From Leptospiraceae bacterium (GTDB lineage Bacteria; Spirochaetota; Leptospiria; Leptospirales; Leptospiraceae): a DNA stretch of 52,087 nucleotides. Location of the stretch: assembly GCA_947458405.1 (NCBI GenBank), contig CANGZW010000013.1, positions 1 through 52,087 of the forward strand, given 5' to 3'. The notes under the pieces are model-generated. The model was given only the letters and a program-made list of their open reading frames with translations. It was not told where the DNA came from and searched no databases. This document shows, piece after piece, positions 1 to 52,087 of this stretch. The position numbers and the translations under genes were made by a program. Each line of letters opens with the position of its first letter. Position 1 is the stretch's first letter.

Positions 1-1
1 A

Positions 2-880
2 ACTCAACAGGGACCTGTTGTAAATAAATTAATTAAATATGTAGAGCAAAATTCTATGTACTATGATATTATTTTATTTATTGGTTATATGTACTTCCCT
101 ACAATAAATTCTATACCCCTTGTTAAAGAAAAAGCGGTTATAATACCTGCACTTCATGATGAACCTGTTGCTTATTTTCCTATATATAAAGATATTTTAA
201 CTGATGATATCACTTATGCATTTAATACAATTGAAGAACTTGATTTATTTTATAAAATATTTAATTTTATCCCTAAAAAAAATAATATAGTTGGAATTAA
301 TATCTCGAATAATATTAAAGAAAATGAATTGAATAGATTTCATAATATAAATTATAAATATATAATTTATATTGGTAGAATTGATGAAGGTAAAGGAATT
401 TTAGATTTAATAAATTATTTTAAAAGCTGGAAAATTAATAATAATTCTGAAGTTAAATTAATTTTGGCGGGAATAGGTATGAATAAGTATAACTCAGAGA
501 TTGATATAATTTTTACAGGATTTATAAATGAAAAAGAAAAACAATTTTTGATACAAAATTCAATTTTAGTTATTAATCCATCACCTATGGAGAGTTTTTC
601 AATTGTAGTAATGGAAGCCTGGATGAATGAAAAAGCAGTTTTGGTGAACTCAAAATCTGAAACATTGAAAAATCATTGTCTTAGGTCAAATGCTGGTTTA
701 TATTTTAATGATTCAGAATCATTTGAAAAGTGTTTAAATTTTATTTTAAGTAATACACCACTTCTTCAAAAAATGGGTACGAATGGTAAAAGATATGTTG
801 AAATCAACTATAGCCCTGATATTATCTTGGAAAAATTTAATCACTTGTTTTCAGCCCATATTCTATCCCAACAGATATAG
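2..880 (+). CDS. Glycosyltransferase family 4 (5' end outside window)
   Basis: The frame is open to the window edge, so the N-terminus is missing; the first in-frame Met is at 56 and is internal. What remains is the end of the acceptor lobe followed by a GT-B nucleotide-sugar lobe. The segment reading IIPALHDEP followed by a Phe-Asn-Thr-x-Glu-Glu stretch is typical of GT4 enzymes just before the inter-lobe linker. The donor half has YIGRIDEGKG and an ESFSIVVMEAW segment matching the EX7E donor-binding motif. It should transfer a sugar from a nucleotide sugar in the cytoplasm, probably to a surface glycan or glycolipid; the substrate cannot be told. No terminator hairpin follows. Confidence 0.8.
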   Translation, partial: TQQGPVVNKLIKYVEQNSMYYDIILFIGYMYFPTINSIPLVKEKAVIIPALHDEPVAYFPIYKDILTDDITYAFNTIEELDLFYKIFNFIPKKNNIVGINISNNIKENELNRFHNINYKYIIYIGRIDEGKGILDLINYFKSWKINNNSEVKLILAGIGMNKYNSEIDIIFTGFINEKEKQFLIQNSILVINPSPMESFSIVVMEAWMNEKAVLVNSKSETLKNHCLRSNAGLYFNDSESFEKCLNFILSNTPLLQKMGTNGKRYVEINYSPDIILEKFNHLFSAHILSQQI

Positions 881-987
881 GAATTTTACAGATAATGTAT
901 ACAATATTAGAATATATGAGCTTTTTTTTGATTTATTTCATAATTTAGATAAATAAAATCTAATATAACGAAAAAAAATCTTTTAAA

Positions 988-1017
988 TTGGAGACTGTAT
1001 TTTAGGGTGGTTATAAT
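988..1017 (+). promoter_or_regulatory. Sigma-70 promoter for the peroxiredoxin gene
   Basis: A TTGGAG box at 988-993, an 18-nt spacer and a perfect TATAAT at 1012-1017 predict a transcript start near 1024. That is just ahead of the AAAGGAG ribosome site at about 1027-1033. The -10 box lies inside the only possible upstream coding extension (GTG at 1007), which argues that translation starts at 1040. Confidence 0.5.
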
Positions 1018-1039
1018 TAAAGTCCTAAAGGAGAGATTA

Positions 1040-1675
1040 ATGGCACTAAGATTAGGAGATGAAGCACCAAATTTCACAATAGAAACAACGGAAGGAACCA
1101 TAAATTTTCATGAATATCTCGGGAATAGCTGGGGAATTTTATTTTCTCATCCCAAAGATTATACACCAGTTTGTACTACAGAATTAGGTTATGTTTCAAA
1201 AATCAAAAATGAATTTGATAAGAGAAATGTAAAAATTTTGGCATTGAGTGTAGATCCTCTCGAATCCCACAAGGGTTGGACTAAAGATATAAATGAAACT
1301 CAAAATACCACAGTAAATTATCCTATTATCGCAGATCCAGAAAGAAAAGTATCCAATCTATATGATATGATTCATCCAAATGCTAACGAAACTTTCACTG
1401 TTCGTTCGGTCTTTATTGTAGGTCCAGATAAAAAAATCAAATTAACCCTGACTTATCCAGCTTCAACAGGAAGAAATTTCCAAGAAATTTTGAGGGTAAT
1501 AGACTCATTACAATTAACATCCTCTTATAGTGTTGCTACACCAGCTAATTGGAATTACGGAGAAGATTGTATTGTAGTACCTGCTTTATCTGATGATGAT
1601 GCAAATAAAAAATTCCCCAAGGGTTTTAGAAAAATTAAGCCATATTTGAGATACACAGCTCAACCTAATATTTAA
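1040..1675 (+). CDS. 1-Cys peroxiredoxin (Prx6 type)
   Basis: This thiol peroxidase reduces hydrogen peroxide or organic hydroperoxides in the cytoplasm. The 211-residue product starts MALRLGDEAPNF. It carries the PVCTTE active site with peroxidatic Cys45 and Thr42, and an FTVRSVFIV strand holding the expected active-site Arg. The long C-terminal extension (DCIVVPALSDDDA, then KPYLRYTAQP) is the Prx6-type dimer domain. The second Cys near the C-terminus is in the DCIVVP context found in 1-Cys enzymes. The start at 1040 has a well-spaced AAAGGAG. A GTG at 1007 would extend the frame but overlaps the promoter. The gene is monocistronic. Confidence 0.93.
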   Translation: MALRLGDEAPNFTIETTEGTINFHEYLGNSWGILFSHPKDYTPVCTTELGYVSKIKNEFDKRNVKILALSVDPLESHKGWTKDINETQNTTVNYPIIADPERKVSNLYDMIHPNANETFTVRSVFIVGPDKKIKLTLTYPASTGRNFQEILRVIDSLQLTSSYSVATPANWNYGEDCIVVPALSDDDANKKFPKGFRKIKPYLRYTAQPNI

Positions 1676-1687
1676 GACAAAAATTCA

Positions 1688-1734
1688 AATTTTCCCAATA
1701 GAATATTAATTTTTAAAATTTTATTGGGAAAATT
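1688..1734. terminator. Bidirectional terminator between peroxiredoxin gene and mutS
   Basis: A perfect 13-bp inverted repeat (AATTTTCCCAATA / TATTGGGAAAATT) with a 21-nt AT-rich loop lies between two convergent genes. The arms give A/T tracts on both strands, so it could serve both. Confidence 0.65.
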
Positions 1735-1748
1735 ATGTTATAAATATA

Positions 1749-4289
1749 TTATTTTTTAATATATTTTTTTAACAAATATATAGTTTCTAATGCTTCTTTT
1801 GGGGTTAAGTTATCCGGATCAATTTCGTCCAATAAATTTATTAATTTTTCTAACTCAGGAGAAGGGGAGCTAATTGATTGAAATAAACTTGGCTCAGCCT
1901 CAGCTTTAATTTTTATATCCCTTTTTTTTGATTCTAAATTATTTAATATTTCCATTGATCTATCAACAATCGATGAGGGAATGCCAGCTAATCTAGCAAC
2001 ATAAATTCCAAATGATTTTTTTGCTTTTCCTGACTTTACTTTTTTTAAAAAAACAATTTCCCCACTTTTTTCTCTTGTATCCATAAATAAATTGAAAACG
2101 CCATTTTCTCTATCTAAATCAGTAAGCTCATGGTAATGTGTAGCAAATATAGTCTTTGTTCTGTTTCCATCAAAAGTTGAATTTGATAAATTTTCAATAA
2201 TTGCCCATGCAAGACTCAATCCATCATATGTAGATGTACCACGCCCAATCTCATCAAATAGAATTAGACTATTTTCAGTTCTATTTAATAAGATATGAGC
2301 TGATTCTTTCATTTCTAAAAAGAATGTAGATTCTCCAGCCGTTAGATTATCTGCAGATCCTATTCTTGTAAAAACTCTGTCGCATATCGAAAGAATAGCT
2401 TTATCTGCTGGCACAAATGAACCCATCTGAAACAAAATCTGACAGATGGCAGTTTGACGCATAAAAGTAGATTTACCTGCCATATTGGGTCCTGTCAGGA
2501 TCGCTACAGCCCTATCAGAAGTATTTAGTACTACAGAATTTGAAATAAATGTTGACTCTTTTGTGAGATAGGCTTCAACTACGGGGTGTCTTGCATTTTC
2601 AAGAATTAATTCTCCTTTATAATTAATTTCAGGTTGAATCCAATTATAATCATTTTTACAACTTGTAAGTGAAGAGTGATAGTCTAAAGAGTTAATAGAA
2701 TAAGATAATTCTTTTAAATAATTAAAATTAAGTAATACATTTTCTATCATGATATTGAATTCTTTTTTTTCAATTTCAAGTATAATATCATCGGCAGATA
2801 ATATGCTTCTTTCTATATCTTCTAATTTTTCTGTTGTATAACGCTCTGAAGTAACTAGAGTTTGTTTTTTGAAATAATCTTTCGGAGCATGCTCTGAATC
2901 TTTTCTAGAAAGTTCAATATAGTAACCTACAACCTTATTATATCTAATTTTTAGAGTATTTAAGCCTGTTCTTTTCTTTTCTTGTTCTTCTAATTCAATA
3001 ATCCAATCTTTCCCTTTAGATTTTGCTAATCTTGCATTGTCTAAATCTTCTGAAAAACCAAATTTTAAAAATATTCCATCCCCTCCTAAAATTGCAGGTA
3101 ATTCATCTTCGTTCAATCTTGCTTTAATAAAAATTTCTAATTCAGTTAACTCTTTTTCTGAAATAGTAAATTCGTACTCTATTCTTTGGAGTTCTTTTTT
3201 TAGTAAAAATGAAACCTCTATTGCCTGAAGAATCGATTTGAAGTCACGGGGTAGTGCTTTGCCAGAAACTCTAAATCTATTAATTATTCTATCAATATCA
3301 GGATATTCCAATAATTTTTCTTTAATTAATTTATGAATCGTATTATTAGAGGATATTTTGTTGATTTTTGCCCATGTATTTTTAATATCATCTTCTTTAA
3401 TAAAGGGGAATAAAATATTTTTCTTTAATAATCTTTTTCCACCACCTGTCTTACATTTATTAAGAATAGAAAAAAGTGTGTGCTCTTTTTCATTTATATT
3501 TTGGTTTTCAATTAATTCTAAATTTTTTAAAGTATTAGTATCAAGTTCCATAAAATTATCTTTATCTAATATAATTGGTAATGATAAATTAATTGAATTT
3601 TCTCTCAGTGAGTTTGCTAAAAAAGAATCAATAATTCTTTTCATTTCTTCTCTAGATGAATCTTGGGGTAATTTTATGATTGTCGAATCTAATAATGTTA
3701 ATGTTGGATTAAAGTCCAATTCTAAATTTTCAAAAGAAATTGCCTGTTCTTTAAATACTAATAATTCGGATGGTGAAAATTTTTTTAGTAAGGAATTGAT
3801 ATTGATTTTTTCAGATTTGTGATACATACTATAATAAAACTCTGATGTAGATATATCTATTAATGATGAAATTATATTTTCTTTAAATAAGTAAATAAAA
3901 CATAAAAAATTATTCTCGTATCCTTTTATGAGATTATCTTCTACAATAGTTCCCGGACTCATTACTCGTACAACATCTCTTTGCATTAATTTTGAGTTTG
4001 GATCTTGTGATTTGGATTGTTCGCATATTACAACTCTTTTTCCTGCATTTATAAGTCTTGATAAATAGCTATCAGTTGCATGATAGGGAATTCCGCACAT
4101 AGGTATTTGATTTTGTCTTTTTGTAAGAGCGATGTCAAGAATTGAGGAAGCTATAATGGCATCTTCTTGAAACATTTCATAAAAATCTCCCATTCTAAAA
4201 AAAATAATTGAATCAGGGTATTTTTTTTTTATCTCTGAAAATTGTCTCATGGCAGGTGTATTCATGGGATCATCGGCGGGCATTTTCAA
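1749..4289 (-). CDS. mutS: DNA mismatch repair protein MutS
   Basis: MutS is the ATPase that recognises base mismatches and small loops and recruits MutL. At 846 residues it is a normal length. The N-terminal mismatch-binding motif GDFYEMF is present with the Phe-x-Glu reader at residues 36-38. The C-terminal ABC ATPase has Walker A GPNMAGKST near residue 600, Walker B in DEIGRGTSTYDG and the ATHYHEL segment. The start is uncertain: TTG at 4289 sits 5 nt after AAGGAG and ATG at 4283 sits 11 nt after it. Either overlaps the end of trpF by 14-20 nt, so the two are translationally coupled. The C-terminus ends in a short helical stretch of the kind used for tetramer formation in MutS1. Confidence 0.97.
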   Translation of the reverse strand: MKMPADDPMNTPAMRQFSEIKKKYPDSIIFFRMGDFYEMFQEDAIIASSILDIALTKRQNQIPMCGIPYHATDSYLSRLINAGKRVVICEQSKSQDPNSKLMQRDVVRVMSPGTIVEDNLIKGYENNFLCFIYLFKENIISSLIDISTSEFYYSMYHKSEKININSLLKKFSPSELLVFKEQAISFENLELDFNPTLTLLDSTIIKLPQDSSREEMKRIIDSFLANSLRENSINLSLPIILDKDNFMELDTNTLKNLELIENQNINEKEHTLFSILNKCKTGGGKRLLKKNILFPFIKEDDIKNTWAKINKISSNNTIHKLIKEKLLEYPDIDRIINRFRVSGKALPRDFKSILQAIEVSFLLKKELQRIEYEFTISEKELTELEIFIKARLNEDELPAILGGDGIFLKFGFSEDLDNARLAKSKGKDWIIELEEQEKKRTGLNTLKIRYNKVVGYYIELSRKDSEHAPKDYFKKQTLVTSERYTTEKLEDIERSILSADDIILEIEKKEFNIMIENVLLNFNYLKELSYSINSLDYHSSLTSCKNDYNWIQPEINYKGELILENARHPVVEAYLTKESTFISNSVVLNTSDRAVAILTGPNMAGKSTFMRQTAICQILFQMGSFVPADKAILSICDRVFTRIGSADNLTAGESTFFLEMKESAHILLNRTENSLILFDEIGRGTSTYDGLSLAWAIIENLSNSTFDGNRTKTIFATHYHELTDLDRENGVFNLFMDTREKSGEIVFLKKVKSGKAKKSFGIYVARLAGIPSSIVDRSMEILNNLESKKRDIKIKAEAEPSLFQSISSPSPELEKLINLLDEIDPDNLTPKEALETIYLLKKYIKK

Positions 4290-4896
4290 TAAATCTCCTT
4301 ATTTTATCATGATTTTTTATTCCAGGACTATCTTCCACACCCGATGCTACATCGACCCCATATGGATTTAATGATTCAATAGCAGAGGAAACGTTGTCTG
4401 GATTAAGTCCACCGGCTAATAAATATCTTCTCTTTATATTTTTAATATTTTGCCAGGGAAATACAGATCCTGAGCCTCCTCCAAGTGATTTGTTAAAACT
4501 ATCTAAAATTAGTAGTTCATCATTATAATTCAAATCAGAATCTGTAATTTCATTCTCTATTCCTATTTGTGGAATAAATGAATTTTTGTTATCATATAAA
4601 TTTCGATTAAAACTATAATCATGTACTACATATTGAAAAGAGTTGAACAAACCCGATTTTATAACATCAAAGATCACATCTTCAGATGTTTTAAAAAATA
4701 ATCCTATAATTTCAAATTTATTTTGATAATTATTTTTATAAATATTATTAATAAGAATCTCAGAATCTTTGAGACTTATAAATCTACTGCTTGTGGGAGA
4801 AAAATTAAATCCTAAAAAATCTACACTATTTTCAATACAAAAGACAGCAGTGTCATATTCTTTTATTCCACAAATTTTTATTTTTACATTATTCAT
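4270..4896 (-). CDS. trpF: Phosphoribosylanthranilate isomerase
   Basis: TrpF performs the Amadori rearrangement of phosphoribosylanthranilate in tryptophan synthesis. The 208-residue TIM barrel starts with the KICGIK signature (catalytic Cys9). The general-acid Asp132 is in LLILDS, followed by GGGSGSVFPW, and the phosphate-binding end reads LLAGGLNPDNV and VDVASGVEDSPG. It is the upstream partner of mutS, with overlapping ends. No other trp gene is in the window, so tryptophan genes are dispersed. Confidence 0.95.
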   Translation of the reverse strand: MNNVKIKICGIKEYDTAVFCIENSVDFLGFNFSPTSSRFISLKDSEILINNIYKNNYQNKFEIIGLFFKTSEDVIFDVIKSGLFNSFQYVVHDYSFNRNLYDNKNSFIPQIGIENEITDSDLNYNDELLILDSFNKSLGGGSGSVFPWQNIKNIKRRYLLAGGLNPDNVSSAIESLNPYGVDVASGVEDSPGIKNHDKIRRFIENARR

Positions 4897-4906
4897 TCAA
4901 TTAAGT

Positions 4907-4935
4907 TTGAAATTGACTTGCAATAACAAGATTAT
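4907..4935 (+). promoter_or_regulatory. Candidate promoter for the small secreted protein
   Basis: TTGAAA at 4907-4912, a 17-nt spacer and GATTAT at 4930-4935 point toward the plus-strand gene, with a predicted start near 4942. The -10 is weak (4 of 6). Confidence 0.3.
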
Positions 4936-4959
4936 CCCTTGACTTTAAATATGTTAACC

Positions 4960-5409
4960 ATGATTAGATATATATTTATCATTGCACTCTCTTTCCTATA
5001 TACGACTGCAATTATTCCTGGATTTGATAAAGATAAAAATTGTTTAGAGCCCTGTAATCTTTCAAAACCCAAGGTTTCACCTCCTAAAAATATAACTAAG
5101 ACAAATGTTTCACCGAGTCAGGAAATTAAAAAAGAAAAATCAAGTAATATAAATATACATTCGAGCTCAAATGATCTAAAGGAAATGCTTCGAAAAAAAG
5201 TTCAGCCCAATTATTCAGAGGCTCACACAATTGAGAGAATCAAAATAGCAACTAGAGAAGAGTTAAATAAATCTCGTGATATAAAATTCAATAAAAAGTT
5301 TTTACCTTCCATGCAAAAAATAGACAATAATATGAATGGGATTATGAAAAAAAAAGAACAGGAAGTAGAGATTCTCGAACCTCTGTTCAATGATACTTTG
5401 AAGGAATAA
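4960..5409 (+). CDS. Small secreted protein of unknown function
   Basis: I do not recognise this protein. From ATG 4960 it is 149 residues: a Sec-type hydrophobic N-terminus (IRYIFIIALSFLYTTAII) followed by a polar, Lys/Ser/Pro-rich and probably disordered body. Two Cys occur early (NCLEPC). The frame can be extended to ATG 4951 or TTG 4939, but 4960 puts the charged residue directly before the hydrophobic core. No clear ribosome site is visible. It is divergent from trpF, and its stop lies 3 nt from that of the convergent M48 protease gene. Confidence 0.6.
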   Translation: MIRYIFIIALSFLYTTAIIPGFDKDKNCLEPCNLSKPKVSPPKNITKTNVSPSQEIKKEKSSNINIHSSSNDLKEMLRKKVQPNYSEAHTIERIKIATREELNKSRDIKFNKKFLPSMQKIDNNMNGIMKKKEQEVEILEPLFNDTLKE

Positions 5410-5412
5410 TAA

Positions 5413-6243
5413 TTATTTAGTCGCTAGCTTATTATACCTTTGTTTAAATGCATTGAACTCAGATAAATATCTTGGTGCATTTAATTTCCCTTTTTTGGTT
5501 AGTTTATTTTCTGCAATAAATTTATCTAATTCTGTAATACGTTCTGCTGTGGGAGGGTGTGTTTTTAAGGCAACTTCATTGTGTTGAGACTTATCTAATT
5601 TTTTTAAGTAGATAATACTACTATCTAAATCATAACCTGCTTGTGATAAATATATAATACCAGCCTTATCGGATTCAATTTCTTCTTCCTTCTTTCTACC
5701 TTTTTCAAAGAATTGATTAACCATCCCATCAACTGCATTTTTAGTGACCGAGCTTACAAGATCCCCTCCGGGAGCCATTATTGCAGAGATAATATCTAAA
5801 ATACCCGCACCTTTCTCTTCAAAGTCCCCTGAATGCTTTAGGGTTACATGGCTCAATTCATGGGAGAGTAGGGAGGCTAATTCGGCTTCATTTTCCATTA
5901 GGTCAATAGCTCCCCTGGTAATCAAAACATAACCTCCCGGACAGGCGAATGCATTTACATCTTCAGTATCCAAAATTCCAAATCGAAAATCTAACTCTTG
6001 ACGGGATGAGTAAGTTGCTAAGGATTTCCCCACGAGATTTATGTATCGCGTAAACGGTTCATCCTTTATAAGCCCGTATTTTTTGGCTAAACGGGCGGCA
6101 AGTGTTTTTCCTGTATTGACCTCTTTTGTAACGTTCGGGTCAACTTTAGGACCCTCTTTTTTTTTAATTAACTGACAGTTTACGAATAAAACAAAATAAA
6201 TAGATACTATCAATATATAATTATAAATTGAGGGGAAAATCAT
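5413..6243 (-). CDS. M48-family metalloprotease lipoprotein (LoiP/BepA-like)
   Basis: This is a predicted zinc metalloprotease of the cell envelope. An N-terminal hydrophobic segment ends in FVNC, giving a likely lipidated Cys23 under relaxed spirochaetal lipobox rules. The HELSH zinc site is at residues 128-132, in the ELASLLSHELSHVTLKH context of M48 enzymes. The third ligand is probably in EEEIESDKAG. FACPGGYVLITRG is also typical of the family. LoiP and BepA homologues act on misfolded outer-membrane proteins, so an outer-membrane quality-control role is inferred. Its ATG overlaps the TGA of the upstream SH3 gene by 4 nt, so the two are coupled. Confidence 0.9.
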   Translation of the reverse strand: MIFPSIYNYILIVSIYFVLFVNCQLIKKKEGPKVDPNVTKEVNTGKTLAARLAKKYGLIKDEPFTRYINLVGKSLATYSSRQELDFRFGILDTEDVNAFACPGGYVLITRGAIDLMENEAELASLLSHELSHVTLKHSGDFEEKGAGILDIISAIMAPGGDLVSSVTKNAVDGMVNQFFEKGRKKEEEIESDKAGIIYLSQAGYDLDSSIIYLKKLDKSQHNEVALKTHPPTAERITELDKFIAENKLTKKGKLNAPRYLSEFNAFKQRYNKLATK

Positions 6244-6698
6244 TTTTGAAAAGAATTAACCTCATTCTCTTCAATTTTGATTTTTTCTAGCCATACAATT
6301 GAATCCATGTCATAGTCCTGAGCTCCCCCCCGAGTTCTGAGGGTCTGAGATTCACTAAATCCCCGAGCCGCTGCAGTTTGTGTAAAGGAAGATGCCCTTG
6401 CTCTAGCTTTAACAGATGTAGATTGGTCAATAGAATCCCCAAAACTTACCTTAGCGGAGGGTGGGTTTGCTGATAAAAATAGCTTATTTACAAATCCTTC
6501 TTTTCCTTCAAAAGTAACTTTGATAAACATATCCTGTTCGCCAATTTTAGTTACAACACTTCCCTTTGGAAGAATTGCTCCCGGGCTTCCTGCCATTGGT
6601 TTTTCCAAAAGCTGTGCTACGGGACTTTGCACATACATAGGGGCTGAATTTAGGTTAAATCCAATTGTGATAAGTGTTATTAAAATAATTTTTTTCAT
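6240..6698 (-). CDS. Secreted bacterial SH3-domain protein
   Basis: The 152-residue product has a signal peptide (MKKIILITLITIGFNLNSA, cleavage near residue 19-20). An SH3b-like domain at about 20-80 includes VAQLLEKPMAGSPGAILPKGSVV and a VTFEGKEGFVNKLFL end strand. A Ser/Ala/Arg-rich low-complexity region follows (SVKARARASSFTQTAAARG), and then a polar tail. SH3b domains usually bind peptidoglycan or proteins. Coupling by ATGA to the M48 lipoprotein suggests it is a periplasmic partner or targeting factor for that protease. A good AGGAG precedes the ATG. Confidence 0.75.
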   Translation of the reverse strand: MKKIILITLITIGFNLNSAPMYVQSPVAQLLEKPMAGSPGAILPKGSVVTKIGEQDMFIKVTFEGKEGFVNKLFLSANPPSAKVSFGDSIDQSTSVKARARASSFTQTAAARGFSESQTLRTRGGAQDYDMDSIVWLEKIKIEENEVNSFQK

Positions 6699-6786
6699 AA
6701 TAATCTCCTATTTGTTCTTATAAATATTTGACGCTAAGATCTAAAATACCATTTCAAACTTTTTTTTCCACTTAAAAAAACATTTT

Positions 6787-8973
6787 TTATTTATGAGTTC
6801 TAGTAAAAACACCATCCCAGGTAGCTTCGGGAGGATTCTCTAAATAAAAATTACATCTTTCTATTAACATTTCAACTGCTTTATCTTTTTTGCCCTTTGC
6901 TTTTTTAGCATCTGTAAATTTTTGAATCGATTTTTCCCATTCTCTTTTTAGATATAGATTGAATCCTTCTTCATAATATCCTGTTGCATCTACAATATTT
7001 TGAGGGGATTCGCCTTTTTTTGAGATCAATTCAAATATTTTTACAGGTTCATTTTTCCCTTTCACCCGAACTGAATCGAGCTCTCGGGTAAACATTTCAG
7101 AATTAACTTTTAGATTTGTATTTTCTGATATTAAAATATTTACTCCATAATCTTTTCCCGCCGCTTCAAGACGGGCGGCTAAGTTTACTGTATCACCCAT
7201 CATTGTATAGGAGGCTAGTGTATCGGTTCCCATAAAACCCACCTTGGCTTTTCCAGTATTCAAACCAATCCGCACATCCATATCCTGGGCATCTTTGGAG
7301 TATAAATTATTATCTTTCCAATACTTTTTTAACTCAGAAAGCCTAGTAATCATTTCTAGGGACGCTCGGGCGGCTTCTAAGAAGTGCTCTTCTCTTTTTA
7401 TAGGTGCCCCAAAAATTCCTACTACCGCATCTCCGATGTACTTATCCAATGTGCCCTTATTATGTTTTAAAATAATAGTCATAGCACTTAGGTATTCATT
7501 TAAGAGTGCCGCTAAGTCTTCAGAACTCAATTGCTCGGAGATTGTAGAGAAACCTGCCACATCGGAGAAAAAAGCAGTGATTTCCATTTCTCCCCCTTTC
7601 TTAAGGGCTTCCAGATCAGTCAAGGCTTCACTTACAATGGTTGGATCCACCATATTAGAGAGAACTTTACTATATTTCCGTTTTTCGGCACCTTCAGTCA
7701 GGGTTAAATAACCCAATGACCCAAGAAATGTCAAAGGATAGGCTATTGTAAATTCTGAAAGAGGAAGATGAATGTCATATCTAAATACCAAGAATGCAAT
7801 TAAAGGATAAATAATAAAAAGTAAGGCAGGGACTACTATTCTCAATCCTATATTTTTTGAAAAAACCGATAAAGAAACATTGAAGGGTAGCAGAATAAAT
7901 AACAATCCTATCCCCAGCCATTCTGGAGCCATGTGCAAAAAATGCTTTTCCATAAGATTTGAATATTGTAATGCGTGGTACATATAACCAGGTCTATCAC
8001 CATAGGGAGTTAGTCTTGTATCTGAGGTAGATGCGGCAGATGTTCCAATTATCACTACCTTGTCTTGAAAAACAGTGGGAGGAACTTTTAGGCTACTAAA
8101 ATCAGTAACTTCTCCGCCATCTAAAGCTCTTCTGGAATCGATAATACCAGACATTGAAATACGTGGCATATGATCCATCGTTTCTTTAGAGTAGTAATGA
8201 AGTCGAAATGCATTTTTTTCCGTAGGAATAGAAATTTCAGTGTCATCATTGGAAGTTACATGAATGTGAGTATCCTTTACAATGATTGTTTTTTGTGGAT
8301 GTTGGCTTAAATAACCCGTGAATCCAAGTGAGGGAAAATAACTATTTCTGTATTTAAAAAATATATTTCCTCTACGTCCTACACCATCTGAATCAGGAGT
8401 ATAAGTAACAGAATGTATATAAGTAGCTATTTCTGAAATTCTTGGAATAGGGAATTGCAAGATATTATATGTAGAAAGTTTTAATAATTCAACATTTTCG
8501 GGATGAAGACTTTTGTCCAAAATATTTTGTGGTACACCTTCTTCATAAATTTTATCTTCTTCTTGGCTTAAATCTTCTTTGTTTAGATTTATGGCATGGG
8601 ACACAATTCCTAAGTCCATTGTGGCTTCAATTAAAGGGTCATCCTCAGGAGATTCTTCAAAAAACATTATATCAAATAATATTAATTTAGGCATACCGCC
8701 TGCGATGTATTCCAGAATAGGTTGATAAACATTTCTTTTCCACGGCCAGCGACCAAAAATAGGTGTACTTTTATAGGCATCAAGAGTTACTTCATCTATA
8801 TCCACAATTACTAGTTTATCAGTGAATGGATGCTCGGGATTTGCATATCTATATCTCAAATCAATTAAATTGTTTTCCAGTGATTCTGTGGTACCAGAGA
8901 ATTTTAATAATACTGTTAAAAGTAATGGTACCACACATAAAATAACTGCCCAATGTATTTTTGTTAATTTCAA
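6787..8973 (-). CDS. CHASE2-domain class III adenylate cyclase
   Basis: This is a membrane sensor that probably makes cAMP. Residues 8-25 are a TM anchor. A periplasmic CHASE2 sensor covers about 30-330 (VIVDIDEVTLDAY, GRWPWKR, LILFDIMFFEE). Three closely spaced TM segments follow at about 348-430, then a cytoplasmic cyclase domain at about 460-640. Metal-binding FFSDVAGF is near 468, LDKYIGDAVVG supplies the purine-selective Lys, and MMGDTVNLAARLE supplies the transition-state Asn and Arg. The last 80 residues look like one or two TPR-type helices. Lys plus Thr at the base-recognition positions favours ATP over GTP. The start is TTG, 8 nt after AGGAG. It lies 11 nt behind the FadL-like gene, so the two probably share a transcript. 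Confidence 0.93.
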   Translation of the reverse strand: MKLTKIHWAVILCVVPLLLTVLLKFSGTTESLENNLIDLRYRYANPEHPFTDKLVIVDIDEVTLDAYKSTPIFGRWPWKRNVYQPILEYIAGGMPKLILFDIMFFEESPEDDPLIEATMDLGIVSHAINLNKEDLSQEEDKIYEEGVPQNILDKSLHPENVELLKLSTYNILQFPIPRISEIATYIHSVTYTPDSDGVGRRGNIFFKYRNSYFPSLGFTGYLSQHPQKTIIVKDTHIHVTSNDDTEISIPTEKNAFRLHYYSKETMDHMPRISMSGIIDSRRALDGGEVTDFSSLKVPPTVFQDKVVIIGTSAASTSDTRLTPYGDRPGYMYHALQYSNLMEKHFLHMAPEWLGIGLLFILLPFNVSLSVFSKNIGLRIVVPALLFIIYPLIAFLVFRYDIHLPLSEFTIAYPLTFLGSLGYLTLTEGAEKRKYSKVLSNMVDPTIVSEALTDLEALKKGGEMEITAFFSDVAGFSTISEQLSSEDLAALLNEYLSAMTIILKHNKGTLDKYIGDAVVGIFGAPIKREEHFLEAARASLEMITRLSELKKYWKDNNLYSKDAQDMDVRIGLNTGKAKVGFMGTDTLASYTMMGDTVNLAARLEAAGKDYGVNILISENTNLKVNSEMFTRELDSVRVKGKNEPVKIFELISKKGESPQNIVDATGYYEEGFNLYLKREWEKSIQKFTDAKKAKGKKDKAVEMLIERCNFYLENPPEATWDGVFTRTHK

Positions 8974-8984
8974 GAATTTATCTC

Positions 8985-10505
8985 CTAATTATTTCGTGAA
9001 CTTACTATTATATAAACAGATGAAGAGTCATACGTCATAGACTGCAATGGTCTAGTAGAATCTATTTGAGATACACCATATCCCAATTCTTTAATTAAAT
9101 TTATCCCTATAGAAGCTTTTGCAGTTGAAAAAGAAAATCCAAAACAATATCCTATATTATTTACATACTCATTTCTAGGATTTTCTCTTAGGCCACTAAT
9201 TTTATAATTTACTGCTAAATTATTTTGATTGTAAATTGTTTCTGTATCACCTAAATTTTTATTAATCGCACTGAGAGCTGTATTTGTCCAGGAGAGTGGC
9301 TTTGAGTTAGCATAGTTTGTATAACCACCCAATCGAATAGACATAAATTCAGTTATATAAATTTCAGTTCCACCAGCAAAATTAAGTGTTGAATAACGTT
9401 TTAATTCAAGATTCTCACTATCAGTAAATGATATTGTTGTACTACTTGGAGAATAGATAAGCTCCGTATTACTTTGCCTGTGGGAAAAAGCACTTGTATA
9501 TATTACATCGAATGCCGCCATAATAGTTCTATTAGGAAAAAATGCAAAACCCGATCTTATTTCAGTTGTCTCTGGTACTTTGCCTGTAGGGGCGGGACCC
9601 TTAAAGATAGTGTTTCCCCTTATACCTCCATAAGCCTGATTTGTGCCCTCAACAAATGTTATATTATCAGTGGAAACTGCGGCAGAACCCGCATCAAACG
9701 TATTGATTAGTCTATTTCCGGCAGTCACAAATTGATGTCTTATGGAGGCTCCAAAAGAAATTTTATCTGTTGGAGTATACATTAAACCGAGTATGGGTAA
9801 TACTCCGAGAGTTCTTCTGTTGTCATTTAACGTATTGGTTATATAGGATTTATCTTTTAGCTGTAGCATTTGGGTGGAAGTTGTACTTGCTGTATCACTT
9901 GTAAAATAAATAGTTGTTCCCCATGATAATTTGCTATTGATTGGTTCTGCATAACTTAAGCCTACATTTAGGATATTGAATGATTCTCTATTATAGTTTT
10001 TTAAATTAGATATATCTGTATAATACAAAGGGCTTTGAATTTGATCATTTCTTTGAAAAGTATCATTGACTGGATTTACAATAGAAAATCCAATTTTCCC
10101 GGATCCGGCACTTCTCACCAAACCAAAGAAGTTTGGGGTATAATTTTGAGAATTTCTACCATACCCTTGTCCCGGGCCAATTACGTTTTCATAAGTTTTT
10201 TTGGTGCGAGTTAAATTACTTGCGGATAAAGAAATAGAGTTATCATAGGCATAGGCCAATCCTGCTGGATTATAATAGGCTCCTGCAGGATCATCACTGA
10301 CCCCACTGTATGCGCCACCCAATCCAGTAGCCCTTTCTCCGAAAAATCCATTTATATTGTGATAGCTATCTGAATGAATTGGTAAAACAGATAAAATTAT
10401 GATTAAACTTATGAATATTTTTACTTTATTTAGAATTAGTTTAATTATAATTAATACTCTGGATAAAAGAGATAAATGTTTTATTAAAAGAATATTTTTA
10501 TTCAT
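8985..10505 (-). CDS. OmpP1/FadL-family outer-membrane transport protein
   Basis: This is a predicted 14-stranded outer-membrane barrel for hydrophobic substrates such as fatty acids. After a hydrophobic leader comes the family signature NGFFGERATGLGGAYSGVSD followed by DPAGAYYNPAGLAY, then alternating barrel strands (KIGFSIVNP, LSWGTTIYFTS, KISFGASIRHQF, MSIRLGGYTNY). The leader is long: about 30 residues precede the usual signal core (KVKIFISLIIILSVLPIHS), and I see no better start codon closer to it. No strong ribosome site precedes ATG 10505. It is followed after 11 nt by the CHASE2 cyclase. Confidence 0.88.
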   Translation of the reverse strand: MNKNILLIKHLSLLSRVLIIIKLILNKVKIFISLIIILSVLPIHSDSYHNINGFFGERATGLGGAYSGVSDDPAGAYYNPAGLAYAYDNSISLSASNLTRTKKTYENVIGPGQGYGRNSQNYTPNFFGLVRSAGSGKIGFSIVNPVNDTFQRNDQIQSPLYYTDISNLKNYNRESFNILNVGLSYAEPINSKLSWGTTIYFTSDTASTTSTQMLQLKDKSYITNTLNDNRRTLGVLPILGLMYTPTDKISFGASIRHQFVTAGNRLINTFDAGSAAVSTDNITFVEGTNQAYGGIRGNTIFKGPAPTGKVPETTEIRSGFAFFPNRTIMAAFDVIYTSAFSHRQSNTELIYSPSSTTISFTDSENLELKRYSTLNFAGGTEIYITEFMSIRLGGYTNYANSKPLSWTNTALSAINKNLGDTETIYNQNNLAVNYKISGLRENPRNEYVNNIGYCFGFSFSTAKASIGINLIKELGYGVSQIDSTRPLQSMTYDSSSVYIIVSSRNN

Positions 10506-10639
10506 AAAATACTAACTTATAAGCATTTAAATTACATAACTAGGTCTATAATATATAATTCCAATTACATATTAGACTTGAATATTTAATAAAATACATT
10601 GCAAACTATTTTTTTATTATGTTAAAATTTAAAAAAATA

Positions 10640-11587
10640 TTAACTTTTAAGAAGTTCTTTTTCCCATAATCGATTTTTTACAATAAAAAATAAACCAATA
10701 AAAATTAATCCTAATGATATATACTGGGACTGACTAAACCCATGCCAATAGTATTCCGTTAGGAATGTGGAATTACCTGATGGATCTGGAATATTGACAT
10801 GTTTTGGTGGATCTCGAAATGGTATTACAGCCTTGTTCACTCTTAAAAACTCAATTAAAAGTCTAGCTATTCCATGTAATAAAATGTATTGGAAGAAAAT
10901 GCTCCACTTTTTATAATTTTGAAATCTGGCATGATAATGAAAATATAAAAAATATACAAAAGAGACAATAGATTCTATTACAGGTGTATTCCAGACAGGA
11001 ACTCCGGAGGGCATAGCTCCCTTAAAAGTAAAGGTAAGGAGAGGAATATTGGCATCAGTGTGATATCCATAGCATCCATCGCCAGAAATAAAACAACCCA
11101 GTCTTCCTAAGCTGTATCCGATTGCCATTGAAGTTGCCATACCGTCAAAGTAACTTCCGTAGTCGAGATGATTAAACTTCATAAATAGTGTAACAAAAAG
11201 TAATCCAACTAAAAAGCCACCATAAAAGACCAATCCACCCCCCGAAAATAAGGAACTCCAGAGTCCATAACTTTCGATACAGACTCTGCAAGTGGGATCA
11301 TTGAATTCTCTAAAGCCTTCCCAATGTGTTAGGGGAAACCAATAGACACCAGGTAGCACAAAAATTTGATCCCATATTTCAAAAATATAAAAAATCTTAG
11401 CACCAACCAAAGTTCCCAAAACTCCAAGAAAGACTAAATTTTCCGCAACATCGGGGATTAAACCTTTGCGTTTAAATTCAAGGGGAAGCAATTTGGAGCC
11501 TGCTAAAAAACCAAGGAGCATCATGATTGCAAATGTGGAGGGACCTCCCCAACCAAAAGGATTGGGAATAGGAATTCTATCTATCAT
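10640..11587 (-). CDS. lgt: Prolipoprotein diacylglyceryl transferase
   Basis: Lgt moves diacylglycerol from phosphatidylglycerol to the lipobox Cys of prelipoproteins in the inner membrane, the first step of lipoprotein maturation. The 315-residue polytopic protein has seven or so TM segments, the GGLVFYGGF strand and the signature loop [28 protein letters not shown] at the C-terminal end holds the second conserved Arg. The loop is of the Cys type (GCF...GCYG), not the GNFxNGE type of E. coli. The only nearby ribosome-like AAGGA serves a 4-codon ORF whose TGA overlaps the lgt ATG, so initiation may be coupled. It lies 49 nt behind the M23 gene. Confidence 0.96.
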
Positions 11588-11636
11588 ACTGAGTACATGT
11601 TTTCCTTATAGTGTTTGTCGATCAATTAAAATAGGT

Positions 11637-12650
11637 TCAGTCTATATTGATAAATTCTTGGGGATTGTATGCAGGATCCATCCCTATATGAACCTCATAG
11701 TGGAGGTGAGAGCCTGTAGATTTACCTGTTGAGCCTACAAGTGCAATTAAATCTCCCCTTTTGATTATATCCCCTTTTTTTACCTTCAGTTCGGAGCAGT
11801 GGGCATACAGTGTAAAAAATCCGTTTTCATGATTGATTCTTAGGTGATTTCCAAAATTAGTTTCTGAAAAATTGGCATCAGCAACAATACCGGGGGCGGT
11901 TGCATAAATTGGAGTTCTCATGGGAGCGGCAAAATCTACTCCGTTATGAAACTCACCCCCACCATAGACCGGATCTTCCCTCCTTCCGTAGGTAGAAGCA
12001 ATAAACCCTACACCGGGACCTAAGGGTCTACCTCGAGGCATGGATTGCACTATACTTTCTCTAGTTTCTAGGTAATCGGAGGAATTTAAAAAAACAGGTT
12101 TGAGTTCATTCAAGTTTTGGTGAAGGAGTGTAAATCTTTCTACAGTTTCTTTAAAAATCTTCAAATTTGACTGCATTTCATCTTTTTCGCCAAAGAAAGT
12201 GACCAACCCGGATTGTTTATATACTTCAATAGAAGGTATCCGATTTTCTTTAAAATACTTACCCCAGGTAACAGTATTCAAATTTTCAATTTCAGATTCT
12301 AAGTCATCTAGTGTCTCTTCTAATTCAGCGGCTTTATCTTCATGGTGCAAAAAAATGATTCTTTGTTGATTTCCTCTCTCTAAAATAGTGGAGGTACTAT
12401 TTTTTTTCAGGAGATTGATGCCCAAATTACCTACGGTGAGGCTAACCAGCAGAATTGAAATTGTTGAAAGAAAAAGAATTAAATAAATCGATAAATCTAA
12501 CTTGATTATTTTCTCATTATTATGGGGAATGAGCATTAGGGATACTTGTGTCTTCCCCAGAGTGTTTAACTCTGACAGAGCCTTTTTCCATTTTCTGGAA
12601 TAGACGATAATTTTATCTAAAATTGTCAATTCTGGCCGATTTTTTTGCAT
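11637..12650 (-). CDS. M23-family (LytM) membrane-anchored peptidase
   Basis: This is a predicted peptidoglycan endopeptidase or amidase activator facing the periplasm. There is a TM segment at about 52-78 (LSIYLILFLSTISILLVSLT), then a coiled coil at about 95-125. A C-terminal LytM domain (about 210-335) has HNGVD and HLHYE zinc motifs plus GSTGKSTGSHLH. Both metal-binding motifs are intact, so it could be catalytic. The ATG at 12650 lacks a ribosome site; a consensus AGGAGG lies about 50 nt upstream, in front of a short out-of-frame ORF. It is divergent from the nucleotidyltransferase gene and is followed by lgt. Confidence 0.88.
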   Translation of the reverse strand: MQKNRPELTILDKIIVYSRKWKKALSELNTLGKTQVSLMLIPHNNEKIIKLDLSIYLILFLSTISILLVSLTVGNLGINLLKKNSTSTILERGNQQRIIFLHHEDKAAELEETLDDLESEIENLNTVTWGKYFKENRIPSIEVYKQSGLVTFFGEKDEMQSNLKIFKETVERFTLLHQNLNELKPVFLNSSDYLETRESIVQSMPRGRPLGPGVGFIASTYGRREDPVYGGGEFHNGVDFAAPMRTPIYATAPGIVADANFSETNFGNHLRINHENGFFTLYAHCSELKVKKGDIIKRGDLIALVGSTGKSTGSHLHYEVHIGMDPAYNPQEFINID

Positions 12651-12697
12651 GGTAGTCTTGAGGTAGATATTTTTTTCTCATTACTGTCCGTCAACAA
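12626..12697 (-). other. Possible 23-codon leader ORF overlapping the M23 gene start
   Basis: A perfect AGGAGG (12702-12707, minus strand) sits 4 nt before a TTG at 12697. That TTG opens a 23-residue ORF ending in TGA at 12626, inside the M23 gene in another frame. The ORF contains a run of seven A (12670-12676, read on minus). One extra A in the run would join it in frame to the M23 gene. It may be a coupling leader, a slippage site or a sequencing indel. Confidence 0.3.
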
Positions 12698-12923
12698 GGA
12701 ACCTCCTGACACATATCCCTAATAATTTAGATAGGTGTGATAGTAAAGTTACCGACCATTAAAAAAAGATAATGTCTTGAGGGTTGTGCGGGTTATTTGC
12801 CTGATTACGAATTAAGAAGTAAGTTTAGATACCTGTAAAATCAGGAATATAAAGATAAATTCTTTCTTACAGTATAAAATTCACAACCCGGTGGGAAGTT
12901 TGAAATCCCCAAAGGTAAAAAGA

Positions 12924-14567
12924 ATGTTTAAGTTCATAATGAATCTCTTTAAAAAGAGATCGCTCACATTAGATGAGATTTTAGTTTATCCGGAAGGTCT
13001 GCGAATATACAAAGAAGTGCATGGCCTTCGAAAGAATGTAATGGATGAAGATGCTTTAAAGATCATCCATAGATTGAATCGGTTTGGTCACAAAGCATAC
13101 TTGGTAGGCGGATGTGTAAGAGATCTATTATTGGGTAGAAAACCCAAAGATTTTGATATAGCTACTAGTGCTACTCCTAATCAGATAAAAAATATTTTCA
13201 ATAATTGCAGAATCATTGGAAAAAGATTTAAGATCGTTCATATTCTCTTTCGTGGAAAAGTGATTGAAGTATCCACATTTCGATCAATTCCCGATCATAG
13301 AATGAATAAAAATGTCACAAAAGACAGTGATCTTTTATTAAAAAGAGATAATAATTTTGGAACTGCCAAAGAAGATGCCGCTCGCAGAGATTTTACGGTA
13401 AATGCTTTGTATTACGACCCTAGAAATGAATCAATAATAGATTTTGTGGGTGGATATGAAGACATAAAAAATAAAATTGTGAAGGTAGTGGGGGATCCGG
13501 ATATATCTTTTAAAGAGGATCCTGTCCGTATGCTTAGGGCTGTTAAAATAAGCGTATTACATAATTTAAAAATAGAAAAAAAGACTTCTATAGCCGTAAA
13601 GAAAAATAAATCTGAAATAGAGAAAGCTTCAACTTCTAGAATGTTAGAAGAGTACAATAAGATTTATAGAACTATGGAAACTGCTATTATTTTCAAAGGA
13701 TTGGCAGAGCATCAAATTTTAGATGTCCTTTTTAAAGAAGCATTAGAACAAACTAAGAAATCTCCAGATTGGGAAGAGAAGTTCTTGGAATCGAATATTG
13801 GAAAGAGACTTCAAATTGCAGACAGAAAAATCAAAGAGAGAGAAGATCTCACTCCGGTAATCTACTATGCATTGATTTTTTCTGATATAGTGAAAGAAGC
13901 ATTAGCCAAAGAAAAAGGACACATGGTTCCTATCATAAAAAATGCTTTAGATCCAATTTGTAAACGCCTAGAAATTCCCAAGCGGGATAAAGATAGGTTG
14001 ATTAAAACTTTTGCAAGTCAGAAGAGATTTAAAATCATTAATGAAAATAACGTATCACAAAATGAATTATTCAAGGCTAAAGATTTCTTTTACGATGCCT
14101 TTATGTATTTTAAGATAAATGCTGAAGCTGAAAAAGATGAAGTAGGAATACAAGCAGCATTTTTCTGGGAAATATCTGCAAGAATTCGACCCAAATCTAC
14201 AGCAATACCAACTCGTAGCAATAATAGATTTGAAAAAAAGAAAAAAGATAAATCTAAGTTTAATAAAAAGTCAGAAAATTTTCAAAATAAATTTAATAAA
14301 AATGAAGATGAAGCGGACAGTGAATTTGATTCAATATTAGAAAATGATAATATTGAATCTATACCTGATTCCCTTGATGAAGATTTAAATGATATATTAC
14401 CAGAAGAGTCTCAACCAAATACTAAAGATAATGCATCTACAAATAAAGATGAAAAGCAAATTTTTCCTAAAAAAAAGAAGTACAGACCAAAAAGGTTTCG
14501 TAAGTTTAATAATAAAAAAGGAAAAAAACCAGAATCTGAAGAAAACAAAGGAAATCCGACTCCATAG
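12924..14567 (+). CDS. Poly(A) polymerase / CCA-adding-type nucleotidyltransferase (PcnB-like)
   Basis: This class II nucleotidyltransferase adds A residues to RNA 3' ends or CCA to tRNA. After a basic N-terminus come the head-domain motifs [13 protein letters not shown] and KPKDFDIAT (catalytic Asp-x-Asp), then [13 protein letters not shown] and [11 protein letters not shown]. The last ~120 residues ([16 protein letters not shown] onward) are strongly charged and disordered, ending in Lys-rich blocks as in PcnB-type enzymes that bind RNA non-specifically. Poly(A) polymerase is favoured over CCA enzyme by the EVHGLRKN-type lead-in and the basic tail, but the two cannot be separated surely. 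The tRNA in this window lacks encoded CCA, so the cell needs one CCA enzyme. ATG 12924 has AAAGG 9 nt upstream; a GTG at 12891 is possible. Confidence 0.88.
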
Positions 14568-14578
14568 CTAACTCTAAC

Positions 14579-14612
14579 ACACTCCCATTTGCCCTATAAG
14601 AATTGGGAGTGT
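14579..14612 (+). terminator. Terminator after the nucleotidyltransferase gene
   Basis: A 9-bp GC-containing stem (ACACTCCCA / TGGGAGTGT) with a 16-nt loop lies 12 nt after the stop codon. The following T tract is short and interrupted, so strength is uncertain. Confidence 0.55.
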
Positions 14613-14730
14613 AATTGTATTACGAAAATATTTCAATATAACAATAAAGCCCCAAAACAAAATTTTAATCTTATGTAAACTATTTTTTAAAATCTTAATG
14701 CCTCTTATTTTTACGTCATGTTCATTTATG

Positions 14731-14756
14731 AATAAAAAATAAAGCTATTTTTTATT
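14731..14756. repeat. Perfect 11-bp A/T inverted repeat
   Basis: AATAAAAAATA and TATTTTTTATT flank a 4-nt AAGC loop. It lacks a GC stem, so it is a poor terminator. It may be a transcription-factor dyad or a curved AT element upstream of the 14818 promoter. Confidence 0.5.
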
Positions 14757-14817
14757 TGTAAAACTAATTAACTGTAAAAATTATTTAAGATTTAATTTTG
14801 TATGATGTTAATATGAC

Positions 14818-14846
14818 TTTACAAACTAAAGATAATTTTGTAATAT
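14818..14846 (+). promoter_or_regulatory. Candidate promoter for the secreted (FcpA/B-like) protein
   Basis: TTTACA at 14818-14823, an exact 17-nt spacer and TAATAT at 14841-14846. The predicted start, near 14853, leaves a leader of only about 16 nt that still includes the GGGGG ribosome site at 14857-14861. Confidence 0.4.
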
Positions 14847-14868
14847 ATTTGAAAAAGGGGGAAATAAG

Positions 14869-15684
14869 ATGAAGTTTTTTTTCGTACTACTTATTTTAAA
14901 TTTTTTAAATTCAAGCAGTATTTTTAGCCAGGCTTCTGGCAATGAGCCAAGATTTGTAAATCCAGTTCCATCAAATCAAAGCAGTCAGAATATATTGAAT
15001 GAAGAAAAAAGATTAGATGAAACAATTAGAAATATTTATGATTCGATGCAGTTACATGCTAGAATTATTCCCATGAAGATCAAGGATTTACCTAAAAATA
15101 CCTTAATTTACAAAGGGAAGTCAAAGGGGAATGATTGTATTGAAGACAAAAATCAAGAAGACATTGCAAATAACTGCCTCAAGGTTGAGATTTTCGACTT
15201 TGTTGGAACAAGTAATAGTCCCAGGGGAGCTAAAGCTAAGTCAATGACTCTATTCTTTGACTCAGAAGGCGGAGATCCCAACCCAAGAACAGCCCCTCCC
15301 AGAAAGTTAACAAAAGTCAAGTTACGTTCCATTTCAAATGATCTCTTGTACCTAGACAAGCAAATGGTTGAGATTATTGATGAAGATCCGCTTGCCATTG
15401 GAGATCACAATGATAAAATCATAATTGTAGCCCAGTACGATGATTTACCCGATAATTTTGACCAAGAAAAATCTTCTGAATTTTCCTATGGAAAATACAA
15501 ATTATCTCAGGTTGACAATACCAAGAGTAATCCTATAAGGAATGAATTTAAAAGAGAAAATTTCTTTAAACATGTTCGTTATTTTCATGATATGTATACA
15601 AAAATATATGATTTTAATGATATAAGATTGGTAAAAAGAGTAAAAGAAAACAACTCTAATGTAGCAAAATCTTTAAAATACTAA
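14869..15684 (+). CDS. Secreted protein, possible flagellar-coiling protein (FcpA/FcpB-like)
   Basis: The 271-residue exported protein has a signal peptide ending near SIFSQA. No enzyme motif is visible. The mature part has an N-terminal helix (LNEEKRLDETIRNIYDSM), then LHARIIP, LIYKGKS and a VEIFDF strand. Two Cys (in NDCIED and NNCLKV) could form a disulfide. From memory, the arrangement ARI.P / YKGKS / VE(I/V)FD resembles the leptospiral flagellar sheath proteins FcpA and FcpB. I cannot verify this without a database. If correct, it would be a periplasmic flagellar filament component. It has its own promoter and hairpin, so it is a single-gene unit ahead of ssb. Confidence 0.6.
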   Translation: MKFFFVLLILNFLNSSSIFSQASGNEPRFVNPVPSNQSSQNILNEEKRLDETIRNIYDSMQLHARIIPMKIKDLPKNTLIYKGKSKGNDCIEDKNQEDIANNCLKVEIFDFVGTSNSPRGAKAKSMTLFFDSEGGDPNPRTAPPRKLTKVKLRSISNDLLYLDKQMVEIIDEDPLAIGDHNDKIIIVAQYDDLPDNFDQEKSSEFSYGKYKLSQVDNTKSNPIRNEFKRENFFKHVRYFHDMYTKIYDFNDIRLVKRVKENNSNVAKSLKY

Positions 15685-15697
15685 AATAAACTAAATT

Positions 15698-15728
15698 GCG
15701 GATAAGATTTCTTTTCTTTTTTATCCGC
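15698..15728 (+). terminator. Hairpin after the secreted protein gene
   Basis: An 8-bp stem (GCGGATAA / TTATCCGC) with a 15-nt T-rich loop lies 13 nt after the stop. No clean T tract follows, so it may attenuate more than terminate. Confidence 0.45.
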
Positions 15729-15810
15729 TGATTGTTTGCCTGAAACCACAATAAATTTTAGTAATTACTCTCTTTTAATATTTAAAACCTCCCATTTTTT
15801 TTAATTTAAT

Positions 15811-15840
15811 TTGAAATTTAGTCCTATCCCTTGATATAAT
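15811..15840 (+). promoter_or_regulatory. Promoter of ssb (and probably dnaE)
   Basis: TTGAAA at 15811-15816, an 18-nt spacer and consensus TATAAT at 15835-15840 give a start near 15847, about 45 nt before the ssb ATG. It is among the best promoter matches in the window. Confidence 0.6.
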
Positions 15841-15891
15841 AGAGGAAAGAGTTTGAAAAGATTTAAAGAAATTATTTAAGGAAGTAAATGT

Positions 15892-16323
15892 ATGGCTACA
15901 GATCTAAATTCAGTTATTTTGATTGGGAGATTAACTAGAGACCCTGAATATAAAATAGTCGGGGAAGGGAGTTCGCTTGTGAATTTTAGTATCGCAAATA
16001 ACCGGACTTATGTTGTCAATGGAGTCAAAAAGGATGAAACCCACTATTTTGAATGCGTAGCCTGGGGTAAACTTGCAGAAATCATAAAAGAATATGCTTC
16101 CAAAGGGAAACAAATCCTTGTAGAAGGCAGATTGGTCCAAGAAACCTGGGATACCCAAGATGGTAAAAAAGCCTCTAAAGTAAAGATTCGAACTGAAAAT
16201 GTCCAATTATTAGGGAGTAGAATGGAAAAAGGCCAAGAGGATTCAAATTCGTCTGTTGCAATTTCCAAAACTTCTGAGCCTCAAAACATAATGGAAGAAG
16301 TTGATTCAGAAGATATTTTTTAA
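15892..16323 (+). CDS. ssb: Single-stranded DNA-binding protein
   Basis: SSB coats single-stranded DNA in replication and repair as a tetramer. The 143-residue protein has an OB fold at about 5-110: NSVILIGRLTRDPEYK, then FECVAWGKLAE, then LVEGRLVQETWDTQDGKK. A short flexible linker ends in an acidic tip, DSEDIF. This tip is related to, but weaker than, the usual DDDIPF partner-docking peptide. The linker is short. It lies 81 nt upstream of dnaE on the same strand, so the replication genes are probably co-transcribed. An AAGGAAG sits upstream of the ATG. Confidence 0.95.
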   Translation: MATDLNSVILIGRLTRDPEYKIVGEGSSLVNFSIANNRTYVVNGVKKDETHYFECVAWGKLAEIIKEYASKGKQILVEGRLVQETWDTQDGKKASKVKIRTENVQLLGSRMEKGQEDSNSSVAISKTSEPQNIMEEVDSEDIF

Positions 16324-16404
16324 TAAATACCAAAGTAAAATTGATAAAAAATATCTTGTTTTCATTCTGATTATAAGTTTTATAGAGAAATAGGATTATG
16401 TCAC

Positions 16405-19400
16405 TTGCTCCCTAAGGATTTTACCCACTTACACTTACATACCACTTATTCCATGTTGGATGGGGCAATACGAATTCCCGATTTGATGAAGTATGTCAAG
16501 CAATCGGGAATGAGTTCTGTCGCAATTACGGATCATGGAAATATGTATGGAGCAATTGAGTTTTACAAAGAAGCCGAAAAACATGGAATAAAACCTATCA
16601 TTGGTTCTGAGTTCTATGTTTCAAGAAACAGATCAGAGGAAAAAGAATTAGACACCATTCCTGATGGAAATGCATACCATTTAATTTTATTAGCAAAAAA
16701 TGATATAGGATATCATAATTTAATTCGCCTGTCATCAAGATCTTTCACAGAGGGATTCTATAAAAAGCCTCGAATTGATTATGATTTATTATCCCGAAAT
16801 AGTGAAGGTTTAATTTGTCTTACAGCTTGTCTGGCAGGGGAAGTTCAAAGAAAAATTATTGAAGGGAATGATTCAGCATCTATTGGACTCGCTAATCAAT
16901 TAAATGAAATTTTCAACAAAGAAGATTTTTATCTTGAAATACAAAATCATGGAATCAAAGAGCAACAGATAGTTGCTAAAAAACTTTATGAATTCTCTAA
17001 ATCGCAGGGAATACCACTTGTTCTTACAAATGATTCTCATTTTTTACACAAAGAAGATCAGTCCGCACAGGATATTCTATTAAGAATTGGAACACAAAAA
17101 AAAATAAATGATGAAATGCGATTTGGTTTTAATTCGGAATTTTATGTAAAAACACCCGAAGAAATGGCTTCAATTTTTCCCGAGATACCCGAGGCATTTC
17201 AAAATACTCTGAACATAAGGGATAAATGTGATTTAAAGCTGAACTTTGGAAATCATCTATTGCCTGAGTTTAAAGTGCCTGAAGGATATGACTCCGATTC
17301 CTATCTATCTAAATTAGTAGAAGAGGGGATAAAAGTTAAATATAAAATGATAACAGAAGAAATTCGGAAACGGGTTGATTTTGAGATGAATACAATTAAA
17401 AATATGCGTTTTTCTGGATATTTTCTGATTGTACAGGACTATATAAATTTTGCCAAAAAATCAGGAATTCCGGTCGGACCGGGAAGAGGATCCGCCGCTG
17501 GTTCTATTGTAGCTTATGCAATTGGTATTACAAATGTTGAACCCTTGAGATACGGACTTCTGTTTGAACGATTTTTAAATCCTGACAGAAAGGATATGCC
17601 TGATGTTGATACCGATTTTTGTGTTGAGAAAAGAGAAGAAGTTATCAATTATATCAAAGAAAAATATGGTGAAAATAAGGTAGGTCAGATTATTACCTTT
17701 AACTCAATGGCTGCAAAAGCATCTTTGAAAGATGTTGCAAGGGTTCTCAATATCAGTTTTCAAGAATCCAATGAAATAACAAAAGCCTTTCCTCCAAAGT
17801 TTGATACTATTGAAGAAGCTTTAGAAATGTCTAATGAATTAAAATCAATTAGAGATAGAAATGAAACCAATAAAAAATTATTTATAATTGCATCAAAATT
17901 AGAAGGAAACTACAGGCAACCCGGAAGACACGCCGCAGGAGTTGTTATTTCCCCAGAACCATTAGAAACAATTGTCCCTCTTTCTACAGTAGCAGAGAAA
18001 GGAAAATCTAATAGATCTATTGTAACACAGTATGACAAAGATCAGTTAGAAAGTATAGGGCTTATTAAAATGGATATTTTAGGATTACAAAATTTAACTA
18101 CTCTAGATACTGCTATAAAAATAATTGAAACCCGGCATAATATTAAAATAAATCCTGATGAAATTCCTTTAGATGATTCAAATACTTTTTCTGTGCTACG
18201 AAAAGCTAATACCCTCGGTATTTTTCAGCTTGAGTCAAACGGTATGACAGATTTAGTTGCAAGATCACAAGTAAGTAGTTTTGAAGAAATAGTTGCTTTA
18301 ATAGCTCTTTATAGACCGGGCCCTATGGATTCGGGTATGCTTTCGGATTATTTGGATAGAAAGAGTGGTAAATTAAAAGTAGTTTATCCCCATCCATCAT
18401 GTGAGCCCATTTTAAAAGAGACTTACGGTGTTACAGTATACCAAGAGCAGGTCATGAGTATATCCCGTATTGTTGGAAATTTTACTATGGGAGAATCGGA
18501 TCAATTAAGAAAGGCTATGGCTAAGAAAAAAGCTGATCTTATGGATCCTCTACGGAAAAAATTTATTGATGGTGCTGTAAAGAATGGTCATGAAGAAAAA
18601 TGGGCAAAAGAGTTATTTGATCTCTTGGAGAAATTTGGGGGATATGGTTTTAATAAATCACACTCGGTAGCATATGCATTAATTACATATCAAACTGCAT
18701 ATTTTAAAGCAAATTATCCCACTGAGTATATGACAGCCCTCATGGAAAGTGTGATTGATGATACTTCTAAAATTGTAAAATTTATTAATAATTCTAGGGA
18801 GATGGGAATTAAAATTCTCAATCCGGATGTAAATGAGTCGATGGCAGTTTTTAGTATTCCAGAGAATAATACAATTCGCTTTGGTATTTCAGCCTTAAAA
18901 GGAGTGGGAAATCTAGCGGCAACAGCTATCATTGATGGAAGAAATAAAGTAAACGGTTTTAAAGATATTACTTCTTTTCTGTTGAATGTAGATACTCACT
19001 TTTTAAACAAAAAAGTTCTAGATGCCTTGATACAGGCAGGAGCCTTAGACTCTTTTGGTTATACTAGAAAATGTTTATTTGAATCCTTAGATACTCTCAT
19101 AAATTTTAGTGTAAGAGAAAAAACTAGAGCTCTTGAAGGACAGGGAGATTTATTTTTAGGGGCAGGGAGTTCAAAGTTTAATCATCTGCAATTACCAAAG
19201 GATGCAGAAGAATGGTCTATAGATGAAAAATTAAGAAGAGAAAAGTTAATTTTAGGACTTTTCCTTTCCGGGCATCCTCTTGATAAGTATGCAAAAAAAT
19301 TAAAAACCTTATCCTCCTTTACAATAGAAAAAGCGGATGGTCTATCCTCCGGTGCTAAGATTGAAATTTGCGGTTTAATCACCAAACCTGAAGTTAAGTT

Positions 19401-19905
19401 TACGAAAAAAAATGAGGAGTTCGTAAACTTTAAATTAGAAGACTATTCTGGAGAAATTGATTGCACTTTGTTTCCAAAAAATTATGCAAAATTTAAAGAT
19501 TTAATAAAAGAAGACCAGGCTGTATTTATAAAAGGGATTTTGGACAAGGTTGAAATCGGAGAGACTGATTTACGAGGACAAATCTTAGTAAATACAGTAG
19601 AAGTTTTGGATGATGAGAATCTTGATAAAAAACTAGAAAAATCCCTTCATATAAAAATAAGTACAAATGAGTTTAATGATATTTCAATTATAAACAAACT
19701 TTATAGTGTACTGACATCTTTTAAAGGTTCTTCAAATGTATATTTTCATATCATAAATGGAAGTAGTACAAAAAGGGTAATAAGAGCACATTCTCATTAT
19801 AACGTTGAATTGAATAAAGAAATGTTTCAAAAACTATCCGAGATGGTTGGAACTAGTAATATTTATTATACAATAGGCGAAGAATTAAAAAAACTAACAG
19901 GCTAA
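16405..19905 (+). CDS. dnaE: DNA polymerase III alpha subunit
   Basis: DnaE is the main replicative polymerase. The 1166-residue protein starts with a PHP domain ([27 protein letters not shown]). The C-family catalytic core has [10 protein letters not shown] and the Asp pair in PDVDTDF near residues 398-404. A helix-hairpin-helix region, an OB domain ([18 protein letters not shown]...FVNFKLED) and a short C-terminal domain follow. Lack of an exonuclease insert marks it as DnaE, not PolC. The start is TTG at 16405, 9 nt after AGGA. A nearby ATG at 16398 is in another frame and stops after five codons. It converges with an M23 gene, with 4 nt between the stops and no hairpin. Confidence 0.97.
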
Positions 19906-19909
19906 ACTT

Positions 19910-20863
19910 TTATTTTATTCTGTTTACATTGAAAGTAAAATATTTTATACTTTGGTTTCCATTAAAATCTTCAGCTCTAACCTCAATATTATTTTGACCC
20001 GATCTAAAATTTAAATCCCCAATATAGTAATTCCCTTTATAATATAAGTCATCAAATCTTAAGCCTGTTTCATTAGTCCAATACTGACCCTCTAAAGAAA
20101 TAGAATCAAATTTACTTTTTTTTATGACCTTATTATTTACTGAAAATTCAACTATGTGAACACCCCTTTTTTGGCCAGATTTTTCACCTGTATCATGTAT
20201 ATTGATAGTAATAGGAAATTCTCTTGAGATATTTATATTTTCACCATCATTTATATATGTATAATTTTCTCCATTGGTAAGAATAAGACTACCAATAAAA
20301 GGAGGCTTTGAATCTTCCACTTTTGATAAAATCGTAAGTGGATTAATAATTCGTCTTCCATTTTCTTTGGCTATAATAAAATGTAAGTGAGATCCACTGG
20401 AGTGTCCTGTATTACCAGTTTTTCCGATAACATCCCCTTTTTTGATAATTCTCCTGTTTAGAAAATCATCCTCTCTACCTTCCTTTAGGTGGTAATAAGC
20501 AGAAAGCATTCCATTCCCATGATTGATCCAAATGCAATTTCCACTTCCAAATTCTCCCGAGAAGGGGTTATCGCTCATATACCGAGAATATACGATTGTG
20601 CCGGAACCAATACTCAGTATATTTTCATTATCCGATGATATATCTACTCCATTGTGAAAGTGATCACCTCTTGATTCACCAAATAATGAAGTTAATCTGT
20701 TGGAGAGAGAGTCAGTTAGAATCGGCCAATTAAAGTCTAGGGTTTCGGAGTTTAAATAATAAAGTGGGGAGCCAATAAGTAAAATAATTAAAAAATTATA
20801 AATGAGATTATTTTTTTTATGTTTAAAGGATTGTAGTTTTCTGAAAATTAGTTTTAGGTTCAT
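19910..20863 (-). CDS. M23-family peptidase with C-terminal beta domain
   Basis: This predicted periplasmic peptidoglycan hydrolase has an N-terminal membrane anchor or uncleaved signal at about 18-37. A LytM domain (about 60-185) has HNGVD and SGSHLHF motifs, with HGNGMLSAYYHL supplying the remaining catalytic His. The C-terminal ~120 residues form an added beta-sandwich-like region (KRGVHIVEFSVNN, NNIEVRAEDFNGNQS) resembling the Ig-like tails of some secreted M23 proteins. All metal ligands are present. No good ribosome site is visible. It is divergent from the sigma factor gene across 75 nt. Confidence 0.85.
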   Translation of the reverse strand: MNLKLIFRKLQSFKHKKNNLIYNFLIILLIGSPLYYLNSETLDFNWPILTDSLSNRLTSLFGESRGDHFHNGVDISSDNENILSIGSGTIVYSRYMSDNPFSGEFGSGNCIWINHGNGMLSAYYHLKEGREDDFLNRRIIKKGDVIGKTGNTGHSSGSHLHFIIAKENGRRIINPLTILSKVEDSKPPFIGSLILTNGENYTYINDGENINISREFPITINIHDTGEKSGQKRGVHIVEFSVNNKVIKKSKFDSISLEGQYWTNETGLRFDDLYYKGNYYIGDLNFRSGQNNIEVRAEDFNGNQSIKYFTFNVNRIK

Positions 20864-20880
20864 TTCTTTTTTTATTATTT

Positions 20881-20897
20881 AATAGATTTAGTCTATT
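20881..20897. promoter_or_regulatory. Short dyad between divergent M23 and sigma-factor genes
   Basis: AATAGA and TCTATT form a perfect 6-bp inverted repeat with a 5-nt centre in the 75-bp divergent gap, a position suited to an operator. It could be chance in such AT-rich DNA. Confidence 0.25.
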
Positions 20898-20938
20898 TTA
20901 ATTATAGAGATTAATTTATATTTACATCCATACATCTT

Positions 20939-21844
20939 ATGTCAATTTTTTCCGAAAAAAATATCAATGAAATAGTTACTTCTTGTGGAAAAGGAGATGC
21001 AGAGTCCTTAAATTATTTTTTTGAAAAGTATTCAGTAGAAATCTATAACTTTCCCATCCGAATATTTCATATGACAGAGGACGAGGCTGGAGATTATTTT
21101 ATTTATACCTTTGAAAGACTAAAAGATGGAAGGAAGTTTAGTCAGTTCAATCAAAAATCTAGTTTTAAAACATGGTTTTTTGCTGTTCTTCGGAATATGC
21201 TTATTGATTGGAAGAAAGGACAAAAAGAAGTAAAAACAACAAAAAGTTACAAAGTAAACAAGGATGGACAGGAATATTTTTCCATCGAGTCGGAATCCGA
21301 TGAATATTTTGAAAAAATACACACACAAACAGAAATTACTCAGGATTTTAATACAGTAGTTTCCTCTTTAAAAATTGAGAGTAGGGTATTGTTTAAATTA
21401 GCTTATATCTACTATTTAAATTTAAATGGGGAGGAGATAGAATATTTACTCCGGGTCTCGAGTTTAACCCAAGAAGAATTAAGGCAAAAAATATTTTCAA
21501 TTAGAGAATACTTAGTAGATAGGGACTCGGAATTGATAGAAGAAGAGTCTAAATTAACCTATATTTTTACCCAAATTCAGGAATTAGAATTTATTAAAAA
21601 AAATGGAGAAGTAAAAATATTTCAGGATAATCTTCCGGGAAAACATAAATTAGAAGAATCAATACATAAGAAAAGAGAGCAAAGAAGAAAATTATTGGAA
21701 AAAAGAGGAAAATCTCATTTTCCAATAAGAACACCATTTAAGATCATATCAGAGCTTCTTCCCATGAAAGAGATGGCTATCAGCCTTGCGTTGACCAGAA
21801 TAATTGAAAAAATTGAAATATTATTAAAAAATAGTGATAAATAA
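20939..21844 (+). CDS. ECF-like RNA polymerase sigma factor (first gene of CHAT operon)
   Basis: This is a predicted alternative sigma factor. Region 2 covers about residues 20-95: a helix reading AESLNYFFEKYSVEIYNF, then DEAGDYFIYTFERL, then KSSFKTWFFAVLRNMLIDWKK, which matches the -10 recognition and core-binding helices of ECF factors. Region 4 is divergent; a helix-turn-helix may lie at about 160-190 (LLRVSSLTQEELRQKIFSIREYL). A further ~110 residues follow, highly charged and ending in a helical segment, which is longer than usual ECF proteins. No ribosome site precedes ATG 20939. The next gene follows after 39 nt with AAGGAAA. It heads an operon with a candidate anti-sigma, a CHAT protease and a YkgJ protein. 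Confidence 0.82.
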   Translation: MSIFSEKNINEIVTSCGKGDAESLNYFFEKYSVEIYNFPIRIFHMTEDEAGDYFIYTFERLKDGRKFSQFNQKSSFKTWFFAVLRNMLIDWKKGQKEVKTTKSYKVNKDGQEYFSIESESDEYFEKIHTQTEITQDFNTVVSSLKIESRVLFKLAYIYYLNLNGEEIEYLLRVSSLTQEELRQKIFSIREYLVDRDSELIEEESKLTYIFTQIQELEFIKKNGEVKIFQDNLPGKHKLEESIHKKREQRRKLLEKRGKSHFPIRTPFKIISELLPMKEMAISLALTRIIEKIEILLKNSDK

Positions 21845-21883
21845 AATATTATTTTTTAGTCTAAATTTTCTAAGGAAATACTG

Positions 21884-22621
21884 ATGAAAGAAATAGGAAA
21901 AGAGAATATCCCCTGTGGTCATAACCAGAATCATTTTGAGGAAGACTTTGAATTAAATGAAAATTCACTTCATTGCGATAACTGTCTTGAGAGTTTGCTA
22001 GAAAAAGAGATAATAATTACATCAATTATAAAATATGAGATAGATGAGAGCTTACTTTCAGAGTCAGATAAAATTTCCAATGAGTTTTCAAGCCAAATTG
22101 AAAGTGATAAATATGAATTATTATCACAAAAATTAGAAAAAAAACCTCTTCCTGATTTTTTAAAAAATTATATAAATCTCAATCTAAATAATAAAAAAGA
22201 AAACCATAGTGATACAATTGTAGTTAGAATTTTTAAGGAAGGAGCTAGGCTCTTGCACACAGCATTTTTAGAATCTAATATAAATATTCAAAGAAATGTC
22301 TTACCCAGTGTAAGAGGAGGAGAATCTCCCACTTATATATCAATCAGAGAAAATTCTAATAAAGGGTTAGATTTAGTTTATAATGTAATGCGTGAAAATG
22401 AAAAAGAGGCCTATCTTTCTATTGATTTTAAAAACAATCCTTTTAATTATAATCAAGTTAATCTAAAAAAGAATAACAGATTTATTTATTCTAAAAAAAT
22501 TGATAACTCAGCTGTTGTTTCATTTTCTGGTTTAAAAGCTGGAGATTATTCTGTGGAGTTAAATGGTTCTGATTTTTCAAAACTAATTTGTATTACAATA
22601 CTTACTGATGAAATGATTTAA
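21884..22621 (+). CDS. Cys/His-rich protein in the anti-sigma position, candidate CHAT substrate
   Basis: I do not recognise a full-length family. The first 35 residues carry Cys11, His13, His17, His30, Cys31 and Cys34, a likely zinc site reminiscent of ZAS anti-sigma factors but not the exact HxxxCxxC pattern. A charged linker (about 50-105) follows. A C-terminal beta-rich domain at about 105-245 ends in SFSGLKAGDYSVEL and LICITILTDE. No TM helix is present, so the protein is soluble. Its place between a sigma factor and a protease, with 2 nt to the CHAT gene, suggests a sigma inhibitor that is removed by cleavage. That function is inference from gene order. Confidence 0.6.
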   Translation: MKEIGKENIPCGHNQNHFEEDFELNENSLHCDNCLESLLEKEIIITSIIKYEIDESLLSESDKISNEFSSQIESDKYELLSQKLEKKPLPDFLKNYINLNLNNKKENHSDTIVVRIFKEGARLLHTAFLESNINIQRNVLPSVRGGESPTYISIRENSNKGLDLVYNVMRENEKEAYLSIDFKNNPFNYNQVNLKKNNRFIYSKKIDNSAVVSFSGLKAGDYSVELNGSDFSKLICITILTDEMI

Positions 22622-22623
22622 AT

Positions 22624-24408
22624 ATGCTAGATATATTTATAGATAGAGTAGGAAATGTTAATGTATTTAATATATTGAATACAACTTCATCAGTTTCTAC
22701 ATCTCATATTCAATCTATAATTGACTCTGATTTAATAAATGAATACATAAAAGAAATTGAAAATATTGCAAGAATTTCCAGAACTTTAGATAATAAAAAT
22801 ACTAAATTTCCTGATTTATTAGGTGAACTCAAATCGTTGGGAGAGACTTTTTTTGATCAGTTTTTTCCCGATGAAATTTCTCGTGCATTGAGATTTACCA
22901 GTGAAAGATATCTACATTTAAATTTAGATTTAGGCTTGAAAGATATCCCTTGGGAAATGTTGTACGACGGACATCAGTTTTTAGGGGATAAGTTTTGCAT
23001 TGGAAAAACTGTAAAAGGGAGTACCGGAAATTTAAAAATAGAGGAATCTAAAAAAATAAAAATGCTTATAATTGCAGATCCTACTGAAGACTTAGAGTGG
23101 GCTCAAAGAGAAGGTGAAGAATTATTTAAAATTCTTTCAGAAAAAGTATCACAAAATTTATTAGAACTTCAGTATTTATCTGGAAGCCAAATTACAAAGC
23201 TAAAATTATTGAGTCATATCAAAGGAAAAAATATAATACACTATGCAGGGCATTTATTTTTTTCTGATGAGCCAATGGAAAATGGTTGGTTGTTATCTGG
23301 CAATAAAGTTTTAAAGGCAAGGGAAATTGTAAATAGTGGATTTGCGGCTAATCTTGTATTTAGTAATTCATGTCAATCTTCCAAGTCAATTGATACAAAT
23401 ATAAATAGTTCTATCATGAATTATTTTGCAGGATCATTTCTTTCTTCTGGGATAAATTCATTTATAGGAACAAATTGGGAAGTATCAGACAATAAAAAAA
23501 CATTAGATTTTACAAAGAGATTTTACCTAAATATTTTTAAAGGTATGTCATTAGGGGAGTCATTATTTCAGTCTAGAGAGTTTGCAAGAAGAAACTATGA
23601 ATCATGGGATATTACATGGGCGAATTACTCATTGCATGGTTCACCGATCAATATTTTACTTACCACAAAAAAAGAATCCAGTGCAAAAGTTATAAATTTA
23701 AATCTTATTAAAAAACATTTTCCCATTAATATTTCTCGAACATATATAAATTTTAGCATGAAAGATCAGATGAATGAAAGTGCTAAAGTATTGTATAAAA
23801 TGATACTGCAATCTTTTGAAGAGTTTTCAAAAATTATAGGAATTATTATTTTTAGTGATCATACACATAAATCACTAGGAAAAGTAAGTTTTGAATCTAA
23901 AGTCTCACTCCAAAAATGGTGGGAAAATATTTTTTTATGTATGAGTAATTTTAAAAAATTAGAAATTTCAATGATTCTAGATACTATTATGGGAATTCTT
24001 TCTACTCATCGAGATATGATTTTTAAAATGGTTAACTGGATGGAACTCTTTTCTAAGCAAGATTTACAAGAAGAAATAGTTCAGGGTTATCTAGTTACAT
24101 TTCAATATTATTATGAAAATATACTGATGGAATTAAATGAGTTTCAGAATATTCATTTGTACTACTTTCCAATTAATTCTAAATATTTTTATATAATGGA
24201 TGGTATAGATCCTATTGAATTACAGTTAGAATCTATGGATGAAAGTCTTTTAAAAATTAAAAATGAATTTAATGGAAAGGTTGTACTTTTTCATAAATTA
24301 AAAAAAAGTTTTTTATCATTGAATGGTTTAGTTCCTGATAATTCTGAAAATATGATCCATTCTTATAACTTAACTCTATCTAATTTTCCCACATATATAA
24401 CTACCTAA
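22624..24408 (+). CDS. CHAT-domain caspase-like protease
   Basis: This is a predicted cysteine protease of the CHAT/separase group. An N-terminal region (1-140) contains the DIPWEMLYDG segment that normally precedes CHAT cores. The protease core at about 145-345 has IIHYAGH with catalytic His210, and LVFSNSCQSS with catalytic Cys250. SFIGTNWEVSD and LHGSPIN complete the fold. The dyad is intact, so activity is expected. Residues ~350-594 match nothing I know; they are helical with no TPR repeats that I can see. It starts 2 nt after the Cys/His protein and ends 1 nt before the YkgJ gene, so expression is tightly coupled. Confidence 0.88.
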   Translation: MLDIFIDRVGNVNVFNILNTTSSVSTSHIQSIIDSDLINEYIKEIENIARISRTLDNKNTKFPDLLGELKSLGETFFDQFFPDEISRALRFTSERYLHLNLDLGLKDIPWEMLYDGHQFLGDKFCIGKTVKGSTGNLKIEESKKIKMLIIADPTEDLEWAQREGEELFKILSEKVSQNLLELQYLSGSQITKLKLLSHIKGKNIIHYAGHLFFSDEPMENGWLLSGNKVLKAREIVNSGFAANLVFSNSCQSSKSIDTNINSSIMNYFAGSFLSSGINSFIGTNWEVSDNKKTLDFTKRFYLNIFKGMSLGESLFQSREFARRNYESWDITWANYSLHGSPINILLTTKKESSAKVINLNLIKKHFPINISRTYINFSMKDQMNESAKVLYKMILQSFEEFSKIIGIIIFSDHTHKSLGKVSFESKVSLQKWWENIFLCMSNFKKLEISMILDTIMGILSTHRDMIFKMVNWMELFSKQDLQEEIVQGYLVTFQYYYENILMELNEFQNIHLYYFPINSKYFYIMDGIDPIELQLESMDESLLKIKNEFNGKVVLFHKLKKSFLSLNGLVPDNSENMIHSYNLTLSNFPTYITT

Positions 24409-24409
24409 A

Positions 24410-25120
24410 ATGTCTCTATGCCAATCTAAAAATACTTCATGTGGTGCTTGTTGTGGTATTTTTAATTTAGATTTGAATAAAGAAGAAATAAATGATTTAT
24501 TAAATCTTAGAACTTCTCAATTTAAATCAGATGTTGATTTTAAAAATAAATGGACTATTGCAGAATATAGAAAAAAAAGAGAAATTGAAGAATCATATGT
24601 ACTACGTAAAGATGATACTACATATGTATGCCCATTCTTAGGATTTATTGAAAATAAGAAAATTGGATGCATGATTCATCCATCTATTACTGGTGATCCT
24701 TTGAGTCAGAATTTTTCATTTTATGGATCAAGTATTTGTCAGGGTTATGAGTGTAAAAATAAAGAGAGAAAAGATATAGATCTCATTGAAAATTTAATCG
24801 AAGAACTTAAAATAGATTCTTATTATGAATACTCTAATATTTTTTCAGATCATATAACTTTAAGTTTAATCCTAGAGTTTTTTAATTCCTGTGGGTATGA
24901 CATAAAAAAAGTTTTGTTTGAAGAGAAAGATTTATTCTTAGAATTGTTAAATTATAAATTTAAAAAAGGGATTTTACTAAACCAAACATCTTTTGAATTT
25001 GAAGAAGCTACAGAGTTAAGTATATTAGATAGATTATTATTTAGATTGTCTATTGATTTAAAGGAAGATATATACAAGAGGCTTTTGGAAATTTCTAAAA
25101 ACCCCCTAAGGGGTTTTTAG
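24410..25120 (+). CDS. YkgJ-family cysteine-cluster protein
   Basis: This 236-residue protein has the metal-binding cysteine cluster of the YkgJ (zinc/iron-chelating) family: Cys4, then SCGACC at 10-15. Further Cys lie in TYVCPFLG, KIGCMIHP and SSICQGYEC, the last matching the distal CxxxxC part of the family. YkgJ biochemistry is poorly known; Fe-S or zinc binding is proposed. The C-terminal half (~110-236) is helical and has no recognised domain. It is the last gene of the sigma/CHAT operon, 1 nt after the CHAT stop. Its last eight codons form the operon terminator. It may act as a redox or metal sensor, or modify a partner. Confidence 0.8.
   Translation: MSLCQSKNTSCGACCGIFNLDLNKEEINDLLNLRTSQFKSDVDFKNKWTIAEYRKKREIEESYVLRKDDTTYVCPFLGFIENKKIGCMIHPSITGDPLSQNFSFYGSSICQGYECKNKERKDIDLIENLIEELKIDSYYEYSNIFSDHITLSLILEFFNSCGYDIKKVLFEEKDLFLELLNYKFKKGILLNQTSFEFEEATELSILDRLLFRLSIDLKEDIYKRLLEISKNPLRGF
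25097..25118. terminator. Strong intrinsic terminator inside the end of the YkgJ gene
   Basis: A 9-bp stem AAAAACCCC / GGGGTTTTT with a CTAA loop encodes the last residues (NPLRGF) and runs to the TAG. A/T tracts on both sides let it also serve the convergent phasin-like gene, whose stop is 9 nt away. Confidence 0.85.
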
Positions 25121-25128
25121 TGTAATTA

Positions 25129-25404
25129 TTATTTTTTTTCTTGGTTGTTTAATGCTTCATCTGCTTTAGCTTTAACTTCTTCAAATCTAGTTCTAGCTTC
25201 AGTGAGTAACTTATCTATCTCTTTAAATGCTTCTTCTGTGTATTTACGTATATTATTTGAAATTTCACTCTGATCTGCCGCACCTTTTTCTGAAAGGTCT
25301 TTTAGTCTGCTTTCAATTTGAGTAAATATCTTTTCTGATTCGGTTTTTACGCTTGATGCCGCTCCGATCATAAAGTTTAATGCATCTTTAATTTCTTTTT
25401 CCAT
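25129..25404 (-). CDS. Phasin-like coiled-coil protein
   Basis: This 91-residue, almost wholly helical protein (KEIKDALNFMIGAASSVKTE, then heptad-like charged repeats to ADEALNNQEKK) resembles the small phasin-related proteins of Leptospira and PhaF-type granule proteins. Such proteins coat polyhydroxyalkanoate granules or act as cytoplasmic scaffolds. No polyhydroxyalkanoate synthase is in the window, so the role is open. AGAGG precedes the ATG. Confidence 0.65.
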   Translation of the reverse strand: MEKEIKDALNFMIGAASSVKTESEKIFTQIESRLKDLSEKGAADQSEISNNIRKYTEEAFKEIDKLLTEARTRFEEVKAKADEALNNQEKK

Positions 25405-25505
25405 AGATTACCTCTATTATTAGATTATAGTATGTAAAAACAGGAAATGAGTGAATTAGTCAAGGAGGAAAATCTAAAAATGAACTCAGTTATATAGAAA
25501 ATTAC

Positions 25506-26627
25506 TTATTTACCCGGGGAGACAGTTGGTTTAGCATCACTTTTCTCTGCCTCTACCAATTTTTCTTTTATTTCTAAATTAGGAATGTGTTTTTTGATAT
25601 AATTAATTAAGTCTTTAGATTCTTCTTCAGAAGTTGTAAAAAACTGACACCCAATTCTAAATTGTTTCTCAGTGGGCTTAATATATCGAATACTAGCCCT
25701 GCATGTAATCTTTTCTTCTGCGGAGGCACAAAGCTCAAAAATGATTATGGCTCCAATAGAAAATAGCTTTCCAAAATTTGCAAAGTTGCTATGGAATATA
25801 CTAAATCCTTCCGAGTTTATGTCTAATATTAAACTAGCTTCTTTAGATTCGTTTATTATAGGTTTTGAGAAAATCTCTTTTTTTATATTAGAAGATAATG
25901 CATTTATTATCTTTAAAAACCCTTCATCCATTGGAATCTCATTCTGAGCAGTGAGATAACCGAATGTAAAAATATTCCTGAATTTCATTGGTAATGTTAT
26001 TTCAGATACTATTTTTTCATTTCCTTTCGCATTCCTTAGTTGATTCATATAGTCAACATACGTTACACAATCTTTGGGAACACATTCTGCATTTGATTTA
26101 TCAGGTATGAATATTATTTTTTCATGATCATTGAGTAATTTAAGTCTTACATCAACCCGTTCATGAATAAATAGTTCTAAAGTTGAAATTTTATCTTTAA
26201 CTTTAGAACTAAAGCCTTTGAGAATAGTATTAATTCTAACTGAATCCGAAACTAATGATTTAGCTATGTCAGACTGATTAGATATGTTAGTTATATAGAG
26301 TTTATTTGATTGGATTCTAGATAAGAGCCTTGCCGCAGGGAGGATTTTTAATGCAACAGGTTGGAGTATTTCAAAATTTCCATTTGTTCCTAAAAATTTA
26401 AAGGTAAATTTATATAATTTATCATCATTTGTAAAACTAATAATTCTTTCTTCAGAATCTGATCTTCCAACACTTCTTATTATGAATGTATCATTATTTA
26501 TACTAATTACTTTTACAGGGAATTGTTTACCATTGTATACCATAAAGACAGGAATATTTGTATAATTAGATTCAAAATTTTTTTTAATTACTTCCTTATC
26601 TTGAATTAAAGCGTCTTTATTTAGCAT
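25506..26627 (-). CDS. PilZ/DUF1577-like protein
   Basis: This 373-residue soluble protein is likely to be a cyclic-di-GMP-binding effector. An N-terminal YcgR-like beta domain (about 15-120) reads VFMVYNGKQFPVKVISIN and ILPAARLLSRI. A C-terminal PilZ-like barrel (about 260-345) has ASLILDINSEGFSI in place of the usual (D/N)xSxxG, and RASIRYIKP...QFRIGCQF. An Arg-rich N-terminal RxxxR anchor is not clear, so ligand binding is uncertain. Leptospira has a family (DUF1577) of this layout, which I recall but cannot check. It is the last gene of the mnmA operon. A GGDEF protein made near 31 kb could supply the nucleotide. Confidence 0.65.
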   Translation of the reverse strand: MLNKDALIQDKEVIKKNFESNYTNIPVFMVYNGKQFPVKVISINNDTFIIRSVGRSDSEERIISFTNDDKLYKFTFKFLGTNGNFEILQPVALKILPAARLLSRIQSNKLYITNISNQSDIAKSLVSDSVRINTILKGFSSKVKDKISTLELFIHERVDVRLKLLNDHEKIIFIPDKSNAECVPKDCVTYVDYMNQLRNAKGNEKIVSEITLPMKFRNIFTFGYLTAQNEIPMDEGFLKIINALSSNIKKEIFSKPIINESKEASLILDINSEGFSIFHSNFANFGKLFSIGAIIIFELCASAEEKITCRASIRYIKPTEKQFRIGCQFFTTSEEESKDLINYIKKHIPNLEIKEKLVEAEKSDAKPTVSPGK

Positions 26628-26633
26628 TTTTTC

Positions 26634-28880
26634 CTATTTCTTTAAGATCATATCTTTATTGATTTGATGAATGTATTCAGCACCTGTAATATTCATCGTA
26701 TTTTTTAATTCATTGGTAAACTGATTATATAAAAATTTAACACCTGCAACATCACCACCAACTGCATAAATTGAAATAGGTCTTCCGATTAAAACTGCAT
26801 CTGCTCCCAAACTGATCATTTTAAAAACATCCATTCCAGTTCTTATTCCACCATCGACTAGTACAGGTATTCTCTTGTATATCTTTTCCACTATTTTTGG
26901 TAAAACCCTCGCAGTGCCTGGCATTTCGTCCATTACTCGTCCCCCATGATTTGACACAACTATGGCACTAGCTCCAATGGAAAGTGCCAATTCTGCATCC
27001 TCGGGAGTCATAATTCCTTTGATAATAAATGGTAGTTTTGTATAACTTCTAATTCTTTCTAAGTCATTTATATTTCGACTTGGTCCTTGTTGATTTTTTT
27101 GAACTAATGTCTTAAAATTAAAGGCATCAATGTCCATTCCTAAAGCTAAAATACCCTGTTTCTCGGCTTCCTGGAATCTCTCTTTTAAGAGACCCTCATC
27201 TGCTCTAGGCTTACAAATCAAAACACCATTTCCTTCAAATTTCTTTAGAACACTTAGCATAGACAGATATTTATCTGGAGTTGCTCCATCTCCAAGCCAT
27301 CCTAGTGTTCCTGACTCTAATGAACCCTGTACTACAATAGATGAATATTGTGACTCATCTATCGCATTATTCATATTCGTGGTAGCACCTGTCATAGGAG
27401 CAGACATTATAGGTATTGATAATTCTCTTCCCAGGAAGTTATAATTTGTTTTAGGTGTTACATTTTCTCTAATATAGCGGGGAAGTATTGAGTATTCTTT
27501 TAGGGATCGTGAGTTATCCTGAAAAGTTTCCATTTTCCCAACTCCCCCCATGCCCGGAACACCAGAAGCACAATCAGTTCCGTCGCAAATTTTACAAACC
27601 CAACAAATTTCTTTTCCAAATTTTTGCCTTGCAGTCTGACTTATTATCTTTTCATTGAGTGAGTAGTACGAATCAGTTTCAAATCGTATTGTATTTTTGA
27701 CTTTTTCAAATATTTCTTCACTCTCTCTTAAAGTGTTGCAAGTTATGATTACATGGCCTGATTTTTCTATATTATTTGTAGGATCACTGATGATATCTCC
27801 CACTTTACTTTGAATAAATATTTCATTGACTCCATCGATGTCTTCTGCTTCTTCTATGCCTGTAATGGAAACTAATTTGCCCGGGCTAGCGAGAAAAGCT
27901 CTTTCAATAGAAACTTTATTAAATTTTTCTTCTAAGTCATCGGGTTCTTCACCTAAAGCTATTAATACTGCCGCTCTATTTAGATTGATTCCCGTAGAAA
28001 GTGGAAACGTATAAGCAGACATATATCCTCCACTCAATCTTGCGGCAATTTCACCAATTTTTACACCCTGAGGAGTAACTTTAATATCTCCCTTTCCGGC
28101 TCCAATCGTGATACCCAATGCCTTCATTCCTAAAAACATAATCCGCTCAATTTCTTTTTTTGTTTCATCGGGCAGAGAGGAGGGCATATTATGCCCGACT
28201 TCAATAAAGAAAGGTTCTCTTTCTATTATTCTATCAGCAAGTCCTGTAATACGAAAGTTCCCATTCCAGGTTAAGGCATCAACGCTAACCTCCGGACCTT
28301 CCATGTATTCCTCTAGAATCATTTCTCCCGTGGGAGAATACTTTTTGGCATGCTTAAAGGCTAATTGTAGCTCTTCTCTATTATTGACTTTAATAACTCC
28401 TCTAGCACCCATGTTGTCTGCTGGCTTCATCACTAAGGGAAAACTAAGAAAATCAAGGGCATCCCTAGCATCCTGAATATTCCAAACAGCCGCAAATTGA
28501 GGAATGGGCACATTGAACTCTTTCAGTCTTTTTCGCATTTTTATTTTATTGGAAGCGGCTTCTGCATCCTTAAATCTAATCCCAGGGAGACCTAGAGCAT
28601 TTGCTACTGCTGCAACTGTCATACTAGCATCGGTACCAGCAGTGATAACAGCATGAATCGGCTCTTTATCTGCGTACTTTTTTGCTTCTCTGACCATACC
28701 TTCAATATCTTTTGTACTCATAATGATTTTATCATGGGCAAATTCAAAACCGGGGGAGGTCGGATTCATGTCGGCGACCAGAGTTTTTAATCTCATAGAT
28801 CGAGCGGTTTCAATAATAGGGCATTGCAGTAGCCCCCCACCAATAATGAGGATAGTTTTATCTTTGATTCTATTTAACAA
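26634..28880 (-). CDS. ATP-grasp / FMN alpha-hydroxy-acid oxidase fusion protein
   Basis: This is a two-enzyme chain. Residues 1-~400 are an ATP-grasp carboxylate-amine ligase: ILIIGGGLLQCPIIETARSM opening, VMKPADNMGARGV, MILEEYMEGPEVSVD, KIGEIAARLSGG. A Cys cluster (ICWVCKICDGTDC, about 421-433) leads into VPGMGGVG and an FMN-dependent TIM barrel (~450-748) of the lactate/glycolate-oxidase family, with catalytic SNHGGR and VLVDGGIRTGMDVFKM. The barrel half looks like clostridial alpha-hydroxy-acid oxidizing proteins that also begin with a Cys-rich PGMGGxG. The substrate is unknown. A TTG start follows GAGG by 5 nt. It is 23 nt behind mnmA and 6 nt before the PilZ-like gene. Confidence 0.88.
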   Translation of the reverse strand: MLNRIKDKTILIIGGGLLQCPIIETARSMRLKTLVADMNPTSPGFEFAHDKIIMSTKDIEGMVREAKKYADKEPIHAVITAGTDASMTVAAVANALGLPGIRFKDAEAASNKIKMRKRLKEFNVPIPQFAAVWNIQDARDALDFLSFPLVMKPADNMGARGVIKVNNREELQLAFKHAKKYSPTGEMILEEYMEGPEVSVDALTWNGNFRITGLADRIIEREPFFIEVGHNMPSSLPDETKKEIERIMFLGMKALGITIGAGKGDIKVTPQGVKIGEIAARLSGGYMSAYTFPLSTGINLNRAAVLIALGEEPDDLEEKFNKVSIERAFLASPGKLVSITGIEEAEDIDGVNEIFIQSKVGDIISDPTNNIEKSGHVIITCNTLRESEEIFEKVKNTIRFETDSYYSLNEKIISQTARQKFGKEICWVCKICDGTDCASGVPGMGGVGKMETFQDNSRSLKEYSILPRYIRENVTPKTNYNFLGRELSIPIMSAPMTGATTNMNNAIDESQYSSIVVQGSLESGTLGWLGDGATPDKYLSMLSVLKKFEGNGVLICKPRADEGLLKERFQEAEKQGILALGMDIDAFNFKTLVQKNQQGPSRNINDLERIRSYTKLPFIIKGIMTPEDAELALSIGASAIVVSNHGGRVMDEMPGTARVLPKIVEKIYKRIPVLVDGGIRTGMDVFKMISLGADAVLIGRPISIYAVGGDVAGVKFLYNQFTNELKNTMNITGAEYIHQINKDMILKK

Positions 28881-28903
28881 GAAAACCTCGTGCTATATTA
28901 CTT

Positions 28904-30049
28904 TTATCGAACAGGATTAGAAACAGTTGAGAAAATATTTATGTCACATATAGAGTCTGTTGTATTTTTTATAGATCCTTTTTGGATAATCCCACCAAAT
29001 AAAATATAATCTTTTTGTAGATCATAGAAGACTGCAGACTGGCCGGGTGTCACACTTTGAACAGACTCCAGGGGCTTGACTTTGAGGATCTCATTCTGGA
29101 GCTCTACTTCGCACAAAATTGGGGTATGTCTGTAGCGAACTTGAACTCTTGCTCGAATTGAATCCCCATTTTCCATAGTTTTGCCTTGAAAATTTGGATA
29201 TTCCACAATAAATTCAGAAATAAATGTTTCTTCATCTGTTCCCAAAACTACCGTTCCATCATCCTCAATGGAAATAACATATAGGGGAGTCTTCCAAGAA
29301 ATTCCTAATCCTTTTCGTTGCCCTATCGTAAAGTTTTCTTTTCCAGAATGTTTTCCGACAATAGCTCCATTTTTTAATTTAAAAAAGCCGGGAGTGAAGG
29401 TGATGTTTTTCTTTACTAAGAATTTTCTATAATCATTTTCAGGAATAAAGCATATTTCTTGGGATTCGGGTTTATCTGCCACAACCAATCCGAATTTTCT
29501 AGCCAATTCCCGCACTCTAGGTTTTTCAAGATTTCCGAGGGGAAAGATAGTATTTTTTAAATTTTCTTGGGAAAGACCATATAAATAATATGCCTGATTT
29601 TTTTTTGAATCCAAACCGTTTGCAATTGCGTATCTCTCTCCCACTTTTTCAATATTTGCATAGTGTCCCGTGGCTATTTTTTCAATAGATAAGGCTTTGG
29701 CTTTTTCGAAGAGGGCTCCAAATTTCACAAATGTATTACATTCAACGCAAGGGTTAGGAGTTCTTCCTGACTTATAGTCATCAATAAATCTTTGTATCAC
29801 TTTTTCACCAAAGACATTGTCCATTCTAATTACATAAAATGGAATATTGAAACTTAAGCCGACATCCCTAGCATCTTTGATATCTTCAGGGGAACAACAG
29901 GATTTTTTTGTTGGTTCGCAGGAGGGGGCTTCATATTCCCAAGTTTTGAGATTTACACCAATAACATCATAGCCTTCTTCCAGGAGTAAGCCTGCCGTGA
30001 CTGCACTGTCAACCCCACCACTCATCGCTACGATTATCTTTTCTTTCAT
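28904..30049 (-). CDS. mnmA: tRNA-specific 2-thiouridylase
   Basis: MnmA activates uridine-34 of Lys, Glu and Gln tRNAs with ATP and inserts sulfur from a persulfide relay. The 381-residue protein has the PP-loop SGGVDS near the N-terminus, the first catalytic Cys in NPCVECN, and the second in SQEICFIPEND. IGQRKGLGI and the C-terminal beta-barrel are as expected. It starts 2 nt after the aspartyl protease gene and is followed after 23 nt by the ATP-grasp/FMN fusion. Confidence 0.96.
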   Translation of the reverse strand: MKEKIIVAMSGGVDSAVTAGLLLEEGYDVIGVNLKTWEYEAPSCEPTKKSCCSPEDIKDARDVGLSFNIPFYVIRMDNVFGEKVIQRFIDDYKSGRTPNPCVECNTFVKFGALFEKAKALSIEKIATGHYANIEKVGERYAIANGLDSKKNQAYYLYGLSQENLKNTIFPLGNLEKPRVRELARKFGLVVADKPESQEICFIPENDYRKFLVKKNITFTPGFFKLKNGAIVGKHSGKENFTIGQRKGLGISWKTPLYVISIEDDGTVVLGTDEETFISEFIVEYPNFQGKTMENGDSIRARVQVRYRHTPILCEVELQNEILKVKPLESVQSVTPGQSAVFYDLQKDYILFGGIIQKGSIKNTTDSICDINIFSTVSNPVR

Positions 30050-30051
30050 GG

Positions 30052-30963
30052 CTAAATCCTTTTGCTTTTTAAAAATACTTTCCTATCGGGGTATCTTATT
30101 AGCAAGTAATAGTTTTTTAGCCAATTTACTCCAAATAAACCTGAGACTTTGACTGAGTTCTGCCCCAAGAAATGTCTCATGTTTTGGTTAGAGAGAAGTT
30201 CAATATTTTGTGAGCATAACTTTTCCTTTAAGCAAAGGTTAGGAATAATATATGTGTTAGATTCTCGAATATCCCCTGTAAAATTTGTATATTTTCGAGT
30301 AGAGATTGAATCTAAATTTAATTTTTTAATTATATCTTCATCTAAATAAGAAATTTCAGCGCCAGTATCAATTAAAAAGTACAATAAAGTTTTCTCTAAT
30401 TCTACAGGTATTACAAGATGGGTTTTAATTTCTGGTAGTACATTTATTGATGTAAATCCCTTCTCTAGATCTTTTGGCATATTCTGAAAAACATACAATC
30501 CTTCAGGAATATTGTATAACATAGTATATTTTTGAAGAAAGTCAGTACCTAAGATTCCTTCAAAAGGGAAATCTCTTTTGAAGTCAATTACATGAAAAAG
30601 TTGATCGGAGGCAATTTTTTCACCAGAGGTAGTATCAAGTTCTAAACTTATTTTATGGATGTTTATTTCAGAAGAGCCACTGATTGTATAAGAGATATAT
30701 TTTTCAGGAGCTTTTTTTATGGGAATAAATTCTTTTCTTATAAATGACAGATTGGATCCAGTATCCAGTAAAAATCTAAGTTTTACGGGAGGAGCATAGT
30801 TTTTTTCACTCGGATATGTTAATAACTCTATAATGGGTTGATTACTTTTGAATTCTATATATACTGAATGATCACTCCAGCCTCTTTTTTCAATCGTCTT
30901 ACAATTATGTATTACAAATAGAAAAAATAGACTGCTAAATAATTTTATGTAATTATAACTCAA
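30052..30963 (-). CDS. Two-lobed retropepsin/pepsin-like aspartyl protease lipoprotein
   Basis: A 303-residue envelope protein with lipobox FVIHNC (Cys21). It has two aspartyl protease half-sites: FLLDTGSNLSF (Asp67) and FLIDTGAEISY (Asp199). Each is followed by its hydrophobic-hydrophobic-Gly partner, FEGILGTDFL and VSGLFGVNWL. The two lobes are about 130 residues apart, so one chain could make a complete active site, as in pepsin. Bacterial retropepsin-like proteins usually carry one DTG per chain. TTG at 30963 is the only plausible start and no ribosome site is visible. It is 2 nt upstream of mnmA. Confidence 0.8.
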   Translation of the reverse strand: MSYNYIKLFSSLFFLFVIHNCKTIEKRGWSDHSVYIEFKSNQPIIELLTYPSEKNYAPPVKLRFLLDTGSNLSFIRKEFIPIKKAPEKYISYTISGSSEINIHKISLELDTTSGEKIASDQLFHVIDFKRDFPFEGILGTDFLQKYTMLYNIPEGLYVFQNMPKDLEKGFTSINVLPEIKTHLVIPVELEKTLLYFLIDTGAEISYLDEDIIKKLNLDSISTRKYTNFTGDIRESNTYIIPNLCLKEKLCSQNIELLSNQNMRHFLGQNSVKVSGLFGVNWLKNYYLLIRYPDRKVFLKSKRI

Positions 30964-30975
30964 TTTAATAATTTG

Positions 30976-31001
30976 TATGAGTATAATAAAATATACTCAT
31001 A
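30976..31001. repeat. Perfect 10-bp inverted repeat upstream of the aspartyl protease gene
   Basis: TATGAGTATA and TATACTCATA with a 6-nt A/T loop lie 12 nt from the protease start codon and 20 nt after the GGDEF gene stop. No T tract follows on the minus strand, so a terminator is unlikely. An operator or 5'-leader hairpin fits better. Confidence 0.5.
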
Positions 31002-31021
31002 TTTATAGTTTATTTGTGATA

Positions 31022-32092
31022 TTAATCTTTTCGGGGATTAGTAACTGTTTGATTTCTTCCCCCATGTTTTGCTTTGTAAAGAGCCTGGTCTGATCTTTCA
31101 ATCAATTCTTTATTATGTTTATCAAGAGGATGATACTCTGTAACACCTACGCTTATAGTGACTTTAAGTTCTTCCCCTGTATTTGGGTTTATAACACGGT
31201 GAGATTCAATGGCTTTTCGAATTTTTTCTCCCATTTCATATCCATCATCAACATTTGCGCCAGGCATAACTACGCAAAACTCTTCTCCACCATATCTAGC
31301 GGCGATATCATTTTTGCGGCAACATTCCATTACTTTTCTGGCAACTTCTATAAGAACCACATCACCCGCTTGGTGACCATATGTATCATTGAAGACTTTA
31401 AATTTGTCAACATCAGTGAAGAGTAGGGCTAGCTTAGTTCCTTTTTTACGGCATTTTTCCATTTCTTCTCTTAACTTACTCTGGAAATAATGATGAACTT
31501 TCAATTGAGTCATCATATCTACGGTTGCTAATTCATAGAGACGGGCATTTTGAACGGCAATTGCCGCAAGGGAAGTTAAGTTAGTCAAAAAATCCTTTTC
31601 TTCTTCTGCATAAACGTCAGTGTTCATTTTTTCCCCTAAAATCAAGACACCACTGACTTTTCCTTTTGCACTTAAGGGAGAAATTACCTCAACACCCTGA
31701 GCTTTAAACATTTTGAAATAATCATCATTTTGCATATTGCCGATTTTTTCTAAGGCTTTAAGGGCTATCGCTTTGGGTTTTTCTTCAAAATATTGAATGA
31801 AGGGTGAATCAATTAATATCTGAGTTTTAATTTCTTTTTCAGAGAAATCAAAGCCTTTAAAACTAGAGTCAATTGTAAAATAAGGTGCATCAACATCAGG
31901 GGCTAAGTATACTGCCGCATTGAGTGTGTGCATTTGAGCTAAACAAGTATTTAGTATAGAATCTATAAGTGCATTATAATCTAAAGTTGAATTGAGAGCC
32001 TTACTGATCTCGATTAATTGTTTTTGATCATATATCTTTTTCTCGTAATGTTCAAAGATATCACTACTGAGTTCATCAATTTTCTTAAGCAT
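31022..32092 (-). CDS. GAF-GGDEF diguanylate cyclase
   Basis: This soluble enzyme makes cyclic di-GMP from GTP. An N-terminal helix leads to a GAF domain at about 30-185 (ISKALNSTLDYNALIDSIL; SPLSAKGKVSGVLILGEK), then a GGDEF domain at about 190-350 (LATVDMMTQLKVHHYFQ, FTDVDKFKVFNDTYGHQAGD). The active site is RYGGEEF, fully conserved. An RKND motif five residues before it is a product-inhibition I-site, so the enzyme should be feedback-limited. The GAF domain would set the input. It is a single gene with its own promoter. The PilZ/DUF1577-like protein 4 kb away is a possible reader. Confidence 0.93.
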   Translation of the reverse strand: MLKKIDELSSDIFEHYEKKIYDQKQLIEISKALNSTLDYNALIDSILNTCLAQMHTLNAAVYLAPDVDAPYFTIDSSFKGFDFSEKEIKTQILIDSPFIQYFEEKPKAIALKALEKIGNMQNDDYFKMFKAQGVEVISPLSAKGKVSGVLILGEKMNTDVYAEEEKDFLTNLTSLAAIAVQNARLYELATVDMMTQLKVHHYFQSKLREEMEKCRKKGTKLALLFTDVDKFKVFNDTYGHQAGDVVLIEVARKVMECCRKNDIAARYGGEEFCVVMPGANVDDGYEMGEKIRKAIESHRVINPNTGEELKVTISVGVTEYHPLDKHNKELIERSDQALYKAKHGGRNQTVTNPRKD

Positions 32093-32115
32093 GATTTATT
32101 ACCTTTAAGTTTTAT

Positions 32116-32145
32116 AACATACTATTAGTATCGATACTTGGGCAA
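32116..32145 (-). promoter_or_regulatory. Candidate promoter and palindromic operator of the GGDEF gene
   Basis: On the minus strand, TTGCCC (32140-32145), an 18-nt spacer and TATGTT (32116-32121) face the GGDEF gene. The spacer holds a perfect 10-bp palindrome, GTATCGATAC (32128-32137), which would place a repressor between the two boxes. Confidence 0.35.
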
Positions 32146-32186
32146 CAATATTTTTTTTATTTGAAAGGAATCATTCAAAGGAAAGG

Positions 32187-32214
32187 TTGACCCCATTAGT
32201 TTCTTAATTAAATT
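32187..32214 (+). promoter_or_regulatory. Candidate promoter of the initiator tRNA
   Basis: TTGACC (32187-32192), a 16-nt spacer and TAAATT (32209-32214) predict a start near 32221, 5 nt before the mature tRNA. Confidence 0.4.
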
Positions 32215-32225
32215 GGTAAATACGA

Positions 32226-32295
<70 letters not shown>

Positions 32296-32298
<3 letters not shown>

Positions 32299-33072
32299 GT
32301 CTTTTTTATCCTTTCCTAATTCTTTTGCCCTCAAATAAGCCGAACTTACAGAATCAATAACAGTATAATTGAATCTTCCTTCTTCTAATTTGTCTAAACC
32401 ATATATAGTAGTTCCCCCGGGTGAGGTGACTTTGTTTCTCAACTGATAGGGGTGAGTATTGGAATTTGCTTTCAGTTCATTTTCAAGAAAGATAGCACTC
32501 CCTTTGACTGTTTGAATGGCTATTTTTAAAGACTGTGAATAGGATAGACCACATTTTAAGCCTCCTTCCGCTAGAGCATGAATAAAAGTAAAAACATAAG
32601 CCGGTCCAGAACCGGAGAGGGCTGTTATTATATCTATCTCATTTTCATTGGCGAGCTCAACTACCAATCCCATATCTTTAAATATCACTTTGGCTATTTC
32701 AAATAAGGATTTGTTTCCTGTGCAGGCTATCACTCCTTCTTCAGATAGCAAGGGAAGGTTGGGCATTATTCTTAGTAAGTTAGAATCACTGTGTGAAAAT
32801 TCTTTCATGGTATTTAATGTGATACCAGCGGCAATGGAAATTATATTTTTTGGTATTTTAATTTCTTGGAGTATAGATGTAATTTTATCAGGCTTCACGC
32901 ATAGAATTAAAATATTTGACTTTTTGATTACTTCCTCTAAGGTTTCTACTTGTAATACGTCTTCTTTATTCGTGAATGGATCGTAGGCAATTTTATCAAA
33001 TTCAATAGGAATTTTTTTATAAATTGGATATCCCATATTTCCCAAACCAATTACTCCTATAGTTTGTTTCAT
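32296..33072 (-). CDS. proC: Pyrroline-5-carboxylate reductase
   Basis: ProC reduces pyrroline-5-carboxylate to proline with NAD(P)H. The 258-residue protein has the Rossmann start IGVIGLGNMG, IMPNLPLL, SGSGPAYVF in the dimer helix region, and the C-terminal signature VTSPGGTTIYGL. It starts immediately after the metalloenzyme stop with GAGGAG as ribosome site. It is the last gene of the NlpC/P60-receiver-metalloenzyme-proC operon. Its TAG overlaps the 3' end of the tRNA on the other strand. Confidence 0.95.
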
Positions 33073-34020
33073 TTACTCCTCGCTTGTTTTGAATTCGGGT
33101 TTAACTGTGATACCTACTTCTTCATAAAGGGCAGGTACAATATCACAAAGGGAGGTAATTTTTGATTTCATACTATCGGTATATTTTCCATATAGGTAAG
33201 TGGGAACGGGATTTGTAGTATGAACCTTTTCACTTAGATCTTCCAGGTTTCCATGGTCAGAAGTTACGATAAATTGATCTTCGAGAGGATCGAGAGTTTC
33301 CATAACGCCATCAATAAATTTTTCTACTATTTCGATAGTCCACTTTGCCTTATCCCATTCCATTGAGTGCCCGACTTTATCAGTTAAAAAATATTCGAAT
33401 AATATTAAATCGTATCCTCTTCCCATTTCTTTGACTTTTTTTCCCATTTCAAATGGATCACGAATATTTCTCAATGAGTCTGACTCAGAAAGAAAAGACT
33501 TAGAAAATTCTTTAAATATCTCATGTGTAATATCCATGAAAAGCCCCCGTCCTTCCCTTAAGTCCTCTAAGTTTTTTAAATTGGGGGAAGCGGCTAGTTG
33601 AATTAAGGTTGAAGCAGATAAGTAGCGTGAGTTCTTTTCCATATTGTCCATATAAACAGGACTATAACAATTTAGAAATGCGGCCTTTTTTCCATGATCT
33701 TCAAATATTTTTACAATGGAATGTTGGATAATTATTTTTTTTAAGGTAAAAGTGGGAAAACCACTCACATGCCTTTTTAAAATTTTAGGGGTATTTATAC
33801 CCGTCCAAAGAGAGGTCTGGCCTGTGGCGCTTTGGGGGAGGCCTTTGATGCCCATAGAGGCATCTGTCTTGATATATACTCCATCCTTTAATTTTGAATT
33901 CTCGGGCAATGGATTTCCACCCAATGGCAAAAAGAAGCTGGAAGAATACTTCGTAAACGGATTTTTTTCTGGGTTGCACTCCCCAAAGCCGACCCCATCT
34001 AGAAATAGATAAAAGATCAT
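33073..34020 (-). CDS. Alkaline phosphatase/phosphoglycerate mutase-superfamily metalloenzyme
   Basis: The 315-residue protein has the fold signature of the iPGM/phosphopentomutase/alkaline phosphatase superfamily: FLDGVGFG with a first metal Asp, SATGQTSLWTG with the nucleophile Ser/Thr, VGHSMEWD, and VTSDHGNLED with further metal ligands. It is much shorter than iPGM (about 510) and lacks the mutase insert, so it resembles the small metalloenzyme-domain proteins of unknown substrate. A phosphatase or phosphotransferase function is inferred. Its ATG overlaps the TGA of the receiver gene by 4 nt. Confidence 0.82.
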   Translation of the reverse strand: MIFYLFLDGVGFGECNPEKNPFTKYSSSFFLPLGGNPLPENSKLKDGVYIKTDASMGIKGLPQSATGQTSLWTGINTPKILKRHVSGFPTFTLKKIIIQHSIVKIFEDHGKKAAFLNCYSPVYMDNMEKNSRYLSASTLIQLAASPNLKNLEDLREGRGLFMDITHEIFKEFSKSFLSESDSLRNIRDPFEMGKKVKEMGRGYDLILFEYFLTDKVGHSMEWDKAKWTIEIVEKFIDGVMETLDPLEDQFIVTSDHGNLEDLSEKVHTTNPVPTYLYGKYTDSMKSKITSLCDIVPALYEEVGITVKPEFKTSEE

Positions 34021-34760
34021 GGCTCGGATTGTTTTTCTACATAAGTATCAAATTCAGCCATTGACATAAAAATTTCTGCTTTATCCTGTATATTGGTGGA
34101 AGCAATCAAAACCCCCATGTGCTTTCCTGCAATCAGGGAGATTTTTTTTTGTCCAAATAGGGCAAGAAGTTTTTCGAGAATCATAGCTTCTTCCATAGGG
34201 AGATCGGGAACATTTCTAAGATCTATAGCAACAAAATCTGTTTGTATGGACTTTAGAAAGGGAGGAGTCAATAGGGTTTTGAGTTCTGGTAGAACATGTC
34301 TAGTTAGATGAGAGTTAAAGCTAAAAATTGATTTTTTATTCTTCCTTTCAATTTCCACATATCGACTGGATTTAGGTTTGATATCTTTAAGGGAACTCAG
34401 GGCATCGTTGATTTTAGATTCTAGGGTAACTTTTTTGAGAGGTTTTACAATATAATCCTGAAAACCCATTCTTTTGAAGACCAAGGTAAAGTTTTGGTCA
34501 ACTTTGTCTTTTTGTAAGAGGGCAATAACGGGGATGTCTCTGGTAATAGGATGGGTTTTCAATCTTCTGACATAGTCTAAGTGTTCTTTTTCATTTGGAT
34601 CAATGGCTATCAAAACTACACTGGGTTTGGAAGACCGAACATACTCTTCAACTTTATCTTGGTAATTGATGACTACAGTTTTTTCTTTGATCTCTGATAA
34701 AATTGAACCTAAGATTTCTTCTTCCGGTTTATTTTGCTCTATTCCTACTATTAAATCCAT
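34017..34760 (-). CDS. Receiver-like domain with STAS-like C-terminus
   Basis: The 247-residue protein has an N-terminal response-regulator-like fold (1-120): VVLIAIDPNEKEHL, DIPVIALL and the conserved Lys in YIVKPL. The Asp that normally accepts phosphate, after the third strand, appears to be Ala (LIAID), with an Asp two residues later. A pseudo-receiver or shifted site is therefore likely. The C-terminal part (~165-240) reads TDFVAIDLRNVPDLPMEEA and KISLIAGKHMGVLIAST, like a STAS/anti-anti-sigma domain but without a clear phosphorylatable Ser. It probably works by protein binding. It lies 3 nt after the NlpC/P60 gene. Confidence 0.65.
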   Translation of the reverse strand: MDLIVGIEQNKPEEEILGSILSEIKEKTVVINYQDKVEEYVRSSKPSVVLIAIDPNEKEHLDYVRRLKTHPITRDIPVIALLQKDKVDQNFTLVFKRMGFQDYIVKPLKKVTLESKINDALSSLKDIKPKSSRYVEIERKNKKSIFSFNSHLTRHVLPELKTLLTPPFLKSIQTDFVAIDLRNVPDLPMEEAMILEKLLALFGQKKISLIAGKHMGVLIASTNIQDKAEIFMSMAEFDTYVEKQSEP

Positions 34761-34763
34761 TTT

Positions 34764-35408
34764 CTACTCCAATGATGGTTTCCCGAACCCAATAAATTCG
34801 CTTTCTTTGATACAGTTTTTTGAATTATCTTTAATACAACCCAGGCTTTCTTCGGGGTCAAAGTGATAAAAATCTACCCCACCATTTTGAGTTCTTTTTC
34901 CAGTTCCGAATGTTCCTGCTCCAAACATCGTCAGTTTTCCAGTTTTCGATCTCCCCATAAATACCATTACATGTCCAATAGGGGGGTCCCATTCTTTTGG
35001 AATATCATTATGTGTATTTATCCAAAACATTAAATCACCAATTTTAAGTTTTTTTCTTAGAATGAGGGTGTCAATCTTTCCTTCGACTGTTTTAGGAGTG
35101 CTTTGAAAATTTCCAGCATTTTTGACAACTTGATACTGCTCAAAAGATGTACGGGGGAGTGTTATTCCTAGAGACTCTTTGAATAAATATTTAATTGTAT
35201 TACTACAATCCATTTTAATCGATCCCTTTTTGCCATTTGGAAAAAATTGTTTACCATATTTTATTTGTTTTTCTGATAGGATCTCTCCTGTATGCTTTAT
35301 TTTCTCTTTCTCAATTTTTGTAAATTTTTCGGTAAATATAGGTAAAGGATAATTGAGTAACAGTATGAATATGCTAAATTTTAATAGTTTTTTAGAATTT
35401 GGTATCAT
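34764..35408 (-). CDS. Secreted NlpC/P60-like peptidase
   Basis: The 214-residue exported protein has a hydrophobic leader at about 8-25. An NlpC/P60-like catalytic core has Cys68 in KMDCSNTIKYLF, then LPRTSFEQYQ, LKIGDLMFW and His146 in IGHVMVFMG. These match the Cys and His of peptidoglycan gamma-glutamyl peptidases. The third polar residue is not certain. It probably trims peptide stems in the periplasm. It is first in a four-gene operon with a receiver-like protein, a metalloenzyme and proC, a combination whose logic is not obvious. Confidence 0.8.
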   Translation of the reverse strand: MIPNSKKLLKFSIFILLLNYPLPIFTEKFTKIEKEKIKHTGEILSEKQIKYGKQFFPNGKKGSIKMDCSNTIKYLFKESLGITLPRTSFEQYQVVKNAGNFQSTPKTVEGKIDTLILRKKLKIGDLMFWINTHNDIPKEWDPPIGHVMVFMGRSKTGKLTMFGAGTFGTGKRTQNGGVDFYHFDPEESLGCIKDNSKNCIKESEFIGFGKPSLE

Positions 35409-35439
35409 AATTTTTTAAGTTCCAAAGATTACTCTAAAT

Positions 35440-36144
35440 ATGGAAAAACAAATTTTCATAGTTAATAAAATTTCAAATAAAAAAATTTTATATGCTCTCC
35501 TAATTCACTATTTTGCCTACGTTGTTATGCAGACCCTTGCCCTGTTTGCAGAGACAAAGAGGGGACCATCTTTACCCGATAGACTCCATGAATGGGTAAC
35601 TCCAAGAAGGGAGTTTGATTGGGTAAATAATCAAGTATGGTTTATACTTTTAATCGTCTCTATTTTTTATCTCTGTCTATTTCGAAAAAAATCAGCTATT
35701 CTTTATTTACTAATTGGTTCTTTGGTCAGTATCTTTAGAGGGATATTTATTTTTTTAACATCATTAGGTCCACCATTTGCATTATATTCACAAATACCTC
35801 AAGAAATTATACAATTAAAATTTGAAGGTATCACGTTATCTCTATTATTTAAACATTGGCTTCCTCTATCAATATTATGGGATAATGATTCAGGTGTATT
35901 TTTTTTAACTCAGGACTTATTTTTTTCAGGTCATACAGCATCCACTTTTTTGCTATTAATTTGTTTGAAAAAAAAGGATTTATTGTACTATATATTTTTA
36001 TTTTACCATATTAATACTGTTGTATTTTTAATACTTACTCATGAGCATTATACAATTGATATCTTAGGTGCGTATTTTGTTGTATATTCTTGCTTTATGT
36101 ATTTTAGAAATAATCGAATTTTTAATTATTTTATAAAATTTTAA
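35440..36144 (+). CDS. Sphingomyelin-synthase-like (PAP2_C) membrane protein
   Basis: The 234-residue protein has about six TM segments. Two motifs resemble those of eukaryotic sphingomyelin synthases and related lipid phosphotransferases: DLFFSGHTAST (near residue 165) and HEHYTIDILGAYF (near 202), giving the His-His-Asp catalytic set. Related PAP2 phosphatases use similar His but lack the HYTID pattern. It may transfer a phospho-head group between lipids or remove a lipid phosphate; the substrate is unknown. Its stop codon directly abuts the feoB stop on the other strand. It is divergent from the NlpC/P60 gene across only 31 nt. Confidence 0.75.
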   Translation: MEKQIFIVNKISNKKILYALLIHYFAYVVMQTLALFAETKRGPSLPDRLHEWVTPRREFDWVNNQVWFILLIVSIFYLCLFRKKSAILYLLIGSLVSIFRGIFIFLTSLGPPFALYSQIPQEIIQLKFEGITLSLLFKHWLPLSILWDNDSGVFFLTQDLFFSGHTASTFLLLICLKKKDLLYYIFLFYHINTVVFLILTHEHYTIDILGAYFVVYSCFMYFRNNRIFNYFIKF

Positions 36145-38217
36145 TTATCCAAAACCTAAAAAGGTTCCAACTTGATAGATTATTAGAGAGGAAACATAGG
36201 CAAGGGTTGTCATATAGAAAAATAAGAAAATTGGCCAGATATAGGAATTTGTTTCTTTACGAACAACTGCTAAGGTTGACATACATTGACAGGCATATGC
36301 AAAAAATATCAATACTGAAATACCGCTAAGTGTTGACCAAACTTTTTTACCTGTCTTAGGGTTGATATCATTTTGCATGGATGTTTTAAGATCGGTTGAA
36401 TTTTCGTCTCCTGACTCAACCTCATAAATAATTGCAAGTGTTGAAACCATAACCTCCCGAGCGGCAAAAGATGTAATTAATGAAATACCAATCTTCCAAT
36501 CAAAACCCAAGGGTTCAATTATTGGCTCCATTTTTTTTCCAATTTCTGCGGCATAAGAGTTTAGGATAATATTTTGATTCCCTTTATCCTGAATTGGATA
36601 AGTTGCTAAAAACCAGAGAATGATTGAAATATAAACAATAATTGTGCCGGAATTAACTATAAATGCTTTTACTTTTAAATAAACATTTATGAGAACATGC
36701 CTCAGGGATGGAGTTCTATATTCGGGTATCTCCATTAAAAAATAAGAGGACTCATTTTTAAAAAATGTATTTTTAAATATCAGCGCAAAAATGAGTGCTG
36801 TTATCATTCCCAAAAAAAATAATAAAAATAGCATTATTCCTTTTAAGCTAAATATACCCCAAAGCATTTTATCATCAAAAATAGTACCTATCAATAAAAT
36901 ATAAACAGGATATCTTGCCGAGCATGTAATTAAAGGTGAAATAAGTATTGTTGTCATACGATCACTTTTATTTTCGATGGTTCTTGAGCCCATGATTGCG
37001 GGAACTGCACATGCCGCTGAGGATAAAAGAGGTATAAAGGATTTTCCTGAAAGACCGAATTTACCCATAAACTTATCCATGACAAATGATGCTCTTGACA
37101 TATATCCTGATTCTTCCAAAATCCCTATAAAAAAGAAAAGAAGGGTAATTTGTGGTACGAAAACCATCACAGATCCCGCACCTTTAATAATCCCATCTGC
37201 AATTAAGAGAGATAAGGGACCTTCGGGAAGTGTAGACTTTGCAAATTTTGAAAGTGATTCAAAGCCCCACTCTATAAAATCCATAGGGATTTCTGACCAT
37301 GAAAATAAACCCTGAAATATTATGCCCATCAGAAATAAAAATATAACAACTCCATAGATAGGATGAAGTAAAATTTTATCGATTTTATTAAATGATGCAT
37401 TGTTGATTGTTGATTTTTTAGTAATACAATTTGCAATTAATTTTTTAATATAAAAAGATTTACTCATTAATTCATCTTGATAGGTAAAGGATAAATTACT
37501 TATTTTAAATTCATTTAATATGAACTCAGAAACTTTACCGGGAAATAATTCAATACCGGGGAGTTCTTTTTGTAGTACTTCTCCGGATTCTTTTTTTAGT
37601 GAATTTTCAAGTACAAATCTACTAAAAATGGGATTAGTTGAATTTAAGGTCGAAATTATTTTGTTAATAAAGTCTTCTTTTTTTGTAATCCATTCCCATT
37701 TTCTAGAAAGGGTTTTAAAGTTTATAGGATTTGATATTAATAATTTTAGGTCTTCAAGACCTTCTTTTGTTTTTCCATTAAAATAGATAATATTAATGTT
37801 TAATTCATTTTTGAGTTTTTCGATATCTAAGACTATATTTTTTTTCTCTAAGATATCTTTCATAGTTAATACTAAAATTATTTCTGCACCCAGATCTGCA
37901 ATTTGAAGAAAAAACTGCATACTCCTTTCAATCAATCCAGAGTCCATTATAAAAAGGATCTTATCATTACTCTCTCTTTTCATGAGAAATCTGGTGAGTG
38001 CTTTTTTATCTTCCGAAATTCCATTCAGAGAAAAAGATCCGGGAAGATCAATTAACTCGAGAGTTTTATTATTAAAATTTAAAATACTACTTCTCTTTTC
38101 TACCGTGACTCCAGAAAAATTTCCAGTCTTTTGATTTAAGTTTGTAATATGATTAAAAAGGGTTGATTTTCCACAATTTGGATTTCCAACCAAAAGAATA
38201 CGATATTCAGAATTCAT
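36145..38217 (-). CDS. feoB: Ferrous iron transport protein B
   Basis: FeoB is the inner-membrane Fe(II) transporter with an N-terminal GTPase. The 690-residue protein has G1 GNPNCGKST, G2 Thr in GVTVEK, G3 DLPG and G4 at LTMKD, where the usual Asn (NxxD) is replaced by Thr. A transmembrane region of about eight helices includes the Gate segments around MGIIFQGLFSW, SAACAVPAIM and TCSARYPVYILL. The C-terminal YACQCMSTLAVVRKE is well conserved. Its ATG overlaps the feoA stop by 4 nt. The G4 change may lower guanine specificity or raise GDP release. Confidence 0.95.
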   Translation of the reverse strand: MNSEYRILLVGNPNCGKSTLFNHITNLNQKTGNFSGVTVEKRSSILNFNNKTLELIDLPGSFSLNGISEDKKALTRFLMKRESNDKILFIMDSGLIERSMQFFLQIADLGAEIILVLTMKDILEKKNIVLDIEKLKNELNINIIYFNGKTKEGLEDLKLLISNPINFKTLSRKWEWITKKEDFINKIISTLNSTNPIFSRFVLENSLKKESGEVLQKELPGIELFPGKVSEFILNEFKISNLSFTYQDELMSKSFYIKKLIANCITKKSTINNASFNKIDKILLHPIYGVVIFLFLMGIIFQGLFSWSEIPMDFIEWGFESLSKFAKSTLPEGPLSLLIADGIIKGAGSVMVFVPQITLLFFFIGILEESGYMSRASFVMDKFMGKFGLSGKSFIPLLSSAACAVPAIMGSRTIENKSDRMTTILISPLITCSARYPVYILLIGTIFDDKMLWGIFSLKGIMLFLLFFLGMITALIFALIFKNTFFKNESSYFLMEIPEYRTPSLRHVLINVYLKVKAFIVNSGTIIVYISIILWFLATYPIQDKGNQNIILNSYAAEIGKKMEPIIEPLGFDWKIGISLITSFAAREVMVSTLAIIYEVESGDENSTDLKTSMQNDINPKTGKKVWSTLSGISVLIFFAYACQCMSTLAVVRKETNSYIWPIFLFFYMTTLAYVSSLIIYQVGTFLGFG

Positions 38218-38453
38218 TCTGGAATCTCATCGATATAAATAAATTTAGCTTCTGTTTTTCTTATTGAGATTAGATTATCACCTGATAAAAAAATAACTTT
38301 ATCGGAGGATTGGGATAATTCTGATAATACTATTAACGAACCTGGAAAAACTCCATGATCCATAATATCATTGATAAATTCTTTACCTGCTGATATAGAT
38401 ATATTTTGAATAGTTGCCTGTTGGTTTACTTTTAAATCCAAAATAGTTTTCAT
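38214..38453 (-). CDS. feoA: Ferrous iron transport protein A
   Basis: FeoA is a small SH3-fold cytoplasmic protein needed for FeoB activity. The 79-residue protein has the usual short beta barrel, with NDIMDHGVFPGSLIVLSE and the final IRKTEAKFIYIDE strands. ATGA overlaps join it to the ABC1 kinase gene upstream and to feoB downstream, so the three are one translationally coupled unit. Confidence 0.88.
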   Translation of the reverse strand: MKTILDLKVNQQATIQNISISAGKEFINDIMDHGVFPGSLIVLSELSQSSDKVIFLSGDNLISIRKTEAKFIYIDEIPE

Positions 38454-39748
38454 TGGGGGATATAGAGTTTTTGATCCTTGATTAGATCCATTTCTGGAGC
38501 TAAAATTTTTACATATCTGTCAAAGTATAACATTTGTTTTATTAAAAGTCCAAACTCTCTCGGTATTTTTAAACCGTTTCGTTTACTTATATCTGCTATG
38601 TCAAACATTACTTTATTTAGTCTTGCTTCATCGAGTTCACTTTCCCGGCCTTGTTTAATAGTCTGAGAAATTGTTCTCATCTCTAAAATCACTCTATTCA
38701 AATCATCTGCGAATCTATTTTCATTGATTCCTTTCGATGTTGAATCCATCATTACTAAACCTTTTGCCATAAGGGTAGGATTTTCAGAGCCAATGCCCTG
38801 CATAAAAAGTAAAAGTCCCTGCCATACCTGCTTAGAAATTCTTCCTACTATTCCAAAATCTATAAAACCAATTCTTCCATCCTTAAGAAGAAGTAAATTT
38901 CCCGCATGAACATCTGCATGAAATACATCTGAATTCCCCAAAGACTCAAACCAAATTGATAGAGCTGTAGTTAGTGTTTCTCTTGGATCTGTAGAATACT
39001 TTTTAATATCATTTAAATTTGTAAGGGGAATCCCGTACAATCTTTCCATAGTTAAAATTTTCTTTGTGGAAAATTCATGGAATACTCGGGGAACTTTTGC
39101 TCTTAATTCATTTCTACTCAAAAGATATTTTTCAAAATCATTAATATTTTTAGCTTCTTGAATAAAATCAACTTCCTGAATGATATTTTCATAAAAGTCT
39201 TTAACTATATCTGTCAATCCCGAAGATGTAATACCTGGAGCAAGTTTAGAAAAAATTAAAGTCGCCACATATATCAAACCCATATCGGTTTTTAAGGTAG
39301 ATTCTATGTCGGGTCTTTGGACCTTAATTACAACATCATGTCCGGATCGTGTAGTCGCTGAATGAACTTGAGAGATAGAGGCAGAAGCGAGGGGGATTGG
39401 ATCTACATACTCGAAAAAGTTTTCCATTTTTCCCCCGAGCTCTTTTTCGATAGTTTCCCTGATAACTCCAAAGGGTATGGGACGAACTGAATCCAAACAT
39501 TTTTCCATTTCAATCGTATATTCCTTTGGAAAAAGTGATGGTGCCGAGGCAATAAATTGACCTAATTTGATGTAGGTTGCCCCGAGCTCCTCAAATGCTT
39601 CTCGAAGCCGAATATGTAGTTCGGGGTCTTTTTTGTTTTGAGAGAGATCAAGAATAACCTGTAAAGCTTTGGCAGAAAATACAAAACTACTGTTAATTAC
39701 TCTTAAGGTACCACTAATTCCTAGGCTTATATTAGAAAACAGTTCCAT
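38450..39748 (-). CDS. ABC1/UbiB-family atypical kinase
   Basis: The 432-residue protein has the ABC1 signature: KLGQF (KxGQ loop near residue 65), ALA-type PLASASISQVHSA in place of the Gly-rich loop, VIKVQRP with the ATP Lys, FHADVHAGN as catalytic loop (near 280) and IDFG (near 295). UbiB homologues support quinone biosynthesis or lipid handling at the membrane and act as ATPases more than protein kinases. The C-terminal TM hairpin of UbiB is not evident; the protein ends in a soluble tail. Coupling to feoA-feoB by overlap is notable, since UbiB genes are not usual partners of iron transport. Confidence 0.9.
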   Translation of the reverse strand: MELFSNISLGISGTLRVINSSFVFSAKALQVILDLSQNKKDPELHIRLREAFEELGATYIKLGQFIASAPSLFPKEYTIEMEKCLDSVRPIPFGVIRETIEKELGGKMENFFEYVDPIPLASASISQVHSATTRSGHDVVIKVQRPDIESTLKTDMGLIYVATLIFSKLAPGITSSGLTDIVKDFYENIIQEVDFIQEAKNINDFEKYLLSRNELRAKVPRVFHEFSTKKILTMERLYGIPLTNLNDIKKYSTDPRETLTTALSIWFESLGNSDVFHADVHAGNLLLLKDGRIGFIDFGIVGRISKQVWQGLLLFMQGIGSENPTLMAKGLVMMDSTSKGINENRFADDLNRVILEMRTISQTIKQGRESELDEARLNKVMFDIADISKRNGLKIPREFGLLIKQMLYFDRYVKILAPEMDLIKDQKLYIPQ

Positions 39749-39817
39749 AAGACAACCTTTTGGTGATAATATAGATTGTAAGCTATATTTTTATTGGTAT
39801 TTTGGTTTACAGCAGAG

Positions 39818-39845
39818 TTGAAATATGTTTTCTGACACTTATATT
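39818..39845 (+). promoter_or_regulatory. Candidate promoter of the XPB-N-like gene
   Basis: TTGAAA (39818-39823), a 16-nt spacer and TATATT (39840-39845) give a start near 39852, only about 11 nt before the ATG. No ribosome site is present in that leader, so translation may be near-leaderless. Confidence 0.4.
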
Positions 39846-39862
39846 CTTACAACTGCAAAATT

Positions 39863-41863
39863 ATGGATAATGAAAACGTACTAATTCAGGAACTAAATAA
39901 ACTCGATCTCCCTGAATTAAAAAAAATTGCTACAACCTGGAATATTCTAAAGTTTAACGCTAAAGATAAAAAACAGGCTATATCGCAAATATATGAGTCC
40001 TTTCAAGATGAGTTTCTTTTAAAAGGTGTACTCGAAAAATTAACCCCCATTCAGGTTACTATCCTGAGTCATATCTTAAAAAATAAGAATGTCCATACTT
40101 TGGGGGAGATAGTGAGAAAAGTGATTCTTCCTCCCTTAAATGTGGAGATGGAATTAAATGTTCTCAGAAAATTTAATTTATTATACCAGAGAAAAAACAG
40201 AGAACGTCTTACAAACAATCTGGATAAATACCATGCCTATGATGAGATCGCTTCTCTAATAAAACTAGATCTAAATCAAAAAGGGGAAAAGTTTAAAATC
40301 CCCTTAGATAAAAACCATATTAAATTAACTCCAAACGCCATTCCTCCAGAATGGTGGAAGGGAGTGGGCTCAAAGAAGCCGGATTCCCTGGAAGAATTTT
40401 TAAAAATTGCAACTTCCAATGATGGTATATCTAATTTACTGAATAGTATTGATGATATAGAGAGAGATGTGATACTTTTTATTTTTACACACGGAGGTGT
40501 TGTGGAAATGGAGGTACTCAGAAATTATATTCATATCAATCGTGGAAAATATGATGTAGTTATTCCCCAATTATTATTAAAACATATTATATTTGACACG
40601 TATTACATAGATGAAAAGTTTATTAGGATTGTTACCCTTCCCAAAGATATATTTAATTATCTTCAAAATAATACATTAATTCCACCAGCTAAAAAAGGAA
40701 CCCGTCAGAAACAAGAAAAGATCGCCAAAAATGAATTAGATTTCTTTTTAAATATCAAGAAAATGATATCTTTTATTTCCAGAAAAGGCTTGAGTCTTGC
40801 TAAGTCAGGTAAAATTAAACAAGCTGATAACAAGCGTACCGAGCAAGATTTATTAAAGCCAGATATAGAGATATTTACCGAAAAAGGACAGGTCTATCAA
40901 ATAGAGTTAATCCTACCAATATTAAAATTATTAGGTATAGTTGATATTAAGGGTGAAAATATTATTCTTACAGGCGAAGTGGAAAATTTTCAAAAGAAAG
41001 ATATATTTGATGTGATGAATCTCGTAATACACGAAGTTAATGAAATCAGAACAAAAAGATTTAACCCACCCGAAGTATTTACAGCTATTGAAGTACCTTT
41101 TTATGATAAACCAATACTCGATAAAATCGTAAATATAATCATAGATATGGATAAAGTGAGCTTGTCAGTTCTCTTTGCCAATGTGATTAGAGAAAACCTG
41201 GTATTTTCACCCGGTTTTAAAATTAAAAACTTTGAAAATGATTTGTTGGACCTAAGAAAAGAGATAATTAGCTCAATATTTTACTTACATCTTTTTGGTT
41301 TATTGGAAGTAGATTATCCCCATAGATTCATCAAATTATCTGAATTAGGAATGTACTACTTTCAAAATAAGCCAATATCCAGAATTACCGAAAAAGGTGG
41401 AATTACAATCAATCCGGATTTTTCTATTATTGCCTTTCCAGAAAAGTGCTCTATGGTTGGAATACATTTGTTAAAGGTGTTTACAGAGTTAAAAGATTAT
41501 GATAGGGTATATACATTTGTATTAACCAAAGATTCTTTTCAGCAGGGTATTCTTTTAGGATATGATCAAAATCTATTTATTCAGTTTTTACGAGAATCCT
41601 CCAAAGCAGAATTAGCTCAGAATTTATTATTCCTCTTTGATGATTGGAGTAAAAACCTTCCTATTGTCAATATTACAGAAGACTGTGTCCTTGTGAGAAC
41701 AGGTGATGCTCATGTGATGGAATTATTAACGGGACAGATTAAGGGCAAAAAAATTATTTTGGAAGAAATTGGTGTAGATGCGATTCTAATAGATAAAAAT
41801 AAAATACAAGATGTTATACAAGTCGCAGAAAAATTGAATATGATTGTTAAGTTAATGAGATAA
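39863..41863 (+). CDS. Stand-alone XPB/Ssl2 N-terminal-domain (Helicase_C_3-like) protein
   Basis: The 666-residue protein has no helicase ATPase motifs. Residues ~510-595 ([42 protein letters not shown]) match the helicase-associated domain found at the N-terminus of bacterial XPB (damage-recognition-like). The first 500 residues contain several helical winged-helix-like units ([38 protein letters not shown]). It may bind DNA or work with a separate helicase. No helicase gene is adjacent. It is a single gene with its own promoter and a terminator. Confidence 0.75.
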
Positions 41864-41870
41864 ACAAAAT

Positions 41871-41902
41871 TAAATGAACCTTTTTGTATTACGGTTCATT
41901 TA
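41871..41902. terminator. Bidirectional terminator
   Basis: A perfect 10-bp stem TAAATGAACC / GGTTCATTTA with a 12-nt T-rich loop lies between the convergent XPB-N-like gene and the small minus-strand gene. Confidence 0.65.
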
Positions 41903-41914
41903 AATGCTTTAAAA

Positions 41915-42196
41915 CTAAGAAGCTTGAACATCTATAATTTTTATTTTTTGTTTAAAATTCCAGGGTCTAAATGGAGCGATAACATCTAATACTTTTTCAT
42001 CTACAAAGTAAAGTCTCTCGCCTAATTTTACCAGTCCACCCTTGTAGTGGGCATATTTTGTCTTATGATCTATTAAACCAACTTCAATTACCTTTTTCCA
42101 ATCATCACAAGTTTTTAAAGAGGGAACTTTTTTTAAGTGAAGCTCTCTAATTGAACTATCTTTTACAGCATCCCGTAGAACGTAATCCCAATCCAT
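41915..42196 (-). CDS. Small conserved-looking protein of unknown function
   Basis: I do not recognise this 93-residue soluble protein. It has a mixed helix-strand pattern: DWDYVLRDAVKDSSIRELHL, then DDWKKVIEVGLID, then KGGLVKLGERLYFVDEKVLDVI, with a basic end. There is no signal, TM or Cys-pair motif. Codon use and a clean ATG support a real gene; there is a terminator shared with its convergent neighbour. A weak TTGACT ... TAAGAT pair (15-nt spacer, 42287-42313, minus) may be its promoter. Confidence 0.6.
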   Translation of the reverse strand: MDWDYVLRDAVKDSSIRELHLKKVPSLKTCDDWKKVIEVGLIDHKTKYAHYKGGLVKLGERLYFVDEKVLDVIAPFRPWNFKQKIKIIDVQAS

Positions 42197-42336
42197 AATT
42201 TATCCTTTTTTACTTCTAAATTTAATTTTCGACATCTTATTCCCTGATCTCAAGGATATTGTAAAGATGGAGCATATTTTTCTGAATCTTAGCAATCTTT
42301 TGATTTCAGTCAAACTAAAAATAGTTTTTCGGTTTG

Positions 42337-43407
42337 TTATTCAGATTTATCTTTTGAGAGAAGACTTTTTACGGTCTTTTCTAGATTAGATACCTGTGCC
42401 TTTAAGTCTGTTAGTTTTCTCGCTACAGCGGAATTTTTTAAATAATCACTCAAAGGTTGTGGAGGAATCCCTGCATAGATACCTGCTTGCTTGATATCAC
42501 TCATAACACCTGCCCTTTGAACTAAAATTACATCATCAGCTATCTTAAGATGATCCAAAACTCCTGTCTGTCCACTCATAATTACTCGATTTCCAATTAT
42601 AGTTGATCCTGCTATAATACAACCGGCTGTAAGGATTACATCTTCTCCAACAGTTACATTGTGTGCAATGTGGACGAAATTATCAAATTTAGTTCCCCGC
42701 TTTATTCTAGTTTCGTTATATGCCGCCCTATCTATACAATTATTACTCCCAATGACAACATCATCTTCTATCACTATTTTTCCTGTCTGAGGAATGCGGT
42801 AATAAGTTTTTTTGGAATCGGGGACAAAGCCGAAACCTTCTCCACCCAAAACTGATCCATATTTTATAATTACTCTATTACCAATTTCTGTTTTATACCC
42901 TATCACACAATTGGCGAGAACCCATACATCATCTCCAATTTTAACATCTTCTTCAATTATAGTATTTGCCTGAATGATTACCCTATCTCCCAAATGGACA
43001 TTTTTTCCTATGATAACATTTGGTCCAATTTGAGTTCCTTCTGGAATTTTAGTTGTTTCATGAATCAATGCGGATTTGTGTATAATTCCCCACTCAGAGT
43101 TATGTATATCATAGTCCATGTATTTTTGTTTGATTAAAGCATGAGCCACCCCAACATTTATTGTTTGTATTACAGCTTTGATTCCAAACTGTTTAATAGA
43201 GTCTGCAAGTTCTTTGTTTGTAATAACAAGGGAGGGTTTATTGGATTCTATAAATTTAAAGAACATTTTATTATCACAAAAAACCATACTTTCCTCCTTA
43301 CCGATTTCAATAGGAGATATATGAGTAATTTCTGAATCTCCATCAATTACTGTGAGATTCGCTTTATCTTTAAATTCTTTAAATAACTCTAGGGCTGATA
43401 TTTTCAT
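42337..43407 (-). CDS. lpxD: UDP-3-O-acylglucosamine N-acyltransferase
   Basis: LpxD adds the second acyl chain to UDP-acyl-glucosamine, from acyl-ACP, in lipid A synthesis. The 356-residue protein has the uridine-binding N-terminal domain, then left-handed hexapeptide repeats (PEGTQIGPNVIIGKNVHLGD onward). GGEGFGFV and DRAAY...GTKFDNFVHIAHNV hold the catalytic His near residue 246. The C-terminal helix ends in Lys-rich residues. In Leptospira the acceptor can be a diamino sugar; the sequence does not show which. It is the last gene of cimA-pth-thrB-lpxD, 10 nt after thrB. Confidence 0.95.
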   Translation of the reverse strand: MKISALELFKEFKDKANLTVIDGDSEITHISPIEIGKEESMVFCDNKMFFKFIESNKPSLVITNKELADSIKQFGIKAVIQTINVGVAHALIKQKYMDYDIHNSEWGIIHKSALIHETTKIPEGTQIGPNVIIGKNVHLGDRVIIQANTIIEEDVKIGDDVWVLANCVIGYKTEIGNRVIIKYGSVLGGEGFGFVPDSKKTYYRIPQTGKIVIEDDVVIGSNNCIDRAAYNETRIKRGTKFDNFVHIAHNVTVGEDVILTAGCIIAGSTIIGNRVIMSGQTGVLDHLKIADDVILVQRAGVMSDIKQAGIYAGIPPQPLSDYLKNSAVARKLTDLKAQVSNLEKTVKSLLSKDKSE

Positions 43408-43417
43408 AAAAATCCTC

Positions 43418-44359
43418 TTAATTTTTGATTATTGTTCCTGTTTCACAAGTTTCAATTGGAATAAATTTATAATTAATTATATTTCTTTCCAAAATGTTAT
43501 TTACCAATTTATGGAATTCATTATTAAAATTTAATGCTCTTTTTTCTTCTACATAAATCAATAAAGTGGGACCAGAACCGGATAGTGTATAACAAATATT
43601 ATTTTCTAATAAAATTTTTGATATTTCTTTTAAAAAAGGGATACTTTCAATTCTATAGGGTGTGTGAAGCCTGTCCTCCACGCATAGTTTTAATAAATTA
43701 TAATTTCCAGTATTGATAAACTCATTCCAGGTCGAAATCCTACTCATATTAAAAATAATATCATCTGTTGAATACATTTCTGGTAATTTTTTACGGGAAT
43801 CATTTGTATCTGTTTCAATCTCTGGAATAAAGAGAAAGAGTTTAATGTTACCAGGAAATTTTTTTTTAAAATAAATCAGACCTTCTTTTGTGAAATAAGA
43901 AAGGATAAATCCCCCCAGAAGAGCGGGAGTTGTATTGTCTGGATGACCTTCAAGCATTGCGAGTTCAGTTAATATAGAATTTTCACTTGGAAGAGGGATG
44001 GATTTTATTTCCAATTCGTGATACCTTTTTGCTGTTAAAAATCCTGCTATGATTGCACTGGCACTCGAACCGAGTCCACCTCTCATGGGTAAATTTAAAT
44101 TCACCCTGACATTAAATGGAGGTAAATTTTTATTAGGCAAATAAAAATCTGCATACTTTTTGTATGCCAACTTAATGAGGTTATCTTTTATTATAAAGGG
44201 AAGAGGGGATCCATCTTCCTGTGAAATTTTATAATTAGAATCTTCTGTAAAACTAAAGTGAAAATCATTATATAAATTCAAAGCCATTCCTAGTAAGTCA
44301 AATCCAGGTCCGAGATTTGCACTAGTGCCAGGAACTTTTATTGTAAAATCGGTCATCAT
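43418..44359 (-). CDS. thrB: Homoserine kinase
   Basis: ThrB phosphorylates homoserine in threonine synthesis. The 313-residue GHMP kinase has the N-terminal VPGTSANLGPGFD, the ATP loop MRGGLGSSASA and the LEGHPDNTTPALLGG segment typical of homoserine kinases, with TLSGSGPTLL near the C-terminus. It lies 15 nt after pth. Because CimA makes isoleucine precursors from pyruvate, threonine here need not feed isoleucine synthesis. Confidence 0.95.
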   Translation of the reverse strand: MMTDFTIKVPGTSANLGPGFDLLGMALNLYNDFHFSFTEDSNYKISQEDGSPLPFIIKDNLIKLAYKKYADFYLPNKNLPPFNVRVNLNLPMRGGLGSSASAIIAGFLTAKRYHELEIKSIPLPSENSILTELAMLEGHPDNTTPALLGGFILSYFTKEGLIYFKKKFPGNIKLFLFIPEIETDTNDSRKKLPEMYSTDDIIFNMSRISTWNEFINTGNYNLLKLCVEDRLHTPYRIESIPFLKEISKILLENNICYTLSGSGPTLLIYVEEKRALNFNNEFHKLVNNILERNIINYKFIPIETCETGTIIKN

Positions 44360-44374
44360 GGTAGTAATAAAATC

Positions 44375-44926
44375 TTATCCTTTTGTTTTTTGAAGAATCC
44401 ATTCATTTAGTTTGCTGATAGAAGTTGCAATTAATTCGGTAAGTTTTTCAGTTTCAGAATCCACAAAATTGGAAAGTACGTAATCGCTAACCTGAAAATT
44501 AGGATTTTCCGGTCTTCCTACACCAAAACGAAGTCTGTGGAAATCGTTTCTCCCGAGTAAATCAATAATACTTCTCAATCCATTATGCCCCGCGTGCCCC
44601 CCACCGACTTTTAATTTCAATTTTCCAAAGGGGAAATCTATTTCGTCATGTATAACAATTATATCATCCATGGGAATTTTGAATTTGGAAATAAGTTTTA
44701 TTGTGCAGGAGCCAGAAAGATTCATAAATTCTAATGGTTTCAATAAAAATAAATTATGAGTAGTATCCTGAATTTTCGCCACAGAACAAGTTTTATCATT
44801 ATCAAAAGAAGAGTTCTTATTTTTAGAAAACTCATCTATAACTTTAAAGCCAATATTGTGTCTAGTGTTTTTGTATCTCTCCCCCGGGTTTCCTAAGCCC
44901 ACAATTAATAACTTTTTTGATTCCAT
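44375..44926 (-). CDS. pth: Peptidyl-tRNA hydrolase
   Basis: Pth releases peptides from prematurely dropped peptidyl-tRNA. The 183-residue protein has LIVGLGNPGERYKNTRHNIG with the catalytic His, MNLSG with the conserved Asn, HDEIDFPFGKLKLK with the catalytic Asp and GGGHAGHNGLRS. All active residues are present. It starts 1 nt after the cimA stop and leads into thrB. Confidence 0.96.
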   Translation of the reverse strand: MESKKLLIVGLGNPGERYKNTRHNIGFKVIDEFSKNKNSSFDNDKTCSVAKIQDTTHNLFLLKPLEFMNLSGSCTIKLISKFKIPMDDIIVIHDEIDFPFGKLKLKVGGGHAGHNGLRSIIDLLGRNDFHRLRFGVGRPENPNFQVSDYVLSNFVDSETEKLTELIATSISKLNEWILQKTKG

Positions 44927-44927
44927 A

Positions 44928-46454
44928 TTATCGCAAAAGCAGTTCTATCATTTTTTCGGTAGCCAATACTGCCGCGGTCAATTGGTCTGAATCCAAGCCA
45001 ACAGTTCGAAAAGTATCTTCCCCTTTTTCCCAGGTGATAATTGTTTCTACGAGTGCTGAAGTTTTTCCACCGGGTGGAATTCTAACATAATAATCAACGA
45101 GAGTGGGAAGGGAAAAATTATTTTTTTTGGCAATTTTTGAGAGTGCATCCATAAATGCATCGTAACCCCCATCTCCTGTTCCTGATTCTTTGAAAACCTT
45201 ATTATGGTACTTTGCTGTGATACTTGCTATTGGTAATACACCCTTGCCGGAAGTTACAATCCAGCTATCCAAGATAAATTTTCTTTCTCCATTTTTTCCA
45301 GAAAGATCAGCAATTAAAAAGGGGAGATCTTCGGTAGTAACATTGATTCCCGCATCACCCATTTCAATGACTTTGTCTAAAAGTTTTTTTTCTAATTCAG
45401 GACTTAGAACCATTCCTAATTGTTTTAAATTCTCAGAAATACTTGCCTTTCCAGCGAGTTTACCCAATGCATAGCTTCTCTTTCTTCCAAATCTTTCTGG
45501 AAGAATTGGGTTTGCATATAGATTGGCTTTTTTGTCCCCATCAGCATGCACTCCGGCTGTTTGTGTAAACACATCCTGTCCTACAATTGGTCTGTTATCT
45601 GAAATACGCTTTCCACTGAATACTTCCACTAGCCTACTCACAGAGGTTATTTCTGTTTCGTTGATATTTGTTTTAACCCCCATTTTATCATGCAATGCAG
45701 TTACGACCGCTTCCAGAGGAGAATTCCCCGCTCTTTCTCCGAGACCGTTTACAGAGACATGTAGTCCCCGAACTCCTGCTTTTGTTGCTGATAGACAATT
45801 TGCAACCGAAAGGCTGTAATCATTGTGACCATGAAATTCAAAATGAGTGTTCGGAAATTTATCCACCATAAATTTAACACCTCTGAAGGTTTCATCGGGG
45901 GATAAAACTCCCAGTGTATCTGCCAGGAATATTTTTTGAATGGGTAGTTTTAATAATTTTGTGACAAATTCTTCAACATACTCGGGAGAGTGCAAATAGC
46001 CATTCGACCAATCTTCGAGATAAACATTATTGCGAATGCCTTTTTTGGATGAGTAATTTACAGTTTTTTCAATATCTGAAATGTGTTCATCTATTGTTTT
46101 TTTTAATTGAAGTGTGAGGTGTCTAAGAGAACCCTTGGTCAATAAATTGAGAGTTCTAGCTCCCGATTCATAGATCCAGTCGGGAGTGAGAGTATGATCC
46201 ACAAACCCCAAAATTTCAATTCTATCTATGAGATTTTCTTTATTTGCCCAATCGGTGATTATTTTTACCGTGGAAAGTTCCCCTTTAGAAACTCTGGCAG
46301 AAGCAACTTCTACCCTTTTTGCCTTCACATTTAATAATAAATATTTAGCAATGTTCAGTTTTTCTTCGGTATTAAAAGAAACTCCTCTGGTTTGTTCTCC
46401 ATCGCGGAGGGTTACGTCAAGAATTTCGATTTCTAAGTTTTTCTCTTCCATCAA
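44928..46454 (-). CDS. cimA: (R)-citramalate synthase
   Basis: CimA condenses pyruvate with acetyl-CoA to citramalate, the first step of the threonine-independent isoleucine pathway. The 508-residue protein has the TIM barrel with LDVTLRDGEQT (catalytic Arg and Asp), FEFHGHNDY with two metal His, and NGLGERAGN. ILGFVD, NLLTKG and VYLEDWSNG are the pocket segments that select pyruvate in the L. interrogans enzyme, which I recall well. The C-terminal regulatory domain has GDGGYDAFMDAL and RIPPGGKTSAL, the isoleucine-sensing region. Starting at Met2 (46451) puts Arg and Asp at 16 and 17, as in that enzyme. It heads the cimA-pth-thrB-lpxD operon. Confidence 0.94.
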   Translation of the reverse strand: MMEEKNLEIEILDVTLRDGEQTRGVSFNTEEKLNIAKYLLLNVKAKRVEVASARVSKGELSTVKIITDWANKENLIDRIEILGFVDHTLTPDWIYESGARTLNLLTKGSLRHLTLQLKKTIDEHISDIEKTVNYSSKKGIRNNVYLEDWSNGYLHSPEYVEEFVTKLLKLPIQKIFLADTLGVLSPDETFRGVKFMVDKFPNTHFEFHGHNDYSLSVANCLSATKAGVRGLHVSVNGLGERAGNSPLEAVVTALHDKMGVKTNINETEITSVSRLVEVFSGKRISDNRPIVGQDVFTQTAGVHADGDKKANLYANPILPERFGRKRSYALGKLAGKASISENLKQLGMVLSPELEKKLLDKVIEMGDAGINVTTEDLPFLIADLSGKNGERKFILDSWIVTSGKGVLPIASITAKYHNKVFKESGTGDGGYDAFMDALSKIAKKNNFSLPTLVDYYVRIPPGGKTSALVETIITWEKGEDTFRTVGLDSDQLTAAVLATEKMIELLLR

Positions 46455-46511
46455 ATACGAAAATATTAAATGTCTGTATCGTAAAAAGAAAAAAACTTAT
46501 TCTCCACGAAT

Positions 46512-47564
46512 TTACCAGGTGGTATTTAAGTTTAAAATTAATCGGATACGCTTAATTACATCCTGTGGATCAATCAATTCCATGCAGGCAAAATCTTTTC
46601 TGTGGCAGGACACATTGCCATAAATACTACAGGGTCTGCAGGGAAGATCAACCTGTACTACCCCAACGTCTTCCTGACTAAAAGGACCGAAGCCTGAGAT
46701 AGGGTGAGTGGTTCCATAGATTCCAATGACTGGCTTTTTTAGAAGAGCCATAATATGAATATTTGAAGAGTCCATTCCAATCATGAGATCGAGTTTTTCC
46801 ATGATTCCAATCTCACCCTTTATACCAAATTTTCCTCCGGAAACAATATAACAATTATCACTGTCTCCCATAAGCTGGGCTAACTTTTCTTCCTCTTCGG
46901 TCGATCCAAATAAAAATACTTTTGAGTTAAATTCCTTTAGCATTAACTTAATAAGATTCATGGATTTGTAGTACGGCCATTCCTTTAATTTATGACCCGC
47001 AAAGGGTGCAAAACCAATCCAAGTATCCTCCGCTTTTTTAAGTGATTTAGACTTAAAGTATTCACTTGCAAAAATTTTGGAATCAGCATCTACATTAATC
47101 CAGGGACCTTTTCGGATGGAAGCGGGAAAGCCAGCATTCTCAAATACCTTAAGGTATCTTTCAACGGTGTGGGGGAGGTTAGTTAGAACTTTATTTTTTT
47201 TTCTAATCTGGAGTAATTTTTCTTTTCTACCCTTGTTAATTTTGTATATGGGAATGCCTTTCCATTTAAAAATCCAACTCAAAAGTATACTACGTACACT
47301 TCCATGCAAATCTAATACCTTATCAAAGGGACCGAGTTGGGATATATTCTTATATAGTTTCCAAAGACCTGTAATACCTTTATATTTTTTTAAGTTCAAA
47401 CCTGTGACATGAACATTTGGAATATTGAAAAAGAAAGGGGAAAAATTACCACGAGTGATTAAATTGATTTGAACATTAGGATATTTAGCAACAACTGCAA
47501 TGAGGGCAGGGGTAAGGAGAGCAACATCCCCCATAGCTGAAAATCGTATTACCAGAATATTCAT
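46512..47564 (-). CDS. Glycosyltransferase family 9 (heptosyltransferase-like)
   Basis: The 350-residue GT-B enzyme has the family opening ILVIRFSAMGDVALLTPAL, KVLDLHGSVRS and the donor site GFAPFAGHKLKEWP, then LMIGMDSSNIHIMALLKKPVIGIYGTTHP. GT9 enzymes add heptose or related sugars to the lipopolysaccharide core. A Cys-rich end (LPCRPCSIYGNVSC) is common in the family. It is third in the lepB-like/DUF4254/GT9 cassette, and a role in LPS core or glycolipid assembly is inferred. Confidence 0.9.
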   Translation of the reverse strand: MNILVIRFSAMGDVALLTPALIAVVAKYPNVQINLITRGNFSPFFFNIPNVHVTGLNLKKYKGITGLWKLYKNISQLGPFDKVLDLHGSVRSILLSWIFKWKGIPIYKINKGRKEKLLQIRKKNKVLTNLPHTVERYLKVFENAGFPASIRKGPWINVDADSKIFASEYFKSKSLKKAEDTWIGFAPFAGHKLKEWPYYKSMNLIKLMLKEFNSKVFLFGSTEEEEKLAQLMGDSDNCYIVSGGKFGIKGEIGIMEKLDLMIGMDSSNIHIMALLKKPVIGIYGTTHPISGFGPFSQEDVGVVQVDLPCRPCSIYGNVSCHRKDFACMELIDPQDVIKRIRLILNLNTTW

Positions 47565-47590
47565 GGGGGTTATTTATAAATTATTTCCAT

Positions 47591-48199
47591 TTATGAGATT
47601 TTATTTTTATTGTATAGGGAGGGATTTAACTTTTCATCGTTATACATTTTCATTTGCCTATATACTTTCATGTATTTTTTTCCACTATAAAGATCATCGG
47701 TTAAATCTTCGAAACATTTCTGCAAATCCTTTCTTTGTTCAAGTAATATGTTTAATTTTTCAGTACATTTATTAATGTGTATAGAATCAGCATTTTTTCG
47801 ATTTGCCTCTTCCTCCATGTGATAAATCTTTAATTCTAAAATACTCATCCTGTCCAATAACCAAGCGGGAGTTTCAGAATTCATCCTTGCATTTTCATCT
47901 TTTTTTATATCTTTAAAAATCTGAAATAGCATATCATCTAGAAGTTCAACTGTATCTGTTCTATTTTGATTTAACTTATCAATCTCTCTCTTAAATTTTA
48001 CTAATTCTTCTGCGGGGAGGTCTGGCCTGCGTATTTCATCTTCAATGTGCCATTGTATCGTATCAATTTGGTTTTTCTTATAGATGAGATGCAAAAAATC
48101 TGACTCTTGGTATGGGTTTACGGAAGGCTTTTGTTCTTTGTGCCAATCAAGAATGGACTGAATTGTGACTTCGGTAATTTTTTGGATTTTTGGTATCAT
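47591..48199 (-). CDS. DUF4254-family protein
   Basis: From ATG 48199 the protein is 202 residues, mainly helical. The stretch IQWHIEDEIRRPDL...KREIDKLNQNRTDTVELLDD matches the conserved core I know from DUF4254 proteins (Glu-Asp...Arg...Lys-x-x-Ile-Asp...Asn-Gln-x-Arg). The family has no established function, but its genes often neighbour GT9 genes in Bacteroidetes, as here. The frame extends upstream to 48271, but that would overlap the signal-peptidase-like gene; ATG 48199 lies 2 nt after its stop. Confidence 0.75.
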   Translation of the reverse strand: MIPKIQKITEVTIQSILDWHKEQKPSVNPYQESDFLHLIYKKNQIDTIQWHIEDEIRRPDLPAEELVKFKREIDKLNQNRTDTVELLDDMLFQIFKDIKKDENARMNSETPAWLLDRMSILELKIYHMEEEANRKNADSIHINKCTEKLNILLEQRKDLQKCFEDLTDDLYSGKKYMKVYRQMKMYNDEKLNPSLYNKNKIS

Positions 48200-48201
48200 G
48201 C

Positions 48202-48750
48202 TTATTTTCCTAGTTTGATGCCTATAATTTTGGAGAATGGAATGGGCCCATATTCCCGAGAATCCATACATTGATCTCTATTATCGCAAAGAATAAAATA
48301 TTTATCTTTATCTAATACAATTTCATCAAAATTATCACGATTTGAAAACGAAGTATCGAATATTCTAGAGTCACTAAAATTTACAATTTTATTGCTGATT
48401 AGTTGGTCGTTTCTATAGAATTTTTTATTTATAATGGAAATTTTATCTCCGGGCCTGCCGTAAATTCTCCCAGCGAAGGAAAGTGCAGAAGATTCGGGTA
48501 GATTGGCAAAGACCATTTTTTCATAGCCCAATAAGGATTCCCGAATAAATGGAGATAGAAAGATCAATTCTCCTTTTTTGATAGTAGGGGCCATGGAGGA
48601 GTCAGTAAAACGATGGGGAAATAAAAGAAAAGAGCGGGTAATAAAGGCAAGTAGAGATCCTACAATGAGGATGATGCCCAATCGGAAAATTATTTTTCCA
48701 AAAACTGGTAATCTATCGGAAAGGGTAGTTTTTCTTTTATAATTATACAT
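48202..48750 (-). CDS. Signal peptidase I-like protein lacking the catalytic Lys
   Basis: The 182-residue protein has one TM segment (about 18-40) and the S26 fold. Box B has the nucleophile Ser52 in DSSMAPTI; the GRPGD turn and CDNRDQCMDSREYGP (box E) are clear. The catalytic Lys normally precedes Arg in (K)RxxGxPGD; here that position is Gly94 (FAGRIYGRPGD), checked on the DNA. The Ser-to-Gly gap (42) equals the Ser-to-Lys gap of Gram-positive enzymes, so alignment is secure. The protein may be inactive, use another base, or have a special substrate. It leads the cassette with DUF4254 and GT9. Confidence 0.82.
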   Translation of the reverse strand: MYNYKRKTTLSDRLPVFGKIIFRLGIILIVGSLLAFITRSFLLFPHRFTDSSMAPTIKKGELIFLSPFIRESLLGYEKMVFANLPESSALSFAGRIYGRPGDKISIINKKFYRNDQLISNKIVNFSDSRIFDTSFSNRDNFDEIVLDKDKYFILCDNRDQCMDSREYGPIPFSKIIGIKLGK

Positions 48751-48826
48751 TTTTTATAATTGGTCTAAAATTATCTCCAGAATAAAATATTTGATTAATT
48801 CTGCAAGAACTTAGAATGGACACATT

Positions 48827-49348
48827 GTGATCTATAAATTTAAAGAAATATCCCCTGAAATTCATGAAACAGCGTTTATCGCTCCGAGTGCAGAAATTAT
48901 AGGAGATGTTAAAATAGGAGCCCATTCCTCGATTTGGTTTCAATGTTTGGTTCGTGGGGATGTAAACTATATTCGAATTGGTGAGAACTGTAATATTCAG
49001 GATATGACTTTGATCCATGTTGCAAGGGATGAATTTCCTGTCATTATAGGGAATAGTGTTTCAATAGGGCACAGAGTTACCCTTCATGGATGTATTCTAA
49101 AGGACAATTCTTTTGTAGGTATGTCTGCTACTGTAATGGATGGGGTAGAACTTGGGGAATATTCATTTGTTGCTGCTGGATCTCTTGTAACCCCCGGCAA
49201 AAAAATCCCCCCCGGAATGATGGTGATGGGTTCTCCTGCTAAAGTTATCAGAGAGATCAATGACAAAGAGAGACTAATCATCAATCGTACAGCAACAAAT
49301 TACCAGAAATACAAAGAGAATTATAAGAATCCCTCTGTATTTCATTAA
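48827..49348 (+). CDS. Gamma-class carbonic anhydrase-like protein
   Basis: The 173-residue left-handed beta-helix protein has hexapeptide repeats ([17 protein letters not shown]). The zinc ligands are His64 (TLIHVARD), His82 and His87 ([10 protein letters not shown]), spaced as in gamma carbonic anhydrases. The catalytic Glu loop of the archaeal Cam enzyme is missing, as in most bacterial (YrdA/CaiE-like) members, so activity is uncertain. It starts with GTG at 48827; there is no better start. It is divergent from the signal-peptidase-like gene. Confidence 0.88.
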
Positions 49349-49388
49349 TTTACAAACAAGTAGTTAAAGGAATGAAACTTTTTAAAAT

Positions 49389-50660
49389 CTAACTCAAAAA
49401 GAAATTCATAAGTGTATTTTTTTTGGGTTTATTTTTGTATGCCTGCATTGCTTGGTACACTTCATCCATCTTAGCTACACAAAGACCCAGTTCATGATCT
49501 TTGGCAATTTCTATAGAATTAGCAGAGAATTTCTTATATAATTCCTTGTCTTTTAAAACCTTAATAGCCAATTCTGCTAATTCCTTGGGTTGAAATGGTT
49601 CTGCATTGAAGCCATTTTTTCCTTCCTGCACCAATTCGGGTATTGCATAAGAGCGAACACCTACGGCTGGCAATCCACAGGCGATGGCTTCGAGTATCAC
49701 TAAACCTTGGGTTTCCATTGTGGATGCTGTTAAAAATAGATCATATTGAGGATATACATTGTGTAATTCCGTGTTGGGAACAAATCCTTTAAAATCCACA
49801 CTGTCCTTAATTTTCATATTCTCCGCCTGTGATTTTAATGAATCTAAGGCGGGTCCTTCTCCTATGATTGTTAGAGTTGCCCCCGGGAATATATCTTTGA
49901 TTTGTTTAAAGGCATTGATGACTACATCACAATTTTTTTCATAGGAGATTCGACCAACATGAAGGATTTTTGGATTTTCGGGAGCTTCTTTTACGCTTCC
50001 TTTAAATCGGGAGAGATCCATTCCATTCGAAACGACCGTGATGGGACGTAAGATTCCAAATTCAATCAATTGATTTTTTAAAAGATGGGATGGGGAGATA
50101 ATTAAATCACACCTCTCGTATAAATTATTACAAAGTTTTAATATAATTTTTTTTTGTATGTTGAAGTTATCGAATTTTTGGAATTTTAATAAATTCTTTA
50201 GGGTTAAAGTTTTATCGAATTTATTAATTTTCATGAAGAGCTTGTCCAGTTTTAAAATTCTATAGAGGGATACATAGGTATCCTGTTCGGACATGAGAGT
50301 ATGATAGGTTCCGGCAACGGGAACAGCATATTTTTCACTGGCATTAATTCCGTATTGTCCTAAAAGACCAGCAGTATGAATGTGGCAGAGATCTGGCTTA
50401 AATTCTTCCATTAACTTTGAGATTTTTAAGGGGTTGGGAAGCACTACCTTTATATCGGGGTAGGTGGGCAAATATCCACTTGTAAATCTTTCTATCCTGA
50501 TTTTAGGATTGATTTCAGAGAAGTCTCCTTCTCCGTATTCAGGACAAAGGATGAGAAATTCATAACCCCTCTCTGAAAGTCTTTCGGAGAAGTTCTTAAT
50601 CGAAATTGTAATCCCATCAATTTTTGGAAGGAAGGTGTCAGTAAAATATATAACTTTCAT
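49389..50660 (-). CDS. Glycosyltransferase family 4
   Basis: The 423-residue GT-B enzyme starts [19 protein letters not shown], typical of diacylglycerol or phosphatidylinositol glycosyltransferases. It has [37 protein letters not shown] and [16 protein letters not shown] (EX7E near residue 313). It should act at the inner membrane on a lipid or polyisoprenyl acceptor. It is divergent from the O-antigen-ligase-like gene, with only 16 nt between start codons. Confidence 0.92.
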
Positions 50661-50676
50661 GGTGTCATTTTACTCT

Positions 50677-51993
50677 ATGGCTAAAACTTATAACAACCAA
50701 AAAATTTTTTTAATATTTTTGCAGATCGCAATTGTATCCTGTGCTATATCTGTATCTCTCAGTCAGTTATTTTTGGGGCTCTCCTTTGTTCTTTTTTTAT
50801 TTGATAAAGAGAGACGTTCCCGGTTTCAAATAACTCCCCTTATAATAATATTTCTTAGTTTTTTTGGGATTTATCTATTATCCTTTATTTGGAATTATTC
50901 TAAGGTAGGAAATGAATCCAATTTTTTCTTAGCCCTTCGGAATAGTGAATTTAAAGATATCCTTTTAGGATTTGGGTTTATTTTGACTTCTACATTAGAA
51001 AAATCCGAGAGAAAAAAAATTAATTTGGCCATCTATATCCTACTCGGGATTTTAATCATCACAGGATTTCTATCTATTTTTAGTATTTATCGATTTTCTT
51101 ATTTAATCAATAGTTTATTTCGAGATGTGAAGAGCTGGCAGTACCAACATCATTATGGAAAAATAGCTAATATTGACATATATTTACCGATTGGATTTAT
51201 GAATACACATTTGACCTTCGGTGGACTTTTATTATTTTTTACTCCTTATATGTTTTTTACACTCATAGATAAATGGACAGAAAGTATAGGAATTAAAAGA
51301 AAACTGGGCTTTAGCTTTATATCAGTTCTTTTTTTTACAGTTGTAATACTAAATAATGCAAGATCCTCAATGGTGGGCTCTTTTTTTGGAATTACTTTTG
51401 GATTTATTGTAATCATATTTATAAATAAAAAATACAACATAAAAAACGTTATTAAAATAATTGTAGTACCTTTATTAATTCTACTTTTATTTTTAGGTAT
51501 TTTCTCCTTTTCACCAATTTTTCGAAAAACTATCCTTCCTCTCTTGGGCTCAGAAAAACACACGGACAGTGGAAGAACATTTATCTGGGATTCCACATTT
51601 TCTATGATAGAAAAAAATCCTATCTTGGGAATTGGACCCGGAAATTATCCAAAGGAAATTGATGAATCCAGAAAAGATAGAAGTGAAAAAAACAGTGAAC
51701 TCCTCTTTTTTTATGAAGTAACACAGAGGGGACATGCCCATAATGATTATTTTCATATAGTGGCAATTTCAGGATTTTTGAATTTATTTTTATTTTTGGG
51801 TATTTTCTATTCCATTGGAGAGCGAATTATTAGCAGGGCAGTTGAAGGAAAGGACAATCACTTATATTATGGACTAATTGGATTTTTCTTCGCTGGTTTA
51901 TTTCAATGTTATTTTCAAGATGATGAGGTGGTGATTATTTTTTATTATCTCTTGGGAATGCTCTTTACTCCGAGTGGTGATAAAAAGGTGTAA
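50677..51993 (+). CDS. O-antigen ligase/polymerase-like membrane protein (Wzy_C family)
   Basis: From ATG 50677 the protein is 438 residues with about eleven TM segments. A large periplasmic loop follows GSEKHTDSGRTFIWDSTFS and NPILGIGPGNYP, then RGHAHNDYFHIVAISGF with the conserved His used by WaaL-type enzymes. These are the Wzy_C hallmarks. It may ligate or polymerise an undecaprenyl-linked glycan on the periplasmic side. Longer starts (GTG 50635, ATG 50659) would overlap or touch the divergent GT4 start. No hairpin follows. Confidence 0.88.
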   Translation: MAKTYNNQKIFLIFLQIAIVSCAISVSLSQLFLGLSFVLFLFDKERRSRFQITPLIIIFLSFFGIYLLSFIWNYSKVGNESNFFLALRNSEFKDILLGFGFILTSTLEKSERKKINLAIYILLGILIITGFLSIFSIYRFSYLINSLFRDVKSWQYQHHYGKIANIDIYLPIGFMNTHLTFGGLLLFFTPYMFFTLIDKWTESIGIKRKLGFSFISVLFFTVVILNNARSSMVGSFFGITFGFIVIIFINKKYNIKNVIKIIVVPLLILLLFLGIFSFSPIFRKTILPLLGSEKHTDSGRTFIWDSTFSMIEKNPILGIGPGNYPKEIDESRKDRSEKNSELLFFYEVTQRGHAHNDYFHIVAISGFLNLFLFLGIFYSIGERIISRAVEGKDNHLYYGLIGFFFAGLFQCYFQDDEVVIIFYYLLGMLFTPSGDKKV

Positions 51994-52037
51994 AAGAAGA
52001 AAAAAAATAATTTTTTTTCAATAGATTATATCTATTT

Positions 52038-52057
52038 TCATACATATCTATGTATGA
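52038..52057. repeat. 20-bp dyad at the right edge
   Basis: TCATACATA and TATGTATGA are perfect reverse complements around a 2-nt centre. The loop is too short for a hairpin, so it is better read as an operator-like dyad. It includes the ATG at 52054. Confidence 0.45.
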
Positions 52058-52087
52058 AGGTTCCCGTAATTTACTATATTGATGAGA
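52054..52087 (+). CDS. Possible start of a gene running off the window
   Basis: An open frame begins ATG at 52054 and encodes MKVPVIYYIDE up to the window end. No ribosome site is visible, and eleven codons cannot identify a product. Confidence 0.3.
   Translation, partial: MKVPVIYYIDE

Follow-up and report, generated by a model that had tools for sequence, protein, structure and literature searches.

What is a caspase-like protease doing in the same operon as a sigma factor when no CRISPR system is at hand? The question is raised by four plus-strand genes in the window, as we call the whole 52,087-nucleotide stretch of contig CANGZW010000013.1 (from a Leptospiraceae bacterium) that was analyzed. 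They encode an ECF-like sigma factor, a small protein with a Cys/His cluster, a CHAT protease, and a YkgJ-like Cys-cluster protein (Table 1). The gaps between them are 39, 2, and 1 nt, and a terminator closes the set, a layout given in a preliminary description of this DNA and borne out by the open reading frames and an 11-pair stem. A membrane-like segment is lacking in each of the four products. That description proposed that CHAT cleaves the Cys/His protein to release the sigma factor, with YkgJ providing a metal or redox input. The answer favored here, and considered fairly probable, is that CHAT cuts the second protein, an anti-sigma factor, after Arg144 and frees the sigma factor, making the operon a soluble, CRISPR-free proteolytic sigma switch.

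Table 1. Features of the operon, numbered by position in the window
Feature	Position	Strand	Details
ECF-like sigma factor	20939-21844	+	301 aa; sigma2, internal sigma4-like segment ~140-195, further C-terminal HTH-like segment ~255-295
Anti-sigma (zf-HC2/ZAS-derived helical N-terminal domain, arginine loop, Ig-like C-terminal domain)	21884-22621	+	245 aa
CHAT (clan CD) cysteine protease	22624-24408	+	594 aa; CHAT/separase-like part 1-345, separate mostly helical C-terminal domain 359-571
YkgJ-like Cys-cluster protein	24410-25120	+	236 aa
Intrinsic terminator	25095-25120	+	11-pair stem, then T-rich tail; overlaps last stop codon
Arg144 codon of anti-sigma, candidate P1 residue for CHAT (PSVR↓GG)	22313-22315	+	58/59 sequences across phyla
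Catalytic His210 codon of CHAT	23251-23253	+	43/43 readable orthologues
Catalytic Cys250 codon of CHAT	23371-23373	+	43/43 readable orthologues
Asp289 codon of CHAT, candidate S1-pocket acid	23488-23490	+	43/43 readable orthologues

The surroundings of the operon hold no CRISPR parts: its neighbors are dnaE, M23, phasin-like, and PilZ genes, the window contains no array-like repeats, and both Cas7-11 and a CRISPR array are absent from the locus. PADLOC returned zero matches for the four proteins. A role in anti-phage defense was rejected because of this empty result and the near-universal, single-copy presence of the genes in the class. As for the flanks, the terminator stem overlaps the last codons and the stop of the YkgJ-like gene, and a phasin-like gene (25129-25404) converges on it from the far side; the stem may therefore act on either strand. 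On the other side, an M23 peptidase gene (19910-20863, minus strand) diverges from the sigma gene at a distance of 75 bp. Since it accompanies the sigma gene in the sister family too, it may share or receive regulation. Further along, a 748-aa open reading frame (26634-28880, minus strand) looks by inspection like a fusion of an ATP-grasp enzyme with an FMN-dependent alpha-hydroxyacid dehydrogenase-like domain, and it also adjoins the operon in two relatives (L039 and L040).

The sigma factor is ECF-like, as first described, with a TIGR02937 (sigma70-ECF) score of 70 bits against a cut-off of 42.9 and a profile match to SigW (5wuq_A) over residues 16-169 (E 3.4e-10). Orthologues occur in 46 of the 48 genomes of the class sample, whose named matches are to Leptospiraceae, Leptospirales, and Turneriella-like lineages, and in all 30 that are near complete. 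Compact sigma2-sigma4 ECF factors have about 180-200 aa; this one has 301, with a conserved C-terminal extension that ends in an HTH-like segment. ECF groups carrying extensions are known (PMC8999054). Leptospira interrogans has an ECF factor of 301 aa listed as “unclassified,” LIC_10225 (PMC12655853), which by its size and description may be the orthologue of the protein in the window. A transposon mutant of lic10225 has been listed (PMC5100919), so the gene is probably dispensable in culture. No Leptospira species was among the named matches of the CHAT similarity search. Does the sigma factor control its own operon? No conserved promoter motif was found upstream of the sigma genes in the class, and self-regulation was rejected as a reading for that reason. 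TATAAT-like -10 boxes precede many of the Omnitrophota sigma genes.

The 245-aa second protein, judged by its homologues, is a zf-HC2-type anti-sigma factor by descent, fused to an Ig-like domain. The window protein itself has no zf-HC2 match, and its relatives carry the case. In a combined alignment of 59 members, 21 match zf-HC2, and the PDB matches of this alignment, weak as they are, are to RsiW (5wuq_C, E 0.035), DdvA (8rlz_A, E 0.31), and RsrA (E 0.89); among PDB sequences, the anti-sigma search gave no match to Csx30. The more distant class members bear at the N terminus the signature of zinc-type anti-sigma factors, C..H-x3-C-x2-C, and nearly all outgroup loci have H-x3-C-x2-C. The signature decays toward the family of the window, where the ligands are lost in most members, as they are in the sister family. 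In the window protein the H-x3-C-x2-C motif is incomplete and CxH...CxxC alone remains. The structural model has helices at residues 22-105 followed by 11 strands, and its beta-rich C-terminal part is similar to Ig-like domains, at scores that are modest (best Z 7.3). Orthologues are present in 44 of the 48 genomes. In three loci of one genus (L120, L121, and L123), the gene is parted from the sigma gene and adjoins a response-regulator-like gene; there the zinc ligands are gone and the arginine loop is retained.

What does this decay mean for the proposed metal or redox input? The Cys/His cluster that had been described is present in the window, but it is unconserved even within the family, and with the zinc ligands lost so widely the claim that this protein senses metal or redox state fell. 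The assignment of the YkgJ-like protein is sub-threshold for PF03692 (E 0.073, 14.2 bits against a cut-off of 23) but is backed by its Cys cluster: eight cysteines and one histidine (C4, C11, C14, C15, C74, C87, H90, C110, and C115) are invariant in 17 orthologues, and 42 of the 48 genomes encode the protein. As a general input it is unsupported, because it adjoins CHAT in only one order of the class, lies apart from it in families f3-f6, and was not seen beside it in the other phyla examined. The full original scheme makes YkgJ a sensor of metal or redox state and has CHAT read the cluster of the Cys/His protein as the sensor; it can point to a YkgJ gene that starts 1 nt past CHAT and stays next to it in this order, with its invariant Cys/His set. 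Set against a motif that most family members and the sister family have lost, and against the separation of YkgJ from CHAT elsewhere, the scheme is very improbable. Unconserved ligands and a YkgJ gene linked in a single order leave a metal or redox input unsupported.

The third gene is a clear CHAT protease (PF12770, 91.9 bits against a cut-off of 24), and the intact His210/Cys250 dyad of the preliminary description was numbered correctly. The dyad and Asp289 are each kept in every readable class orthologue, and His210 and Cys250 are invariant in a 44-sequence cross-phylum alignment. The nearest folds to its model (pLDDT 87.9) are separase (5fc2_B, Z 26.8 over 308 residues), Csx29 (Z 23.7), and gingipain R (Z 21.2), followed by the CHAT part of DdvA (8rot, Z 20.5) and SAVED-CHAT (8tl0, Z 19.1). 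The intact dyad and the caspase/separase-like fold of the model predict an active clan CD protease. Orthologues were found in 44 of the 48 genomes. In other phyla, the protein carries differing domains, including C-terminal TPR, trypsin, DUF4384, and CsgG-like domains and, in one case, an N-terminal cyclase. Two examples from sigma/anti-sigma/CHAT loci are a fusion to a trypsin domain (L178:1776-4328) and a fusion to a guanylate cyclase domain and TPR (L184:5197-8418).

Do these genes belong together? Within the class, the four are near universal, so their co-occurrence there is by itself no evidence of a link, and gene order must be considered. In the family of the window (8 genomes from 5 genera), all eight genomes show, as far as contigs allow, the same arrangement, a divergent M23 gene and then sigma, Cys/His protein, CHAT, and YkgJ, at family-wide identities of 44-57% for sigma and CHAT. 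This exact four-gene order is confined to the one family. Outside it, the sigma and Cys/His genes are in most cases still found together, often flanked by M23 and dnaE. In the sister family, CHAT and YkgJ follow pdxJ or acyP; in the remaining class families, CHAT follows an acyl-CoA ligase gene. CHAT is thus unlinked from the sigma/anti-sigma pair in families f2-f6, and the operon is not obligatory.

Beyond the class, the picture changes. Among 45 CHAT loci from Omnitrophota, Desulfobacterota, and Nitrospirota, picked by CHAT similarity only, the gene directly upstream could be called by script in 41, and all 41 show an anti-sigma profile match and/or H-x3-C-x2-C. One further locus (L205) has an anti-sigma upstream of CHAT by profile match that the script missed, and the other three (L181, L214, and L216) start too near a contig end to show the gene. 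A sigma factor was detected upstream by profile in 33 of the 45, and several more have sigma-like open reading frames there. Other Spirochaetota show two further arrangements: CHAT followed by sigma and anti-sigma (L222, L224, L225, L226, and L228, with L223 cut off after sigma) and a divergent pair (L232, L237, L239, L241, and L243). The trio therefore clusters in at least four phyla in differing orders, a repetition that suggests a functional tie and is hard to explain otherwise. Linkage that stopped at close relatives, an outcome the preliminary description had named as counting against it, was thus not observed: the trio recurs well past them, though the complete set of four in its exact order does not. 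A recent fusion of two unrelated operons in one family was dropped as the main reading, the trio being found in other phyla; for the same reason the joined order may be old and the split in the sister families derived.

Another sigma/anti-sigma/CHAT operon lies in the genome from which the window comes (L004:5710-8423, contig C16, minus strand). Its products are a 190-aa sigma factor, a zinc-less anti-sigma-like protein of 214 aa with the loop AYRGSKPG, and a 493-aa CHAT protein with a probable membrane segment near residue 324; a relative occurs in L238, from another family member. A third CHAT protein of the genome (L005:1714-3306, contig C135, 530 aa) has no sigma gene detected nearby.

Could CHAT simply act in the same stress pathway as an ordinary sigma/anti-sigma pair, for instance as a death or quality-control protease under shared regulation, and never touch the anti-sigma? 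The unlinked genes of families f2-f6 would fit, as would four CHAT genes of the phylum that have no sigma neighbors (L230, L231, L234, and L235). Such a separate role nevertheless looks unlikely, given linkage that recurs in at least four phyla and several orders, the occurrence of anti-sigma and CHAT within one natural protein, DdvA, and, as described next, a near-invariant Arg in the anti-sigma loop that is lost jointly with Asp289.

If CHAT does cleave the anti-sigma factor, where would it cut? In the cross-phylum alignment, Arg144 is present in 58 of 59 anti-sigma sequences (in the last, from L178, the Arg is one column off), and the neighboring columns are conserved at 15-59%. The model places it in a loop (residues 140-149) between two strands, ahead of the Ig-like domain. 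Most of the remaining strongly conserved positions belong to the Ig core, which makes Arg144 stand out. The P1' residue that follows it is small, mostly S, G, or N. Arg-specific clan CD enzymes have an acidic S1 residue (PMC10317155, PMC4626109), and human separase grips the P1 Arg through Asp2070 (PMC10317155), 41 residues beyond its catalytic Cys2029 (PMC9729208). Asp289 of CHAT lies 39 residues after Cys250 and, from this spacing and the modeled fold, is the candidate equivalent of the separase residue. A direct PDB sequence alignment, sought to fix the S1 Asp, was dropped because the PDB sequence search with CHAT gave no match to separase.

The two residues also appear to change together. 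One lineage of Spirochaetota has lost the Arg from the anti-sigma loop (APVL-G type), and its CHAT has Leu, Phe, or Tyr in place of Asp289. Counted by locus, 34 pairs combine Arg/Lys with Asp and 6 lack both; the 2 discordant pairs are L228, which keeps the Arg and has Leu for Asp, and L178, through the alignment slip. This count omits three loci that fit poorly: L233, which has Ala and an ambiguous pairing, and L238 and L004, whose Asp is one position off. The associated p value of 9e-6 ignores relatedness and does not reflect 42 independent events; the six joint losses fall in related Spirochaetota families and may be a single one. Arg144 could also have a structural role instead of marking a cleavage site.

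Is the loop a substrate or an inhibitor? The Arg loop might be a pseudosubstrate that holds CHAT off, so that withdrawal of the anti-sigma by sigma or a signal would unleash CHAT on other proteins and make it an effector rather than a sigma release factor. There is precedent in the Arg of the gingipain R prodomain, which fills S1 as an inhibitor, and in securin, which inhibits separase as a pseudosubstrate (PMC4357240, PMC10317155), and the Arg/Asp covariation suits a bound inhibitor equally well. Securin, however, swaps the P1 Arg for a hydrophobic residue, whereas the retained Arg and small P1' residue here look cleavable, and in Craspase it is the partner bound to sigma that is cleaved (PMC10028731, PMC9729208). 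Inhibition by the loop is accordingly judged improbable, and cleavage after Arg144 remains the preferred reading.

How might such a switch work? The genes, their homology, their recurring linkage, the conserved Arg and Asp, and the predicted folds are what the analysis shows, and from these a course of sigma binding, triggering, cleavage, and release may be pieced together. (i) The N-terminal domain of the anti-sigma factor would hold the ECF sigma factor. (ii) CHAT, once activated, would take the exposed anti-sigma loop into its active site. The signal probably enters through its C-terminal part, which varies between lineages (TPR, trypsin, or DUF4384; a helical domain here). (iii) Arg144 would fit the S1 pocket formed by Asp289, and the cut after it would part the sigma-binding portion from the Ig-like domain. 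(iv) The inhibitor would then fail or be degraded, leaving the sigma factor to transcribe its regulon. The preliminary interpretation is thus partly supported, its core being stronger than a reader of the sequence alone could know: the idea of a CRISPR-free CHAT protease acting on a sigma inhibitor gains from the zf-HC2 anti-sigma homology, the cluster in at least four phyla, and the Arg/S1 covariation. The model pins down one predicted cleavage residue (R144) and one predicted specificity residue (D289) in soluble-looking proteins. Should it hold, and should LIC_10225 be the orthologue, it would supply a candidate regulator for a sigma factor that is so far an orphan. There is perhaps an even chance that these loci belong to a widespread family of sigma switches, separase-like and independent of CRISPR, that occurs in at least four phyla and is built on one protease platform (an N-terminal sheet plus CHAT), a standard soluble anti-sigma cut after a fixed Arg, and interchangeable sensor domains on CHAT that admit different signals, with Craspase and DdvA as special cases. 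A sigma/ZAS/CHAT operon did not turn up in a literature search that covered work other than the main ECF classification paper.

How does this arrangement compare with known systems? The proposed switch would work like the protease branch of Craspase and like DdvA, yet it belongs to neither. One fold match, 8tl0, is the SAVED-CHAT (PCaspase) of the type III-B cascade, in which CHAT stands upstream of sigma-factor regulation and is activated by a CRISPR cyclic nucleotide through SAVED. The likeness is in the CHAT fold and in the place proposed here for the protease, ahead of sigma control; a SAVED domain was not found here. RseA/DegS and RsiW proteolysis involves membrane proteins cut from the envelope side, whereas the present set is soluble and its protease caspase-like. 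ECF54-type sigma factors, too, have CHAT genes as genomic neighbors, and proteolysis has been proposed for them, but they are described without an anti-sigma (PMC8999054), which is the constant partner here. In the Myxococcus xanthus DdvS/DdvA system, the anti-sigma factor is DdvA (PMC4374960); a CHAT domain forms part of its solved structure (8rot), and DdvA matches both halves of the present pair. It is, however, a single transmembrane protein, while the present pair consists of separate soluble proteins, CHAT and an anti-sigma that carries an Ig-like domain and an Arg loop. A further parallel is Craspase/CASP (type III-E), in which a separase-like CHAT protease cuts a flexible loop in the inhibitor of an ECF sigma factor encoded next to it (PMC10028731). 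Both systems place CHAT beside an ECF sigma factor and its known or predicted inhibitor, and the CHAT model matches the Csx29 fold (Z 23.7), but the window locus has no Cas7-11 or CRISPR array nearby and its inhibitor is a ZAS/Ig protein. The chemistry of P1 and S1 is also opposite: Csx29 has Lys at the S1 Asp position (PMC9729208) and cleaves after Leu/Met (PMC9729208, PMC10028731), and the present system would pair Asp with Arg. CHAT-protease control of a sigma inhibitor has hitherto been known mainly within CRISPR immunity; if the present reading is true, a more common signaling device of bacteria may have been borrowed by the CRISPR versions.
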